59,960 nt of DNA from Acetomicrobium sp. S15 = DSM 107314. Its GTDB lineage: Bacteria; Synergistota; Synergistia; Synergistales; Thermosynergistaceae. Both the position numbers and the translations under genes were made by a program. The DNA lies in contig NZ_JADEVE010000127.1 in NCBI RefSeq assembly GCF_016125955.1, positions 1-59,960 of the forward strand, read 5' to 3'. Position 1 is the stretch's first letter. Each line of letters begins with the position of its first letter. Of this stretch, positions 1-59,960 are shown piece after piece. The notes below the pieces were generated by a model. That model was not told the origin of the DNA. It saw nothing but the letters and a program-made list of their open reading frames with translations, and did not search any database.

Positions 1-85
1 AGCCCTCGAAGAAGGCTTAAGGTTTGCAGTCAGAGAAGGCGGTCACACCGTAGGTGCTGGTGTGGTAACGAAGATATTGGATTAA
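1..85 (+). CDS. tuf: Elongation factor Tu, C-terminal end (partial)
   Basis: Only the last 27 codons are inside the window, read from base 2 to the TAA at 83-85. They encode the typical EF-Tu tail (RFAVREGGHTVGAGVVTKIL). EF-Tu is the GTPase that delivers aminoacyl-tRNA to the ribosome, and this piece is the end of its third beta-barrel domain. The gene lies 20 nt upstream of rpmG and 185 nt upstream of tRNA-Trp, the usual order at the end of a str-type operon. The start lies outside the window. Confidence 0.93.
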   Translation, partial: ALEEGLRFAVREGGHTVGAGVVTKILD

Positions 86-105
86 ATGGACTGGGGTGAA
101 TGTGA

Positions 106-252
106 ATGGCAGATATCATAGGGTTGCAGTGTTCTGAGTGCAAGCGGCGCAATTATACAACTACCATCAACAAGAAAAAAAGCAAAAAGCTTGAGAAGAA
201 AAAGTATTGCCCTTGGTGCGGACATCATACCTTGCACAAGGATACGAAATAG
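106..252 (+). CDS. rpmG: 50S ribosomal protein L33
   Basis: A 48-residue basic protein too short for most ORF finders. It has the L33 zinc-ribbon pattern: C9-x2-C12 near the N-terminus and C35-x2-C38 near the C-terminus (CSEC and CPWC), with a Lys-rich centre. This is the zinc-binding form of the large-subunit protein, not the Cys-free form. The ATG at 106 follows a GGGGTG ribosome binding site at 93-98. It lies directly after tuf and before tRNA-Trp, the common bacterial arrangement, and is probably cotranscribed with both. Confidence 0.92.
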
Positions 253-270
253 AGTAAAATAAATATATAC

Positions 271-347
271 AGGTCCGTAGCTCGAACGGCTAGAGCACCG
301 GACTCCAAATCCGGGGGTTGCAGGTTCGAATCCTGCCGGGCCTGCCA
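271..347 (+). tRNA. trnW: tRNA-Trp (anticodon CCA)
   Basis: A 77-nt cloverleaf. The acceptor arms AGGTCCG (271-277) and CGGGCCT (337-343) pair with one G-U, the discriminator is G344 and CCA is encoded at 345-347. The anticodon stem CCGGA/TCCGG encloses the loop CTCCAAA, giving anticodon CCA at 305-307. The T arm carries GGTTCGAATC. It is probably processed from the tuf-rpmG transcript. tRNA-Trp after rpmG and before secE is standard in many phyla, but here no secE follows. Confidence 0.97.
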
Positions 348-356
348 AGTTTAGTT

Positions 357-390
357 CCCGACCGGCTTTGTGCTGCGTCGGGATTTTTTT
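357..390 (+). terminator. Rho-independent terminator of the tuf-rpmG-tRNA operon
   Basis: The inverted repeat CCCGAC (357-362)/GTCGGG (377-382) is followed by A and seven T residues (383-390). It lies 9 nt after the tRNA CCA end and closes the operon, so transcription is not expected to run on into secE-nusG-type genes. Confidence 0.85.
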
Positions 391-665
391 ATGCTCGATT
401 TAGGAGCGACAGCCTCTTTATTTTTACCATAACTTAAGCTACCCCGAAAATTAACTCCCTCGAATTATAAGTTTCGCCTCCTTCCACTGTGTTTTCTGTT
501 TTTAACTTACGGTTCTTTTGAAGATGCCCCAACGCCTTGATTATATCCTAAAAGACGTCCCGGTTGCATTCAATCATAGCAGGCTGTTTTCTCAGGCTTG
601 CTTCCGACAAATACATTGTCTTTATAGCGCACGCTCGGACACAAAGGCTTAACCATGACCAAGCG
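391..665. other. Non-coding stretch, no gene recognised
   Basis: About 275 nt with stop codons scattered in all frames. No RNA fold or known protein was recognised. Short minus-strand stretches look like broken coding sequence but could not be assigned to a family. Together with the pseudogene to the right it looks like decayed DNA inserted after tRNA-Trp. Confidence 0.5.
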
Positions 666-944
666 TTACGTAGCATACACGCAAGACGATATAAAAGAAC
701 AGCATGCGCACGCCTCGCGTTCCTGCCTCGCGTCGCGCGATAGGTCGCCGTTAAACAACTCCGAAAACGATATGGGCCTGTGTTTGAGCACGTAGTGCCC
801 GAGCTCGTGAGCTATGGAAAACCTGCATCGAACGTTTAAGCTGTTTGCGTTGTAGGTTATTGTCGGCGGCGATGGAGGGATGTGCAAAAACATGGCGTCG
901 AAGTTTAAAGGGAGGTATGGATTGACATCTGTAACAAACGGACG
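666..944 (-). pseudogene. ImmA/IrrE-type metallopeptidase (M78) remnant
   Basis: The frame is open between a TAG at 945-947 and a TAA at 666, with only an internal ATG at 893. It contains RFSIAHELGHYVLKHR, the zinc HExxH helix of ImmA/IrrE peptidases, and then a Glu-Arg-Glu-Ala stretch resembling the family's third-ligand region. Intact M78 domains run further on both sides. Here the upstream part stops at TAG and the downstream part ends in CVYAT. ImmA/IrrE peptidases cleave phage-type or stress repressors and are often carried by mobile elements. It is probably a dead relic, although a short unrelated peptide cannot be excluded. Confidence 0.6.
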
Positions 945-987
945 CTATACTCCTACAGGGTAAATCGGCATTTGGAGGTGGCATATC

Positions 988-2022
988 GTGGACAAAATCG
1001 TCTTAGGGCGGACGGGTCTTGAGGTGTCGCGGATGGGTTTTGGCTGTATACCGATCATGCGCTTGAAAAAAGAGGAAGCGGTGGCTTTGCTTCGCTATGC
1101 TTATGACCATGGCGTAACGCTTTTCGACACGGCCAATGCGTATGCCGACAGCGAGGAGAAGGTTGGAGATGCATTTCATGGCATGCGCGACAAAGTAGTC
1201 ATAGCCACTAAGACCACAAAGCGGGATGCAGCAGGAGCCATGGAACATTTGGAGCTATCTTTGCGGAAGTTGCGCACCGACTATATTGATATATATCAGC
1301 TTCACCAGGTATCTAAGGAGAACGAATGGAAGGAGATCACCGGGCCGAACGGAGCAATGGAAGCTATATTGAAGGCTCAAGATGAGGGGAAGATCCGCCA
1401 CATCGGGTTTACGTCTCATAACCTGAATATTGCGATCAAGATCGCAAAGACGGGGCAGTTTGCCACAGTTCAATTTCCCTTCAACCTTATAGAGAGCGAT
1501 CCAGAGAAGGAGCTCTTCCCGCTCGCAAGAGAGCTCAACATGGGGATCCTCGCCATGAAACCTCTCGGCGGAGGAGCCTTGGACGACGGGAAGCTGGCTA
1601 TAAAGTTCATTCTACAGAGTAAAGGTGTCGTCCCGATTCCCGGTTTCGATGCCACTTGGCAGGTTGATCAGGCAATTTCAACCTCGCAGGAAAATCCTGG
1701 CGAGTTTACCGGAGAAGAGCTCGACGCTATAGAGCGATATCGAAAGGAACTGGGCAAGGAGTTCTGTCGCCGCTGCGAATACTGCCAACCGTGCCCTCAA
1801 GGGGTTGAGATAACCTCTGCCATGCAATACGAGCTCGTGTCCAGAAAGATGCCGCCGGAGACGCTACTTTCCTTCTCCGGCCCGGCTATGGAAACGGTGC
1901 AGAATTGTATAGAGTGCGGTACGTGTATAGAGCGCTGTCCCTATAATCTATCCATACCTCAGGTCATAAAGAGAAACTATGATCTCTATAAGAGACACCT
2001 TGAGGAAGCTAAACGCAAATAG
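988..2022 (+). CDS. Aldo/keto reductase with C-terminal 4Fe-4S ferredoxin domain
   Basis: A 344-residue cytosolic oxidoreductase. Residues 1-255 form an aldo/keto reductase TIM barrel with the tetrad D47, Y52, K75 and H106. The remainder is ferredoxin-like, with CRRCEYCQPCP near residue 260 and CIECGTCIERCP near 310, enough cysteines for two clusters. Barrels of this type fused to ferredoxin are common in anaerobes and presumably pass electrons between NAD(P)H or ferredoxin and a carbonyl substrate; the substrate cannot be told from sequence. The start is GTG at 988, 9 nt after GGAGGTG (974-980). It stands alone and converges on the minus-strand genes at 2170. Confidence 0.88.
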   Translation: MDKIVLGRTGLEVSRMGFGCIPIMRLKKEEAVALLRYAYDHGVTLFDTANAYADSEEKVGDAFHGMRDKVVIATKTTKRDAAGAMEHLELSLRKLRTDYIDIYQLHQVSKENEWKEITGPNGAMEAILKAQDEGKIRHIGFTSHNLNIAIKIAKTGQFATVQFPFNLIESDPEKELFPLARELNMGILAMKPLGGGALDDGKLAIKFILQSKGVVPIPGFDATWQVDQAISTSQENPGEFTGEELDAIERYRKELGKEFCRRCEYCQPCPQGVEITSAMQYELVSRKMPPETLLSFSGPAMETVQNCIECGTCIERCPYNLSIPQVIKRNYDLYKRHLEEAKRK

Positions 2023-2075
2023 CGAAATGTGGACCGCGATTGCCGCGGGAAGGATGGAATTGCAAAATAATACAA

Positions 2076-2119
2076 AAATTCAGGGGTGAGGATTAGAACA
2101 AATCCTCACCCCTGAATTT
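2076..2119. terminator. Bidirectional terminator between convergent genes
   Basis: A perfect 19-bp inverted repeat (2076-2094 with 2101-2119) with a 6-nt loop. Read on the minus strand it is followed by TTTTTGTATTATTTT, a good U-tract, so it should mainly end the leftward transcript of the Cys-rich protein and rhodanese. On the plus strand the tail is weak (TGCTCTTT). Confidence 0.8.
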
Positions 2120-2169
2120 GCTCTTTAACTCAAGGTGTTTTTGTCAACGGGTCAGGGGGGAATGGAGCT

Positions 2170-2313
2170 CTACTCTTCGCCGCAGCAGCCTGGGCAACCT
2201 GCACATCCGTCCAACTGCCTAAAGAGCTCCTCCATAAGCCTCTCTTTTTCCTCTTGCGTCAGTTCAGCTTTCTTTTCTGTTCCTGCCTGAATTTTGTCTT
2301 TCTCTTGAGACAT
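2170..2313 (-). CDS. Small Cys-rich protein of unknown function
   Basis: I do not recognise this 47-residue protein. The first 30 residues are charged and Gln/Glu/Lys-rich, predicted helical. The tail LDGCAGCPGCCGEE holds four cysteines in ten residues, suited to metal, persulfide or selenium chemistry. The ATG at 2313 is preceded by AAAGGGAGG on the minus strand, and the gene starts 20 nt after the rhodanese stop, so the two are almost certainly cotranscribed. A longer reading of the same frame back to 2457 merely overlaps the rhodanese in another frame. The strong ribosome binding site and tight spacing favour a real gene. Confidence 0.6.
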   Translation of the reverse strand: MSQEKDKIQAGTEKKAELTQEEKERLMEELFRQLDGCAGCPGCCGEE

Positions 2314-2333
2314 CGCTACGACCTCCCTTTCGC

Positions 2334-2645
2334 TCATGCGAGCGGATAACCGGCCTTCTTCCAGGCGTTTACGCCTCCGGCCATCACTTTTACGTTGAAA
2401 AAGCCCAGCTTTTCGTAATTTTCCGCCACACGGGCAGAAGTGGCTTCGCTCCTTCAACCGCAGTAGAAAATGATCTCCTGGTCCTTCTTTAGCTCGGCTT
2501 CTTTGGCGCGCAATTCCTTAAGAGACATAGCACCCTCGAGGCGCATGCTCTTGCACCGCTCTTCGTCGCTATAAGCGCATACCAATAGTGCCTTGCCGGA
2601 TTGCACAGCTTCCCTTGCCGTTTGGGGGTTGATCTTTTCTGCCAT
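2334..2645 (-). CDS. Rhodanese-like protein, probable selenoprotein (in-frame UGA at 2456-2454)
   Basis: The conventional reading stops after 63 residues at FYCG. Reading UGA codon 64 (2456-2454) as selenocysteine gives a continuous 103-residue single-domain rhodanese. After the UGA the frame continues RSEATSARVAENYEKLGFF and then a Gly-Gly-Val-Asn-Ala-Trp segment and GYPLA, which is the normal rhodanese C-terminal half with its GG-x3-W and GYP signatures. In the related YCxCPxEATSA family the UGA position is a cysteine of the active loop, so Sec-for-Cys replacement fits. A short hairpin lies just after the UGA. The ATG at 2645 follows GGGAGGTGCC. The gene sits 56 nt after the molybdenum hydroxylase gene. 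Alternatives are a nonsense mutation or sequencing error. No SelABCD genes are in the window. Confidence 0.75.
2425..2444 (-). promoter_or_regulatory. Putative bSECIS hairpin after the UGA codon
   Basis: In the mRNA, GCCAC (nt 10-14 after UGA) pairs with GUGGC (nt 25-29) around a 10-nt loop containing UG and GU. Distance and size fit bacterial SECIS elements, which lie within the coding region close to the UGA and bind SelB. The stem is only 5 bp, so the call rests mainly on its position. Confidence 0.4.
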
Positions 2646-2701
2646 TAATCGGCACCTCCCTTGAAACCCTTTTAAATTATACCAAATTAAGTTCGTTTTG
2701 G

Positions 2702-5290
2702 CTACTTCTTTTTTAAAGCTTCAAGGACGGCTTCGGGCGTGATTGGCAAGTGGCGCACTCGCGCTCCGGAGGCAGCGAATATCGCGTTAGCCACAGCCGG
2801 GGCCACAGGGGGTAGGCCGGGCTCGCCAAGGCCGCCCATAGGGGCATCGCTCTCCACAAAGCGCACATTCACCTCTGGCGCCTCATGGATCCTCAAGAGG
2901 TCGTAATTATCGAAGTTGGAAGTGGCAACTCCGCCACCATCGAACGAGACGGCTTCTTTGAGCGCCGCGGAGAGCCCCATGAGCACGCCTCCCTCTATCT
3001 GAGCCCTTGCGATATCGGGATGAACCACCTTGCCACAATCTACTGCGCAGAAGATGCGGTGAACTTTCACCGTTCCCGTTCCCTTATCGACTGAAACCTC
3101 CGCGACTTGTGCTACGTGAGTGCCGAAGCAGAAGTGATAAGCAAGCCCGCGCCCCACGCCTTCGGGCAGGGACTTACCCCACCCGCAATCTTCCGCCACC
3201 GCCTTGAGAAGCCTCTGGACTCGGTAATTTCCCTCCAAAAGCTCGAGACGAAATTCCAGCGGATCTTTGCCCGATGCGTGAGCCAGCTCATCGACGAAGC
3301 ACTCCACAGTGAAAGCGTTGTGAGAACTGCCCACCGAACGCCAGAAACCCACCGGCACTGGTGCTTCAAAAGGCACGTAATGCACCCTGAAGTTAGGCAC
3401 CTGGTAGTCCATATTGACGAGCCCCTCGACAGCCGGCGGGTCGATTTCGCCCGCCATCTCCTGCGGGCGAACGCGGGCATAAATGGAGGGCGCGACTATT
3501 TTGTGGTCCCAGGCGATGAGCTTTCCGTCGGCATCCAAGGCCCCTACGGCGGAAGTTGCGTTGACCGGGCGGTAGAAGTCGTTTTTGAAATCTTCCTCCC
3601 GTGTCCATATGAGTTTAATCGGCTTCCCGACGAGTTTTGAAATTTCTACCGCCTCGCGGACGAAATCGGCCTCAAGCCTCCTGCCAAAGCCGCCTCCGAG
3701 GTAGGTCGTGTGGATAAAAACCTGATCCATTTTGAGCCCTGAGGCTTCGGCAGCTACGATATGAGATAGGCTCTGTGCTTGGGTTGACGCCCATACGTCG
3801 CACCTGTCTTCTTTGACGTAAGCCAAGGCGTTCATAGGCTCGAGAGGTACATGCGAGAGATAGGGAAGGATATACGTCGCTTCCACTTTCTTGCGCGCAC
3901 CGGAGATAGCTTCATCGACAGAGCCTTCGTTCTTAGCGATGACTCCGTTGGACTCAAGATGCTTCATGAGTGCATCGTTTAGGTGATCGTCGTTCCACTG
4001 GGGCCAGTTGCCATCGCTCCACTGGACCTCCAAGGCCTTGCGTCCTTTCCATGCCGCCTCGATGGAATCGGCGCATACCGCGATTCCGCTCGTTATCGGC
4101 ACAACTGATCGCACGCCCGGAATGTCAGCGGCCTTCTTGGGATCGTAAGATGCGGGCTTGGCGCCGTAAGCTGGTGGGCGTACCACCGAAGCGTATAGCA
4201 TCCCGTCGTGGAAGGAGTCTATGCCGAAACGCGTCCTGCCGTTTACCTTGTCTGGTATGTCTGCGCGAGGAACACCTTTGCCTATAAAGATAAACTCTCC
4301 CTCGCCTTTGAGGGTTGGGTCCTGAGGCACCTCAAGGTTAGAAGCTTTTGAGGCGAGTTCGCCAAAAGAGAGCGCGCGTCCCGTTGGCTTGTGAATCACT
4401 TTACCGCCAAATGCGTGGCATTCTCCTTCTGGCACCCCCCACGACTGCGCTGCGGCTCTAACGAGCATAGTTCTCGCTGCCGCCGCGAGTTTCCTCAAAG
4501 GGACAAAGAGATTTCGAACGGACGTGCTGCCGCCGGTTATCTGCACGCCCCGAACCGGGTCTTTGTAGCTGTCTCCGGCAAGGGCGAACTCCACTCTAAC
4601 CTTTTCCCACTCGGCGCCTAACTCATCAGCTACTATCATGGGGAGGGAAGTTGCAACGCCTTGTCCCATTTCGGATTTTGGTATGACTACCGTTATAATG
4701 CCGTCCGGCGAGATTTTTATCCACGAATCCTTCGTCTTTGCCATCACGGGCACACCACCCGGAGGAGTCGGCAAAAGCCCGATGAAAAGGCTATCCGCCC
4801 CGACAGACTTGCTCGAAATAACGCCCTCGGAGAGAGGCAAGTCGCCCTCCGCCGCCCGGCGGATTGCTCGTTTTATGCGCCGGTAAGTGCCGCAGCGGCA
4901 GAGCACCCCCCGCATGGACCGCTCTATATCGGCATCGCTCGGGTTCGGGTTTTCCGAAAGGAGAGCCACAGCCTGAACGATCTGTCCTGGTTGACAATAT
5001 CCGCACTGAGGCACTTGCTCGGCCACCCATGCCCTTTTTATAGGATGGTCCTCGGGGATGCCTTCGATCGTGACGATCTTCTTTCCCTGGGCCTGTTTCA
5101 CCGGCATCTGGCACGAACGCCTGGCCTTGCCGTCCACGAGCACCGTGCACGTCCCGCATCTGCCTATGCCGCAGCCGTATTTGGTTCCGGTGAGCCCAAG
5201 GTGCTCCCTTATGACCCATAAAAGCGGAGTGTCTGGCTCGACGTCCACCTCGTAGGTATCTCCGTTTATCTCCAAACTAACGTTGGCCAT
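2702..5290 (-). CDS. Fused [2Fe-2S]/molybdopterin hydroxylase (IorA-IorB or xanthine/aldehyde dehydrogenase type)
   Basis: An 862-residue protein. Residues 1-150 are the small iron-sulfur subunit: plant-type [2Fe-2S] ligands C40, C45, C48 and C60, then the helical [2Fe-2S] ligands C96, C99, C131 and C133. From about residue 183 comes the large molybdopterin-cytosine-dinucleotide subunit, with GGGFGRR for cofactor binding and [10 protein letters not shown] near the C-terminus carrying the catalytic Glu. There is no FAD domain, as in isoquinoline 1-oxidoreductase and related aldehyde oxidoreductases where the two parts are usually separate genes. The substrate is unknown. The ATG at 5290 follows GAGGAGGTGTCGTT on the minus strand. 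The Sec-rhodanese follows at once; enzymes of this family need a terminal sulfur on molybdenum. Confidence 0.85.
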
Positions 5291-5408
5291 AACGACACCT
5301 CCTCTTTTTTCTAAAAACGTTTCCTTATAAAAATCATATCACTTTTTGTCTAACTGGGCGACCTTCTATCCCTCATGGTTAATTTGATGCTGAAAGAAAA
5401 GCCTCGCC

Positions 5409-5437
5409 TTGCCATTCCGGGACCGAGCTTTTATAAT
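5409..5437 (+). promoter_or_regulatory. Sigma-70-type promoter of the peptide ABC operon
   Basis: TTGCCA (5409-5414), a 17-nt spacer and a perfect TATAAT (5432-5437). It lies about 100 nt before the GTG start of the substrate-binding protein, in the divergent gap with the molybdenum hydroxylase. Confidence 0.65.
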
Positions 5438-5541
5438 TGCCCAAATCGGTTGCGAGCGGATGCTTACGGATTAAAATATGCAGGCGATGGCGTACTGACT
5501 GTGTTGTCTTCCGTTTTACGTTTAATGAAGGAGGGATAAGA

Positions 5542-7140
5542 GTGAGATTTTCTAAGTGGCTGTGTGCGGTTGGTGTCGCTTTTATTTGTATCGCCAATGG
5601 TGCTGGGACGGCTTTGGCGCAGGGCAGCAAGACACTACGGGTACCGTACTTGGAAGATCCGAAGACTGCGGATTGTCAGACCCAAACGATATCGTATCTC
5701 TTACCGTTAAACTGCTTCGACAGGCTGGTGGAATGTATCACCGTAGGACCTGGAGAGTCGAAGATCGTCCCAGGTTTGGCGGAAAGATGGGAGATCTCAG
5801 ACGACGGCAGGGTCTATACTTTTTATTTAAGGAAAGGGGTCTTCTTTCATCACGGCAAAGAGCTCACAGCGGACGATGTGGTCTATACCTTTGATCGCAT
5901 GCTCGATCCCGATACCAAGGCTTTGAACACCGACATCCTCGACTGGGTAGAGGGGGCCAAGGAGAGGATGGACGGCAAGGCGATATACACCAAGGGGTTG
6001 GAGGCCTTAGACCGCTACACTGTTCAGATAACATTGAGAGGGCCATACGCGCCGTTTTTGGCCGTCATGGCAAGCCCTCAGGCGAGCATTTATAACAGGG
6101 AGTTTACCATCAAGTCAGGCAGCAGGTTCGGCCTCACTCCCGAAACGACGTCCGGCACGGGTCCCTTCGTAATGAAAGAGTATGTATTGAACGATCATCT
6201 GCTCCTCGTGGCAAACGAGGGTTATTACAGGGGGAGACCTCAGTTGGATGAGATCCTGGTGAGGATAACCCCCGATCCGGAGACGCTCAGGATGCTCTTT
6301 GAAGCCGGCGAGATCGACATATTCGACTGCGATTACGCTGTCTCTCAGATACCCTATTTTACGAACCATCCCAGGTGGAAGGATTACGTGGCGAGCAGTC
6401 CGAGGGTGGGCATTTATTACTACAGCGTAAATCAGAGGATAAAGCCCTTCGACGACGTGCGCGTTCGCAAGGCGCTTCAGATGGCCATCGACAGGAAACT
6501 CATCTTGGATGAGCTGTTTTACGGGAAAGGTCATTTAGAAAACGGCATTATGCCGAGGGGATTGATTTGTCATAATCCGGATCTGCCCGTTATAGAATAT
6601 GATCCCGAAAAGGCTAAGGCATTATTGGCTCAAGCTGGTTACCCCGATGGGGTGGAGATGGAGATAGCCCAAGTGAGCGGAGCCAGGCAGTGGCTGAGGA
6701 TAAATGAGGTGGTCCAGGCGATGCTCAGGGAAGCGGGCTTCAAGGCGCATATTCAACAGATGGACGAAGCCGCCTTTTACGCCACGCGCAGCGCTGGTGA
6801 TCTGCCGTCTTATGTCCAAGTATGGTCTGCTGACTTCAACGACCCCGACAATTTCTTCTATACCTTCTTCGCTCCGAGGAACACTGTCGCTCGCTCGTTT
6901 AACTACGAAAGCCAGGAGGTATTCGATGCGCTCGAAAAGGGGCGTTCCCTTTCAAATCAAGGAGAGCGCTGCGAGCTTTACAGAAAGTTGGAGCAAGTGA
7001 TCGTTCAAAGGGATGCCGCATGGGTGCCGCTCTTCTCCCTGGAACACGTTTACGTCCTCCAGCCTAGGGTCAAAAATTTCGTGGCGCCGTGGAACGGCTG
7101 GAGTGATATGTCCTACTACGATATACGTTTGGAGGATTAA
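5542..7140 (+). CDS. Peptide ABC transporter substrate-binding protein
   Basis: A 532-residue exported protein of the SBP_bac_5 (DppA/OppA) family. It starts at GTG 5542, 5 nt after AGGAGGGAT; the open frame extends further upstream but without a ribosome binding site. Residues 1-26 form a signal peptide (short basic start, hydrophobic core, cleavage after TALA). No lipobox cysteine is seen, so it is probably soluble in the periplasm. Family features include LAERWEISDDGRVYTFYLRK and the strand GTGPFVMKEY. It delivers di- or oligopeptides to the permease encoded immediately downstream. Ligand range cannot be told, though nickel or other small ligands are also carried by this family. Confidence 0.9.
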   Translation: MRFSKWLCAVGVAFICIANGAGTALAQGSKTLRVPYLEDPKTADCQTQTISYLLPLNCFDRLVECITVGPGESKIVPGLAERWEISDDGRVYTFYLRKGVFFHHGKELTADDVVYTFDRMLDPDTKALNTDILDWVEGAKERMDGKAIYTKGLEALDRYTVQITLRGPYAPFLAVMASPQASIYNREFTIKSGSRFGLTPETTSGTGPFVMKEYVLNDHLLLVANEGYYRGRPQLDEILVRITPDPETLRMLFEAGEIDIFDCDYAVSQIPYFTNHPRWKDYVASSPRVGIYYYSVNQRIKPFDDVRVRKALQMAIDRKLILDELFYGKGHLENGIMPRGLICHNPDLPVIEYDPEKAKALLAQAGYPDGVEMEIAQVSGARQWLRINEVVQAMLREAGFKAHIQQMDEAAFYATRSAGDLPSYVQVWSADFNDPDNFFYTFFAPRNTVARSFNYESQEVFDALEKGRSLSNQGERCELYRKLEQVIVQRDAAWVPLFSLEHVYVLQPRVKNFVAPWNGWSDMSYYDIRLED

Positions 7141-7153
7141 AGCATAAAGGGCA

Positions 7154-8074
7154 ATGGAATATGTGGCGAAGAGGCTGTTGGCGACCGTTCCGGTCCTGAT
7201 AGGCGTTTCGATCCTTATTTTCGTAATGCTCAACATCATACCTGGCGATCCTGTAACCGTAATGATGAAGGAGCGCATAAGCCCGGACGTTGTAGAGAAA
7301 GTGAAGGCTCAAATGGGCCTCGATGATCCTTTGATAGTGCGTTACTTTCGCTTCATCGGAGGCGCCCTTCGCGGCGACTTCGGGCTTTCATATAAGCTCA
7401 ACAGGCCGGTGAGCCAGTTGATCATACAGGCTTTTCCCAACACCCTCGCCCTTGCCCTCGCGGCCGCGCTCGTCTCTTGGCTCATCGGCATTCCCGCGGG
7501 GGTCCTTTCGGCCTTGAAGCCGAATACGATTGTAGACAGAGTCTTTATGGGTTTTTCTGTGGCAGGCATCTCCATGCCGATATTTTGGTCTGCCTTGCTC
7601 ATGCAATATCTCTTTGCCCTCAAACTCGGATGGCTTCCAGTGTCCGGCTTTTACGGAGCCAAATATCTGTTGATGCCGGCCCTGGCGCTCGGATGGAGCG
7701 CTGCCGGGATTATAGCGCGACTCTCGCGGTCGAGTCTCTTGGACGTGATGCAGAAAGACTACATCAGAACCGCGAGGGCGAAGGGTTTGAGCGAAGTGCA
7801 GGTCATCATCTGTCACGCACTGAAGAACGCCCTTTTGCCGGTAGTCACAGTAATGGCAATTCAGGTAGCGAGCTTCCTCTCCGGCGCGGTTATAACGGAG
7901 AGCGTTTTCGGCATACCAGGCTTGGGGAGGCTTGCCATCGACGCGATAAGAACGCGGGACATGCCGCTTCTTGAGGGTTCGGTCTTGTTCGCCACGTTCC
8001 TCGTCGTGATGGGCAATGCGGTGGCGGACATTTTGTATTCTACCCTGGATCCGCGGATACGCTATGGCAGGTAA
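7154..8074 (+). CDS. dppB: Dipeptide/oligopeptide ABC transporter permease (DppB type)
   Basis: A 306-residue inner-membrane permease with about six membrane helices. The N-terminal RLLATVPVLIGVSILIFVML helix and the GLDDPLIVRYFRF segment are typical of DppB/OppB. The EAA cytoplasmic loop that contacts the ATPases is at IRTARAKGLSEVQVIICHAL. It begins 13 nt after the binding-protein stop and overlaps the next permease by 11 nt. It forms the membrane channel with the DppC-type partner. Confidence 0.92.
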   Translation: MEYVAKRLLATVPVLIGVSILIFVMLNIIPGDPVTVMMKERISPDVVEKVKAQMGLDDPLIVRYFRFIGGALRGDFGLSYKLNRPVSQLIIQAFPNTLALALAAALVSWLIGIPAGVLSALKPNTIVDRVFMGFSVAGISMPIFWSALLMQYLFALKLGWLPVSGFYGAKYLLMPALALGWSAAGIIARLSRSSLLDVMQKDYIRTARAKGLSEVQVIICHALKNALLPVVTVMAIQVASFLSGAVITESVFGIPGLGRLAIDAIRTRDMPLLEGSVLFATFLVVMGNAVADILYSTLDPRIRYGR

Positions 8075-8957
8075 GGGTAGAAATCGCATTCCCTGCGCTT
8101 TGAGGCAAAAGGTCCGCGTTGGCCTGTGGCAAGAAACCTTAGCACGTTTCAGGGAAAATTCGATGGCGATGATCGGCTTTTATGTAATCGCTGGCGTCGT
8201 CATCGTAGCTTTATTTGCGCCACTGATCTCTTTTCATGATCCATACGAAATAAATTTGCGCCAGCGGCTGCTCCTTCCATCGGGGGTCCACATCCTCGGC
8301 ACAGATGCCTTCGGCCGAGATCTGTTTTCGCGCATAATATACGGCGCAAGGATATCGCTCCTTGTCGGCCTCGTACCGAGCTTTATATCCATGGGTATAG
8401 GCTCTGCAGTCGGCGTAACGAGCGGCTATCTCGGCGGCAAGGTTGATTTTATCCTCATGAGGATTGCAGACATTGTGATAGCCTTTCCGTCCCTCCTTTT
8501 GGCGATGGTCGTGATGTATACCCTCGGGGCTGGGCTTTCCAACATATTTATAGCCCTTAGCTTCGTCGGGTGGGCAGAGGCTGCGAGGGTGGTGCGATCG
8601 CAGGTGCTGTCGCTCAGAGAACAAGAGTTCGTCGAGGCCGCCAAGGCAATGGGCGTGGGAAGGTGCGCTATCATGGCGAGGCATATATTTCCCAATTGCC
8701 TGCCGTCGCTGGTCGTGCTTTTTACGCTCAAGGTGCCCGAGTTTATCTTAGCGGAGGCCAGCCTCTCCTTCTTGGGAGTTGGGGCACAGCCGCCCGTCCC
8801 GAGCTGGGGACTGCTTGTGTCGCAGGGGAAAGAGTTCATCTTCTCCGCGCCGTGGGTTGTCGCCTTTCCAGGAGGGGCGATTTTTCTGGTCGCACTGGCC
8901 TTCAATTTCATCGGTGACGGCCTCAGAGAGGCTTTGGATCCCTACCTAAAGCGATGA
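8064..8957 (+). CDS. dppC: Dipeptide/oligopeptide ABC transporter permease (DppC type)
   Basis: A 297-residue second permease. The ATG at 8064 overlaps the dppB end; a longer in-frame opening from 8016 is inside dppB and lacks a ribosome binding site. After a cytoplasmic N-terminus comes a membrane helix (MIGFYVIAGVVIVALFAPLI), the family motif LGTDAFGRDLFSRIIYGARI, and the EAA loop around VEAAKAMGVGRCAIMARHIF. It ends in ALDPYLKR, typical for DppC. It overlaps the downstream ATPase gene by 4 nt (ATGA), indicating translational coupling. Confidence 0.92.
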   Translation: MAGKGRNRIPCALRQKVRVGLWQETLARFRENSMAMIGFYVIAGVVIVALFAPLISFHDPYEINLRQRLLLPSGVHILGTDAFGRDLFSRIIYGARISLLVGLVPSFISMGIGSAVGVTSGYLGGKVDFILMRIADIVIAFPSLLLAMVVMYTLGAGLSNIFIALSFVGWAEAARVVRSQVLSLREQEFVEAAKAMGVGRCAIMARHIFPNCLPSLVVLFTLKVPEFILAEASLSFLGVGAQPPVPSWGLLVSQGKEFIFSAPWVVAFPGGAIFLVALAFNFIGDGLREALDPYLKR

Positions 8958-9934
8958 TACAAAAGCTGATGTCCGTCGAAGGGCTTGTGGTTCGTTTCTT
9001 CACGAGAAAGGGCACGGTGCGCGCCGTAGACGGCGTTTCTTTCGACGTCGACGATGGAAGCATTATCGGCCTGGTCGGTGAGTCCGGCTGCGGCAAGAGC
9101 GCCACGGCCCTTTCAATCATGGGCCTTTTGGGTCCGGCAGGAAAAACTATAAGCGGCAGCGTCTACTTCGAGGGCGAAGATCTCTTGAGGCTCTCGCCCA
9201 AGGAGGTGCGCCAAATCAGGGGCAAGGAGATATCTATGGTCTTTCAGGAGCCGATGAGTGCGTTAAATCCTGTGCGGTCAGTAGGTGAGCAGGTGGCAGA
9301 GCCGCTTAAAATCCATGTCGGTCTGTCCGGCGGCGAGGCGAGACTGCGCGCCATCGAGGTGCTTGAGGAAGTGGGCATACCCGATGCGGCGTCCAGGTAT
9401 GATCAATACCCCCATCAGTTTTCCGGAGGTATGGGGCAGCGGGCGATGATAGCCATGGCACTCATCTGCGAGCCGAAGCTCCTCATAGCCGATGAGCCCA
9501 CAACTGCGCTGGATGTCACGATACAGGCTCAGATCATAAGTTTGTTACATTCATTGAGAGAACGCTTGCACATGGCAGTGCTTCTGATAACTCATGATTT
9601 CGGCGTAGTCGCAGAGCTTTGCGATGCGGTGAACGTCATGTATGCCGGGGTCATTGTGGAGCAGGGAAATGTCGTAGATATTTTTGACGACCCGCTTCAT
9701 CCCTATACGCGAGGCCTCCTCCGTTCCATGCCCAGGGCAAAGGGAAAGCAAGGAAAGCTTGAGGCCATCGGCGGCGCTGTGCCGAGTTTAATTGAGCTTC
9801 CTCAGGGGTGTCGCTTTCACCCTCGGTGTAAGCATGCGACGGAAAGGTGTCTTAGCGAAGAACCCCCCATCTTTCAAGTGGATGAAGATAGGTTTACGCG
9901 CTGCTGGCTCTTCGAAGGCCAGATGAAGTCATGA
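8954..9934 (+). CDS. dppD: Peptide ABC transporter ATP-binding protein (DppD type)
   Basis: A 326-residue ABC ATPase. Visible are Walker A GESGCGKSA near residue 44, the Q-loop FQEPMSALNP, the family signature HQFSGGMGQRAMIA, Walker B LLIADEPTTALD and the switch histidine in LITHDFG. The C-terminal oligopeptide-transporter domain carries CRFHPRCKHATERC, whose spaced cysteines resemble the 4Fe-4S-binding tail of Dpp/Opp ATPases. It acts on the cytoplasmic face with the next gene product as a heterodimer. The ATG overlaps the dppC stop and its own stop overlaps the next start. Confidence 0.93.
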   Translation: MIQKLMSVEGLVVRFFTRKGTVRAVDGVSFDVDDGSIIGLVGESGCGKSATALSIMGLLGPAGKTISGSVYFEGEDLLRLSPKEVRQIRGKEISMVFQEPMSALNPVRSVGEQVAEPLKIHVGLSGGEARLRAIEVLEEVGIPDAASRYDQYPHQFSGGMGQRAMIAMALICEPKLLIADEPTTALDVTIQAQIISLLHSLRERLHMAVLLITHDFGVVAELCDAVNVMYAGVIVEQGNVVDIFDDPLHPYTRGLLRSMPRAKGKQGKLEAIGGAVPSLIELPQGCRFHPRCKHATERCLSEEPPIFQVDEDRFTRCWLFEGQMKS

Positions 9935-10914
9935 ATGGCCTCCCGCTTTTAAGGGTGCGTAGCTTGAGGAAGAGCTTCCTTAGTAAATCAGGGATCTTTA
10001 GACGACGGCGTATAACGGTCCATGCCGTCGATGGAATTGACTTGGATATATATAAAGGCAAGACGTACGCCCTGGTTGGTGAGTCCGGCTGCGGCAAGAG
10101 CACGCTCGCCAGGCTTGTTATGCGCCTGGTCGAGCCGACGAGCGGGAACATCTACTACAAGGGTAAAGACTTGCTCTCTGTTTCGGTAAAAGAGATGAAC
10201 GAGATCCGCAAAAGTATGCAAATAATCTTCCAAAACCCATATGCGTCTTTGGATCCGCGCATGTCGGTGAGGAAAGCCCTTGCAGAACCCTTTAAGGCGC
10301 ATGGTCTGTGGGACGATGACGAAGAGTCGGAAAGGAAGCTCCTTCATTTGCTCGATCTTGTCGGTTTGGACAGAGAGGCCCTCAACAGATACCCTCATCA
10401 ATTCAGTGGCGGTCAGCGCCAGCGGATTTGCATAGCGAGGGCTTTAGCTTTAAGGCCTGAGTTTTTGGTTTGCGATGAGCCCCTGTCAGCCTTAGACCTA
10501 TCCATTCAGGCTCAAATCCTCAACCTGCTGATGGAGCTCCAGGAGCGCTTCGGCTTTACCTATCTTTTCATCACTCACGATCTAAGCGTCGTGAGGCATA
10601 TCGCCGATCGAGTTTTCGTGATGCTGCTTGGCAAGATCGTGGAGGCCGGTAGCGCAGAGGAGATATTCGATTCGCCGCGTCATCCTTATACGCATCTCCT
10701 CCTTTCTGCGGTGCCCGTTCTCGACCCTCGCGCGAGGGGAAGAAGGCGCCTTTCGTCCGTGGGTGAGATCCCGAGCCCGCTCGAAGTTCCTCCGGGTTGC
10801 CGATTTCAGACGCGTTGCCCCTTTGCGAAAGAGCTTTGTAGGGTCAAGGAGCCGCTCCTCGATGGCAATGCCCATGCTGTGGCGTGCCATTTCCCCCTCA
10901 GTCAAAAGCGCTGA
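9931..10914 (+). CDS. dppF: Peptide ABC transporter ATP-binding protein (DppF type)
   Basis: A 327-residue second ATPase of the importer. Walker A is GESGCGKSTLARL, the Q-loop FQNPYASLDPR, the signature HQFSGGQRQRICIA, Walker B FLVCDEPLSALD and the switch FITHDLS. The C-terminal tail has CRFQTRCPFAKELC. The start overlaps dppD by 4 nt. It is the last gene of the five-gene operon; no clear terminator follows, and the next gene begins about 100 nt downstream. Confidence 0.93.
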   Translation: MNGLPLLRVRSLRKSFLSKSGIFRRRRITVHAVDGIDLDIYKGKTYALVGESGCGKSTLARLVMRLVEPTSGNIYYKGKDLLSVSVKEMNEIRKSMQIIFQNPYASLDPRMSVRKALAEPFKAHGLWDDDEESERKLLHLLDLVGLDREALNRYPHQFSGGQRQRICIARALALRPEFLVCDEPLSALDLSIQAQILNLLMELQERFGFTYLFITHDLSVVRHIADRVFVMLLGKIVEAGSAEEIFDSPRHPYTHLLLSAVPVLDPRARGRRRLSSVGEIPSPLEVPPGCRFQTRCPFAKELCRVKEPLLDGNAHAVACHFPLSQKR

Positions 10915-11010
10915 ATAGTGTTAAAGTAAAATGAGTAAAATTGACGATACCCATTTCCAACCCCCCGCTATACTTAAAGCTACAAAGAAAAGTTGCGGAG
11001 GTGGCTGAAA

Positions 11011-11436
11011 ATGAAGAGAACAGCGGCAGTAGTTGCAACAATAGCCGTGTTGGCGCTGGCTGGTTCTGCATTGGCTTACGCGGGTCCAGGTTGGGGCGGT
11101 TACGGCTGCGGTGGTCTTGGTGCTGGTTACGGCTATAGGATGCCTTTTAGCTATGGTGGAGGGTTTGGTTATATGCCCCGCTGGATGGGACGAGGCGCAG
11201 GACCTTATGGGAGAGGTTTCGAGACTTCTTCGGAGTTCCGAAGTCAGATGAACGAGCTCTATAGGGCGCAGCTCGAGCTTCAGCTGGCCTTGAGCGATGA
11301 GCAGATCGACACCACCAAGGTGAAGCAACTTCACGAGAGGGTGCTTTCGCTCCACGACGAACTGGCCAGAAAGCAGCTCGAGCGATTTTTGGAGTGGCGC
11401 TCCAAGAATCTTGAAGAGCAAAAGGACCAGCAGTGA
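11011..11436 (+). CDS. Small exported Gly/Tyr-rich, helical protein (CpxP/Spy or metal-sensor-like)
   Basis: 141 residues. Residues 1-20 form a signal peptide (KRT, hydrophobic core, ALA) followed by a 45-residue Gly/Tyr/Arg-rich low-complexity stretch. The rest is an amphipathic helical region (SSEFRSQMNELYRAQLELQL and LHERVLSLHDELARKQLERF) resembling periplasmic heavy-metal sensors and zinc-resistance-associated proteins of the CpxP/Spy class. A role in periplasmic metal or protein quality control is only inferred; the copper ATPase further right fits loosely. The ATG at 11011 has GGAGGTGG at 10998-11005. It is probably monocistronic, with its own terminator. Confidence 0.65.
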   Translation: MKRTAAVVATIAVLALAGSALAYAGPGWGGYGCGGLGAGYGYRMPFSYGGGFGYMPRWMGRGAGPYGRGFETSSEFRSQMNELYRAQLELQLALSDEQIDTTKVKQLHERVLSLHDELARKQLERFLEWRSKNLEEQKDQQ

Positions 11437-11470
11437 AGCGCCGCTGAAGTGTTTTTGTCGGCTATTTTTA

Positions 11471-11505
11471 AGAAGAGGCAGGAATTTTTTCCTGCCTCTT
11501 CTTTT
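11471..11505 (+). terminator. Rho-independent terminator
   Basis: AGAAGAGGCAGG (11471-11482) pairs perfectly with CCTGCCTCTTCT (11491-11502) around an 8-nt T-rich loop, followed by TTT. It ends the transcript of the small exported protein and may work in both directions. Confidence 0.8.
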
Positions 11506-11655
11506 GTAGATTTGCCTCATAGAGAACTCAGGTGTATTTGCTTTCGAATGGAGTTAGAAAGGCACCTCCAGCTTTTATCCCTGCATAAGCAAGCCCTCCC
11601 ATGCCACATAGCCCGAGATGGCGTTTGCCTAAAGAGGGCTTATGTGTAACAATAA

Positions 11656-11664
11656 TGTTAAAAA
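11656..11664 (+). promoter_or_regulatory. Possible extended -10 promoter element
   Basis: TG-T-TAAAAA at 11656-11664, with no clear -35 box, lies about 31 nt before the SSB-like gene. The same TGTTAAAA core precedes gyrA and the HutP gene. Confidence 0.35.
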
Positions 11665-11694
11665 TACTGCCGAAGGCGCGAAGGAGGGGGCGAA

Positions 11695-11988
11695 GTGGAG
11701 ACAGAAAGTTTTGTTCGCATCGATGGCAACCTGCACTTCATCCAAGGGGACGATCGTGGGGAAAACAAAGAGGGGAAATACCTGCGTTTCGCTCTGAAGC
11801 GGGAGTATCAGGATGTCGATGGGAGTCTTCGCCACGATTTTATAATCCTGAGGGCTTACGACAACGCCATAAAAGATTGGATTCTTTCTAAGAGAGAGGG
11901 CACACCGGTTTTGGTAGAAGGGGAGCTCCGTTCGTCTCGGGGAAGCGGAGAGGTCTATGTATACGTGAAAGAGATTAGAGAGCGGTGA
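11695..11988 (+). CDS. SSB-like OB-fold protein
   Basis: A 97-residue protein with the strand pattern of single-stranded DNA-binding proteins: a first strand FVRIDGNLHFI, then KYLRFALKREY, DFIILRAYDNA, and TPVLVEGELRSS followed by VYVYVKEI, the last two resembling the SSB end strands. The acidic C-terminal tip of true SSB (DDDIPF-type) is missing and the protein is shorter than usual, so it is more likely an accessory SSB-fold protein than the main replication SSB. It starts at GTG 11695 after GAAGGAGGGGGC. It is a single gene between terminators. Confidence 0.6.
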   Translation: METESFVRIDGNLHFIQGDDRGENKEGKYLRFALKREYQDVDGSLRHDFIILRAYDNAIKDWILSKREGTPVLVEGELRSSRGSGEVYVYVKEIRER

Positions 11989-12000
11989 ATCTGAGGCGAT

Positions 12001-12031
12001 AAAAGGTGGCGGGGCAGCCTTGCCGCCTTTT
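12001..12031 (+). terminator. Probable terminator after the SSB-like gene
   Basis: A 10-bp stem, AAAAGGTGGC (12001-12010) with GCCGCCTTTT (12022-12031), one G-U pair and an 11-nt loop. The T-run is part of the stem, so the A-T closing base pairs supply the weak RNA-DNA hybrid. Confidence 0.6.
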
Positions 12032-12122
12032 AAATTGTCCGTAAATTTAGGGACGCCTAACTTTTGATAAGCTTTTATTGTATAATGTAACGCGGTTTTT
12101 AATTGAGAGGTGAGCAAGTACT

Positions 12123-14279
12123 ATGGAAGAGACAAAAGAAAAGCGAAGCTTTCGCGTGACGGGGATGACCTGTGCCACTTGTGCACGTACCGTTGAACGT
12201 GCGCTGAAGAAAGTGAAAGGCGTGGATTTTGCGGCGGTCAACTTAGCCACGGAGACGGCGTTTGTCATCTTGGACGAGGGCGTGCCACAGGAGGTTTTGG
12301 AGGAAGCGGTCAAAAATGTGGGATACGGCGTTTCCTATGAAAGAGAAGAAGACTTGGAGGCACGGCGTTACCGAGAAGCGAAGGGAAATCTCATCCTGGC
12401 CTGGTGTATCACACTGCCACTCATGGTTTTTATGTTCATCCACATGGCGGGGAGGCATCTGCCCGGTTTTTTATGGATGGAAATCGTAGGCGGGGCGGTC
12501 GTGATATTCATCGCCGGCAGGAAGGGCATAAACGGTGCGTGGATCGCCTTGACGCACGGGCATACCAACATGGACGTGCTCATCCTCTTTGGCTCCGTGG
12601 CTTCGTGGTTAACGGCGATCCTCGCTTTGTCAGGCATCAACGTAGCCTCCTTCGGCACGATAGGTGCAATGATCGTGGCGCTTCATCTCACCGGGCGTTT
12701 TATAGAATCGCACCTGCGCGATAAGGCCTCGAAGGAGATAAAGTCCCTCTTGAGGCTTCAGGCGAAAGAGGCGCGCGTCCTTAGGGAAAACGGAGATGAA
12801 ATCACGATTCCGCTGGAAGCGGTAAAGGAAGGAGATGTCCTGCTCGTCAAACCTGGCGAGCGCATACCGGCGGACGGGGCAGTGGAGTCAGGTCGTACCT
12901 CTGTGGACGAGTCCATGATCAGCGGCGAGTCGCTTCCGGTGAGCAAGACCGAGGGCGATGCTGTGGTGGGAGGCTCCCTCAACCTCACCGGCCTGATTAG
13001 GGTCAAGGTGACAAAAGTCGGAGCGGACACTTTTTTGTCCCAGATGATATCGTTGATCCAAGAGGCGCAGGGCGCTAAAATTCCGATTCAGGCGCTGGCA
13101 GATCGGGTGACCAACGTCTTCGTTCCTGTTGTGATTGCGCTCGCCTTGGCGAGCGGCGTGTCCTGGTATCTCAATGCAGAAAAATGGGCTTCTTTTTTAG
13201 ATTGGGCTGGCGGGTTTCTTCCGTGGATTGCCGATGTGAGAGACCCGCTTTCGCTCGGCGTTTTCGCCTTCGTGACCACGGTCGTGATAGCTTGCCCTTG
13301 CGCCTTGGGTCTGGCGACGCCGATGGCGCTCGTCGCTGGCACCGGTGCGGCATCCAGGGCCGGTTTGATTATACGCAATGCCGAAGCCATACAGACGAGC
13401 AAAGACGTAAGCACGATCATAATGGACAAGACTGGGACGATCACGGAGGGCAAACCCTCGGTCGTAGAGCACAACCTCGATGCCGAGTCGCTCGAGGCTG
13501 TCGTTGCCATCGAGCGCAAGTCGAACCATCCGCTCGCCAAGGCGATATCGGCGCTCCTGGATGAGGACATTGGCGAACCTGAAGAGCTGGAAGAAACAAG
13601 CGGCGAAGGGATAAAGGGTCGTTGGAAGGGGAAAGAATATTTCGTAGGGCGACCGAGCGACCCAAAGCCCTATTTCGACTTTTTGAGCGAAGGAATGAGC
13701 GTTGTGGAGGTGCGCCGTGATGGCGTTATATTGGGCTATATCTCTGTGGCCGATTCCATACGCGAGGATTCGGCAGGCGCTATCGCTCGTTTGAAGGAGA
13801 TGGGAATAACGCCGGTTATGGCGACGGGCGACGACGAGCGCACAGCTATGGCCGTGGCCCGCAGGGTGGGCATAGATGAAGTCTTCGCCGGCGTGCGTCC
13901 TCAGGATAAACTGGATATAGTCAGGCGGTATCAGGCCCAAGGGCGTAAGGTCATGATGGTAGGAGATGGTGCAAACGACGCTGCGGCGCTGAAAGGGGCT
14001 GACGTCGGCGTGGCCATAGGTTCAGGTATGGATTTGGCCATTGACAGCGCCGACGTGATCATAGCGAAGGGCGGGATCTCGAAGGTAGTTGATGCGATCG
14101 CGATCTCGAGGCGGACGTTTTCAGTGGTGAAGCAGAACCTCTTCTGGGCCTTCGCTTACAACGTGATAGCCATCCCTCTGGCCATGGCGGCGCTTCTGCA
14201 TCCGGCCATAGCCGAGGGCGCTATGGCAGCCAGTTCTATATCGGTGGTGCTAAACTCCACCAGGGCAGGCAAGCCTTAG
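12123..14279 (+). CDS. copA: Copper-type P1B ATPase
   Basis: A 718-residue inner-membrane cation pump. Residues 8-75 are one heavy-metal-associated domain with GMTCATC (C17, C20). Membrane helices follow. The actuator loop has SGESLPV, the transport site in helix 6 is C391-P392-C393, the phosphorylated aspartate is D435 in DKTGT, the P1B-specific HP pair is in ERKSNHPLA, and the hinge is GDGANDAAAL. Later helices contain YN and MAASS, the Cu(I) ligand set, so Cu+ export is the likely job. TATAAT at 12081-12086 may be its -10 box. The pepF ATG is only about 30 nt downstream, so the two may be cotranscribed. Confidence 0.9.
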   Translation: MEETKEKRSFRVTGMTCATCARTVERALKKVKGVDFAAVNLATETAFVILDEGVPQEVLEEAVKNVGYGVSYEREEDLEARRYREAKGNLILAWCITLPLMVFMFIHMAGRHLPGFLWMEIVGGAVVIFIAGRKGINGAWIALTHGHTNMDVLILFGSVASWLTAILALSGINVASFGTIGAMIVALHLTGRFIESHLRDKASKEIKSLLRLQAKEARVLRENGDEITIPLEAVKEGDVLLVKPGERIPADGAVESGRTSVDESMISGESLPVSKTEGDAVVGGSLNLTGLIRVKVTKVGADTFLSQMISLIQEAQGAKIPIQALADRVTNVFVPVVIALALASGVSWYLNAEKWASFLDWAGGFLPWIADVRDPLSLGVFAFVTTVVIACPCALGLATPMALVAGTGAASRAGLIIRNAEAIQTSKDVSTIIMDKTGTITEGKPSVVEHNLDAESLEAVVAIERKSNHPLAKAISALLDEDIGEPEELEETSGEGIKGRWKGKEYFVGRPSDPKPYFDFLSEGMSVVEVRRDGVILGYISVADSIREDSAGAIARLKEMGITPVMATGDDERTAMAVARRVGIDEVFAGVRPQDKLDIVRRYQAQGRKVMMVGDGANDAAALKGADVGVAIGSGMDLAIDSADVIIAKGGISKVVDAIAISRRTFSVVKQNLFWAFAYNVIAIPLAMAALLHPAIAEGAMAASSISVVLNSTRAGKP

Positions 14280-14312
14280 GACGTGTATTTCAACCAAGAG
14301 GGGGCATTTCAT

Positions 14313-16121
14313 ATGGAAGTGGTCGACAGAGCGGACCTTCCCGCAAGGGATGACATCGATGAGGTGTATAAATGGCGCCTGGAGGATATTTATTCGGAAA
14401 ATGAGCTCTGGGAAGCCAATTGCGGTAAGCTTAAAGCATTGCTCGAAGAAATGGAGACCTTCAAGGGAAAGCTTGGGAGCTCGCCGAATGTGCTCCTCGC
14501 CGCCTTGAAGAAATGCGATGAGATCGGGGAACTTTTGGGGCGCGTCTACGCTTACGCCACGATGAAGAGCCACGAAAACTTGAAAGATGCTCGTTCGCAG
14601 GTTATGGCGGGGAGAGCCTCGATGCTTGCCGTAGAGGTATCCAAGGCCATGGCCTTCGTGAGACCCGAAATTTCATGTATAGATGACCACACGATCGAAC
14701 GGTTTATGGAAGCTGAGAAAGATCTTGAGGTCTATCGCTTTGCCCTTGAGCAAGTCAGGCGCCTGGGAGGACATATCCTACCGCCCGAGCAGGAAGATCT
14801 TTTAGCTTTGGCGGAGCATCTGGCGGGCTCCCCTCGCGATGTTTTTACACTCCTCACCGGCGCAGACTTGATATTTCCTGAAATAAAAGACGAGAATGGC
14901 CGGACGGTTAAGCTCAGCGAGGAGCGCTATGGCAAGTACATATATTCAAGAGATCGCAGAGTGCGGAAAGATGCATATGTAGGCTTGCTCAGCACTTATG
15001 CCAGCGCCAAAAATGCCTTAGGGGCCACGCTTTTCGGGAGCGTCAGGAAGGATCTTTTCTTCGCAAAGGCCAGGCGCTATCCTTCGTGCCTCGAAGCTGC
15101 GCTTTTCCCCGAAAACATTCCTCCTTCCGTCTATGAAATGGCTATCGAGCTGGCCAACCGCTATCTCGAGCTCCTCCACAGATATCTAAGGCTTAAGAAG
15201 AAGGCGTTGAAGCTCGATGAATTGCACATGTATGACCTTTATGCTCCCTTGGTGCCCGAAACGCGCGAGGGCATACCTTTCGAGGAGGCGAAAGCCGCGG
15301 TCTTCGACGGACTTGCGCCTCTCGGCGAGGAATATCGCCGCGCCTTGGCAGAAGGCTTTGGCGGCGGGTGGATAGATATATATGAAAGCGACGGCAAACA
15401 CAGCGGCGCTTATTCCTGGGGGGTTTACGGCGTTCATCCCTACGTGCTTTTGAACTATAAGGGCACGCTCCGAGATGTCTTCACGCTGGCTCACGAGATG
15501 GGACACGCAGTCCACTCTCATCTCACAAACGGAAATCAGCCATATGTGTACTCCGGTCACTCTATATTTACGGCTGAGGTCGCCTCCACGGTGAACGAGG
15601 CACTCCTCTTGGAGCATTTCTTGAAAAAGGCCAGGGACGATCGTGAAAGGGCTTATCTGCTCAATATGGGCCTAGAGCAGGTGAGGACCACTGTCTGGCG
15701 TCAGCTGCTCTTTGCCGAGTTCGAACTCGCGATTCATAGATTGATCGAATCAGGCGAGGCATTGACACAGGAAGTCTTTTGTCGTCTGTGGAGGAGCTTG
15801 AACGAGCGCTATTATGCGCCTCTTTTGATCGATGCGGAAAACGACTTAGAGTGGAGCCGCATCCCCCACTTTTATTCCGCATTTTACGTGTATCAATACG
15901 CCACGGGTTATGCTGCTGCTACATCGATATCGCAAGCGATCTTGAGAGAGGGCGAGTCGGCTGCCGTTCGCTACGTCGATTTCTTAAAGAAGGGAAGCTC
16001 TGCTTATCCCTTGGATCTCCTGAGGATTGCCGGGATAGATCTCACCGGGCCGGCTCCATTTGAGGAAACGTTCGCTGCTTTTTCAAACCGCCTGAACCAG
16101 CTCGAAAGCCTCTTGTTATGA
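14313..16121 (+). CDS. pepF: Oligoendopeptidase F family zinc peptidase
   Basis: A 602-residue cytosolic M3 metallopeptidase that cuts short peptides. The zinc site HEMGHAVHSH begins at H394 (HExxH, E395 catalytic), with the third ligand Glu in the following helix (FTAEVASTVNEALL). The N-terminal part VYKWRLEDIYSENELWE is typical of the PepF family. The start is taken at ATG 14313, 8 nt after GAGGGGGC; an in-frame GTG at 14283 lacks a ribosome binding site. It follows copA by about 30 nt. It fits peptide use together with the upstream peptide importer. Confidence 0.9.
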   Translation: MEVVDRADLPARDDIDEVYKWRLEDIYSENELWEANCGKLKALLEEMETFKGKLGSSPNVLLAALKKCDEIGELLGRVYAYATMKSHENLKDARSQVMAGRASMLAVEVSKAMAFVRPEISCIDDHTIERFMEAEKDLEVYRFALEQVRRLGGHILPPEQEDLLALAEHLAGSPRDVFTLLTGADLIFPEIKDENGRTVKLSEERYGKYIYSRDRRVRKDAYVGLLSTYASAKNALGATLFGSVRKDLFFAKARRYPSCLEAALFPENIPPSVYEMAIELANRYLELLHRYLRLKKKALKLDELHMYDLYAPLVPETREGIPFEEAKAAVFDGLAPLGEEYRRALAEGFGGGWIDIYESDGKHSGAYSWGVYGVHPYVLLNYKGTLRDVFTLAHEMGHAVHSHLTNGNQPYVYSGHSIFTAEVASTVNEALLLEHFLKKARDDRERAYLLNMGLEQVRTTVWRQLLFAEFELAIHRLIESGEALTQEVFCRLWRSLNERYYAPLLIDAENDLEWSRIPHFYSAFYVYQYATGYAAATSISQAILREGESAAVRYVDFLKKGSSAYPLDLLRIAGIDLTGPAPFEETFAAFSNRLNQLESLLL

Positions 16122-16178
16122 AGGAGTTTTAAATCGCATTTACCTTGATCTCGTCCAATGTGCATCGATGAAGTGCGA

Positions 16179-16207
16179 TTGACAAAAGACGACGAGACTC
16201 CTATAAC
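16179..16207 (+). promoter_or_regulatory. Sigma-70-type promoter of the V-ATPase operon
   Basis: A perfect TTGACA (16179-16184), 17-nt spacer and TATAAC (16202-16207), about 70 nt before the subunit D start. It is the strongest promoter-like match in the window, in line with the high expression expected for an ATPase operon. Confidence 0.72.
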
Positions 16208-16275
16208 AATATGACGATTACGGCGGTGGGCAATTTGAGTTTTGATAGCGCCAGAGCGTAGAGGCGTTTGCGAAG

Positions 16276-16911
16276 ATGAATGGAAAAGTAGCGTCAACTC
16301 GGGGAAATCTGATACGGATGAACCGTTCCCTCCTCCTTGCCCAGAAGGGCCACGACCTCTTGGAACAAAAACGCCAAATCTTGATGATGGAGCTCGTCAA
16401 GCATATTGAAGAGGCCAAGGCGGTGCAGAAAGATATGGCCCAAGTTTTCGCCTCCGCATATAAAGCTCTCGAACGCGCCAACATTTCCTTGGGCATAGAT
16501 ACAGTGGAAGAGGTTGCTCACGCTATACCAGAAGAAGCGCGTTTCGTCATAAGGCTTCGCTCAGTCGTGGGCGTTGAGGTCCCTGAGGTGGACGAACTGG
16601 AAGGTAAATTGGAGCCGAGCTACTCCTTCTTCGGGACCTCAGGAGCGCTGGATGCGGCATATTTGGCCTTTCGTCAAGTGTTACACCTGCTTTCCCGTCT
16701 CGCTGAGGCAGAGACGAGCATATACCGCTTGGCCTTTCAAATCAGAAAGACCCATCGCAGGGTCAACGCCTTGGAAAAGGTAGCTATTCCCTTCTACCGC
16801 TCTGCGATCGCTGCTATGGAAAGCGCCCTCGAGGAAGGGGAAAGGGAGGACTTCGTTCGCATGAAGATTGCAAAAGGGAAATTTGCTAAAGAAAGGGAAA
16901 GAAGGGGATAG
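16276..16911 (+). CDS. atpD: V/A-type ATP synthase subunit D (central stalk)
   Basis: A 211-residue, mostly coiled-coil protein. It opens with VASTRGNLIRMNRSLLLAQK, a close match to V/A-ATPase subunit D, which forms the rotor shaft inside the A3B3 head. The C-terminal helix RRVNALEKVAIPFYRSAIAA is equally typical. It is the first gene of a nine-gene ATPase operon. In most V-ATPase operons subunit D comes last, after A and B, so its position here is unusual. The ribosome binding site is weak. It may be confused with F-type atpD (beta subunit) by name only. Confidence 0.9.
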   Translation: MNGKVASTRGNLIRMNRSLLLAQKGHDLLEQKRQILMMELVKHIEEAKAVQKDMAQVFASAYKALERANISLGIDTVEEVAHAIPEEARFVIRLRSVVGVEVPEVDELEGKLEPSYSFFGTSGALDAAYLAFRQVLHLLSRLAEAETSIYRLAFQIRKTHRRVNALEKVAIPFYRSAIAAMESALEEGEREDFVRMKIAKGKFAKERERRG

Positions 16912-16913
16912 CC

Positions 16914-17261
16914 TTGCCGTCTTTGCAGGAAGCTTTAGCGGTGCTTGTGGGCGCCGAAAGCGAAGCTAAAAGGCTTTTGGAAGAGGCAAGGGCAAAAGCC
17001 GACTCGATTTTGAATGCTGCCAAAGGTAAGGCCGCGTCCGAGAGGGAGGATCGCCTCAGGGCAGCTCGCGATCAGGCAAAAGCCATAGTAGAATCTGCGA
17101 GGAGTGCGGCTGAGGCTGAAGCGCAGCAGATAGCGAGCCTTGGAGCTCAGGAACGCTCGCAAATCGAGAAGCGCTTCAGAGAGAGCGCGCCTCAGGTGAT
17201 AAAGGCTTTGGCCCAGGAGATAGCAGAGGCATATGTGAGGAAGGGAAGTGGAGAAGCGTGA
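16914..17261 (+). CDS. V/A-type ATP synthase subunit G/H (peripheral stalk)
   Basis: A 115-residue Ala/Glu/Lys/Arg-rich protein, predicted as one long helix (EAKRLLEEARAKADSILNAA and similar), as in subunit H (AhaH) or G of V/A-ATPases, which pairs with subunit E as the stator. It starts at TTG 16914, 2 nt after the subunit D stop, with GAAGGGG just upstream. Its 3' end overlaps the subunit C start by 4 nt. Sequence identity in this family is low, so the call leans on position and composition. Confidence 0.75.
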   Translation: MPSLQEALAVLVGAESEAKRLLEEARAKADSILNAAKGKAASEREDRLRAARDQAKAIVESARSAAEAEAQQIASLGAQERSQIEKRFRESAPQVIKALAQEIAEAYVRKGSGEA

Positions 17262-18352
17262 GCTTTTCTCCTTTGTCGGCAGGCGAGTGCACCGCAGTTG
17301 GGGCCAAGGCCTGCGTCCTTTACGGCAGGCTTCTCTCTGACATGGACTATTGGGAGATCTTGCAATGTGACACGGTTCCAGAGATAGCCGATTACCTCCA
17401 GAAGGCTGAAGGGTATAAGGAAGGCCTGTCCACTCTGATCGCTGCCAATGCGCATAGGGCTGAGCTTGAAGATCGCCTGAGAGCGGTGCCAATCAGGCGC
17501 GCCGAGGCGTTTATGTCGTATCTGTCCGGCCCCAGGAGGATTTTTTTGAGGGCATGGGCAGAGCGCTTCCAAGCCGAACAGTTGAAGCGCGTTTTGAGAT
17601 GGCTTCTTTCCGGCCACGGTAATAGAGAGGAGATGAGAGCCAGCCTCCAGGAGATGCCGCTAATCACCTTGCCCTTCGACGCGCTTCTTTCGAGCCGAAC
17701 ATTCGACGAAGTCTCGGAGTCGCTGAAGGGCACGGCATATTACGCTCCGCTCAAAGAGCCTTTAAGGGCCTTGTCCGAGGGCAGAATGAACCTTTTCCCG
17801 GCAGAGACAGCCATTGATGCCTTGATCATCGCGAGCCTTTACAGAGCTGCCTTAGGGCTTCCCCTGCTCGAGCGGCATTATGTGCTCGAACTTGTGGGCG
17901 GTCTCGTGGACCTCTTGAATATTTATTGGCTTTACAGAGCTTTGCGCTTTTATTCTATGGGAAGGGAGGAGGCTTTGAATCGGCTTCTCCCGGTCCGACA
18001 CAAGGCGAGGTTTTCTCTCTTGAGGAGTTTAAGCCGCGCTAAAGACCTCGACGAATTTTGGTCGCTCTTGAAGGAAACGCCGTATACAGCGGCCTTTGGA
18101 GATTTTCCCCCTCAAGACGAGTTGGTTTTGGAGCGCAGCCTTAAGCGTTTCTTTTACCGCTCCTCCTTGAGGGCGTTTCGTAGCGGCTCCCCCTCGTTTC
18201 ATACTATGGTGGCATATCTGATGCTCCTCGAGTTCGAGGTGATGGATTTGGTTACTATAGTGGAGGACGTGCGTTACGGCTACGATAGGCGCATGGGAGC
18301 CCTTTTCTTGGCTCGTCCAATTATACCGGAAGGTGTAGTCTCATGGCAGTAG
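17258..18352 (+). CDS. atpC: V/A-type ATP synthase subunit C (d-type)
   Basis: A 364-residue helical protein of the V-ATPase subunit C/d family. This funnel-shaped protein links the rotor stalk to the membrane ring. Family-like features are the N-terminal GAKACVLYGRLLSDMDYWEIL and the C-terminal LMLLEFEVMDLVTIVEDVRYG. It starts at GTG 17258 overlapping the G/H stop (GTGA), and its end overlaps the subunit I start by 10 nt. It is not homologous to F-type epsilon, sometimes also called atpC. Confidence 0.85.
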   Translation: MSFSPLSAGECTAVGAKACVLYGRLLSDMDYWEILQCDTVPEIADYLQKAEGYKEGLSTLIAANAHRAELEDRLRAVPIRRAEAFMSYLSGPRRIFLRAWAERFQAEQLKRVLRWLLSGHGNREEMRASLQEMPLITLPFDALLSSRTFDEVSESLKGTAYYAPLKEPLRALSEGRMNLFPAETAIDALIIASLYRAALGLPLLERHYVLELVGGLVDLLNIYWLYRALRFYSMGREEALNRLLPVRHKARFSLLRSLSRAKDLDEFWSLLKETPYTAAFGDFPPQDELVLERSLKRFFYRSSLRAFRSGSPSFHTMVAYLMLLEFEVMDLVTIVEDVRYGYDRRMGALFLARPIIPEGVVSWQ

Positions 18353-20307
18353 TGAAGATGCTCGCCGTGACATTGGTGGGCCCGAAAGATGAGATGGAAT
18401 ATGTGGCCTCTCAGATGGTCTTGATGGGAGGGTTTCAACCCCTGTCACTCGACCTGTTGTTGGAGGACAGGAGCTTGCGCTCCAGGGTCAGGACTGTCAC
18501 CGAAAATCCTTATGACGAGCTATTGATGAAACTCGCCTCCATTTGGCAAGCTGCCGGTGAGGCTATCCCTGAACCGGTGCCACTTCCAGTGCCTCAGGAT
18601 TTTACTCTGGAGAGGGCGCGCTTTGAGGTCAACAGGGTCTCCGGAAGGCTGGAATTATGGGCTAAGCGCAGGATGGCCCTCGAGGAGGAGCTCGAGGCGC
18701 TTGAGGCAGCTCGTCTTTGTGTCCAGGCGCTGGAAAGCCGAGGGATGAGCCTTGATGGGCTCGCCTCCGTGGAGCGTTTAACGGTCTTTTTTGGGAAGCT
18801 GTCGGAGGAAAACTATAAGCGCCTCGAGGAGAGCAGTCAGGACGTGCCGCTTCTGGTCATAAAGCTCGGCACGTGGCGCCAAGAGACGTGGATCTTGGCA
18901 TTTACGATTCCAAGCTACGCAGATGAGGCCGAGAAGCTCTTGAACTCCGTATATTTTAAGCGCTTCTTTCTAACTGATGTGTTGCGCTTCGTCTCCGGTT
19001 CCGATAGGCCCTTGGAGAGGTTAGAGGGGCGGATCGAAAACCTAAAGAGGGCTATAGATGGGTTGGCTTCCGCCGCCAGGGCTTACCTTGACAAGAATAG
19101 GGGAGAATTGGAAAGGCTGTTTTCTTTGATCTATACGATGCAGCGCATATATGACCTCTGCAGGGGACGCGGAGAAGTCGGCGATATGTATATACTCTCC
19201 GGTTGGATCCCAGAGGATCTGTTGGACCACGTCAGAAAGGTTGTCGAAGAGAGGGCGCCTAAGTCGGCCATCTTGGTGGAGGAGAGCGAATCTCTCCCAT
19301 ATCGGGGCACCAGAGTGCCCACATTCTTGAGGAATCTTCCCCTCGTGAGGGCCTTTCAAGATGTGGTGGCCATGTATAGTCTGCCGGCTTATGGCGAGAT
19401 AGACCCTTCGTTCTTCGTGGCCGTAAGTTTTTGCCTCTTTTTCGGTTTTATGTTCGGCGATGTCGGACACGGCTTAGTATTGCTCCTGGCGGCGCAATTA
19501 ATGCAAAGGAGGCACATGATTAGGCGTTCCTTGGCGATAGTCTTGAAGTCCGCTGCCGCAACTTCCGTCTTTTTCGGCTTTTTGTACGGGAGCTTGTTCG
19601 GAGTCGAGGGGGTATTGCCGGCCCTTTGGCTTTCCCCCATGGAGGACATGGGCAACTTGCTTGCTATATCTGTAGGGATCGGCGTTGTAATGGTTACGTT
19701 GGGAATGGTTTTAAACATAATTTCCGCATTCAGGCGGCGCGACTTCGGCGGGATGCTCTTCGATGGCCGCGGTTTGGCGGGGCTCGTTTTTTATCTGACT
19801 TGCGCCGCCGCCATTTACGCCTCCTTTTCGGGGAAGGATTTGCCCATACCTCGGTGGGCCTTGTGGGCTCTCGTAACTCTGATGCTCGCAGTTATGTTGC
19901 TTCGTGACGTGCTGGCCAGGTATTTGCTGAAGGAGCGTCTTGCTCACGGCGAGGGCGTGCTCAATGTCTTTGAGGTGTTTCACAACCTCTTAAGTTTTTT
20001 GAGCAATACGATATCGTTCCTGCGGTTAGCAGCGTTCGCCTTAAACCACGTGGGGCTTTCTTTGGCGGTGCTGATGCTTTCGCACATGGTCCATGCTCTT
20101 CCGGGCGGCCCGTTTTTTGGAGCCCTTGTGCTCATAGCTGGCAATGCTGTGATCATCGCCCTCGAGGGGCTCATCGTCTTCATACAGACGCTGCGCCTGG
20201 AATACTATGAGTTCTTCGGCAAGTTTTATAAAGGCGGTGGGAGCGCCTTCAGGCCGGTTCAGTGGCGGAAAGACCTGAAGGTGTTGCGAGGCCGTTCCAA
20301 CGCCTAA
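18343..20307 (+). CDS. atpI: V/A-type ATP synthase subunit I (membrane a-subunit)
   Basis: A 654-residue protein. The N-terminal half is a soluble helical arm (residues 1-330) that anchors the peripheral stalks. The C-terminal half has about seven to eight membrane helices. FGFMFGDVGHGLVLLLAAQL and the FLSNTISFLRLAAFALNHVG helix, whose Arg is expected to be the essential residue facing the proteolipid ring, are family hallmarks. It ends with EYYEFFGKFYKGGGSAFRPV, also typical. It sits directly before the proteolipid gene, as in most V/A operons. Confidence 0.92.
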   Translation: MAVVKMLAVTLVGPKDEMEYVASQMVLMGGFQPLSLDLLLEDRSLRSRVRTVTENPYDELLMKLASIWQAAGEAIPEPVPLPVPQDFTLERARFEVNRVSGRLELWAKRRMALEEELEALEAARLCVQALESRGMSLDGLASVERLTVFFGKLSEENYKRLEESSQDVPLLVIKLGTWRQETWILAFTIPSYADEAEKLLNSVYFKRFFLTDVLRFVSGSDRPLERLEGRIENLKRAIDGLASAARAYLDKNRGELERLFSLIYTMQRIYDLCRGRGEVGDMYILSGWIPEDLLDHVRKVVEERAPKSAILVEESESLPYRGTRVPTFLRNLPLVRAFQDVVAMYSLPAYGEIDPSFFVAVSFCLFFGFMFGDVGHGLVLLLAAQLMQRRHMIRRSLAIVLKSAAATSVFFGFLYGSLFGVEGVLPALWLSPMEDMGNLLAISVGIGVVMVTLGMVLNIISAFRRRDFGGMLFDGRGLAGLVFYLTCAAAIYASFSGKDLPIPRWALWALVTLMLAVMLLRDVLARYLLKERLAHGEGVLNVFEVFHNLLSFLSNTISFLRLAAFALNHVGLSLAVLMLSHMVHALPGGPFFGALVLIAGNAVIIALEGLIVFIQTLRLEYYEFFGKFYKGGGSAFRPVQWRKDLKVLRGRSNA

Positions 20308-20337
20308 ATTTGACTAATTTTTAGGAGGGGCAATCAA

Positions 20338-20748
20338 ATGATAGGTTTGGAGTTGATCGTTTTTGCGGCATTGTCGCTCGCGGTGCTGGGTTTTTACTTT
20401 AGAAAAGGCAAATCGGTGGAGAGTTTCAAAAATGTCCTGCGCTCTTGCATGTATAGCGCCTTTTTGGCGCTGATTGTCGGTTTTTCCTTAGTAATTGCAC
20501 CTAAGATGAGCATGGCGGCCGAGGCAGCTGTCTCTGGCGCGGGATGGGGCTTCCTGGGAGCGGCGATAGCCGCAGGGCTGGGTTGCCTGGGAGCCGGCAT
20601 AGCTGTGGCCGTGGTTGGCTCATCCGCGTTGGGGGTTGTGGGCGAAAAGCCGGAAATGCTCGGATCCACGCTCATATACTTAGGCTTGGCGGAAGGAATA
20701 GCCATCTACGGCCTCATCGTGGCGCTTCTGATCTTGGGGAGGATGTAA
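20338..20748 (+). CDS. atpK: V/A-type ATP synthase subunit K (proteolipid ring)
   Basis: A 136-residue, very hydrophobic protein with four predicted membrane helices. The C-terminal hairpin carries the Gly-rich helix (GAAIAAGLGCLGAGIAVAVV) and YLGLAEGIAIYGLIVALLIL, whose Glu (about residue 119) is the ion-binding carboxylate. The N-terminal pair of helices lacks such a carboxylate. Whether the ring carries H+ or Na+ cannot be decided from sequence alone. AGGAGGGG lies 6 nt before the ATG. It is separated from subunit I by 30 nt. Confidence 0.92.
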   Translation: MIGLELIVFAALSLAVLGFYFRKGKSVESFKNVLRSCMYSAFLALIVGFSLVIAPKMSMAAEAAVSGAGWGFLGAAIAAGLGCLGAGIAVAVVGSSALGVVGEKPEMLGSTLIYLGLAEGIAIYGLIVALLILGRM

Positions 20749-20749
20749 T

Positions 20750-21061
20750 ATGAAGGCATTTCTGGTCAGCGATAACCATGACTCCCTGGTAGGTATGCGA
20801 CTTGCAGGTATAGAGGGCGTAGAGGTTCACGATGCAGAGGAGGCCAATAGAGCTGTTAGCGAGGCTATGGATATGGAGGAGCTTGGCATGCTGGTGATAA
20901 CCGAGAAAGTTGCCTCTCTCATCCCTGGGGTCGTGCTCGATATGAGGGAACGCGGAGGGCTTCCTCTTCTGGTAGAAATTCCTGACCGCCATGGCACGCA
21001 AAGGGGGCCGGACTTCCTGACGCGCTACGTCCGCGAGGCGATAGGGGTGAAGATAGAGTGA
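20750..21061 (+). CDS. atpF: V/A-type ATP synthase subunit F
   Basis: A 103-residue small alpha/beta protein of the central stalk, matching subunit F: AFLVSDNHDSLVGMRLAGIE at the start, ELGMLVITEKVASLIP in the middle and LPLLVEIPDRHG near the end. It binds subunit D and influences the coupling of rotation. It starts 1 nt after the subunit K stop and overlaps the subunit E start by 4 nt. Confidence 0.9.
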   Translation: MKAFLVSDNHDSLVGMRLAGIEGVEVHDAEEANRAVSEAMDMEELGMLVITEKVASLIPGVVLDMRERGGLPLLVEIPDRHGTQRGPDFLTRYVREAIGVKIE

Positions 21062-21675
21062 GCGATGGACAGGACGAGAAGCTCATCGCTTTGAGGGATT
21101 TAATCCTCGATAAGGCTGAGGCCGAGGCCGACCTCATCGTCAGAAAAACTCAGGAAGAGGCCGATTCCAAACTCAGAGAGGAACTTTCTCGCATCGATCA
21201 AGAGGTGGAGCTGATCCTAAACGAAGCTCGCTCGAGGGCTGAAGAGGTGAGGAGACGTCAAATTATAGCAGCAGAAAGGGAAGTCGCAAGAGAAAAATTG
21301 CGGCTTCAAAACCGCTTGCTTTCCGAGGCCAAGACGATGTTGCTCGATGAGCTCATTTCTTTCAGAGAAAGGGATGACTATCAGTTGATACTGGTGGGGT
21401 TGCTTTTGGAGGCAGAGGACGCCTTGCCGGGTACTGGCCCTTTTAAATTCAGGCTCTCAGGTGCTGACGCTTCTATGGGAAGCGGGATCGTAGAGAGGGC
21501 GACTATATTAAGGCCTCAGGTGGTTGTTAGGTTTGATCCAGATCCAGCTCCCATCGTGGGTGGGTTGTGGCTTGCTACGGAAGACGGAAGGCGACAGGTG
21601 AGCGCCGACTGGCAGACGAAGGTCAATGAGCTGGCCGATGTGTTGGCGAGCCGCATCATGCCGCTTTTGTCATAA
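21058..21675 (+). CDS. atpE: V/A-type ATP synthase subunit E (peripheral stalk)
   Basis: A 205-residue protein with a long N-terminal helix (LRDLILDKAEAEADLIVRKT, repeated charged heptads) and a compact C-terminal domain. This is the layout of subunit E, which pairs with G/H as stator and grips the top of the A3B3 head. It starts at GTG 21058 overlapping the subunit F stop. It lies 16 nt before subunit A. Sequence in this family is loosely conserved; operon position makes the call firm. Confidence 0.82.
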   Translation: MSDGQDEKLIALRDLILDKAEAEADLIVRKTQEEADSKLREELSRIDQEVELILNEARSRAEEVRRRQIIAAEREVAREKLRLQNRLLSEAKTMLLDELISFRERDDYQLILVGLLLEAEDALPGTGPFKFRLSGADASMGSGIVERATILRPQVVVRFDPDPAPIVGGLWLATEDGRRQVSADWQTKVNELADVLASRIMPLLS

Positions 21676-21691
21676 GAGGAAGTGAAATGCT

Positions 21692-23470
21692 ATGGAAAAA
21701 GAAGGAATCATATCGCTGATCAACGGTCCTGTGGTAGTAGCCAAGAGCGCGTCTTCTTTTGCAATGGGAGAGATGGCAGAAGTGGGCGACCTTCGTTTGA
21801 TAGGCGAGGTTATTCGCCTGAGTGAGGACAGGGCCACAATTCAGGTGTATGAGGATACGCAGGGGTTGAAATTGGGCGAACCCGTCCGCGGAACCGGCGA
21901 GCTGCTTTCCGTATCATTGGGTCCTGGTTTGATCGGAAACATCTTCGACGGCATAGGTCGCCCCTTGGGCGCCATTCTCGAGCGCGAGGGGGCTTTTATC
22001 CCGAGGGGGGTTAAGGTTCCTCAGATCGATCCGCATAAAGAGTGGGAAGTGAAGCCGCTCCTTGCTGTTGGCGATGTGGTTACGCCTGGTATGCCCATAG
22101 CTGAGGTCCAGGAGACGCCGCTGGTGATACACAAGCTCTTGACCTCTCCAGAAATAGAAGGGGAAGTTTCGTTCGTCGTCCCATCTGGCTCTTACCGCGG
22201 CGACGCGGTGATAGCTAAGGTGAGAGACCGTTGCGGGAAAGAGATCGAGATCTTCCTATCGTGTCGCTGGCCCGTGAAACTGCCGCGCCCGTGCAGGGAA
22301 CATCTCCCTCCCAAAGAGCCGCTTGTGACGGGACAGCGCGTTATCGATGGGCTCTTTCCGATTGCCAAAGGCGGCGTTGCGGCCATTCCGGGGGGGTTCG
22401 GGACTGGCAAAACCATAACTCAACACCAACTCGCCAAGTGGAGCGAGGCGAATGTGGTGGTTTACATAGGCTGCGGCGAAAGAGGAAACGAGATGACGGA
22501 GGTGCTCGAGGAATTCCCTGAGCTTCAGGATCCAAGATCTGGCAGGCCGTTGATGGAGCGGACGATCTTAGTGGCCAATACCTCGAACATGCCTGTGGCC
22601 GCGAGGGAGGCGTCCATCTATACGGGGATAGCCATGGCAGAGTATTATAGGGACATGGGCTACGATGTCGCTCTTATGGCCGATTCGACGTCACGATGGG
22701 CTGAAGCGCTCAGGGAGATATCCGGCAGATTGGAGGAGATACCGGCCGAAGAGGGCTTTCCTGCCTATCTGCCAACCAGGCTTGCGGAGTTTTATGAACG
22801 TGCTGGTCGCGTTGTGACCTTGAGCGGCGACGTTGGAAGCATCACCATAATAGGTGCCGTTTCCCCTCCAGGAGGCGACTTTACCGAGCCAGTCACCAGG
22901 CACACAAAGCGCTTTATCCGTTGTTTCTGGGCACTCGACAAGAGCTTGGCCAACGCCAGACACTTCCCTGCCATAAGTTGGCTCGATTCTTACAGTGAAT
23001 ATGCGAAGGAAGTGGAGGAATATTTTGAGACCAATGTGGATCCGCGATGGGGCGAGCTGAGGGAACGGATGCGCTCGATCTTGGCCGAAGATGAGAGAAT
23101 TCAGCAAGTTGTGCGCTTAGTGGGGGAGGACGTGCTGCCCGACGAAGAAAGGCTTCTGACGTTTACGGCTTACTTGGTTAAGAACGGATACTTGCAGCAG
23201 AGCGCTTTTGGCCCCGACGCCTACTCGCCGCCGGCCAAAGGTTTTCTCATATTGAGCCTGATATTGCACTTTTACGAAAAAACGTTGGGCTTGATAAAAC
23301 AGGGCGTGCCGTTCTCCCTCATTCGCGAGGGAGAAGCAGTGACGAACCTGTCCCATCTGAAGGAGCTTTCTTTAGAGGAAATACAATCCGACTACTCTAA
23401 GCTCACCGAAGAGCTCGACGGCTACCTCGATCGGGTGGGTAGCGAACGTCTGGCCACGAGAGGAAGATGA
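21692..23470 (+). CDS. atpA: V/A-type ATP synthase catalytic subunit A
   Basis: 592 residues, the normal length. The nucleotide-binding P-loop GGFGTGKT spans residues 234-241. The catalytic-subunit motif [18 protein letters not shown], the non-homologous bulge typical of V-type A subunits (about residues 110-200) and [20 protein letters not shown] are all present. Three copies alternate with subunit B in the cytoplasmic head and make or split ATP. Its start is preceded by AGAGGAAG. It should not be confused with F-type alpha, as it is the catalytic chain. Confidence 0.95.
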
Positions 23471-23474
23471 CGAA

Positions 23475-24842
23475 ATGGCGTTGGCAGAGCATATAGGGGT
23501 AGAAGAGATATACGGCCCTTTCGTGCTGGTGGGCGAGACGGAGGGGGTGGGCTATGGAGAGCTGGCCGAGGTTAGAGATTCAAACGGTACCACTCGTTTG
23601 GGGCAAGTCATGCTCGTGAGTGAGGAAGCTACGCTGGTTCAAGTTTTTGCTGGCACTCAGGAGCTCGTACCTGAGGCCGCGAGAGTGCGCTTTTTAGGCA
23701 AGGGGCTAGAGATGAAGCTCTCTCCTTCCATTTTGGGCAGAGTCCTTTCAGGCCTTGGAGAAGACAGAGACGGCTGCGGTCCGGTTTTTGGCGGCTTGAG
23801 CCGTGACGTCAACGGGATGCCCATCAACCCCATGGCCCGTTCCTACCCTCGAAACTTCATCCATACTGGCATCTCCGCATTGGACATCCTGTCCACGCTC
23901 ATAAGGGGTCAAAAACTGCCCATATTTTCCGGCAACGGCCTTCCCCACAACAGATTGGCTGCGCAGATAGCTAACCAGTCGCGCTTGGTGGGGGAGGAAA
24001 ACTTCGCCGTTGTTTTTGCCGGAATAGGAGTTAAGCGCGATGACGCGGCTTTCTTTATGGACGAGTTATTTGAGAAGGGGCGCGCCAAAAATATCGTGGT
24101 CTTTTTGAACTTGGCTGACGATCCGGTGATAGAGCGCATTGCTACGCCGCGCTTCGCCTTAACTGTCGCTGAATATCTCGCCTTCGATATGGGCATGCAC
24201 GTCCTGGTCATCATGACGGATATGACGAGCTATTGCGAGGCGCTGAGGGAATTGGGTGTGGCGAGGGGAGAGGTGCCGAGCAGGAAAGGCTATCCGGGCT
24301 ATATGTATAGCGATCTCGCCTCAATATATGAGCGAGCTGGCGTAATACACGGCGGCAAAGGAAGTCTTACACAACTTCCTATACTGACCATGCCTAACGA
24401 TGACATCACTCATCCGATACCTGATCTTACCGGTTACATAACGGAAGGACAAATAGTGCTGTCGAGGGAACTGGATGCCAAGGGAGTATATCCCCCTATA
24501 GACGTTCTTTCCAGCCTCTCTCGTCTCATGAAAGACGGCATAGGCAAAGGATACACCAGGGAAGACCATCCAGATGTGGCAAGCCAACTTTTCGCCTCGT
24601 ACAGCCGAGTCCAAGACGTGCGGGCCTTAGCCAGCGTCGTAGGAGAAGACGAGCTTTCACAGGTCGATGCTGCTTATATGGACTTCGGGAAGGCCTTCGA
24701 GGAATGCTTCGTAAGACAATCCTACGATGAAGACAGAGATATAGGGCAATCGCTCGATATGGCGTGGGATCTGCTAAAAGTCCTTCCCAAGGGCGAACTC
24801 ACGCGCATTCCAAAAGAAGAAATCGAGCGGCGCATGAAATGA
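23475..24842 (+). CDS. atpB: V/A-type ATP synthase regulatory subunit B
   Basis: 455 residues. Family marks are [20 protein letters not shown] (with a degenerate P-loop, as expected for the non-catalytic subunit), [20 protein letters not shown] and [14 protein letters not shown]. It alternates with subunit A in the head. It starts 4 nt after subunit A. The ATGA at its stop gives a possible coupled start for the CopZ-like gene, although that gene has a better start at 24857. Confidence 0.95.
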
Positions 24843-24856
24843 GGGAGGTGTTTGCG

Positions 24857-25066
24857 GTGGCGAAGTTCACGTTGAGTGTGCCCGATATGTCATGTCAGCA
24901 TTGTGTAAATCGCATTACCAAGGCATTGGCAGGGTTGGGCCTCTCAAAACACAGCGTGAGCCTGGAGGATAAAGTGGTAGAGGTGGAGGCTCCCGACATA
25001 AAAGTCGTCATGGATGCTTTGGAGGAGATAGGCTATCCGGCCTCGATAGTGCAGGACAGTTTGTAG
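24857..25066 (+). CDS. CopZ-like heavy-metal-binding protein (HMA domain)
   Basis: A 69-residue single heavy-metal-associated domain. The metal site is MSCQHC (C13-x2-C16), followed by VNRITKALAGL and the beta strands HSVSLEDKVVEVE, ending EEIGYPASIV. It is a cytosolic Cu(I)- or other soft-metal chaperone and a plausible partner for the CopA-type pump encoded about 10 kb away. The GTG start at 24857 follows GGGAGGTG; the ATG at 24839 overlapping atpB is an alternative. It is the last gene of the V-ATPase transcript, an odd place for it. Confidence 0.82.
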   Translation: MAKFTLSVPDMSCQHCVNRITKALAGLGLSKHSVSLEDKVVEVEAPDIKVVMDALEEIGYPASIVQDSL

Positions 25067-25103
25067 ATCCATCAAGGATGCTACAAGCCGCGCGCTGGGT
25101 TTG

Positions 25104-25112
25104 TGTTAAAAT
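25104..25112 (+). promoter_or_regulatory. Possible extended -10 promoter of gyrA
   Basis: TG-T-TAAAAT at 25104-25112, an extended -10 without a recognisable -35. Initiation just downstream would place the 14-bp hairpin at 25127-25157 inside the leader of the gyrA mRNA. Confidence 0.45.
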
Positions 25113-25126
25113 AACAGACAAGATCT

Positions 25127-25157
25127 CGTAAGGCGACGGAAGGTCCGTCGCCTTACG
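25127..25157 (+). promoter_or_regulatory. Strong hairpin in the gyrA leader
   Basis: CGTAAGGCGACGGA (25127-25140) pairs perfectly with TCCGTCGCCTTACG (25144-25157) around a 3-nt loop. No U-tract follows, and the ribosome binding site GGAGG (25171-25175) begins 13 nt later. It could terminate V-ATPase/copZ readthrough weakly, stabilise the mRNA end, or regulate gyrA translation; the sequence does not decide. Confidence 0.6.
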
Positions 25158-25182
25158 ATTGAAAACGTGCGGAGGTTTTGAA

Positions 25183-27627
25183 ATGGCAGAAGAAAGTGGA
25201 GGACTTGGGAAGGTCCTTCCTTTGACTTTGGAAGAAGAGATAAAACAGAGCTATCTCGACTATGCTATGAGCGTCATAGTAGGGCGCGCAATACCGGACG
25301 CCCGCGACGGCCTCAAGCCGGTTCAGAGGAGAATACTCTACAGCATGCTCGAGCTGGGGCTGCGCTCCAACCAGCCGTATAAGAAATCGGCGCGCATAGT
25401 TGGAGAGACGATGGGCAAATACCACCCTCACGGCGATGCGGCCATATACGATGCGCTGGCCCGTATGGCTCAAGATTTCTCCATGCGCTATCCTCTGATC
25501 GATGGACAGGGGAACTTCGGCTCCATAGACGGCGACCCGCCGGCTGCCATGCGCTACTCGGAGGCCAGGCTCTCTTCTCTCGGGGAAGAGATGCTGGCTG
25601 ATATAGACGAAGACACCGTAGATTGGGGCCCCAACTTTGACGAATCGCTCCGCGAGCCTCTCGTGCTGCCGGCGCTTCTGCCCAATCTGCTGTTGAACGG
25701 CTCTTCTGGCATAGCCGTCGGTATGGCCACGAATATCCCGCCTCATAACCTCGGCGAAGTGATCGATGCCCTGTGCCTTTTTGTCGAGAAGGACGGTAAT
25801 GTGGAGCTCGACGAGATCTTAAGCGTCCTGCCGGGGCCGGACTTCCCCACGGGCGGCATTATCATGGGGAGGGAAGGCATCGTAGATGCCTACAAGACCG
25901 GAAGGGGAAAGATCATCGTCAGGGGCAAGGCGCACGAGGAAGAATCGGGACGAGGCAGAAAGGCCGTCGTCATCACCGAGATCCCGTACATGGTCAACAA
26001 AGCTAGCCTCGTGGAGACGATTGCCCGAGAGGCGAAAGAAGGGCGCATCAACGGCGTGACCGACATAAGGGACGAGTCGGACCGCAGGGGGCTCAGGATC
26101 GTCATTGAGCTGCAGCGCGATGTCGATCCTGATTTGACACTTCGCCAGCTTTATACCCATACTCAGCTTCAGACCACCTTTGGCGTCATAAATCTGGCCC
26201 TCGTGGACGCAAAACCGGTTGTGCTCCCGCTTCTCGAGCTACTCCGAGTGTTTGTGGAACACCGCAGGTCTGTGGTAAGAAGGCGCACCGCCTTTCGTCT
26301 CAAGAAAGCTGAAGAGAGAGCTCATCTGGTCGAAGGGCTGGTTCGTGCGCTGGATATGATTGATCGGGTCATCGCGCTGATTCGGTCATCGAAGGATACC
26401 AGAAGTGCCGAAGCCGGCCTGGTCCAGGAGTTCGAGTTCACCCAGGCGCAGGCTAAGGCTATACTGGACATGCGCCTCCAGCGCCTCACCAATTTGGAGA
26501 GGCATAAATTGGAGGAAGAGCTGGCAAGTCTTCTCCAGGATATAAGCCGATATAACGCAATATTAACTTCACCTAAACTGCTTGATAGTGTAGTTAGAGA
26601 TGAACTTGTTGGATTAAAGAATCGCTATTCCGATAGTCGTCGCACGGAAATTTCGGACTCATTAGAAATCCTTGCCGAGGAAGAGCTGATCCCCGAGTCT
26701 GAAATCGTAGTGGTCCTTTCACGTGACGGTTACTTGCGCAGGATGCCCCTTGGCGATTATCGTTCGCAGGGGAGGGGGGGGAAAGGCGTAAAGGGCGTAA
26801 ACCTCTCGAGCGAAGACGAGATAGCGAGGCTCATCGTCACAACCACACACCGCAACGTATATTTCTTTACGAGCGAAGGGCGAGTCTTTGCGATCCGCGG
26901 ATATGTTATCCCAGAAGTAAAGAGTGGCAAGGGGAAAAACGTGAGCCGTTTCCTATCTCTGGGGGAGAACGAAGAGATCGTTACCCTCGGCGACAGTTGT
27001 ACAGAGAGGGCTAAATTTGTATTCTTCGCCACTAAGCTCGGAAAAGCGAAAAGGCTTCCTGTCTCCGAGCTCGAAGACCTTACCAGCGTAGGTCGTAGGG
27101 TAATGGGATTTGAAGATGGCGATGCTATCGCTCGCGTCCGTTTTACCTCTGGCGAGGACGAGTTGGTCTTGGTGACGGCCTCGGGACAAGCGCTCAGAAT
27201 CGACGAGAGAGAAATCCCTCCCCAGGGCAGGGCAGCGCGCGGAGTTAGGGCTATGCGCCTCGCCGAAGGAGATATAGTCGTCGGGTGCGACGTCGTAAGG
27301 ACCGGCAGAAGGATGTTTTTAATATCCGAGCTGGGCGTGGGCAAGCTGGTGGAATATGACGAATTTTCCCGTCATCATCGCGGCGGAATGGGCGTCCGCG
27401 CCATGAGGCTCACAAGCCGCACTGGCTCGCTGGTTGGGTCGTGGGGAGTTGGAATGCAAGACGAGGTCTTTGTGGTCACCGGCAAGGGGCGCATCATCAG
27501 GCTACCCATCAACGGCATGCCGGTGATGAGCCGGTCTGCTACAGGTTATATTTTAGTCCGCTTAGACGAGGGAGACGTCGTAGCCGATGTGTCAGTCATC
27601 CATGAGAATGTCGCCGAAGGGGATTGA
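25183..27627 (+). CDS. gyrA: DNA gyrase subunit A
   Basis: 814 residues. The breakage-reunion domain has the catalytic Y125 in [11 protein letters not shown] and the region [10 protein letters not shown], where A86 takes the place of E. coli Ser83 and D90 that of Asp87. The C-terminal beta-pinwheel starts near residue 520 and includes the GyrA box QGRGGKG, which marks it as gyrase rather than topoisomerase IV. With GyrB it introduces negative supercoils using ATP. The start ATG 25183 follows GGAGG; an upstream in-frame codon at 25159 overlaps the hairpin and is less likely. gyrB is not next to it. It overlaps nothing upstream but leads directly into psd. Confidence 0.95.
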
Positions 27628-27629
27628 GG

Positions 27630-28289
27630 ATGCGAATAGCATCTGAAGGGCGCAAAGGCATAGGCATTTTGGCGCTCCTCGCTATGGCGAGTTGGTTTGT
27701 GAGCCTGCCAATATGTGTGGCAATTGCCGTTTTCGCGCTCTTAGTGGCATGGTTTTACCGCGACCCGGATCGCAACCCGCCGTCCGATCCCGCCCTATGG
27801 GTAAGTCCCGCAGATGGGAAGGTCGTCGAGGTGGAAAGAGAGTTCTGTCAAGGTTTGGGGGAAGCGACGAAGGTGGGAATATTTATGTCGATCTTCGACG
27901 TCCACGTAAACAGGGCCCCCTTCTCCGGGCGAGTGATCTCGACGAGATATGTGCCGGGCAAAAAGTGGTTTGCTTTTGCTCCTAAGGTTTCGGAGGAGAA
28001 CGAGCGCCTCTACCTTTTGATCGATACCCCCTCGGGAGTAGCGCAGTTGGTCCAGATCGCCGGCATTTTGGCGAGGCGGATAGCTTGCAGGGTGAAAGAG
28101 GGAGACAGATTGGAGCGGGGTGAGCCTTTTGGTATGATAAAATTGGGTTCTAAGGTAGATGTGTATTTGCCTGAAGGTGTGAGGCCATTGGTCGGAGTTG
28201 GAGCAAAAGTTATGGCGGGGGAAACGCCGATTGGGGTGATGGATAATGAGCAGAAAGCGCAAGAAACGACGCAAGTACATAACTTTTAA
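27630..28289 (+). CDS. psd: Phosphatidylserine decarboxylase (short form)
   Basis: 219 residues with an N-terminal membrane anchor (ILALLAMASWFVSLPICVAI) and then the decarboxylase core: FYRDPDRNPP, VSPADGKVVEVE, IFMSIFDVHVNRAP and MIKLGSKVDVYLPE. The GS in KLGSK is where the proenzyme is expected to cleave itself to form the pyruvoyl group. It converts phosphatidylserine to phosphatidylethanolamine. The ATG at 27630 comes 2 nt after gyrA; TTG 27624 is an alternative. Its 3' end overlaps pssA by 44 nt. Confidence 0.9.
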   Translation: MRIASEGRKGIGILALLAMASWFVSLPICVAIAVFALLVAWFYRDPDRNPPSDPALWVSPADGKVVEVEREFCQGLGEATKVGIFMSIFDVHVNRAPFSGRVISTRYVPGKKWFAFAPKVSEENERLYLLIDTPSGVAQLVQIAGILARRIACRVKEGDRLERGEPFGMIKLGSKVDVYLPEGVRPLVGVGAKVMAGETPIGVMDNEQKAQETTQVHNF

Positions 28290-28980
28290 GCAAATTTTGC
28301 CCAACATGATCACGAGTGGCAATATATTGACGGGCGTCCTTTCTTTGGTGTTGGCCTGGCATGGTCATATCTTGCCCGCCGCTTGGCTCGTTCCGGTGGC
28401 GGGTATTTTTGACTTCATGGATGGCAAAGTCGCCCGCACCTTAGGAGGGAGCAGCTCTTTCGGGGTTGAGCTGGACAGCCTGGCTGACGTGGTGAGTTTC
28501 GGCGTCGTCCCTGCCATGATATTTTATTCCGCATATATGAAGGGGTTTTGGGGGGTCGTAGGGGCGCTCGTCATCGCCTTTTACGTCTTGTGCGGCGCTT
28601 TGCGTTTGGCTCGCTTTAATGTCACGTCTTTTTGCTCGGCCTTTCAAGGGCTTCCTATACCTGCAGCTGGGACCTTCCTTGCAGCTTTTGTAGTGGCTGG
28701 TTATGCTCTTCCTCCTTTAGCAGCAGCGGCGATTGTCTTTTGCACGGGAGGCTTGATGATATCGAACCTCCGCTACAGCAACTTCAAGATGCTTCACGCG
28801 AGGAACTTGAGCAAAACAAAGACATCGGCCTTGGCGATCCTGCTCGTAATCCTCTTTGTGATCTTTCGCAACGCCATGCCGCTCGCTGCCGTCTCGCTTT
28901 ACGTGGCAAGCGGCATCATCGGTTTCGATTGGGGTAGATGGCTTGCCACCGATGATGACGAGGCTACCGAGGAGATATAG
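28246..28980 (+). CDS. pssA: CDP-diacylglycerol-serine O-phosphatidyltransferase
   Basis: 244 residues, an integral membrane enzyme. The CDP-alcohol phosphatidyltransferase motif D-G-x2-A-R-x8-G-x3-D-x3-D is present as DGKVAR...GVELDSLAD. A basic N-terminus (SRKRKKRRK) precedes about seven hydrophobic segments. It makes phosphatidylserine, the substrate of Psd encoded by the overlapping upstream gene, so the pair forms the phosphatidylethanolamine branch. ATG 28246 lies inside psd with GGGGTGATGG before it, indicating coupled translation. Confidence 0.92.
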   Translation: MSRKRKKRRKYITFKQILPNMITSGNILTGVLSLVLAWHGHILPAAWLVPVAGIFDFMDGKVARTLGGSSSFGVELDSLADVVSFGVVPAMIFYSAYMKGFWGVVGALVIAFYVLCGALRLARFNVTSFCSAFQGLPIPAAGTFLAAFVVAGYALPPLAAAAIVFCTGGLMISNLRYSNFKMLHARNLSKTKTSALAILLVILFVIFRNAMPLAAVSLYVASGIIGFDWGRWLATDDDEATEEI

Positions 28981-29036
28981 GCCAACTCGCAGACCACTTG
29001 AAAGGTTGCGCATATCGCCGACTAACGGAGTTTGCG

Positions 29037-29531
29037 CTAATAACCTTTGATGCGCCTCATTGCCCATAGCAATACAAAACCTAGGCACGCTCCTGGTATG
29101 CTGCTCGCAAGGAATGCGGAGAGCAAAAAGCCGAAGCCTGCAACTTTTCCGGCTGCAGGTCCTATCAAGTAAGCGGAAAGGCTCGCGCCGATAGGCCCGG
29201 TGCCGAGCGGCTCGAGGAGAGTAGCCCAGTGTCGGCGTCCTTTGCCGAAAATGGGCAGACGAGATGCAAAACCCACCACGAGCGCTCCGGGCAGGCTTCC
29301 GGGGAAGGCGAAGATCGTGCCCGTGCCCATCGCATTTCTAATAACGCTGGCTACGAGCGCTGCCCCGGCCGCCCACCACGGTCCCAAAAGTACGCCCGCC
29401 ACGGCATTTACCGTATGCTGAAAGGGGTAACAACGCGTAGGGCCTATAGGAAAAGATATGCCGGAAAGCAACACGGCCGTCGCTGCGAGCACCCCGGCCA
29501 GTGCGAGCTTTCGTATCGCCTCGCGGTTCAT
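29037..29531 (-). CDS. thiW: Thiamin-precursor (thiazole) ECF transporter S component
   Basis: A 164-residue membrane protein with five to six helices. The motifs SFPIGPTRCYPFQHTVNAVA and FAFPGSLPGALVVGFASRL match ThiW, the proposed substrate-binding subunit for hydroxyethylthiazole uptake. It is the last gene of the TPP-riboswitch operon and overlaps thiY by 4 nt. The ECF energising module (EcfAA'T) is not in the window. It converges on pssA. Confidence 0.88.
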   Translation of the reverse strand: MNREAIRKLALAGVLAATAVLLSGISFPIGPTRCYPFQHTVNAVAGVLLGPWWAAGAALVASVIRNAMGTGTIFAFPGSLPGALVVGFASRLPIFGKGRRHWATLLEPLGTGPIGASLSAYLIGPAAGKVAGFGFLLSAFLASSIPGACLGFVLLWAMRRIKGY

Positions 29532-30466
29532 TTAGTTACACCCCCACTCCATAAAAGTTTATTCACGTCGATCGGGCTCTTTATCAGCCCGAATTCTGAG
29601 GCGAAATCGGCAAAGCGCTGCCATCTCGCGATGTCAAGCAGTTGGCTCTGCGCGTAAAGCGGAAGCGTTAGTATAAAGACCTCCCGTTCAAGCTCCTTTG
29701 GTGCCTCAGGAAGGGCTTTAAAGTAAAGAGAAAGCGCCTCTTCGGGGTCGCGCCTAACGTCGTCTATGGCCCTTTGGATGGCACGCCTAAAGCTGTGCAG
29801 GGCCTCCTCGTTTTGAGCAGCGTATTCAGCGCTGGTCACCATCACTAACTCGTCGAACTCGGGTATGCCATGTTCTTCGAAGGCGAAAAAGGCAGGCTTG
29901 TATCCTTCTTGCCTTAATTCTACGAACTCGTAGTTCCTGTAACCTCCAGAGACAGCATCCACCTTGCCCGAGACGAGCGATTGGACTATGGTAAATCCCA
30001 CGTGGATGAGCTGATATCGCGAGATGCCGTTTATCTTAGCGAAAGCCTCCGTGAGCACGTCCATTACGCTTGGCACCGTATATCCTATCTTTTTGCCCTC
30101 GAGGTCTTTCGGCTTTTTAATCCCTCTATCTTCAAGGTATAGCAAGGTGGTCAGCGGATGCCCTATGAGGCGTCCGGCGACCTTGATCGGTATTCCCTCC
30201 GATGCTGCCACTATCGTCTGGGGTTGATAAGATATGCCGAGCTCCACCGCTTTCGCTGCTGCGAGTTTCAGCGGGTCTGACGTATCTGAGGGGGATAAAA
30301 ACTCCACTTCCAATTCTTCGCCTGCGAAATATCCCCTTTCGCGAGCCACATAAAGGGGGAGGTGATCCACGTTGGGAAACCAATCGAGCATCAAGCGCAC
30401 TTCTTTTGCGCTCGCAGGAGCTGCTATGGCGAAGATCACAGACAAGATCGCGACCAATTTTTTCAT
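29528..30466 (-). CDS. thiY: ABC transporter substrate-binding protein for a thiamin pyrimidine precursor
   Basis: 312 residues. A signal peptide (KKLVAILSVIFAIAAPASA) is followed by an NMT1/THI5-like domain starting VRLMLDWFPNVDHLPLYVAR, the hallmark of ThiY-type proteins that bind formylaminopyrimidine or HMP. GISYQPQTIVAASEGIPIKV and GKKIGYT are also typical. It acts in the periplasm with the ThiX permease and ThiZ ATPase encoded just upstream. AAGGAGGG lies 8 nt before the ATG. Placement behind a TPP riboswitch supports the thiamin role. Confidence 0.88.
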   Translation of the reverse strand: MKKLVAILSVIFAIAAPASAKEVRLMLDWFPNVDHLPLYVARERGYFAGEELEVEFLSPSDTSDPLKLAAAKAVELGISYQPQTIVAASEGIPIKVAGRLIGHPLTTLLYLEDRGIKKPKDLEGKKIGYTVPSVMDVLTEAFAKINGISRYQLIHVGFTIVQSLVSGKVDAVSGGYRNYEFVELRQEGYKPAFFAFEEHGIPEFDELVMVTSAEYAAQNEEALHSFRRAIQRAIDDVRRDPEEALSLYFKALPEAPKELEREVFILTLPLYAQSQLLDIARWQRFADFASEFGLIKSPIDVNKLLWSGGVTK

Positions 30467-30470
30467 CTTT

Positions 30471-31214
30471 TTAACCCTCCTTCTTCCAGTAGAGCACCTT
30501 ATTCTCCACCAACCCCACCAGTCCCCATAAGCCCATGCCTATCAGCGTGAGCCAAAGGATCGATGCGAAGACCATATCAGCCCGAAGTCTGGCGTTCATC
30601 TGAATCATGAGATAGCCCAGCCCCCTTTGGGCCCCTACCCACTCCCCTATGACGGCGCCTATGGTGGCTACGGCGACCGCCATCTTTAACCCGGCGAAGA
30701 ATGACGGCAATGCCCACGGCCAGTGGAGCAACCGCAGCTTCTGCCAGAAGGAGGCGTCCATCAAATCGAAGAGCAGTTCGTAGTCTTTATCGCAATTTTT
30801 GAAACCCTCCAAGAGCGATACAGTGATTGGGAAGAATATAATCACCGCTGCCATCACCACCTTGCTCGTGACGCCGTAACCGAGCCATACTATGAGGAGC
30901 GGTGCGAGGGCAAAGACTGGGATAGCCTGAGAGGCCACAAGCAGCGGGGAAAGAGCACGTTCTACAATCTTGTGATAAAACATGGAAATAGCAAGCGGCA
31001 CAGCCACAGCTAAAGCCAACGCTAACCCGAGGAGGATCTCGGCTGCCGTGGTCATGGCATGAGTGAACAAGATTGACGCCTGTAAAAAGGAAACTGCGAA
31101 GACGCGCGATGGCGGAGGTAGTATGAAGGGCTGAACGTTGAAGAGACGGCATCCCACTTCCCAGACTATGAAAAACGCACAGAGCGGAACGAATGCTGCT
31201 GATCTATTGTGCAA
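30471..31214 (-). CDS. thiX: ABC transporter permease for a thiamin pyrimidine precursor
   Basis: A 247-residue SsuC/TauC-type permease with about six helices. After the first helix comes PFILPPPSRVFAV, a family mark. The EAA loop near DLMDASFWQKLRLLHWPWAL contacts the ATPase, and IGEWVGAQRGLGYLM is characteristic of the class. It starts at TTG 31214, overlapping the ATPase stop by 11 nt, and ends 4 nt before thiY. Membership of this operon assigns the thiamin substrate; fold alone would also allow sulfonates or nitrate. Confidence 0.88.
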   Translation of the reverse strand: MHNRSAAFVPLCAFFIVWEVGCRLFNVQPFILPPPSRVFAVSFLQASILFTHAMTTAAEILLGLALALAVAVPLAISMFYHKIVERALSPLLVASQAIPVFALAPLLIVWLGYGVTSKVVMAAVIIFFPITVSLLEGFKNCDKDYELLFDLMDASFWQKLRLLHWPWALPSFFAGLKMAVAVATIGAVIGEWVGAQRGLGYLMIQMNARLRADMVFASILWLTLIGMGLWGLVGLVENKVLYWKKEG

Positions 31215-31947
31215 CTGTCAACTCCCTCTTCAGCTCAGAGAGCACAACCTCTTTGTAGCGTCCTATCTCCGGATCAGAGGGTCTGCGCGGCTTCGGCGAG
31301 GTGATGTGGATGTGCTCGAGAGGCCTCATTGGAGAGGACGAAAGGATGACGACGTCGTCGGCCAGAAGGAGAGCCTCTTCGACGTCGTGGGTGATCATCA
31401 AGACGGTTTTCCCGAACTCGAGTTGCAGGTTCAAGAGCTCTCCCTGGAGTATGCTCCTCGTCAATGCGTCGAGGGCGGAGAGCGGCTCGTCGAGGAGGGC
31501 CAATTCCCTATCGAACGCGAGCGTCCTCACCAATGCGGTTCTCTGGCGCATTCCGCCCGAAACCTGATGCGGCAGATAGTTTTCGAAGCCGGACAGGCCG
31601 AAGCGCGCAAAGAGGTCCCTGACGGTTTTGCGGTCATCTTCTTTTTGCCTCTTGAGAATCTTCATGGGAAGGAGCGCATTTTCTTCGAGAGAAAGCCATG
31701 GAAGGAGCAGGTCCTTTTGCTGCATATAGGCGGCAACATGCTTGAGGTCGTTTACGGTTTGACCGCCCCAAGATATCTCTCCGGAATCCATGGACAGCAC
31801 CCCCATGAGCACGTCGAAAAACGTGCTTTTGCCGCAACCAGAAGGGCCGACGAGGGCGCAGAAAGCGCCGCGCGGAACCTCCAAATTCAGATCCTTAAAG
31901 ACCGATAAGTCTGCGAAACTTTTGGATAGATGAGTCACTTTTAAGAT
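31204..31947 (-). CDS. thiZ: ABC transporter ATP-binding protein for a thiamin pyrimidine precursor
   Basis: A 247-residue ATPase. Walker A is GPSGCGKST, the signature VSGGMRQR, Walker B LALLDEPLSALD and the switch MITHDVEEA. The start is unclear. Family comparison and the ribosome binding site AGGGAGGT (31962-31955) point to an AUC codon at 31947-31945, giving MLKVTHLSKSF. The only standard codons are GTG 31938, far from the ribosome binding site, and GTG 32010, which lies within the riboswitch P1 helix and would add an unnatural 21 residues. It is the first gene after the TPP riboswitch. Confidence 0.88.
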   Translation of the reverse strand: MLKVTHLSKSFADLSVFKDLNLEVPRGAFCALVGPSGCGKSTFFDVLMGVLSMDSGEISWGGQTVNDLKHVAAYMQQKDLLLPWLSLEENALLPMKILKRQKEDDRKTVRDLFARFGLSGFENYLPHQVSGGMRQRTALVRTLAFDRELALLDEPLSALDALTRSILQGELLNLQLEFGKTVLMITHDVEEALLLADDVVILSSSPMRPLEHIHITSPKPRRPSDPEIGRYKEVVLSELKRELTVAQ

Positions 31948-31950
31948 ATT

Positions 31951-31981
31951 GCCGACCTCCCTTTGTGCCGGGCATGTCGGC
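31951..31981 (-). promoter_or_regulatory. Hairpin partly hiding the thiZ ribosome binding site
   Basis: On the minus strand GCCGAC (31981-31976) pairs with GTCGGC (31956-31951). The ribosome binding site AGGGAGGT overlaps the 3' arm and the loop. As no U-tract follows, this looks like the translational expression platform of the TPP riboswitch. Confidence 0.55.
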
Positions 31982-32004
31982 GGTAGGAAGGATTTGTCGA
32001 GAGG

Positions 32005-32101
32005 GTGCACCTTCCCTGCGCCGGTATGACCCGGATCAGGTTCCAGGGGTCGAGGTTGGCTACCTCCTCTCAGTCGGTTTTATTCGACTCCCCCGATGCA
32101 C
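32005..32101 (-). ncRNA. TPP riboswitch (THI element)
   Basis: The conserved core reads on the minus strand: CTGAGAGG, then ACCTGATCCGGGTCATACCGG and GCAGGGAAGG, the pyrimidine- and pyrophosphate-sensing parts of the thiamin pyrophosphate aptamer. P1 is formed by GTGCATC (32101-32095) and GGTGCAC (32011-32005). It lies 58 nt before the proposed thiZ start and should switch the thiZXYW operon off when TPP is plentiful. Confidence 0.95.
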
Positions 32102-32105
32102 TTTT

Positions 32106-32134
32106 TATATACATCTTTGTCGCCGTGTCGTCAA
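32106..32134 (-). promoter_or_regulatory. Sigma-70-type promoter of the thi operon
   Basis: On the minus strand TTGACG (32134-32129), a 17-nt spacer and TATATA (32111-32106). The start of transcription would fall at the 5' edge of riboswitch P1. Confidence 0.65.
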
Positions 32135-32282
32135 TCGGCTGTCTTGTTTGCACGAGATCTATCTTTACCGACCAGAGCGTGCGATTGCCGATATTGTGTC
32201 CACGTCGCATTGCTGAGGATCCCTTTGAGCACGACGCCATTTGTGCCGTTTTAGCGAAACCCCATCGCCTCGGGGATCCTTA

Positions 32283-32291
32283 TGTTAAAAT
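32283..32291 (+). promoter_or_regulatory. Possible extended -10 promoter of the hutP-like gene
   Basis: TG-T-TAAAAT at 32283-32291, no clear -35. It is about 72 nt before the ATG and divergent from the thi promoter. The 9-nt element is identical to that before gyrA. Confidence 0.45.
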
Positions 32292-32362
32292 AAAAACACA
32301 AAGGTGCACACATAGAGGATTTGAAGGACAAGCCTCGATATATAAAGAGGAGGGAGTATGGC

Positions 32363-32899
32363 ATGTTTTGGAGGCGCGAGAGGGCCGAGGCCGAGGACGA
32401 TGAGCAAAAGGATCTGCCGCCTGAGGAGAAACCGAGTGGGTTAAAAGAGAACAGAGAGCTGGGCAAAATTTCTCTCACCTTTCACATTGGCGACGAGAGT
32501 CAAGTTGGGCGAGTGGCCTTGCTTTTGGCCTCCACCACCTCTCCGGAAGCAGAGGAGGAGTGCAAGGATCAAATAGCGGCTATGGGGTGGCGCTCTGTGG
32601 CTACAGAGGTAGGGGGGTTGGCCGGAGAGGTCCCGCATAAGCTGACGAGGGCGGTGGTGGGCGCTGCTTTGAACGGGGGGGTTGTGAGCAAGAGCAGCGG
32701 AGAGATGCATGCCTTAATGCACGCTACCGCGGAGGCTATCGGCAGTTTTATGGCGATGAGCCTCTTGGAATCCAGCGTAGGCGTTAAACTCGCTATAGTT
32801 AGAAATGACGGTTGGTTGGCTGTGGCAGTCGTCGGCGACGCGGCTTATCATGCGATGGCTCATCACGAGCGAAGCGGCTTGGGTATAATGCATATATGA
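32363..32899 (+). CDS. HutP-family RNA-binding regulator
   Basis: 178 residues. After a 45-residue charged, acidic extension comes a HutP-like domain: [28 protein letters not shown] and the C-terminal [12 protein letters not shown]. In Bacillus HutP the two histidines of the HALYH helix and the one in the last motif bind metal, and the hexamer binds mRNA when histidine is present, preventing termination in the hut operon. All three histidines are kept here. No hut genes are nearby, so the target is unknown. ATG 32363 follows GAGGAGGG by 8 nt; an in-frame codon at 32321 is less likely. rpmE follows closely. Confidence 0.8.
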
Positions 32900-32913
32900 A
32901 GGAGGTGACGCTC

Positions 32914-33159
32914 TTGAAAAAGGATATTCATCCCAAATACGATCGCTGCACAGTCGTATGCGCTTGCGGCAACACCTTTGAGACAAGGTCTACGTTGCCG
33001 GAGATAAGGGTTTCCGTTTGCTCTGAATGTCATCCATTTTATACGGGAAAGCGAGGCCGTATGGCCGAGGCCGGGCAAGTGGAGAAGTTCCAGAAGAAAT
33101 ATGCTGGCATAGACTACGGTCAGAAGAAAGATGCAGAAGAGGGCAGCGCAAGGGAATAG
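32914..33159 (+). CDS. rpmE: 50S ribosomal protein L31 (zinc-binding type)
   Basis: An 81-residue basic protein. KDIHPKY opens it and the zinc ligands are CACG and [11 protein letters not shown], so this is the zinc form of L31. A 15-residue charged tail beyond the usual end is present. Start TTG 32914 is preceded by GAAGGAGGTG at the right distance; the ATG at 32896 would overlap the hutP-like gene and put the ribosome binding site inside the coding region. It overlaps thyX by 29 nt. Confidence 0.93.
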
Positions 33160-33853
33160 CTGTGTATCGTTGTTAAGTCATACGCCTGAACCGGATAAGC
33201 TGGTGGCTGCGGCTGCGCGGTTGTGTTATAGTTCCTCCTCTGCCTCGAACCTCCTCGAGGGGATGGGGGTGGAGGAGGAGAAAAAGCTTATCTGCCAACT
33301 GCGGCAGAGTGGACATCTGTCCCCTTTTGAGCACGCCTCCTTTTCTTTCGCCTTGGGAGGGATCAGTCGCACGTGTTCTCACCAGCTGGTTCGCCACCGC
33401 ATCGCAAGCTTCAGCCAGCAGAGCCAACGCTACGTGTCCATGAGGGAAGCACAATATGTCATGCCTTTGTCTATAAGAGATTCGGAAGCAGCTCGCAGCG
33501 TTTTTGAGGAGCATATGTCCCGTTCCAGTGTCCTTTACAGGGAGCTGGTCGAGATGGGGATCCCTAAAGAAGATGCCCGCTTTGTGCTTCCCCAGGCGTG
33601 GGAGACCCGCATGGTAGTGACGATGAATGCAAGGGAGCTCCTTCACTTCTTCGAGCTCAGGCTGTGCCGCAGGGCGCAGTGGGAGATCAGAGAAGTGGCC
33701 AGGAAAATGCTCGTTTTGGTCAGAGAGGTGGCGCCGCTTCTGTTTGAGTTAGCCGGCCCACCTTGCCTGCTTTATGGCAAATGTCCTGAAGCGCTTCCTT
33801 GTGGTCGCCCCTACGCGCATGGGGATATAGAAGCGCTGTTGAGTGAAGAATGA
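33131..33853 (+). CDS. thyX: FAD-dependent thymidylate synthase
   Basis: 240 residues. The ThyX signature RHRxxSxxxxSQR is at residues 88-100 ([13 protein letters not shown]). It makes dTMP from dUMP using methylene-tetrahydrofolate and reduced FAD, replacing Thy[21 protein letters not shown] near the start and the C-terminal [19 protein letters not shown] are family-like; the tail has three cysteines. ATG 33131 overlaps rpmE; TTG 33170 is an alternative closer to the usual family start. Confidence 0.93.
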
Positions 33854-33883
33854 AGCTTGGTATATGCGGGAGAGTAGACGACG

Positions 33884-34960
33884 ATGGATTTGGAAGACAA
33901 ACTGAATGAGGTGGAAAAAAACTACCGCGACCTTGAGGAGCGCTTGAGCGATCCCAGCGTGGCTTCTAATCCGCTTGAGGTATCCAAACTGGCCAGGCGA
34001 TATGCAGAGCTCGGCCATGTGGTGAGCAAGTATAGGGAATACAAAGAGGTTGCCTCTAAATTGCGCCAAGCACGCGAAATTCTCGAGTCCGAGAGTGACG
34101 AGGAGATGCGTCAGTTGGCGCACGAGGAGCTTCGTACTCTGGAGCCCCAACTTGAGGAGTTGGAGGCACAGATCAAGCTCCTCTTGCTTCCCAAGGATCC
34201 GAACGACGATAGAAACGTCATAGTGGAGATACGGGCAGGCGCAGGCGGCGAGGAGGCTAGCCTCTTCGCGGCTGTGTTGTTCCGCATGTATATGCGCTAC
34301 GCTGAGCGCAAAGGATGGACTACGGAGATGCTCAGCTCGAGTGAGACGGGCCTTAAAGGTTTCAAAGAGGTCATATTTCGTATCGAAGGAGAAGGCGCGT
34401 ATAGCTTGCTCAAATATGAAAGCGGCGTGCATCGCGTTCAACGCGTTCCTGTGACCGAAGCGAGCGGTCGCATCCATACATCGACCGCCACTGTTGCGGT
34501 TCTGCCGGAGGCGGAAGAAGTGGATGTCCACATAGATCCGGACGATTTGAAGATTGACACCTTCCGTGCCAGCGGTGCAGGCGGACAATACGTGAACATG
34601 ACAGACTCCGCCGTTCGGATAACGCATTTGCCGACAGGCATCGTCGTGACTTGCCAGGATGAGCGATCCCAGCTCAAAAATAGAGTAAAAGCCATGCAGC
34701 TTCTGAGGGCGAAACTCTACGAGATGGAAACGAAAAAGCAGGAGGACGAGCTTGCCGCCGAACGGAAGGGTCAGATCGGCACGGCCGAGCGGTCCGAGCG
34801 GATACGGACCTATAATTACCCTCAAAATCGCGTTACCGATCATCGCATAGGGCTTACGCTCTATAAACTGGACCAAATTTTAGACGGAGACCTCGATGAG
34901 CTGATCGAGGCCCTCGTAATGGCCGACCAGTCGGAGAGGCTCAAGCGGTTAGAGGCTTAA
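33884..34960 (+). CDS. prfA: Peptide chain release factor 1
   Basis: 358 residues, standard for RF1. The GGQ motif that triggers peptide release is G233-G234-Q235 ([16 protein letters not shown]). The RF1-type decoding region is near [20 protein letters not shown]. It recognises UAA and UAG stop codons. It is followed 4 nt later by prmC, which methylates the GGQ glutamine, a widely conserved pair. Confidence 0.95.
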
Positions 34961-34964
34961 CCCT

Positions 34965-35816
34965 TTGGTGACAGTAGCGGAAATTAGGCGTTCCCTGACG
35001 ACATTATTACGAGATGGCGCAATAGACAACGCTGCATTTGAAGCGGATCTACTGTTGTGCCACGAGTTGGGTTGGAAGAGAGATCGCCTCTTTCTAAACT
35101 CGGAATACTCCCTGTCGTCACATCAGGCGGAGAGGTTGATCGCGCTGGCCAGACGAAGGGCGAATCGCGAGCCGCTCGCGTATGTGTTGGGAGAATGGGA
35201 GTTTTGGGGAATGCCGTTAGCTGTTGGGCCTGGTTGCCTTGTGCCGCGTCCGGAGACTGAGTTTTTGGTCGAAGTGGCCCTTTCCTGTTTTGAGGAGGGG
35301 CTCTTTTTAGATTGGGGCACGGGAAGCGGGTGCATAGCTGCAGCAATAGCTACGGAAAGGCCGTCGGCCCGCGGTATTGCTGCCGATGTCAGTTCTCGTG
35401 CGTTGGCCTTTGCGCGGCAAAACCTTCTCCGCTATGGATTAATCGATAGGATAGCGCTATGCTGTGAGAGCGATCCGCTTCACTTGCAATTAGACGATGC
35501 TTCTTTGGAGCTGATCGTGAGCAATCCTCCCTATATCCCTACCGGAAAGCTAAAAGGCCTCATGCCCGAGGTTTCCCTTTATGAACCGAAAGAGGCACTG
35601 GATGGTGGGGAAGACGGGCTCGTCGCTTACAGGCCTTTGTTGAGAGCATCGTCGCGGTTTTTGCGAAGAGGCGGTTTTCTGGTCGTTGAGGTAGGCGATA
35701 AGGAACAGGCGGATGCCTTGATGGAAATTGGTGCTGGGGTTCTGGAGTTCGTCGACTGCATGAGCGACTACGGCGGCATCCCCAGGGTGTGCTTGTGGCG
35801 CAAGGCCGATCTTTAG
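34965..35816 (+). CDS. prmC: Release factor glutamine methyltransferase
   Basis: 283 residues. A helical N-terminal domain is followed by a Rossmann methyltransferase domain. LDWGTGSGCIAAAIA binds S-adenosylmethionine and NPPYIP is the catalytic motif for amide methylation. It methylates Gln of GGQ in RF1 and RF2. It starts at TTG 34965 or GTG 34968, right behind prfA. The C-terminus ends immediately at the trxB leader. Confidence 0.92.
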   Translation: MVTVAEIRRSLTTLLRDGAIDNAAFEADLLLCHELGWKRDRLFLNSEYSLSSHQAERLIALARRRANREPLAYVLGEWEFWGMPLAVGPGCLVPRPETEFLVEVALSCFEEGLFLDWGTGSGCIAAAIATERPSARGIAADVSSRALAFARQNLLRYGLIDRIALCCESDPLHLQLDDASLELIVSNPPYIPTGKLKGLMPEVSLYEPKEALDGGEDGLVAYRPLLRASSRFLRRGGFLVVEVGDKEQADALMEIGAGVLEFVDCMSDYGGIPRVCLWRKADL

Positions 35817-35834
35817 ATGGGAGGATTGAACGAA

Positions 35835-37016
35835 ATGGAAAAACGCGAGCTCGTTATCGTAGGAGCCGGACCAGCAGGCCTCACGGCAGCTATTTATGCC
35901 AGGCGCGCCGGCCTTGATGTGTTGTTGCTGGAAAAGGGAGTGGTCGGGGGCCAAATAACGCTCACTGTTGACGTGGACAATTGGCCAGGCTTGAGGCGCG
36001 TATCCGGCGGAGAGTTGGCCGAATCTATCAGGAAACATGCAGAAGAGTTTGGGCCTGAGTTCAGGGAATCTGAGGTGAGCAAAATAGAGTCCCGAAATGG
36101 GGCCAAGGTAGTGCTCACTTCGAAGGGAGAGATCGAAGCGGAAGCCGTGATCGTAGCCAGTGGCGCCACCTTTCGCAAGCTCGGGGTCCCCGGAGAGGTA
36201 GAGTTTTCGGGCCGAGGGGTAAGTTTCTGCGCAGTCTGCGACGGGCCATTCTTTAAGGATGTGCCTGTGGCGGTAGTTGGCGGAGGCAATACGGCCGTGG
36301 AAGAGGCCGATTACCTGACCAGATTCGCCTCGAAGGTCTATATAATACATCGCAGGGATAGCTTTCGCGCCGACAAGGCAGCGATTCAAAGGGCACTCTC
36401 AAACCCTAAAATAGAGGTCTTATGGAACTGCGTCGTGCAAGAGATAAAAGGTGGAGACATGGTCGAAGGGGTCGTCGTCAAGGATCTCAAGGCTGGGTCG
36501 TCATGGGAATTGCCGGTTGCAGGTGTTTTCGTCTTCGTGGGTCTCATCCCGAGTTCTGAAGCCGTCAAAGATCTGGTCGAGACTAAAGAAGGATGGATCA
36601 TCACAAATGAGGCGATGGAGACATCGGCAGAGGGGGTTTTCGCAGCCGGTGACGTGCGTCATAAATATTTGAGACAAGCCGTCACTGCTGCTGGAGACGG
36701 AGCCACTGCTGCCATGGCAGCATATTCTTATATATCTCAACAGCTTTACTGGCAGAAGCTGCTCTTCGGGCGGGATCACGTAGCGGCGCTCTTTTATTCT
36801 GCCATCGATGAGCCTCAAGTTAAATTGGCTGCGGATGTTGAGCAGTGGAGCGCTGAGAACAAAAAAGAAGTGATTTTAGTTGACGCCTATAAAAATGCGA
36901 AGATTAAAGATAGACTCGGGATAGACGAACTGCCCGTTATCATCGTATTGGAGGGTGGAAAAGCTAAGGAAATGAGGCCTGTTAAAACTCTTGAAGATGT
37001 ATCTTCGCTCTTTTAG
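35835..37016 (+). CDS. trxB: Thioredoxin reductase fused to a cysteine-less thioredoxin-like domain
   Basis: 393 residues. Residues 1-305 are a low-molecular-weight thioredoxin reductase: GAGPAGLTAAIYARRAG for FAD, redox-active C132-A-V-C135, GGGNTAVEEA and HRRDSFRA for NAD(P)H, and the FAD-tail AAGDVRHKYLRQAVTAAGDG. About 85 further residues look like a thioredoxin fold (VILVDAYKNAKI, DELPVIIVLEGGKAKE), but the WCGPC position reads FYSAIDEP with no cysteine. That domain cannot do disulfide exchange; it may bind a partner. ATG 35835 follows GGGAGGATTG; ATG 35817 lies before that ribosome binding site. Confidence 0.9.
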   Translation: MEKRELVIVGAGPAGLTAAIYARRAGLDVLLLEKGVVGGQITLTVDVDNWPGLRRVSGGELAESIRKHAEEFGPEFRESEVSKIESRNGAKVVLTSKGEIEAEAVIVASGATFRKLGVPGEVEFSGRGVSFCAVCDGPFFKDVPVAVVGGGNTAVEEADYLTRFASKVYIIHRRDSFRADKAAIQRALSNPKIEVLWNCVVQEIKGGDMVEGVVVKDLKAGSSWELPVAGVFVFVGLIPSSEAVKDLVETKEGWIITNEAMETSAEGVFAAGDVRHKYLRQAVTAAGDGATAAMAAYSYISQQLYWQKLLFGRDHVAALFYSAIDEPQVKLAADVEQWSAENKKEVILVDAYKNAKIKDRLGIDELPVIIVLEGGKAKEMRPVKTLEDVSSLF

Positions 37017-37025
37017 AGGATTGAG

Positions 37026-37976
37026 GTGGGACGGTTGATAGTTACGGTAACTCTGAACCCGGCTGTGGATGAAGAGTACATGGTGCCAGAGTTTCACTTG
37101 GGCGGTTGGTTTCGCGCGTCGAGCGTAAGGCAGCTGCCTGGGGGTAAAGGCATCAACGTCTCTGTGATCCTCAAGCAGCTCAATTACGATTCCGTCGCTA
37201 TGGGTTTTTTGGCGGGGTTTAATGGCGAGTATATAAGGGATGCCATGCGGAGGATGCGGATTTCCACCAATTTCGTTCATGTAAAGGGCGAGACGCGGAC
37301 GAACGTATATATTGTGGATCCTGTAGGGCATATGGAAACCGGCATAGCTGCCATGGGACCTTATATATCGGAAGAAGCGCTCTCTCGATTTACCATAAAT
37401 TACGATCGCATGCTCAAGCGGGCCAGTTTGGTCGCTATAGGGGGTTCTCTCCCTCCGGGCGTTCCTCAGGATTACTATCGCACGCTGGTCGAGAAGGCGA
37501 AAACAGTCGGGGTGCCGGTCTTCTTGGATGCCGCCGGGCCGCCGCTTTCCGCAGCCCTCGAACTTGTGCCCACGGCCGTTCGGATCGACCATCGCTTTAT
37601 ATCGGTTACGCTGGGATATCCGATCGATTCCGTGGATAAGCTCGTAGAGCGCATTTCGCAGATTCACGCTCAAGGCGTGGGATGGGCGATCACGGCGTGT
37701 GCTACGCGCAATGGTCTCGGCAATATATTTTATACCCCCAATGGCATATATGTGGCAGAGACCGATGTCGATCAGGCGGTTTCTATGATAGGAGCCGGAG
37801 ACGCTTTGATGGCCGGCCTCATTGTGGCGCACAAAGAGGGCATGGATACGGAGATGACCGTTCGCTTCGCCATGGCTTGCCTTTGGGAGGAGATCGCACA
37901 CCCCGGTCATGGCATTGGAGGCATAGACAGGGTGAAATCGCTCATTTCGCAGGTTCGCCTCGAAAAGTTGGATTAG
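37026..37976 (+). CDS. PfkB-family sugar kinase (1-phosphofructokinase/tagatose-6-phosphate kinase type)
   Basis: 316 residues. N-terminal TVTLNPAVDEEYMV and the GGKGINVSVILKQL motif place it in the LacC/FruK branch of PfkB kinases. The C-terminal catalytic motif is SMIGAGDALMAGLI, with the aspartate base in GAGD. It likely phosphorylates a sugar phosphate in glycolysis-linked metabolism; the exact sugar is open. No PTS genes are seen nearby. It starts at GTG 37026 after AGAGGATTGAGG. Confidence 0.85.
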   Translation: MGRLIVTVTLNPAVDEEYMVPEFHLGGWFRASSVRQLPGGKGINVSVILKQLNYDSVAMGFLAGFNGEYIRDAMRRMRISTNFVHVKGETRTNVYIVDPVGHMETGIAAMGPYISEEALSRFTINYDRMLKRASLVAIGGSLPPGVPQDYYRTLVEKAKTVGVPVFLDAAGPPLSAALELVPTAVRIDHRFISVTLGYPIDSVDKLVERISQIHAQGVGWAITACATRNGLGNIFYTPNGIYVAETDVDQAVSMIGAGDALMAGLIVAHKEGMDTEMTVRFAMACLWEEIAHPGHGIGGIDRVKSLISQVRLEKLD

Positions 37977-37987
37977 GAGTGACGGCA

Positions 37988-38440
37988 ATGGTTATAGAGG
38001 AACTGATTGATCGAGATCTTACGGCTTTGACAGAGGACACCTCTTTAGCTGAGGCCATCGAGGTTTTGTCCATACATCGCATCTCCAGCGCGCCAGTGGT
38101 GGATTCCGATGGCAAAGTCGTGGGCATCTTGAGTGAAAAAGATATAGTGAGGGCCGCTCTGCCGGGGTATTTCGAATTGCTGCAAGATCCGACATTCATT
38201 CCGGACCTTGGACAATTCCGCTTTAGGCTGAGAAGGGTTAGCCGTGAGGCCGTAAAGAAGTATATGACTAAGAAGGTCATCGCCTTCACCGAAAACGACA
38301 GCGACTTTCATGTAGCCATGATCCTGATAAAGAACAATATCAAACGTGCCCCTGTGGTCCAAGATGGCACGTTGGTGGGCATGATAAACCGCGCAGATCT
38401 GCTGCAGCACCTCATGAGCGAAGGTAAGAACGATGCCTGA
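37988..38440 (+). CDS. CBS-domain pair protein
   Basis: 150 residues forming two CBS motifs: the first ends in SAPVVDSDGKVVGILSEKDI, the second in RAPVVQDGTLVGMINRADLL. There is no attached enzyme or channel. Such stand-alone pairs sense adenine nucleotides and act on partners that cannot be named here. The ATG at 37988 follows TTAGGAG, 12 nt after the kinase stop, and the end overlaps the phosphatase start by 8 nt, so the three are cotranscribed. Confidence 0.85.
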   Translation: MVIEELIDRDLTALTEDTSLAEAIEVLSIHRISSAPVVDSDGKVVGILSEKDIVRAALPGYFELLQDPTFIPDLGQFRFRLRRVSREAVKKYMTKKVIAFTENDSDFHVAMILIKNNIKRAPVVQDGTLVGMINRADLLQHLMSEGKNDA

Positions 38441-38984
38441 GGTTTTGTTCGTCTGTACCGGCAATACCTGTAGAAGCCCGATGGCAGCTGGTATAGTGCG
38501 ATTTTTGTTGGAAGAGAAAGGGCTCGCCAATTTGTGGAGCGCGTCATCGCGAGGCTTAATGGCGGAAGATGGAGCGCCGCCGAGCGATCTGGCGGTCAAA
38601 ATATTGCTTGAGGAATACGGCATAGACATCAGCTCTCACAGGGCAGCTCAACTCACAGAGTCAGATCTGGCAGCAGCGAGTTTGATCGTTGCAATGACCG
38701 TAAGCCAGGTAGAGCAGATAAAACGGCTCTTTCCCGCTCATGTCGATCGCGTCTATCTTTACGGAGCACTTGTAGATCCCAAACGGCAGATTAAAATACA
38801 GGAGTCTCAATGCCATGAGGATTTGCCCCATCCCTTCTTGTACAAGGATTACGAGGTGATCGATCCTTACGGAGGGGATGAGGAGCTTTATCGTATCGTG
38901 GCGCGTCAACTCTGGGATTACGGCAAGCGTCTTGTGGAAATGATCGAAGGGGGTAATTTTCCCTCGCCTTGTTACCGAAACTAA
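38433..38984 (+). CDS. Low-molecular-weight protein phosphatase
   Basis: 183 residues. The active-site loop is C8-T-G-N-T-C-R14-S (CTGNTCRS) right at the N-terminus, with the nucleophile C8 and R14, followed by PMAAGI. The general acid aspartate is in EVIDPYGG near the C-terminus. The CTGNTCRSPMA form is shared by bacterial tyrosine phosphatases and by arginine phosphatases of the YwlE/McsB pathway; no arginine kinase is nearby to decide. It is cytosolic and comes directly before fliS. Confidence 0.85.
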   Translation: MPEVLFVCTGNTCRSPMAAGIVRFLLEEKGLANLWSASSRGLMAEDGAPPSDLAVKILLEEYGIDISSHRAAQLTESDLAAASLIVAMTVSQVEQIKRLFPAHVDRVYLYGALVDPKRQIKIQESQCHEDLPHPFLYKDYEVIDPYGGDEELYRIVARQLWDYGKRLVEMIEGGNFPSPCYRN

Positions 38985-39005
38985 GAAAAGGGGGAGGGGA
39001 TATAA

Positions 39006-39470
39006 ATGGGCGGTAGTGCGCACGCCTCGGCCCAAGAAATTTACCTACAAAACCAGATAATGACAGCATCGAAAGAGAAACTTTTGCTTTTGACGTACGA
39101 CATCGGCATTCGTTCTTGTGCGGTTGCAGAGGAAGCTATTTCTAAGAAAGATCGCGAATCAGCCAACACTCATCTCCAAAGGGCCCAGCGTGTCATCAGA
39201 GAGCTGATGGTAACGCTGAATGTAGAGGCGGATGAAAAGCTGGCAAAGACGTTGCTTTCGCTCTATAGCTTTATGCATGAACAGCTTGTCGAAGCCAATA
39301 TCTATCTTGACTCAAACAAAGTCAAAACAGTTCGCGGCATGCTCGAAGAGCTGCGGCTTTCTTGGGAAAAAGCGATAGAAATATTGCGGAAAGAAAAAGG
39401 GGAGGTTCGCGAAGCTGCAAGTTCCAAAGTGCGGCAAATCCCTACCGGAGGGTTGAACGTTGCAGGTTGA
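39006..39470 (+). CDS. fliS: Flagellar export chaperone FliS
   Basis: 154 residues, four-helix protein. EIYLQNQIMTASKEKLLLLT and DIGIRSCAVAEEAI are close to the FliS N-terminal pattern (Y-x4-I-x-TA-x-P/K-x-LL-x-LYD). It binds flagellin C-termini and prevents early polymerisation. A start at ATG 39006 follows GGGGGAGGGGATATAA. It overlaps the next gene by 11 nt. Flagellin (fliC) and fliD are not in the window, so this pair has been separated from them. Confidence 0.85.
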   Translation: MGGSAHASAQEIYLQNQIMTASKEKLLLLTYDIGIRSCAVAEEAISKKDRESANTHLQRAQRVIRELMVTLNVEADEKLAKTLLSLYSFMHEQLVEANIYLDSNKVKTVRGMLEELRLSWEKAIEILRKEKGEVREAASSKVRQIPTGGLNVAG

Positions 39471-39921
39471 CGAGGAAAAAATCCGAGAGCTTGCCCTAAA
39501 GGAACTGAAGCTGTATATTGATCTTAATTCCCTCCTCGACGAAGAGGAGCGTTGCGTGGATCTTTCAGATGTTGAAGGGTTGATGGATGTTTTGAGGCGC
39601 AAGCAGCGCATCATCTCCGAGCAAGAGATGCTGCAAGGGCTATGGGCAGAAGTGGCCTCGGCTATGGGTATTAAAGACGGAAGAGAAAGCATATCGTTTT
39701 GGAACGCTCTGGCTCAGAGGTTGGGAGAGGAAGGTTATCGTCAGATAGTAAAGAAAGTCGAAGAGATTCGCAATCTCGTGTCCAGATTGCTTGAACGCGA
39801 AAGGGAGATCCAGTTACGTTTAGAAGGTCAAGTGGGGGAATTGCGCCAAAAGCTTTTAACTTTGCAAAAGGGCCGCCAGGCTTTTCGTGGCTATATAAAA
39901 CACGACGGAGCCTCCGGTTAG
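39460..39921 (+). CDS. FlgN-like flagellar chaperone
   Basis: A 153-residue, almost entirely helical protein (heptads in LLEREREIQLRLEGQVGELR), with the length and layout of FlgN/YvyG-type chaperones for hook-associated proteins. The name rests mainly on layout and on coupling to fliS (start TTG 39460 inside the fliS end); sequence similarity to FlgN is weak to the eye. Another coiled-coil flagellar export chaperone such as FliT is the alternative. Confidence 0.6.
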   Translation: MQVDEEKIRELALKELKLYIDLNSLLDEEERCVDLSDVEGLMDVLRRKQRIISEQEMLQGLWAEVASAMGIKDGRESISFWNALAQRLGEEGYRQIVKKVEEIRNLVSRLLEREREIQLRLEGQVGELRQKLLTLQKGRQAFRGYIKHDGASG

Positions 39922-39950
39922 CTATTTCGATCTCTGCGGTTTCGTTAGTT

Positions 39951-41003
39951 TTGTTGTGCGTCCTATTGCCCGCGATAGTAGCTTTTGCTGAGACGGACAA
40001 GGAATTAGCTAAGGAAATAGCACTGGGACAGAAAGTAGCTACTCAAATAGAGCGGCAGTGGGAACGGATCGCTGATCCAAGACTTGAAGCGCGCGTAGCC
40101 ATGATTTTGCAACGATTCATGCCTTCTCTGCAAAGGGACCTCCCGTATGAAGTGAGGATAATAAAAGAAGACTCACCCAATGCCTTTTCCCTGCCCGGGG
40201 GCATAATCTATGTAACGTCGGGCATGCTCGATTTCGTGAAGAGCGATGCCGAACTGGCTGGCGTTATAGCTCATGAACTGGTTCACGCCGAGAATCGCCA
40301 CGTCATGATTCAGGTAGCCAGAAATCAGCGGCTGAGCCTCCTCGCTTTGGGTGTAGCGATTGCAGGTGGGGGAGAGATAGCAGCGCTGGTCTTGGGCAAC
40401 GTAGCTCAAGTGGCCATAATGAACGCCTACAGCAGGGACTTGGAACGGGAGGCCGACCTTGGCGCAGCTACTTTGTTAGCTGAGAGGGGTTATCCTCCTA
40501 TTGCCGTCGTCACCACTCTTGAGAGATTAGAGGCTGAAGAGTGGAAGCGCCCTTACTTCGATCCCGGCATTTATCTGGATCACCCCAGAGTAAGCGAGCG
40601 CGTAGCGTATCTGATCGACTTTTTGAGGAGCAAAGGGTGGCCCATTAGAAGAAAGGAAGCCCTCCATCTTCTGCGCGTTCAAGTGCGTGCCGAAGGCAGC
40701 GAGTATATAATGACGATCGATAATTTCCCAGTCTGGAAGGGACCTCAAAATCCAGAAGCAAAGGCGCTATTAGACGAGACGGCCTCTCGACTGAACCGGG
40801 CGCTTCAGCTTGAGACGCAACCATATGACGTCCAGGTCATTCAACTGGAAGGCGTTTCTCATCTCAAGGTGGGTCGAGATCTCGTGGCAAGCGAAGATGA
40901 ATTATTACCGGGAATGCCTTCCTTAGAAGATTTCAGGAACTCTCTTGTGGAGGCCCTTCAGCGAAGCCGCGCGCAGCATCCCATCGCGAACTATTTGAAG
41001 TGA
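39951..41003 (+). CDS. M48-family zinc metalloprotease, exported
   Basis: 350 residues. An N-terminal hydrophobic segment ending AIVAFA is followed by an M48 peptidase domain: HELVHAENRH (HExxH) around residue 104 and the third ligand in SRDLEREAD. The remainder lacks tetratricopeptide repeats. It resembles BepA/LoiP-type envelope proteases. The start is uncertain: TTG 39951 gives a signal with no basic residues, while the frame stays open upstream and reads KTRRSLRLAISISAVSLVLL, a better signal, but without a standard start codon there. Confidence 0.85.
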   Translation: MLCVLLPAIVAFAETDKELAKEIALGQKVATQIERQWERIADPRLEARVAMILQRFMPSLQRDLPYEVRIIKEDSPNAFSLPGGIIYVTSGMLDFVKSDAELAGVIAHELVHAENRHVMIQVARNQRLSLLALGVAIAGGGEIAALVLGNVAQVAIMNAYSRDLEREADLGAATLLAERGYPPIAVVTTLERLEAEEWKRPYFDPGIYLDHPRVSERVAYLIDFLRSKGWPIRRKEALHLLRVQVRAEGSEYIMTIDNFPVWKGPQNPEAKALLDETASRLNRALQLETQPYDVQVIQLEGVSHLKVGRDLVASEDELLPGMPSLEDFRNSLVEALQRSRAQHPIANYLK

Positions 41004-41073
41004 ACCTGCCGCTTTTCATCCGCAGCTGCTATAAAATAGAAGACAAAGCCTTGAGAGAGGAAGGCCTTCGTTC

Positions 41074-42753
41074 ATGTATATAGCTTTATACAGAAAATAC
41101 CGCCCGCAACGTTTTTCAGAGGTAGTGGGACAGGATAGCGTAGTGAAGGTTTTGAAGAATACTTTGAGGCGCAAAAAGGTGAGCCATGCTTATCTGTTAT
41201 CCGGTCCGAGGGGTTCTGGAAAGACTACGATGGCCCGCCTGCTGGCGAAGGCGCTCAACTGTGAGCGCTTAAGCGATGACGCCGAGCCCTGCAATGCGTG
41301 CCCTTCATGCCAGTCCATAGCGAGGGGAGAAAATCTGGACGTGATGGAGATAGACGGTGCCTCCAACCGCGGCATTGACGAGGTGAGGGAGCTGAAAAGC
41401 CATGTGGCCCTCTCGCCCTTCTCTTCACGGTATAAGGTGTATATCATCGATGAGGTCCACATGCTTACGGAGGCTGCATTTAATGCTCTCCTGAAGACGC
41501 TCGAAGAACCTCCGGCTCATGTGGTCTTCACCCTCGCCACGACTGCGCCTCATAAGGTGCCGGTTACGATACGTTCGAGATGTCAGCATCTGCCGTTTCA
41601 ACGTATCTCTGCTTCTCTTATGGTGGAGCGCCTGCGGCAAGTCTGCGTCTCTGAGGACATATCCGTAGAGGAAGAGGCATTGTGGGAAATGGCGCGTCAG
41701 GCAGACGGCTCACTTCGCGATGCCCTCTCTTTTTTGGAACAGGCGGTAGCCTTGGGCGAGGGAGATCTTACGGTAGAGGTCATAAACGATCTTTTAGGGG
41801 GAGGCAGTCGCTTTGAGCTGGAACAGCTGGTCATGTCCTTGCGGGATAGGCCGATCTCGGCGCTCAAGAAGTTTAAAGAAATGTTGAATAAGGGCCTCTC
41901 TCTCGAGAAGCTTTCCGAAGGGCTTTTTCTTCTCTTTAGGGACCTCTGGATAACCCACGAGTGGGGCGACGCAGCCTTAGCGGGGCTTGAGTTGTCCGAA
42001 GAAGAAATGCGCTTCCTGCTGGACGAAGCCCCTATGTGGGATTCAGCCTTTTTGCGCACTGCCATGCGCTTTTGCGCTAATATCATGCCCAAGGTACGCA
42101 TGGGCCTTAGGGACGACGTGTTTTTAGGCATCTTCCTCGATTTGTTTTCTGATACATTAAAGTTAAGTGTCGCAGGGGGTCGGGAAACCGAAGAGACTGA
42201 GGATCAAGAGTCCTCTCTTCCTCTTGCAAGCGCCAGTGTGAAGGATGCAACTGCCGGCTGGCAAAGGGTCATGGAGCGCCTTTCGACGGACAACTTTCCC
42301 TTGTATTGCGCCATGCTATCTGCGGAAGTAGGACTGGCTTTGGGGGCAGTCATCATCTCCTTCCCCGATGACCACCCCTTTGACTTTCATGCGGCTGCAG
42401 CGGCGCGCTGTGCTGGACAACTGATTTCCCTCTGCAAGGAAGAATTGAACGCCGAATCGGTGGAATTGCGATGGAAGGGGCAAGGGGTAGCGCTTGCTCC
42501 CGATCTTCCTTTATCTCCAAGCTCGCCCGCAAAGGAAGTGAGCAGTGTTACTCTGCTGGCGCCAACCTTCGCCATGCCGGAAGCCTTGAAAGGTCGTCCG
42601 CCGCGCGAGAAGCATAGACTTGAGCAACCCGACGGACAAAGACAGATTCAGCAAATCTTGAGCTGGTTTGACGGCGAGATTCTTCTCGTCAAAAAGACAG
42701 AAGAGGAAGAGGAGATAAGAGGATTGGAAGGAGGAGAGGTTAACGTTGAATAA
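41074..42753 (+). CDS. dnaX: DNA polymerase III subunit gamma/tau
   Basis: 559 residues. The AAA+ clamp-loader core has ALYRKYRPQRFSEVVGQ, Walker A GPRGSGKTT, a zinc site CNACPSC with an earlier Cys, DEVHML and the sensor region SRCQHLPF. The C-terminal part (from about residue 370) is a tau-like extension. It loads the beta clamp. Start ATG 41074 follows GAGAGGAAGG. It overlaps dnaE by 8 nt, an uncommon direct dnaX-dnaE pair. No clear slippery site for making a short gamma form was noticed. Confidence 0.95.
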   Translation: MYIALYRKYRPQRFSEVVGQDSVVKVLKNTLRRKKVSHAYLLSGPRGSGKTTMARLLAKALNCERLSDDAEPCNACPSCQSIARGENLDVMEIDGASNRGIDEVRELKSHVALSPFSSRYKVYIIDEVHMLTEAAFNALLKTLEEPPAHVVFTLATTAPHKVPVTIRSRCQHLPFQRISASLMVERLRQVCVSEDISVEEEALWEMARQADGSLRDALSFLEQAVALGEGDLTVEVINDLLGGGSRFELEQLVMSLRDRPISALKKFKEMLNKGLSLEKLSEGLFLLFRDLWITHEWGDAALAGLELSEEEMRFLLDEAPMWDSAFLRTAMRFCANIMPKVRMGLRDDVFLGIFLDLFSDTLKLSVAGGRETEETEDQESSLPLASASVKDATAGWQRVMERLSTDNFPLYCAMLSAEVGLALGAVIISFPDDHPFDFHAAAAARCAGQLISLCKEELNAESVELRWKGQGVALAPDLPLSPSSPAKEVSSVTLLAPTFAMPEALKGRPPREKHRLEQPDGQRQIQQILSWFDGEILLVKKTEEEEEIRGLEGGEVNVE

Positions 42754-45700
42754 ACCCTTTGTTCACCTCCATGTTCACTCGGAATATAGTTTGCTCGACG
42801 GCGCCATAAGATTAGACGAACTGGCACGCCAGGTGGCAGATTGGGGATCGCCGGCGGTTGCCATCACGGATCACGGCGTGCTCTTTGGGGCGGTAGAGTT
42901 TTATGAGCAATGCACGGCGCTGGGCTTAAAGCCGATAATAGGATGCGAGGTGTATGTCGAACCCCAGGGTCACACGCGCAGAGAAGGCAAGGAACGCAAC
43001 TACCACCTCCTTTTGTTAGCGGAGAATCAAGAGGGATATCGTAACCTGGTGAAGTTGGTCTCCATAGCCAATACAGATGGTTTTTATTATAAACCGCGCA
43101 TAGATTACGAGCTCCTCTCCCGCTACGCCAAGGGGCTGATTGGCTCTTCGGCCTGTATTGCTGGTGAGGTTCCCTCTCTGATCCTGGAGGGGAAGAAAAA
43201 AGAAGCCACAGAAAAGGCGGCACTGTATAACGAAATATTGGGGAAGGGCAATTTCTTCCTCGAGATCATGCCTAACTCTCTGCCCGAGCAGGCCATTGCC
43301 AACACAGCCCTGGTAGAGATGTCCCGCAGCACGGGCATACCCCTCATCGCCACCAACGATGCACACTATCTCAGGGCAGAGGATGCAGACTGGCACGAGG
43401 TGCTCCTCTGCGTACAAACCAACAGCACTGTCGACGATCCCAACAGGTACAAGTTCGGATGCAAGGACTTCTATTTGCGCTCGCCTGAAGAGATGTGGAA
43501 TTTGTTAGGAAGCGAAGTGCCTGAGGCTTTGAATAACACATTGGAAGTACAGGAACGATGCCATGTGGCGTTCGAATTCGGCAAATATCGCCTGCCCAAG
43601 GTCAACCTGCCAAACGGGCAAACGGTGGAAGAAGCGCTGGAAATAGCAGCCCGTCAGGGATTGACAGCCCGCTTCAAGGGCAACCCTGTTCCAAAGCATT
43701 ATGTCGACCGCCTCGAATATGAGCTCTCGGTGATAAAACGCATGGGTTTTGCCGGTTATTTCCTGATCGTGGCGGAGTTCATAGGCGCTGCGAAGGAGAG
43801 GGGCATTCCAGTAGGGCCTGGCCGAGGTTCTGCGGCTGGATCCCTTGTCGCGTACGCTTTGCGCATAACCGAGCTGGATCCGCTGCGCTACAATCTGCTC
43901 TTTGAGCGCTTCTTGAACCCCGAACGGGTGACGCTGCCCGATATCGATACCGACATATCCGACAAGAGGCGCGATGAGGTTATAAATTATGTAGTGGAAA
44001 GGTATGGCCGAGATAGAGTAGCCCAGATAATCACCTTCGACCGCATGAAGAGCAGGGCGGCTGTGCGCGATGTGGGCAGAGCTCTGAACATGTCTTATGG
44101 CGAGGTAGACCGGGTCGCCAAGCTGATCCCCATGCATGCCCACGACATCGCCAACGCCATGGAGTTATCGGCAGATCTCAAGAAGCTTTACGAAGAGCGA
44201 CCTGAGGTAAAGAGGCTGCTCGATATAGCCAGCCATATTGAAGGGCTCGCCAGGCACTGCTCTCAGCATGCCGCAGGAGTGGTCATCTCCCCGGAACCGC
44301 TGGTAGAGATCGTCCCCATAAAGCGCATAGGTGACAACCAGCTCGTGACGCAGTTTTCGATGGAGCCGATCGAGAGGCTTGGCTTGGTCAAAATGGACTT
44401 TTTGGGTCTTCGTACGCTTTCTATGATCGAAGATACCTTGGCCAACATCGCAGCCAACGGAAAGGAAGTTCCGTCTTTGGACGATCTCCCTTTGGACGAT
44501 GCGGCTACTTACGAGCTGCTCCAGGAGGGAGACACGATGGGCGTCTTTCAGTTGGAATCGAGCGGCATGGTACAACTTCTGAAGAAGCTGCACCCTGATT
44601 GCTTCGAAGACCTCGTAGCCGTCCTTGCGCTGTATCGTCCTGGCCCCCTGGGTAGTGGCATGGTAGATCAATACGTAGAACGCAAGCACGGCAGAACGCC
44701 GGTGGAATATCCGCTTCCAGAGCTTGAAGAAGTATTAAGGGAAACCTACGGCGTTATACTGTACCAAGAGCAGGTTATGGAGATAGCCGCCAGAGCGGCA
44801 GGTTTTTCTCTGGGCGAGGCGGACATATTGCGGCGCGCCATGGGCAAGAAAAAGGCGAGCGAGATGGAGATGCAGCGGGAGCGCTTTGTGAGCGGATGCG
44901 TAGGACGCGGGATCGATCGCAAAAAAGCCGAAGAGTTATTTGACATTATAGAGGTTTTTGCCGGTTACGGTTTCAACAAATCCCACAGTGCTGCATATGC
45001 TTTGATCAGCTATCAAACAGCTTATCTGAAGGCTAATTATAGAGCCGAATTCCTGGCCGCTTTCCTATCGAGTCATATAGGTTCCCGCATGGATAAATTG
45101 GGGCGTTATGTTCGAGACGTTCGCAATGCAGGCGTCGACGTCCTCCCTCCGGACGTGAACGAGTCAGGCGCTTCATTCACTGTGGTAGGTGACGTGATTC
45201 GCTTTGGCCTCAACGCTGTAGCTAAGGTCGGCTCAAGCGCAGTTCAGGCCATCCTCCGAGCGCGCGAGGGGAAAGGAACCTTCACGTCCCTTTGGGATTT
45301 CATGACCAAAGTGGACCTCAGGACAGTCAATAGGGCTGTCATCGAAAACCTCATAAAGGCTGGTGCCTTCGATTCTCTTCACGGGAACAGGCGTGCCATG
45401 CTCGAAGCCCTGCCCGGTTTTCTGGAATCCGCTTCGCGACGTGGCCTTGAAGGTGGCCAACAGTCGCTCCTTGCCTTTGTCGAGGATGTCGAGGAACCGA
45501 AGCTTCCCGATGTGGAGGACTTCGGGTTTTATGAGAGATTGGAGTTCGAGAAGTCGGCCCTCGGCCTTTATATCTCGGGGCATCCCTTCGAAGGATACGA
45601 AAGCCGTGTAAGGCCGTACATCACATGCAATTTGGCGGATCTCCCTTATTGGAGATCTGGCGAGGTCATGGCCACAGTGGGAGGAGTTATCGTTGGCGCA

Positions 45701-46150
45701 AGAGAGCGCTACACCAAGAAGGGGGATCCGATGGGAATCTTAGAGATAGAGGATGGGGAGGTGAAGGCCGAGGTCGTATGCTTCCCTCGCTTGTGGCAAC
45801 AAATTAAGGAAATAGCTTCAGCCGGAAGGGTAGTGATAGCTGTTGGGAAGCCCAGAGAGCGATCAGAACTCTCTATGATAGCCGAGGACGTCCTCCCATT
45901 GGAAAGGGCCGAGAGAGAACTCACTCCGCTGGTGAAGTTGCGCGTAAACTTGGAACGGTGCCAGGAGCCGTTGGTCAGGGACTTATATCGCGAATTGAAG
46001 AGACACCCTGGCAAGGCGCCAGTATTATTGGAGTTGAGCAAAGAGTCGCTCAACGTCTTGATGCAGCTGAAGGAAATCCGCGTTGATCCAGCTCCTTCGC
46101 TCTTCGAAAAGCTAAATGGGTTCGCAAATGATGTCATAGAAGTAGTATGA
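42746..46150 (+). CDS. dnaE: DNA polymerase III subunit alpha
   Basis: 1134 residues, normal for DnaE-type replicative polymerase. The PHP domain opens [19 protein letters not shown]. The polymerase motifs [18 protein letters not shown] and [20 protein letters not shown] hold the catalytic aspartates. The helix-hairpin-helix and OB domains follow ([20 protein letters not shown]). No intein is seen. It starts at TTG 42746 with GGAAGGAGGAGAGG before it and overlaps dnaX. Confidence 0.96.
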
Positions 46151-46175
46151 AGGAGCATATCTGGAGGGATGTACG

Positions 46176-46433
46176 ATGAAGGAGGAATTGGTCAATTATT
46201 CCGTTTTGAGCGATTATATCGTGATAAAAGCCTTAGAAAACGGAGTGACCGTGATAGGTCTTACACGGGGCGAAGAGACGCGATTTTCCCACACTGAGAA
46301 GCTCGATGCCGGAGAAGTCTGGATCTGTCAATTTACCGAGCATACATCAGCTATCAAGGTAAGAGGTAGCGCTGAGATACTAACGAAACACGGCAGGGTA
46401 GAGAGCGGAGGTAAGAGGCGTGAGGAAGGTTAA
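46176..46433 (+). CDS. mtrB: Tryptophan RNA-binding attenuation protein (TRAP)
   Basis: 85 residues, nearly the size of Bacillus [36 protein letters not shown] and [16 protein letters not shown] align across the whole fold. RNA-binding residues K37, K56 and R58 of B. subtilis correspond to K42, K61 and R63 here, and the tryptophan pocket segments TRG and HTS are kept. TRAP forms an 11-subunit ring that, when loaded with tryptophan, binds GAG/UAG repeats in trp leaders. No trp gene is in the window. The start follows GGAGGG; the last 14 nt overlap pyk. Confidence 0.9.
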
Positions 46434-48171
46434 AATCGTATGCACGATAGGGCCGGCCTCCTCGAAGTATAACGTGCTTCGCTCCTTGGCGGAATTCGGC
46501 ATGAGCGTGGCTCGCTTGAACTTCAGTCACGGAGACTATGAAAGCCACGGAGCGAACCTTGACCTTGTGAGGCTCGCAGAAGAGGAACTGGGGCGTCCCA
46601 TTGCCACAATGTTGGATACCAAGGGCCCCGAGATCAGGACCGGCAAACTCGAAGGCGGCGGGCCCGTGTTTCTGGAAGGCGGCCAAACGTTTGTCTTGAC
46701 CACAGATGAATGCTCAGGCAACGCCGAAAGGGTATCTATCAGCTACAAAGATCTTCCCAAGGAGGTTTCGCCTGGGCAAGAGATATTCATAGATGACGGC
46801 TCTATACATTTAAGAGTCGTAGAGATCAGCAAAAATGACGTAGTATGCACCGTCATCGTAGGTGGAGAATTGGGCGAGAAGAAAGGGGTTAACGTCCCTG
46901 GAGCTCACCTCTCAGTGCCGGCTCTGACCACTAAAGACAAGGAGGACATTCGCTGGGGGATTGAGCGAAATATGGACTATGTAGCAGTCTCCTTCGTGCG
47001 CACCCGTGACGACATCATGAACGTTAGGAAGACCATGGAGGAATTAGGCGGATCTATGAAGGTGGTCGCCAAGATTGAGACGAAGGAGTCTGTAAACAAT
47101 CTCGAAGAGATCGTCCAGGTCGTAGATGGGGTGATGGTTGCGCGTGGTGACTTGGGGGTCGAGATGCCCACGGAAGACGTGCCTATCGTTCAAAAGAGGA
47201 TCATCGATCTCTCTCGCGCCGAAGGCAAACCAGTGATAGTGGCGACGCAGATGCTCGATTCCATGATTCGCAACCCACGCCCCACGAGGGCTGAAGCCAG
47301 TGATGTTGCCAACGCCGTGCTCGACGGAGCCGATGCGGTGATGCTTTCTGGCGAGACGGCAAGCGGTAAATATCCAGCGGAAGCTGTAAAAACTATGAGC
47401 ACTATCGTACTTCGCGCCGAGCAGGAGATGCGCCTTTGGCAGCGTCCGGCAACCGTTCCCATAAGGACATCCACGGTGCCGGATGCGGTGTCGCACGCCT
47501 CTGTATCCATTGCTGAGGGGATGAAAGCGAAGGCCATTATATCTCTCACCAGCAGCGGTAGCACTGCCAGGATGGTCAGCAAGTACCGCCCGCTTTGCCC
47601 TGTAATTGGCATTACCCCATCAAGTCGCACGTGGCGCGAACTCAGCCTCGTATGGGGGGTTTATCCCATTTATAAAGAAGACAGCTCAAGCGTAGATGAG
47701 GCTGTCGAGTCCTCTTTTTCGGCAGCCCTCGACGAAGGTCTAATTGAAGAAGGAGACATGGTGGTTGTGACCGCGGGCGTACCGGTGGGCATCCCTGGGA
47801 CCACTAACATGGTCCAAGTGCATACCGTGGGTCGGATCCTCTTAAAGGGGATGAGCCTTATAAGGCGCAATGCTACTGGTCCGGTCCGCCTTGTGACTAC
47901 GGTCGAAGAGGCTAAAAAAAAGGTGTGCCCTGGCGACATCATAGTTGTCAAGGAAGGCGTTAAAAGTTATATGCCGGTTTTTAAAAAAGCCGCGGCGATA
48001 ATTGCCGAAGAGGGTGGCCTTGCCAGTTATGCTGCCATGGCGGCTTTGGAACTTGGCATTCCCTGTGTAGTGGGGGCTACAGGCGCTTCGAGTTTGCTGA
48101 AAGATGGCATGGTGGTCACTGTGGACGGTTACAGGGGCATCATCTATAAAGGCGAGGTGAAATTGCATTAA
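46420..48171 (+). CDS. pyk: Pyruvate kinase with C-terminal PEP-utiliser domain
   Basis: 583 residues. The kinase barrel has [11 protein letters not shown], the substrate Lys in [14 protein letters not shown], and [20 protein letters not shown]. After the allosteric domain (to about residue 475) an extra swivel domain of the PEP-utilising type is present ([40 protein letters not shown]), as in Bacillus and many anaerobes. It converts PEP and ADP to pyruvate and ATP. GTG 46420 lies inside the TRAP gene. Confidence 0.94.
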
Positions 48172-48236
48172 AAACGGCTTCGTGAAGGCGATCCAAATGA
48201 TATTCTTAATCGAAGGTTGACCAGAAAGGATAATGT

Positions 48237-48872
48237 ATGGGGATGACGCAAGAAGTCGATGGATTATGCCATCGAGATCAGTTGAGTATTGAAAAATTAC
48301 GCAGTGCTTTCCCACCGCTTGAACGTGTGCCGTCATGGGATGAATTCATCTTTGGCGGCGATAGCGGTTTTAAATGGAGCGCTGTCCTTGTCCCTTTTAT
48401 AAGCCACTCAGACGGTGCGCGGGTGATCTTGGTTAAGCGTCCAGACAACCTCAGAGTCCACGGTGGCGAGATTTCTTTCCCTGGTGGAGGAGTGGAGGAT
48501 GAAGACCTCTCTCCTGTTGACACGGCTCTTCGCGAAGCCGAAGAGGAGTTAGGGCTGCCCCGACATTGTGTCGTTCCTCTATCTCTTATGCCGGTAGAAC
48601 ACACCTATGCCAGTTCTTACGCAGTTTATCCTGTCTTGGGTTGGATAGAAGGCGTCAAGGAATTTCGCCCGAGTCCCGAAGAGGTGGTTGAGGTGATATT
48701 TTTGGATCTCGATCGCCTCGATATCGAACCAAAGATCGAGCGAGCCATCAGGAACGGTGTTGAGATATCTTATCCGGTTTATGACCTTCCTAAGGGGATG
48801 CGGATTTGGGGAGTTACGGCTCGCATATTATGGCGCATCACAAAACGCTTGCGCGAAGATGGATACAGGTAA
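48237..48872 (+). CDS. Nudix hydrolase (CoA pyrophosphatase type)
   Basis: 211 residues. The Nudix box GGGVEDEDLSPVDTALREAEEELGL fits G-x5-E-x7-REUxEExGU, shown here in two parts: GGGVEDEDLSP then VDTALREAEEELGL. The preceding LRVHGGEISFPGG is typical of the NudL/CoA pyrophosphatase group, which trims CoA to phosphopantetheine and adenosine diphosphate. The substrate remains an inference. It ends where nfo begins. Confidence 0.82.
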   Translation: MGMTQEVDGLCHRDQLSIEKLRSAFPPLERVPSWDEFIFGGDSGFKWSAVLVPFISHSDGARVILVKRPDNLRVHGGEISFPGGGVEDEDLSPVDTALREAEEELGLPRHCVVPLSLMPVEHTYASSYAVYPVLGWIEGVKEFRPSPEEVVEVIFLDLDRLDIEPKIERAIRNGVEISYPVYDLPKGMRIWGVTARILWRITKRLREDGYR

Positions 48873-49715
48873 ATGGCCCTTATAGGTGCGCATCTTTCCA
48901 TTGCCGGGGGATTGTGGAAGGCCATAGAGCGGGGAGAGGAATTGGGATGTGAGGCGGCCCAGATTTTTACGAAGAATCAGCTTCAATGGCGCACCTCTCC
49001 CCTTTCTATGAATCAATGTGAACAGTTTTATAGACGCTGGCGGCGGAGTTCTGTTAGGAAGATCGTGGCCCACGCTTCATATTTGATCAACCTCTCGACC
49101 GACGGAACCCTGTGGAAGAAGAGTGTCGACTCCCTGGCGGAAGAGGTGAAACGGTGCGACCTTCTGGGGATCGATGACCTCGTCCTCCACCCGGGTTCTC
49201 ACAAGGGAGACGGCATAGAAAAGGGCTTGCACAGGCTAAAAGATGGGCTTTCGCATGTCCTGGAGGAAAGCGACGATTTACGGGTTCGTATATTGCTGGA
49301 AACGATGTCAGGACAGGGAAATGCTGTCGGCAGCACGCTGGAAGAGTTGCATTGGGTTATGGTTTCCTTAGAGGACACGAAAAGGCTTGGCATCTGCTTG
49401 GATACGTGTCATCTTTTTTCTGCCGGATATGAGTTGAGGAGCCGAGAAGGGTATAATCGCCTCGTCGATAAGGTGGATCGCCTTTTTGGTATTCAGAGGG
49501 TAGGCTGTTGGCACCTGAATGACAGCTTCTTTGACAAGGGCAGCAAGAGAGATCGGCATGCCCACTTAGGAGAGGGAAAGCTCGGCATCAACGCCTTTTC
49601 GTTTATACTCAACGACAGGCGATGGAATGATACTCCTTGTCTTTTGGAAACTCCGAAGGATGGAATTGGGGACGAGGGCAACCTTGCCATCTTGCGCAAG
49701 CTGCGAGGGGAGTGA
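48873..49715 (+). CDS. nfo: Endonuclease IV
   Basis: 280 residues. GAHLSIAGGLWKAIERGEEL at the start and the metal-site motifs DLVLHPGSHKGDG, ILLETMSGQGN, LGICLDTCHLFSAGY and WHLNDSFFDKGSKRDRHAHL place it firmly in the Nfo family of tri-zinc AP endonucleases. It nicks DNA 5' to abasic sites in base excision repair. Its start directly follows the Nudix stop, and the racemase gene begins in the base after its own stop. Confidence 0.95.
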   Translation: MALIGAHLSIAGGLWKAIERGEELGCEAAQIFTKNQLQWRTSPLSMNQCEQFYRRWRRSSVRKIVAHASYLINLSTDGTLWKKSVDSLAEEVKRCDLLGIDDLVLHPGSHKGDGIEKGLHRLKDGLSHVLEESDDLRVRILLETMSGQGNAVGSTLEELHWVMVSLEDTKRLGICLDTCHLFSAGYELRSREGYNRLVDKVDRLFGIQRVGCWHLNDSFFDKGSKRDRHAHLGEGKLGINAFSFILNDRRWNDTPCLLETPKDGIGDEGNLAILRKLRGE

Positions 49716-50792
49716 GTGTGGGTCTTGTATCCCAAACTTTTGATTTATTTAGATAAGATAAGAAAAAACGCCAGTGCCGTGGTGTCACGATGCGAAGCCA
49801 GGGGAATAAGTGTGGCCGGCGTCACAAAAGGATTATGCGGTCATCCGAGCGTAGCGCAAGTTATGCTCGAAGCCGGTTGCAAGTGGGTTGCCGACAGCCG
49901 CCTAAAGAACATCCAGCTAATGAGAGAGGCCGGGGTGAAGGGGCCGTTTATGCTGCTTCGCATCCCTATGGCTTGTGAGATCGATTGCGCTGTCGATCTC
50001 GCCTCCGTGACGCTCGTTTCGACCGTGGAGGCAATAGAGCTGCTGGAGCGGTCATGTGCCGTGAAGAGGAAGAGCCACGGTGTGATCGTTATGGTCGATG
50101 TGGGGGATCTGAGAGAAGGGATTTTGCCCTGCGAAGTAGAAAGCGTAGGCAAAAGCTTAAAGAGGTGCCGGTGGGTCGCGCCTTTGGGCGTGGGGACGAA
50201 CGTAGGATGCTACGGCGGCGTCCTTCCGTCGCCTGATAACATTGGGGAATTGGTGCAGGTGGGGCATGATCTTGAGGGACTTTTGGGGTGTAAACTCGAG
50301 CTTTTCTCGGGCGGTTCTACTTCATCCCTCAAGCTCTTAGAGAAGGAAGAGCTGCCAGAAGAGGTGAATCAACTCAGGGTAGGCGAAGCTATTCTGCTTG
50401 GCAGAGACGTCACGCATGGTCAACTAATTCCCTATCTGTGCCAGGATACGATGCTCTTTGAGGCGCAGGTTATAGAGGTTCGCTCGAAACCCAGTGCTCC
50501 CAAGGGCGAACTTGGGGCCGATGCTTTTGGCAACGCTCCCAAGTGGGTCGATCGGGGAGTGAGGAGGAGGGCCATAATTGCTGCGGGGCGTCAGGATGTG
50601 CGCCCTGAGGGTCTCTTTCCCACCGAAAAGGGGATCTTCGTGATTGGTGCTTCCAGCGATCATCTCCTGCTCGACGTAGAGGAAGCGGCTGTTCCGGTGC
50701 GGTGGGGAGATATCCTCTCTTTTTATATGGACTATGGGTGCATGTTGGCAGCGGCCACATCTCAGTATGTGGAGAAAGTTATAGAGGAATAG
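49716..50792 (+). CDS. PLP-dependent amino acid racemase (ornithine/alanine racemase family)
   Basis: 358 residues, alanine-racemase-like barrel plus C-terminal domain. VAGVTKGLCGHPSVAQVMLE carries the PLP lysine (T-K) near residue 38, and MVDVGDLREGILP and LFSGGSTSSLKLL bind the phosphate and ring. This pattern is closer to clostridial ornithine racemase and YhfX-type proteins than to cell-wall alanine racemase. The substrate is therefore uncertain. It starts at GTG 49716 or TTG 49725, following GAGGGGAG. Confidence 0.8.
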   Translation: MWVLYPKLLIYLDKIRKNASAVVSRCEARGISVAGVTKGLCGHPSVAQVMLEAGCKWVADSRLKNIQLMREAGVKGPFMLLRIPMACEIDCAVDLASVTLVSTVEAIELLERSCAVKRKSHGVIVMVDVGDLREGILPCEVESVGKSLKRCRWVAPLGVGTNVGCYGGVLPSPDNIGELVQVGHDLEGLLGCKLELFSGGSTSSLKLLEKEELPEEVNQLRVGEAILLGRDVTHGQLIPYLCQDTMLFEAQVIEVRSKPSAPKGELGADAFGNAPKWVDRGVRRRAIIAAGRQDVRPEGLFPTEKGIFVIGASSDHLLLDVEEAAVPVRWGDILSFYMDYGCMLAAATSQYVEKVIEE

Positions 50793-50817
50793 TATATATC
50801 GAGGAGTTTTGAAGAGA

Positions 50818-51657
50818 ATGTTCGGTTTTCTGCGGTGGCAGGATTTTTTAGATATATTTATAATTTCTTTTATCATTTATAAATTGTTGCTTTTGCTCGT
50901 AGATACGCGGGCTATGCAGCTCGTGAAAGGGCTTTTTATATTGGGGCTACTCTCTGTGGGTGCGAGGACTTTGCAGCTGGAGGCCCTGTCATGGCTCTTG
51001 GGAAGACTCTTCAGCGTCATATTGATCGCTATCCCTATAGTCTTTCAGCCCGAGTTGCGCCGTATGCTGGCAGAGTTGGGACAGGGTAGGATATGGCGGA
51101 GCAGGCTTGCAAAAGAAAGAGCCAGCATTTTGGCAGATGAGGTGGTGCGCGCCCTTATCTTTCTCCAAGAGAAAAAAATCGGGGCCATTCTCGTGCTGCA
51201 GCGCAAGGTGGGCTTGCGCGATATTTGGCGCACCGCTGTCAGGCTTAATGCCGATATTTCCCAGGAGCTCATCGTCTCTATATTCTGGCCCAATAATCCG
51301 CTCCACGATGGCGCGACTATTATAGATAAAGAAAAGGTTTTAGCAGCAGCTTGTTATCTGCCGCTCACCGAACAGACGAACCTCTCAAGATGGTTTGGGA
51401 CAAGGCATCGTGCCGCCCTCGGCGTTACGGAGGTTTCCGATGCGGTATCTTTGGTCGTGTCAGAGGAGCGAGGGGAAATTGCGCTTGCCGTGCGAGGGCA
51501 TCTCTCAAGAGGCCTTAAGGAAAAGCAGCTCAGACAGTTATTGGTGCATTATTTTGGAGCGGAAGAACGTTCGGAAGGTTTCTGGGAACGACTGAAAGAG
51601 GAAATGGGCTCTCTTTGGCTCGGCAGCGAGGAGGATGGCGATGAAAAGGAGGATTGA
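50818..51657 (+). CDS. cdaA: Diadenylate cyclase (c-di-AMP synthase)
   Basis: 279 residues. Three N-terminal membrane helices precede the DAC domain. The active-site motifs are D164-G165-A166 (LHDGATII) and R196-H197-R198 (GTRHRAALGV). It makes cyclic di-AMP, which controls potassium transport and turgor. It overlaps the cdaR gene by 23 nt, and glmM comes next, the conserved cdaA-cdaR-glmM arrangement. ATG 50818 is 11 nt after GAGGAG; the in-frame TTG at 50809 is too close to it. Confidence 0.93.
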   Translation: MFGFLRWQDFLDIFIISFIIYKLLLLLVDTRAMQLVKGLFILGLLSVGARTLQLEALSWLLGRLFSVILIAIPIVFQPELRRMLAELGQGRIWRSRLAKERASILADEVVRALIFLQEKKIGAILVLQRKVGLRDIWRTAVRLNADISQELIVSIFWPNNPLHDGATIIDKEKVLAAACYLPLTEQTNLSRWFGTRHRAALGVTEVSDAVSLVVSEERGEIALAVRGHLSRGLKEKQLRQLLVHYFGAEERSEGFWERLKEEMGSLWLGSEEDGDEKED

Positions 51658-52843
51658 CGATCTCATGTCGTCGAGTTTGTTCCTCAAAATCGTATCCGTA
51701 GCCCTCGCTATATTTTTGTGGATGTACGCCTCCGGCGATCGCAACAAGGAGAAAACGTTTTTCGTGCCGGTGGAATACAGGAATGTGCCGGAAGGGATAG
51801 AGGTTACAGCTCAAACGGAAGAAGTAGAGGTTCAGGTCTCCGCGCCGCCTGCCCTCCTGAGTTCTCTTAATGCCAGGGACATCATATGCGAGGTTGATCT
51901 GAGAGGCTTGAAGAACCCCTCAAGACATCGATTGCCTATCAAAATTTCCCTTCCGCCTGGTTTTTCCGTCGTTTCAGTGAAGCCGTCTTATATCGAAGTC
52001 GAATTGCATAGAGTGGTTGAGCGCGTGATGTCGATAGAGGTAGAGATAGCGAATATACCGGAAGGGTATATCGTTCATTCAGTCAACGCGGTTCCAGACA
52101 AGGTCGTGGTCAAGGGCCGGGAGGAATTGATCACCAAGGTGACCGGCGCCGTCGTGCGCTTGCCATGGGAGAAGGTTTCATCTGGAGAGAGCGCGAGGGC
52201 CTCTGTAGAGCTCAAAGCGCAAGGCGAAATTCCTTCAGGTTTAAGCATAGATCCGTCATGGGTAAACATATCCGTGTCTGCGGAGAAGGGCTTCCCCAGA
52301 AAAGAGGTGCCTGTAGAGGTGCAACTGCGCGGAGCGCCTGATCCAGATTTCACCGTGGAATCTATTGTCGTAGTTCCGGGGAGGGTAACATTGGAGGGCC
52401 CTTCCAATGTGCTCAGTGGAATCACAAGCGTAAAAACTGCCCCCGTTTCCGTAGAAGGATTAAGCAAGTCCGAGGAGAGAACTGTAACGCTGGAGATTCC
52501 GAAGGGGGTGTCTCTACAGGGTGAAGGACGAGTGAAAGTGAAGATCGAGTTGCGAGAACGCACGGTCAGCCGAACCTTTTTCGATATACCTGTTAAAATA
52601 GCGGGCAAGGGGATATATTCAAAGTGGCGATTGGATCCCGATCGGGTAAATATTGTCCTGGAGGGTCCACCCTCTGTGATAGAGAAGCTAAATCCGAAAG
52701 AACTGCCGATCGAGGTCTATGTTGATACAAGCAATGTCGTCTCTAAGCAGATATCGACAGCTCCAAAAGTGCGTCTCCAGGGTGTAAACGTGCGAGTTCT
52801 AAAGATAGAACCGCCGCAAGTCATGCTTTATGCCGATGATTGA
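51635..52843 (+). CDS. cdaR: YbbR-domain protein, regulator of the diadenylate cyclase
   Basis: 402 residues. One N-terminal membrane anchor (LKIVSVALAIFLWMYASGDR) is followed by about four YbbR repeats of roughly 80 residues (VPVEYRNVPEGIEV..., IEVEIANIPEGYIV..., VPVEVQLRGAPDPD..., IPVKIAGKGIYSKW...). These lie outside the membrane and in Firmicutes modulate CdaA. Start ATG 51635 or 51641 within cdaA. It ends 19 nt before glmM. Confidence 0.9.
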   Translation: MAMKRRIDDLMSSSLFLKIVSVALAIFLWMYASGDRNKEKTFFVPVEYRNVPEGIEVTAQTEEVEVQVSAPPALLSSLNARDIICEVDLRGLKNPSRHRLPIKISLPPGFSVVSVKPSYIEVELHRVVERVMSIEVEIANIPEGYIVHSVNAVPDKVVVKGREELITKVTGAVVRLPWEKVSSGESARASVELKAQGEIPSGLSIDPSWVNISVSAEKGFPRKEVPVEVQLRGAPDPDFTVESIVVVPGRVTLEGPSNVLSGITSVKTAPVSVEGLSKSEERTVTLEIPKGVSLQGEGRVKVKIELRERTVSRTFFDIPVKIAGKGIYSKWRLDPDRVNIVLEGPPSVIEKLNPKELPIEVYVDTSNVVSKQISTAPKVRLQGVNVRVLKIEPPQVMLYADD

Positions 52844-52862
52844 GCGTTTAGTCTGACAGAAA

Positions 52863-54248
52863 GTGGGGATGAGGACATTGTCGAACAAGGTGCGTTGCCT
52901 CTTTGGGACGGATGGCGTTAGGGATGTAGCCAACAGAGGGGTCATGACGCCAGAGGTGGTCCTTCGCATAGCCAGAGCCCACGTGCTATTCCTTGCCGAG
53001 AGAGGGGCACCTCGCCCTAAGATTGTGGTAGGGCGCGATACGCGCCGTTCGAGCCCTATGCTCGAGGCAGCGCTATTTGCCGGCTTTACCTCGGCTGGAG
53101 CAGATGTTTATGCCCTTGGAGTTATTCCTACCCCTGGAGTGGGCTTTGCTGTTAGGGCAGTCGGCGCCAACGGGGGTGCTGTAGTGAGCGCGTCTCATAA
53201 TCCAGCCGAATACAACGGCGTTAAGCTTTTCGACAGCGGCGGCGTCAAATTGCGCGACGACGACGAGGCCGCTATCGAGGAGTATTTGAGTGACAATCTC
53301 CTCGATGAATGGCGACCCACTGGTGCTTCCATAGGTGTTGTCGATGAGAAATCTTCGTTCATCGAAAGTTATGTCCATTTCTTAAAAGGATTAATGGGTG
53401 AGCGGAAACCCAAGTTGCGCAAAGTAATCGTAGATTGCGCCCATGGTGCCACCACTGTTATAGCAAAAAATGTCTTGGATATATTGGGCGATGAAGTGTT
53501 TTTCGTAGGGACAGATCCTACCGGCGTGAACATCAATGAAGGTGTGGGCGTTATGCACATGGAACACCTGAAAGGATGGGTACAAAGAGAGGGCGCCGAC
53601 TTGGGGATCGCCTTTGACGGTGACGGTGACAGAGTACTCTTCGTCGATCGGAAGGGTCAAGTCTTAGACGGAGACATAGTATTATGGGTGCTTGCCCGAT
53701 GGCTAAAGAAGGAAGGACGTTTGGGTTCGGGCGTCGTAGCTACTGTTATGAGTAATATGGCTCTTGAAGAACTATTGGCCGAAGATGGCATTCCCTGTTT
53801 CCGCGCTCCCGTCGGAGATCGTTACGTATTCGAGGTCATGGAGTGCGAGAAAGCCCTTTTGGGCGGCGAGCAATCTGGCCACGTCATCGTGCGCAGCTAT
53901 GGAGCGATCGGCGATGGCATAGGCACGGCCTTGTTATTTTTAAGGGCGTGCGATTCGCTGGGCGAAGAAGTCGAGAGTTTGGCAGATCGCTTTCGTCGCT
54001 ACCCTCAACTCTTGAAGAACGTCCGCGTATGTGATAAGCACTTTATCCTATCGCAGGATGCCGTACGAGATAAGATAAAAGAGGCGGAATCATTACTCAA
54101 GGGCAAAGGGAGGATATTCGTTCGCCCCTCTGGAACGGAACCGATGGTGCGCATACTCTTGGAGGCGCGCGATCTGGATCTCGTGTCGTTGGCCGATGAA
54201 CTAGCTCGTTGTATCGAAGAAGTTGACGCTAAGTTGAACGCGAAGTAG
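52863..54248 (+). CDS. glmM: Phosphoglucosamine mutase
   Basis: 461 residues. LFGTDGVRDVAN at the start, catalytic S111 in SASHNPAEYNG, the metal loop DGDGDRVLFVD and the phosphate-binding RPSGTEPMVRI at the end. It converts glucosamine-6-phosphate to glucosamine-1-phosphate for UDP-GlcNAc. GlmM binds and restrains CdaA in Firmicutes, consistent with the neighbours. The start could be GTG 52863, ATG 52869 or TTG 52878; no ribosome binding site decides it. Confidence 0.93.
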   Translation: MGMRTLSNKVRCLFGTDGVRDVANRGVMTPEVVLRIARAHVLFLAERGAPRPKIVVGRDTRRSSPMLEAALFAGFTSAGADVYALGVIPTPGVGFAVRAVGANGGAVVSASHNPAEYNGVKLFDSGGVKLRDDDEAAIEEYLSDNLLDEWRPTGASIGVVDEKSSFIESYVHFLKGLMGERKPKLRKVIVDCAHGATTVIAKNVLDILGDEVFFVGTDPTGVNINEGVGVMHMEHLKGWVQREGADLGIAFDGDGDRVLFVDRKGQVLDGDIVLWVLARWLKKEGRLGSGVVATVMSNMALEELLAEDGIPCFRAPVGDRYVFEVMECEKALLGGEQSGHVIVRSYGAIGDGIGTALLFLRACDSLGEEVESLADRFRRYPQLLKNVRVCDKHFILSQDAVRDKIKEAESLLKGKGRIFVRPSGTEPMVRILLEARDLDLVSLADELARCIEEVDAKLNAK

Positions 54249-54274
54249 CACTTCTTACAGAAGGAGGAATTGAG

Positions 54275-55150
54275 ATGGGGTCCATTACGAAATGTTTATT
54301 TCCTGCCGCTGGCTTGGGGACGCGTTTCTTGCCGGCAACTAAGGAGATTCCGAAGGAGATGCTGCCTCTCATAGATCGCCCCATCATTCATTACGGCGTC
54401 GAGGAGGCTGTAAACTCTGGCTGTTCAGATGTTGTATTCGTGACCGGTCGCGGCAAACGAGCCATTGAAGATTACTTTGATAGATCAATAGAATTGGAAA
54501 ACATACTCTTAGAACGCGGTCAGAAGGAACTCTACGATATGGTTGTGGCTGTGAGCGAGATGGCGCGCTTCGCCTATGTTCGCCAGTCGGAACCTTTAGG
54601 TTTGGGACATGCGGTGCTCTGCGGTGAGCAATTTTGCGAGAGCGGGTTTTTTGGCGTCATCCTGCCCGATGACGTCATGATTGCGGATACGCCTGTGTTG
54701 CGTCAACTTGTAGAGCTTCACGAAAGGCTTGGTGGGTCGGTCGTCGCTTTGGAGGAAGTGTCGCCCGGAGAGGTATCTCGTTATGGCATAGCGAGAGTTG
54801 AACCTCAAGAAGACGGAGTCTATCGCATCCTCGATCTCATTGAGAAACCTTCTCTTAATGAGGCTCCAAGCCGTTTGGCAGTGGTAGGTCGTTACCTGCT
54901 ATCGCCCAGGATATTTCATCACCTACACAACCTTCGTCCGGGCTCCGGCGGTGAACTACAGCTTACAGATGCCATAAAGTCACTTCTCGGCGAGGAGGTA
55001 GTGTGGGGGCTGCGGTATAATGGATTGCGCCTCGATTGCGGCACAAAGGAGGGATGGTTTAAGGCCACAGTCACGATGGCGCTCGAGAACGGCACGCTTA
55101 GGGAGGCGTTGTTTTCTCTTTTGAGACAAAGGGGGTTGATGGACGTGTAG
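54275..55150 (+). CDS. galU: UTP-glucose-1-phosphate uridylyltransferase
   Basis: 291 residues. The nucleotide-binding start is LFPAAGLGTRFLPATKEIPK. ILPDDVMI and LQLTDAIKSLL follow, and DLIEKP is the sugar-binding stretch. It makes UDP-glucose for glycans. AGAAGGAGG lies 6 nt before the ATG. It sits between glmM and the glmS ribozyme, so it belongs to the same envelope-sugar block. Confidence 0.93.
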   Translation: MGSITKCLFPAAGLGTRFLPATKEIPKEMLPLIDRPIIHYGVEEAVNSGCSDVVFVTGRGKRAIEDYFDRSIELENILLERGQKELYDMVVAVSEMARFAYVRQSEPLGLGHAVLCGEQFCESGFFGVILPDDVMIADTPVLRQLVELHERLGGSVVALEEVSPGEVSRYGIARVEPQEDGVYRILDLIEKPSLNEAPSRLAVVGRYLLSPRIFHHLHNLRPGSGGELQLTDAIKSLLGEEVVWGLRYNGLRLDCGTKEGWFKATVTMALENGTLREALFSLLRQRGLMDV

Positions 55151-55187
55151 AAAAGAGATGGCGGAGGTTGTTTGTAGCGTTATGGTA

Positions 55188-55347
55188 AGCGCCTGGGCTG
55201 GCTCTTAACCAGCTGACGAGGTTGGGGGATAATCGAAATTGTCGGCGGGTGCCCCCATGGCCATGGAAGATAGGCCACTAAGCTGTCCTACAAAACCGCG
55301 GAGCGATCTGAGGGACAAAGGGGACGGCAATTCTTCCGTGTGGTAGG
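55188..55347 (+). ncRNA. glmS ribozyme (GlcN6P-responsive self-cleaving RNA)
   Basis: The leader of glmS matches the ribozyme core: cleavage site A|GCGCC at 55188/55189, TGACGAGG at 55214-55221, ATAATCGAA at 55228-55236, GTCGGCGGGTGCC at 55240-55252, and the closing helix CCTAC/GTAGG ending at 55347. Glucosamine-6-phosphate acts as the cofactor and the cut mRNA is degraded, so this gives feedback on glmS. It follows the galU stop by 37 nt and precedes the glmS ATG by 24 nt. Confidence 0.92.
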
Positions 55348-55371
55348 ATTTAGAAAGGATGAAAGATACTT

Positions 55372-57198
55372 ATGTGTGGGATTGTAGGCTACGTAGGCCA
55401 TCGAAAGGCCTGCAGTGTGCTTTTAGATGGGCTTAAGCGACTTGAGTATAGGGGATACGATTCGGCTGGTCTGGCGGTTCGCGATGGCGAAGGGATTAAA
55501 GTCATAAAGGAAGTGGGCAAGGTTTCGGATCTCGAGCGCATCCTTGTTGGGCTCGACCTTGAGGGCCGTCAGGGGATCGGACATACGCGTTGGGCTACCC
55601 ATGGCGGCGTATCTGCGGTCAATGCGCATCCCCATGTGGACGGAATGGGGCGATTTGTCCTTGCGCATAATGGCATAGTAGAGAACTACCATGAGTTGAA
55701 AGAGGCCCTTTTGGCCGATGGTATCTCGTTTAGCTCTGAGACCGATACAGAAGTGATAGTTCAACTGCTGTCCAAGCTCTACGACGGAGATATCCTCAGA
55801 GCACTTACGGCTTTGCAGGCACGCCTTGAGGGATCTTATGCCCTTGCCATCATCGACAGGGATGATTTTAACCACATTTACTGCCTCCGCAATGGTCCGC
55901 CCCTGGTTTTAGGCTTGGGAGAAGGAGAATCGTTCTGTGCTTCCGACATCCCGGCGATCCTTCCTTATACGCGGCGCGTTATTTACATGGACGACGGCGA
56001 GATCGCGGAGCTTTCTCCCCAAGGAATCGCTCTGTGGGATAAATCAGGATCGTCCTTGCAAAAGAAGACGTTTTTCGTGGATTGGGACGTGTCTATGGCT
56101 GAAAAGGGCGGTTACCCTCACTTCATGCTCAAAGAGATCCACGAACAGGGAGGAGTATGCCGCTCCACGTTGAAAGACAGGCTTATAGGCGGTAGAGTGG
56201 ACCTTTCTAATGAGATCTCTCTGGACGAGAAAGTTGTGAGCCGCTTCGAGGGGGTTCATCTCGTAGCTTGTGGCACCTCCTACTATGCGGCTCTCGTGGC
56301 CGAAAGAGTTTTTGAGCGTTGGACCGATCTGGATTTGAAGGTAGATATCGCTTCAGAGTACCGCTATCGTCAGGGCAAGATCGGGCCTGACACGCTCGTC
56401 ATCTTTGTCTCCCAGTCCGGCGAAACGGCCGATACCATAGCCGCCGAAAGGAAAGCGCGGGAGATGGGGGCTTATTGTCTGGCCGTTACCAATGTGCGTG
56501 GCTCGACTTTGGCCCGCGATTGTGACGACGTCCTTCTCCTCAAAGCCGGTCCTGAGATAGGCGTTGCTGCGACGAAGACGTTTATGGGGCAAATCACAGC
56601 CTTATATCTGTTGGCTATCTACATCGGGCGATTGAGGGGAACTCTCCATGTCGAACAGGAGATGGAGCTGATAGACGAGCTCATTCAACTTCCCTATAAA
56701 ATCGAAACTGTCCTCGACAGGGAGCCTGTTGTAGAGGAGTTGGCCTCCAGATTTGCCGATAGCAATAATTTCCTCTTCTTAGGAAGGGGGATATCGTACC
56801 CAATAGCCATGGAAGGTGCTCTCAAACTCAAAGAGATATCCTACGTTCATGCAGAGGCATATGCGGCAGGCGAGATGAAACATGGCCCCATAGCGCTTCT
56901 TGAGCCCAAGGTGCCTGTGGTTGTGATTGCGCCCAGGGACAGCCTCTATGAAAAAACGCTCTCCAACATTCAGGAGGCCAAAGCAAGACATGCACCCATC
57001 ATAGCCGTCGGTTTTGACGATGATGAACGGCTGGCGCAGGAGGCAAACTACGTACTTTCCGTTCCGTATACCATTGAGGAGTTTTCTCCCTTTGTGACAG
57101 TGGTTCCTCTTCAACTTTTTGCCTATCATATGGCAAAGAAGCGAGGTTGTGAAATTGACACCCCTCGCAACCTGGCAAAAAGTGTGACAGTAGAATAA
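55372..57198 (+). CDS. glmS: Glutamine-fructose-6-phosphate aminotransferase (isomerising)
   Basis: 608 residues. The N-terminal nucleophile is Cys2 (MCGIVGYVGHRKA), with GHTRWATHGG and the glutaminase domain to about residue 240. Two SIS sugar-isomerase domains follow (CGTSYYAAL, SQSGETADTI, AYAAGEMKHGPIAL), ending in PRNLAKSVTVE, the standard tail. It makes glucosamine-6-phosphate from fructose-6-phosphate and glutamine, the first step towards UDP-GlcNAc. It is controlled by the ribozyme directly upstream. Confidence 0.96.
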   Translation: MCGIVGYVGHRKACSVLLDGLKRLEYRGYDSAGLAVRDGEGIKVIKEVGKVSDLERILVGLDLEGRQGIGHTRWATHGGVSAVNAHPHVDGMGRFVLAHNGIVENYHELKEALLADGISFSSETDTEVIVQLLSKLYDGDILRALTALQARLEGSYALAIIDRDDFNHIYCLRNGPPLVLGLGEGESFCASDIPAILPYTRRVIYMDDGEIAELSPQGIALWDKSGSSLQKKTFFVDWDVSMAEKGGYPHFMLKEIHEQGGVCRSTLKDRLIGGRVDLSNEISLDEKVVSRFEGVHLVACGTSYYAALVAERVFERWTDLDLKVDIASEYRYRQGKIGPDTLVIFVSQSGETADTIAAERKAREMGAYCLAVTNVRGSTLARDCDDVLLLKAGPEIGVAATKTFMGQITALYLLAIYIGRLRGTLHVEQEMELIDELIQLPYKIETVLDREPVVEELASRFADSNNFLFLGRGISYPIAMEGALKLKEISYVHAEAYAAGEMKHGPIALLEPKVPVVVIAPRDSLYEKTLSNIQEAKARHAPIIAVGFDDDERLAQEANYVLSVPYTIEEFSPFVTVVPLQLFAYHMAKKRGCEIDTPRNLAKSVTVE

Positions 57199-57207
57199 AA
57201 AAGGCAG

Positions 57208-57450
57208 CTATCTTGTCCTCCTAAAAAGGCGATGAGCTATAACTAAAAACAAAGCCAATGGCAACAATGGCGCTGCTGCAACCCACAAGGGCGCCATTGT
57301 TGCCGTAATTATGATGACCGATAAGAGCATAGACACCAATAAGAACCAGAAAGCGCACTTTATGATGCGGGTGCTTCGCCGAGCACTCCATAGGCTCAAG
57401 AACACAGCCAAAGCAGCGAGAATTACAGGAATAAACAGGACAAACGTCAA
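57208..57450 (-). CDS. Small membrane protein, function unknown
   Basis: An 80-residue protein with three hydrophobic segments (VLFIPVILAALAVFLSLW, CAFWFLLVSMLLSVIIITAT, LWVAAAPLLPLALFLVIAHR) and basic residues between them and at the C-terminus (RRTR). I recognise no family. It starts at TTG 57450, 10 nt after the perR-like gene, with no clear ribosome binding site, and may be cotranscribed with it. It converges on glmS. Confidence 0.5.
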   Translation of the reverse strand: MTFVLFIPVILAALAVFLSLWSARRSTRIIKCAFWFLLVSMLLSVIIITATMAPLWVAAAPLLPLALFLVIAHRLFRRTR

Positions 57451-57460
57451 AGGCCTTTTT

Positions 57461-57886
57461 TTATTGGGTCAAATGCTTTAAACATTCGGGGCAAGTGCCA
57501 TAAAGATAGATCTGGATTTGATCTACTTGGAAGTTTGCGCATTGTAATATATCTCCCACCGTTCGTTCGCTGAGGGGAATGTCATGTATCCTGCCGCAGT
57601 GAATACAGTGATAGTGAGCATGGGTCTCAGGATTTGGGTCGAAGTGAACGCGCTTGTTGTCAACGGTGAGGATCTGTATCAGTTCCGCTTGGGCCAAAAG
57701 TTGCGTCGTGCTGTATATGGTTGCAAAGGAGATGGTGGGAAACTCTCCTTTTAGCTCCTGATACACGCACTCTGCAGATGGATGGTCCTTCCTTCCTTGA
57801 AGGAAGCGAAGGATTGCCAGGCGTTGAGATGTAATCTTAGCCCCCTGCTTTTTTAAGGCGCTTACAGCCTCTTCCATAGTCCACAC
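57461..57886 (-). CDS. perR: Fur-family regulator, PerR type
   Basis: 141 residues. A winged-helix domain (KITSQRLAILRFLQG, ISFATIYSTTQLLAQAELIQ) is followed by a dimerisation/metal domain with HAHYHCIHCG and CPEC, the four-cysteine structural zinc site found in PerR and many Fur proteins. A near-perfect PerR box overlaps its promoter, which favours peroxide sensing with autoregulation. The start is uncertain: GTG 57886 has the best spacing to AAGGGGTGG, with GTG 57895 and ATG 57877 as options. Confidence 0.85.
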   Translation of the reverse strand: MWTMEEAVSALKKQGAKITSQRLAILRFLQGRKDHPSAECVYQELKGEFPTISFATIYSTTQLLAQAELIQILTVDNKRVHFDPNPETHAHYHCIHCGRIHDIPLSERTVGDILQCANFQVDQIQIYLYGTCPECLKHLTQ

Positions 57887-57915
57887 AGCAACCACCCCTT
57901 ACTTAGAAATCTGAC

Positions 57916-57930
57916 TTGTATTCATTATAA
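57916..57930 (-). promoter_or_regulatory. PerR box upstream of perR
   Basis: TTGTATTCATTATAA (plus-strand reading) matches the PerR consensus TTATAATNATTATAA at 12 of 14 defined positions. It overlaps the -10 region of the perR promoter, which suits negative autoregulation. Confidence 0.6.
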
Positions 57931-57951
57931 GCATTTATCCAACTGTGACAA
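57924..57951 (-). promoter_or_regulatory. Sigma-70-type promoter of perR
   Basis: On the minus strand TTGTCA (57951-57946), a 16-nt spacer and a perfect TATAAT (57929-57924). It is about 38 nt from the proposed GTG start. Confidence 0.6.
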
Positions 57952-58133
57952 CAGGAGGTGGTTTTGGATTGCCCCAATCGCTTGTCTTCGCCGTTAGGGC
58001 TACATGCGACGCCAATCCTTCGCACTATGTAGCTTGGCTAAAACATTTTACTTTATATTTAAAACACACATTTGAATCTAAGCCATCTCGAGATAGATTT
58101 ATAGTAAACTAAAAATAGTGTTGTCTGTAGTTT
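57952..58133. other. Intergenic stretch, mostly AT-rich
   Basis: No secure gene. A 22-codon frame from TTG 57964 to TAG 58032 has a strong AGGAGGTG before it but no recognisable product. A nested dyad, AATCT (58075-58079)/AGATT (58095-58099) around the 10-bp palindrome ATCTCGAGAT (58085-58094), might be a weak terminator for yvyF or a protein site. Confidence 0.4.
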
Positions 58134-58523
58134 TTAATCTTTATCTTTTTTTGTCTTATCTTTAGTGCGGCCATATCGCTCATAGCTGTAAGAACTGTAT
58201 TTGCGGCTTTGTCCTTGCAGTGCCGAAAGTTCCTTTTCAAAAGCTTTTAGAAGATGACGCTTCTTATCTATTTCTTCGTTTATAGGCTCGGTTGAGATGT
58301 CGCGCTCTATCCATCCGAGTTCTATTAGGGCTCTCACATCCGCTAAATCTTCATCGATGACTTCGGCGAGCTCCTTTGCGTTCAGTCTCTCGTGCGGATG
58401 ATCTCTCAGATAATCCAGTGCTTTTTTGTATACATTATCAAGTCTCTTTAGGCAGGCGGGACATATTGTGGGTCCTGCCGTGATAAAGGGCTTACCGCAC
58501 AATTTGCATTCTGCCATCCCCAC
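58134..58523 (-). CDS. YvyF-like flagellar operon protein
   Basis: 129 residues. Two CxxC pairs (CKLC and CPAC) form a zinc ribbon at the N-terminus, followed by a winged-helix-like region (ELAEVIDEDLADVRALIELG) and a charged tail (RYGRTKDKTKKDKD). This resembles YvyF, a protein encoded with flgM and flgK in Bacillus. It is not next to other flagellar genes here. GTG 58523 is 6 nt after AGGGGGTG; ATG 58517 and an upstream frame from 58553 are alternatives. Confidence 0.7.
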   Translation of the reverse strand: MGMAECKLCGKPFITAGPTICPACLKRLDNVYKKALDYLRDHPHERLNAKELAEVIDEDLADVRALIELGWIERDISTEPINEEIDKKRHLLKAFEKELSALQGQSRKYSSYSYERYGRTKDKTKKDKD

Positions 58524-58682
58524 CTCGTTCACCCCCTGGTCGCACTCTTTCAAAATGGATTATAGCACGCTTTCATCTGCCCGATTTCACTAGCAATTCT
58601 ATACCCGAAACGGATTTGCTGCCTCGATCTTGCTCTCTTTGCCCTATGTACATGCCATTCAAAGATCATCGTAGATTTTGAC

Positions 58683-58725
58683 GAGTCAACCTGAGCTTGA
58701 CTCCCAAACATGCAGGCTATATATT
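58683..58725 (+). promoter_or_regulatory. Promoter with overlapping inverted repeat before the alcohol dehydrogenase
   Basis: TTGACT (58697-58702), 17-nt spacer, TATATT (58720-58725). The -35 box is part of the perfect inverted repeat GAGTCAA (58683-58689)/TTGACTC (58697-58703) with a 7-nt centre, a plausible regulator site. Confidence 0.5.
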
Positions 58726-58792
58726 TGTCCTGTATCTCGATATCCTGAAACCTGAACGCGACAGCCAAAAATCCATAAGGAGATGGTTAATC

Positions 58793-59960
58793 ATGATACA
58801 AGACTTCATGTGGGGAGCGATGCGCATCTCTTCTTTCTGCGCTCCTTCGAGGATAGTCTTTGGCCCCGGTGCAGTGCGCCAGAACCTCGCTGCTGAAGTA
58901 GCGTCCATAGGCGCAAAGAGAGTCCTCATCGTTGCAGATCCCAACCTCGTAAAAGCCGGCATGACGGAAAGCTTAAACGAGGCCTTAAAAGGCGTGGTAG
59001 AAGAGCTTTTGACTTTCAGCGAAGTCCTCCCGGAACCTCCCGTAGACATTCCCCTAAAAATAGCCGACCTCGTAAAGGAAAAAGGAATTGACTTAATCAT
59101 AGGCTTTGGCGGTGGATCTTCTTTAGATTGTGCAAAAGGAGGCGCGATACTGGCCACGAACGGCGGTCACCCGAGGGATTACTTCGGCGTGAACAAGGTT
59201 AAAAAACCCGGCATCCCTACCATCCTAATACCTTCTACAGCAGGCACAGGCAGCGAAGTGACGGCCGTTGCAGTCTTCGATGACAGAGAGCAGGGCGCCA
59301 AGTTCGGCATCCAGAGCCCCTTCAACTACGCCAAGGTGGCCCTCGTAGACCCTGAAATGACGATGACATGTCCTCCAAAGGTTACGGCCTCGAGCGGAAT
59401 GGATGCACTTATTCATGCCGTTGAGGCATATACATCAAAAGATGCCTCTCCTTTAAGTGACCTCCTGGCCCTTCCTGCCATAGAGCTCATAGGGTGTTAC
59501 TTGGTGCGTGCCTACGCAGATGGCAAAAACACAGAAGCTCGTACGGCCATGTCTTTGGCAAGCCTTTTGGCAGGCCTTTCTTTCGCCCAGGCCGGTTGTG
59601 CTGCAGTGCACGCCTGTGCCTATCCCTTGGGTTCTACATACCATGTCCCCCACGGCTTGGCCAACTCGCTCATGTTCGTCCCCGTTACCAGGTTTAACTT
59701 AATAAGCAACTACGACCGCTACGGGAAGGTCGCTTCCCTCTTAGGAGAAAACGTACAAACGCTTTCATCAAAAGAGAAAGCCGAAAAGTGCGTGGACGCA
59801 ATTGTGAACCTCATGAAGTCTTTGGACATGCCCTTAAAGCTGCGAGATGTGGGAGTCAAAGAAGACACGCTCGAAAAGATGGGCAAAGACACAATGCTTC
59901 AGACCAGGCTTTTAGCCCATAACCCGAGGGAGGTGAAAGACGAAGACGCCATAAGGTTTT
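58793..59960 (+). CDS. Iron-containing alcohol dehydrogenase (3' end beyond window)
   Basis: 389 codons are present without a stop at the window end; family members are about 380-390 residues, so only a few are missing. Seen are IGFGGGSSLDCAK for NAD binding, PSTAGTGSEVTAVAVF, the metal-ligand histidine in MDALIHAVEAY, and YHVPHGLANSLMFVPV. It reduces aldehydes to alcohols, or the reverse, in fermentative metabolism; the substrate (ethanol, butanol or diol) is undetermined. ATG 58793 follows AAGGAGA. It has its own promoter and putative operator. Confidence 0.93.
   Translation, partial: MIQDFMWGAMRISSFCAPSRIVFGPGAVRQNLAAEVASIGAKRVLIVADPNLVKAGMTESLNEALKGVVEELLTFSEVLPEPPVDIPLKIADLVKEKGIDLIIGFGGGSSLDCAKGGAILATNGGHPRDYFGVNKVKKPGIPTILIPSTAGTGSEVTAVAVFDDREQGAKFGIQSPFNYAKVALVDPEMTMTCPPKVTASSGMDALIHAVEAYTSKDASPLSDLLALPAIELIGCYLVRAYADGKNTEARTAMSLASLLAGLSFAQAGCAAVHACAYPLGSTYHVPHGLANSLMFVPVTRFNLISNYDRYGKVASLLGENVQTLSSKEKAEKCVDAIVNLMKSLDMPLKLRDVGVKEDTLEKMGKDTMLQTRLLAHNPREVKDEDAIRF

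Follow-up and report, generated by a model that had tools for sequence, protein, structure and literature searches.

An in-frame UGA very probably read as selenocysteine in a short rhodanese gene of Synergistota, and its probable U-x-U relatives

Single-domain rhodaneses such as E. coli GlpE and the Wolinella polysulfide-sulfur transferase share their fold and the position of the catalytic cysteine with the protein described here, but they contain no selenocysteine (Sec), have a shorter active loop, and carry Asp-x-Arg where it has Cys-Ala-Tyr. Rhodaneses with Sec are already catalogued, and the nearest NCBIfam model, NF041203 (rhodanese_LYCAU), corresponds to the 'Rhodanese-like form 3, CxU' (PMC13188914). 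TsoB (NF045694) is a rhodanese/DsbD fusion double selenoprotein; it resembles the U-x-U rhodaneses discussed below in having more than one Sec in a rhodanese, but is a long fusion with the Sec spacing UxxxxU, whereas here UxU lies within one loop (PMC13188914). The CxC rhodaneses (YCxCPNEAS) of Sec-free relatives have the same active-loop length and the pattern C-x-[C/U]-P-x-E, with Cys replacing Sec. Reviews list the CxU rhodaneses; no separate account of the subfamily treated here was found among the papers searched, and older surveys may include members. CxU selenorhodaneses are already known, and what is new is a 47-residue candidate partner gene in seven Synergistota and the apparent U-x-U form. 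The preliminary description of this locus was right that Sec-containing rhodaneses had been reported, and overrated the novelty of the single-UGA form because these CxU proteins are catalogued.

The gene lies on the minus strand of the window, which is the whole 59,960-nt stretch of Acetomicrobium sp. S15 DNA analyzed, and has the following features:

2337 to 2645, minus strand: selenorhodanese coding sequence, 103 codons, UGA64 as predicted Sec (ORF reading, PF00581, homologues)
2454 to 2456, minus strand: the in-frame UGA, predicted Sec64 (kept as TGA in the 58 distinct copies read directly)
2460 to 2462, minus strand: codon of Cys62, the canonical rhodanese catalytic Cys, which is UGA in U-x-U relatives (invariant in the alignment)
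2577 to 2579, minus strand: codon of Cys23 in the LVCAY motif, at the apparent place of Asp in the usual rhodanese LIDVR (invariant in the alignment)
2421 to 2439, minus strand: predicted bacterial SECIS hairpin with arms 2439-2433 and 2427-2421 and apical loop 2432-2428, CGUGU (fold, covariation, PMC13188914 model)

Translation from the ATG at 2645 to the true stop, TGA at 2336-2334, gives 103 residues, interrupted by a lone in-frame UGA at 2456-2454 that is residue 64 and stands two residues past the catalytic Cys (FYC-G-U); the coordinates of the UGA after YCG and of the frame running to a real stop were exact as first described. Under standard annotation the gene would finish at residue 63. 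On its own, an open frame of 39 codons beyond a stop is not rare. The full read-through product scores 40.7 bits against PF00581 (gathering threshold 22.2), in agreement with its initial identification as a rhodanese, and its structure model (pLDDT 92.4) has rhodaneses, including GlpE and polysulfide-sulfur transferase, as PDB matches. Positions G17, C23, E57, Y61, C62, A74, G81, G91, W95, and G99 are invariant in the alignment and C64 is nearly so; UGA was read as Cys in this alignment, and the C62 and C64 columns therefore include Sec. The classical catalytic Cys is C62, which closes a strand and opens the active loop; up to the next Ser, this loop is two residues longer than in ordinary rhodaneses. 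The proposal of Sec in the active loop holds for residue 64, but the classical catalytic residue is not replaced, with that Cys remaining at 62 and Sec at +2. From the alignment and general knowledge of the family, C23 would occupy the place of the Asp of LIDVR.

FYCGU contains the C-x-U motif after LY/FY that serves as the NF041203 criterion, and the window protein scores 60.2 bits against that model, under its cut-off of 115. Six members of the window subfamily score 45 to 71 bits, two genes of one Synergistota genome (G123) pass the cut-off (158.5 and 147.6 bits), and the tree parts the window subfamily from the NF041203 group with moderate support (88/83, unrooted). The two groups are alike in the rhodanese fold, the Y-C-x-U loop followed by xxExTSARVA, and the position of the SECIS hairpin (21 sequences), but the NF041203 members that were read have a signal-peptide-like start and mostly IDxR, whereas members of the window subfamily have about 103 residues and LVCAY. 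A signal-peptide-like start is absent from the window subfamily except in two Synergistota U-x-U proteins with a hydrophobic N-terminus of their own. By these features the window protein belongs to a short sister subfamily of NF041203 with a third conserved Cys (LVCAY). It is a single-domain, probably cytosolic, predicted selenorhodanese.

The draft genome containing the window (2.44 Mb, 438 contigs, 99.87% complete) has all four genes of the Sec pathway, selA, selB, selC, and selD, whose presence had been proposed as a check. selA (569 bits) and selB (368.8 bits) adjoin one another (L014, 5945-7879 and 7876-9273), tRNA-Sec (selC) scores 77.6 bits against a gathering threshold of 47, and selD scores 346 bits. 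Across the 62 genomes with the subfamily, selB is above its curated cut-off in 57, and the other five have partial or weaker matches. A genome-wide code change, with UGA read as an ordinary amino acid such as Trp or Gly, would also leave the frame open when TGA is taken as a residue. However, the gene itself terminates at TGA 39 codons on, arguing against a global change, the genome has the full Sec pathway including tRNA-Sec, and many relatives have a single UGA within the gene and end at TAA or TAG, making a code change exceedingly improbable. As a separate observation, the selD gene (G000:C388:123188-124117, minus strand, L019) has one in-frame TGA of its own, and SelD is for that reason probably itself a selenoprotein.

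Conservation of the UGA was followed by profile searches of 277 genomes of the class of a Geomonas, 347 of the class of a Desulfohalobiaceae genome, and 188 of Synergistota, the phylum of the window. Among the 65 matches of at least 110 bits counted from the profile-search tables, 63 have the in-frame TGA, one has TAA, and one has no stop; in every one of the 58 distinct copies read directly, TGA lies two codons 3' of a TGC or TGT (or TGA) at the catalytic position. The UGA is kept in the sister species at 88% identity, in other Synergistota at 52 to 68% identity (G012, G187, G017, G016, G014, and a partial sequence in G015), and in one Desulfohalobiaceae genome and five named Geomonas isolates; altogether at least 58 related genes of anaerobic bacteria have it, nearly all with the recoding hairpin. 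Alignment of close homologues at codon 64, one of the checks first suggested, thus finds UGA and not Cys. The Cys first attributed to relatives at this codon (YCxCPxE) is indeed seen in more distant ones, in the class of a Thiotrichales genome (G195), where some matches show Cys at the position of Sec (YCTCPNEASAARV, YCACPNEASAVLV, YCDCPNEISAARV), but not in the nearest, which carry Sec. Rhodanese matches at E <= 1e-9 in 369 genomes of the G195 class, used as a control, contain TGA in 0 of 64. Searches of plasmids by tblastn returned just two distant part matches, and a scan of viral contigs returned none. The locus offers a clean case of a rhodanese loop that pairs Cys with Sec, the latter kept across two phyla with hardly any reversion to Cys.

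A hairpin had also been described after the UGA, and folding of this segment finds one that fits the published bacterial SECIS model. It has seven pairs (six to seven in the fold), the 5-nt loop CGUGU with G at loop position 2, a UGA-to-loop distance of 21 nt, and a free energy of -9.2 kcal/mol for 47 nt, within the model's limits of a 3- to 9-nt loop, a 4- to 16-bp stem, G in loop positions 1-2, 16 to 37 nt from the UGA, and a minimum free energy of -7.5 or lower (PMC13188914). The stability of the window hairpin alone is no better than that of shuffled sequence (z -0.23), and the single-sequence fold was dropped as proof of a SECIS element. Covariation was examined in 49 distinct sequences, in which the bases after the UGA are in register without gaps (U of UGA numbered 0). 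Five pairs, 19-33 to 23-29, hold as Watson-Crick or G-U in all 49, and G-U in the apical loop is almost invariant (GGUCG in 27, GGUCU in 8, CGUGU in 6, AGUGU in 3, and single variants in 5). Pair 20-32 couples two third codon positions (TA 23, CG 22, TG 3, AT 1) and has the top mutual information among all third-position column pairs; it is Watson-Crick in 46 of 49 sequences versus a shuffled mean of 23.4, matched in 0 of 5,000 shuffles, a count that is not a probability because the sequences are related. TG, TA, CG, and AT all occur at this pair within Synergistota alone, and the sister family of NF041203 type (21 sequences) shares this helix, except that pair 19-33 is GC instead of CG. The outer pairs 18-34 and 17-35 are not conserved across relatives and were not retained as part of the helix, and the sole helix-breaking copy is the two-UGA gene of G670, outside the set of 49. 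Homology (63/65 TGA, 58 copies) and hairpin covariation together place the observation far above chance.

The frame 3' of the UGA is, by its substitution ratios, under purifying selection, with dN/dS between the window and its sister species of 0.119 before the UGA and 0.217 after, and 0 to 0.25 after the UGA in Geomonas-type pairs. In most pairs dS is lower after the UGA, as expected if the hairpin limits synonymous change. These values bear on the possibility of a pseudogene or an assembly error, a decaying gene whose TGA arose from a Cys (TGC/TGT) or Trp codon by mutation or misreading. In its favor are the draft state of the genome (438 contigs) and a paralogue elsewhere, in G329, whose corresponding codon is TAA, but the same TGA is present in the sister species and in dozens of independent genomes, including the named Geomonas isolates, dN/dS is low past the codon, and the hairpin covaries. 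Conservation already refutes decay or error for the family, and it is highly improbable for this copy; the decaying frames that would have pointed that way are not seen among relatives, bar that one second copy. The TAA copy (L139 1140-1439, minus strand, G329:C57) has its hairpin and frame preserved, and could be a pseudogene, an error, or a different use of the site.

Partial termination at Sec UGA codons is well known for bacterial selenoproteins, and the UGA could accordingly act mainly as a stop or switch, giving mostly a 63-residue truncated product, with Sec read-through following selenium supply such that the gene senses selenium. However, truncation would remove the latter part of the rhodanese fold, and the sequence on each side of the UGA is constrained, so that a role chiefly as a switch is very unlikely. 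Computation establishes the Sec decoding signals, their conservation, the fold, and the conserved thiols, and we are nearly certain that UGA64 is decoded as selenocysteine in a real selenoprotein gene; the sel genes, the conserved UGA, and the covarying hairpin all favor the selenoprotein with a C-x-U pair that was originally suggested.

The selenorhodanese gene is followed by a small gene, and the two are bracketed by a promoter-like site and a terminator-like hairpin:

2170 to 2313, minus strand: small Cys-rich protein of 47 residues with the C-terminal sequence LDGCAGCPGCCGEE, encoded immediately after the selenorhodanese
2676 to 2704, minus strand: promoter-like sequence upstream of the selenorhodanese, TAGCCA-17-TATAAT with extended TG (consensus match only)
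2076 to 2119, minus strand: strong terminator-like hairpin of 19 pairs after the small gene (consensus match only)

The small gene begins 20 nt past the rhodanese stop and is present in 7 of the 188 Synergistota genomes and none elsewhere in the phylum; all seven have the selenorhodanese, and in all seven the small gene is immediately 3' of it (by flank read-out or coordinates). Its product matched no NCBIfam model, its Pfam hits were all sub-threshold, and it is a candidate partner. The neighbors of the selenorhodanese differ in other lineages, no neighborhood indicating a substrate is conserved beyond the small gene in a few Synergistota, and there are no sel genes nearby. A link to the adjacent xanthine-dehydrogenase-like gene (selenium-dependent Mo hydroxylase) was discarded as general context, since beyond the genus the relatives have different neighbors and the promoter-like site separates the two genes. 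Elsewhere in the window are a glmS ribozyme (55177-55338, plus strand, 92.6 bits) and a TPP riboswitch (31995-32104, minus strand, 74 bits), and the ORF at 82-348 (minus strand) is antisense to tRNA-Trp (271-347) and has a typical spurious GPAGFEPATPGFGVRCSSRSS translation.

A plausible path from decoding to activity can be proposed, in which Sec incorporation, the substrate, and the role of the partner are what we infer. SelB and tRNA-Sec would decode UGA64 under the direction of the hairpin, which lies 21 nt further on, to give the active-site loop C62-G-U64. As in other rhodaneses, Cys62 would bind sulfane sulfur, or selenium, to form a persulfide, which Sec64 would attack, releasing sulfide or handing the atom on. 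A Cys62-Sec64 selenenylsulfide would form and be reduced by Cys23, cellular thiols, or the Cys-rich candidate partner of 47 residues, and either this small protein or Cys23 may act in reduction or in transfer. The detailed chemistry is put forward tentatively, with somewhat less than an even chance of being right as proposed, and the protein may also have a role in selenium delivery.

Some members of the subfamily have two in-frame UGAs, and the Synergistota genomes with this form also have Sec-less paralogues:

L056 4564-4911, L058 5741-6130, and L094 1486-1803: two-UGA rhodaneses with a U-x-U loop (in-frame UGAs)
L055 5049-5375, minus strand, and L145 465-746: Sec-less paralogues with C-D-S or C-D-T

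L056 (G123:C8) and L058 (G124:C2), from two Synergistota genera, read FY-UGA-A-UGA-P (FY-U-A-U-P), and their products have an apparent N-terminal membrane segment. Their hairpin is intact and would serve both UGAs, with its loop 21 and 27 nt downstream; pair 20-32 is AT in L056. L094/L138 (G670, of the Desulfohalobiaceae class) reads LY-U-A-U-P with a weaker hairpin in which two stem pairs are mismatched, and is a weaker case than the two Synergistota genera. L056 and L058 form one clade (100/99), whereas L094 groups with a Desulfohalobiaceae CxU protein (97/79); because L094 falls elsewhere in the tree, two origins of U-x-U are likely, though unproven. We consider it probable that the catalytic Cys itself has been swapped for a second Sec within the subfamily to give a U-x-U diselenol loop, and if so, a rhodanese acting via a diselenide/selenolate pair would have arisen more than once. 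The two paralogues with C-x-S/T indicate that Sec is not essential to every copy, and the natural CxC, CxU, UxU, and CxS/T versions make the contribution of selenium to sulfane-sulfur chemistry directly testable.
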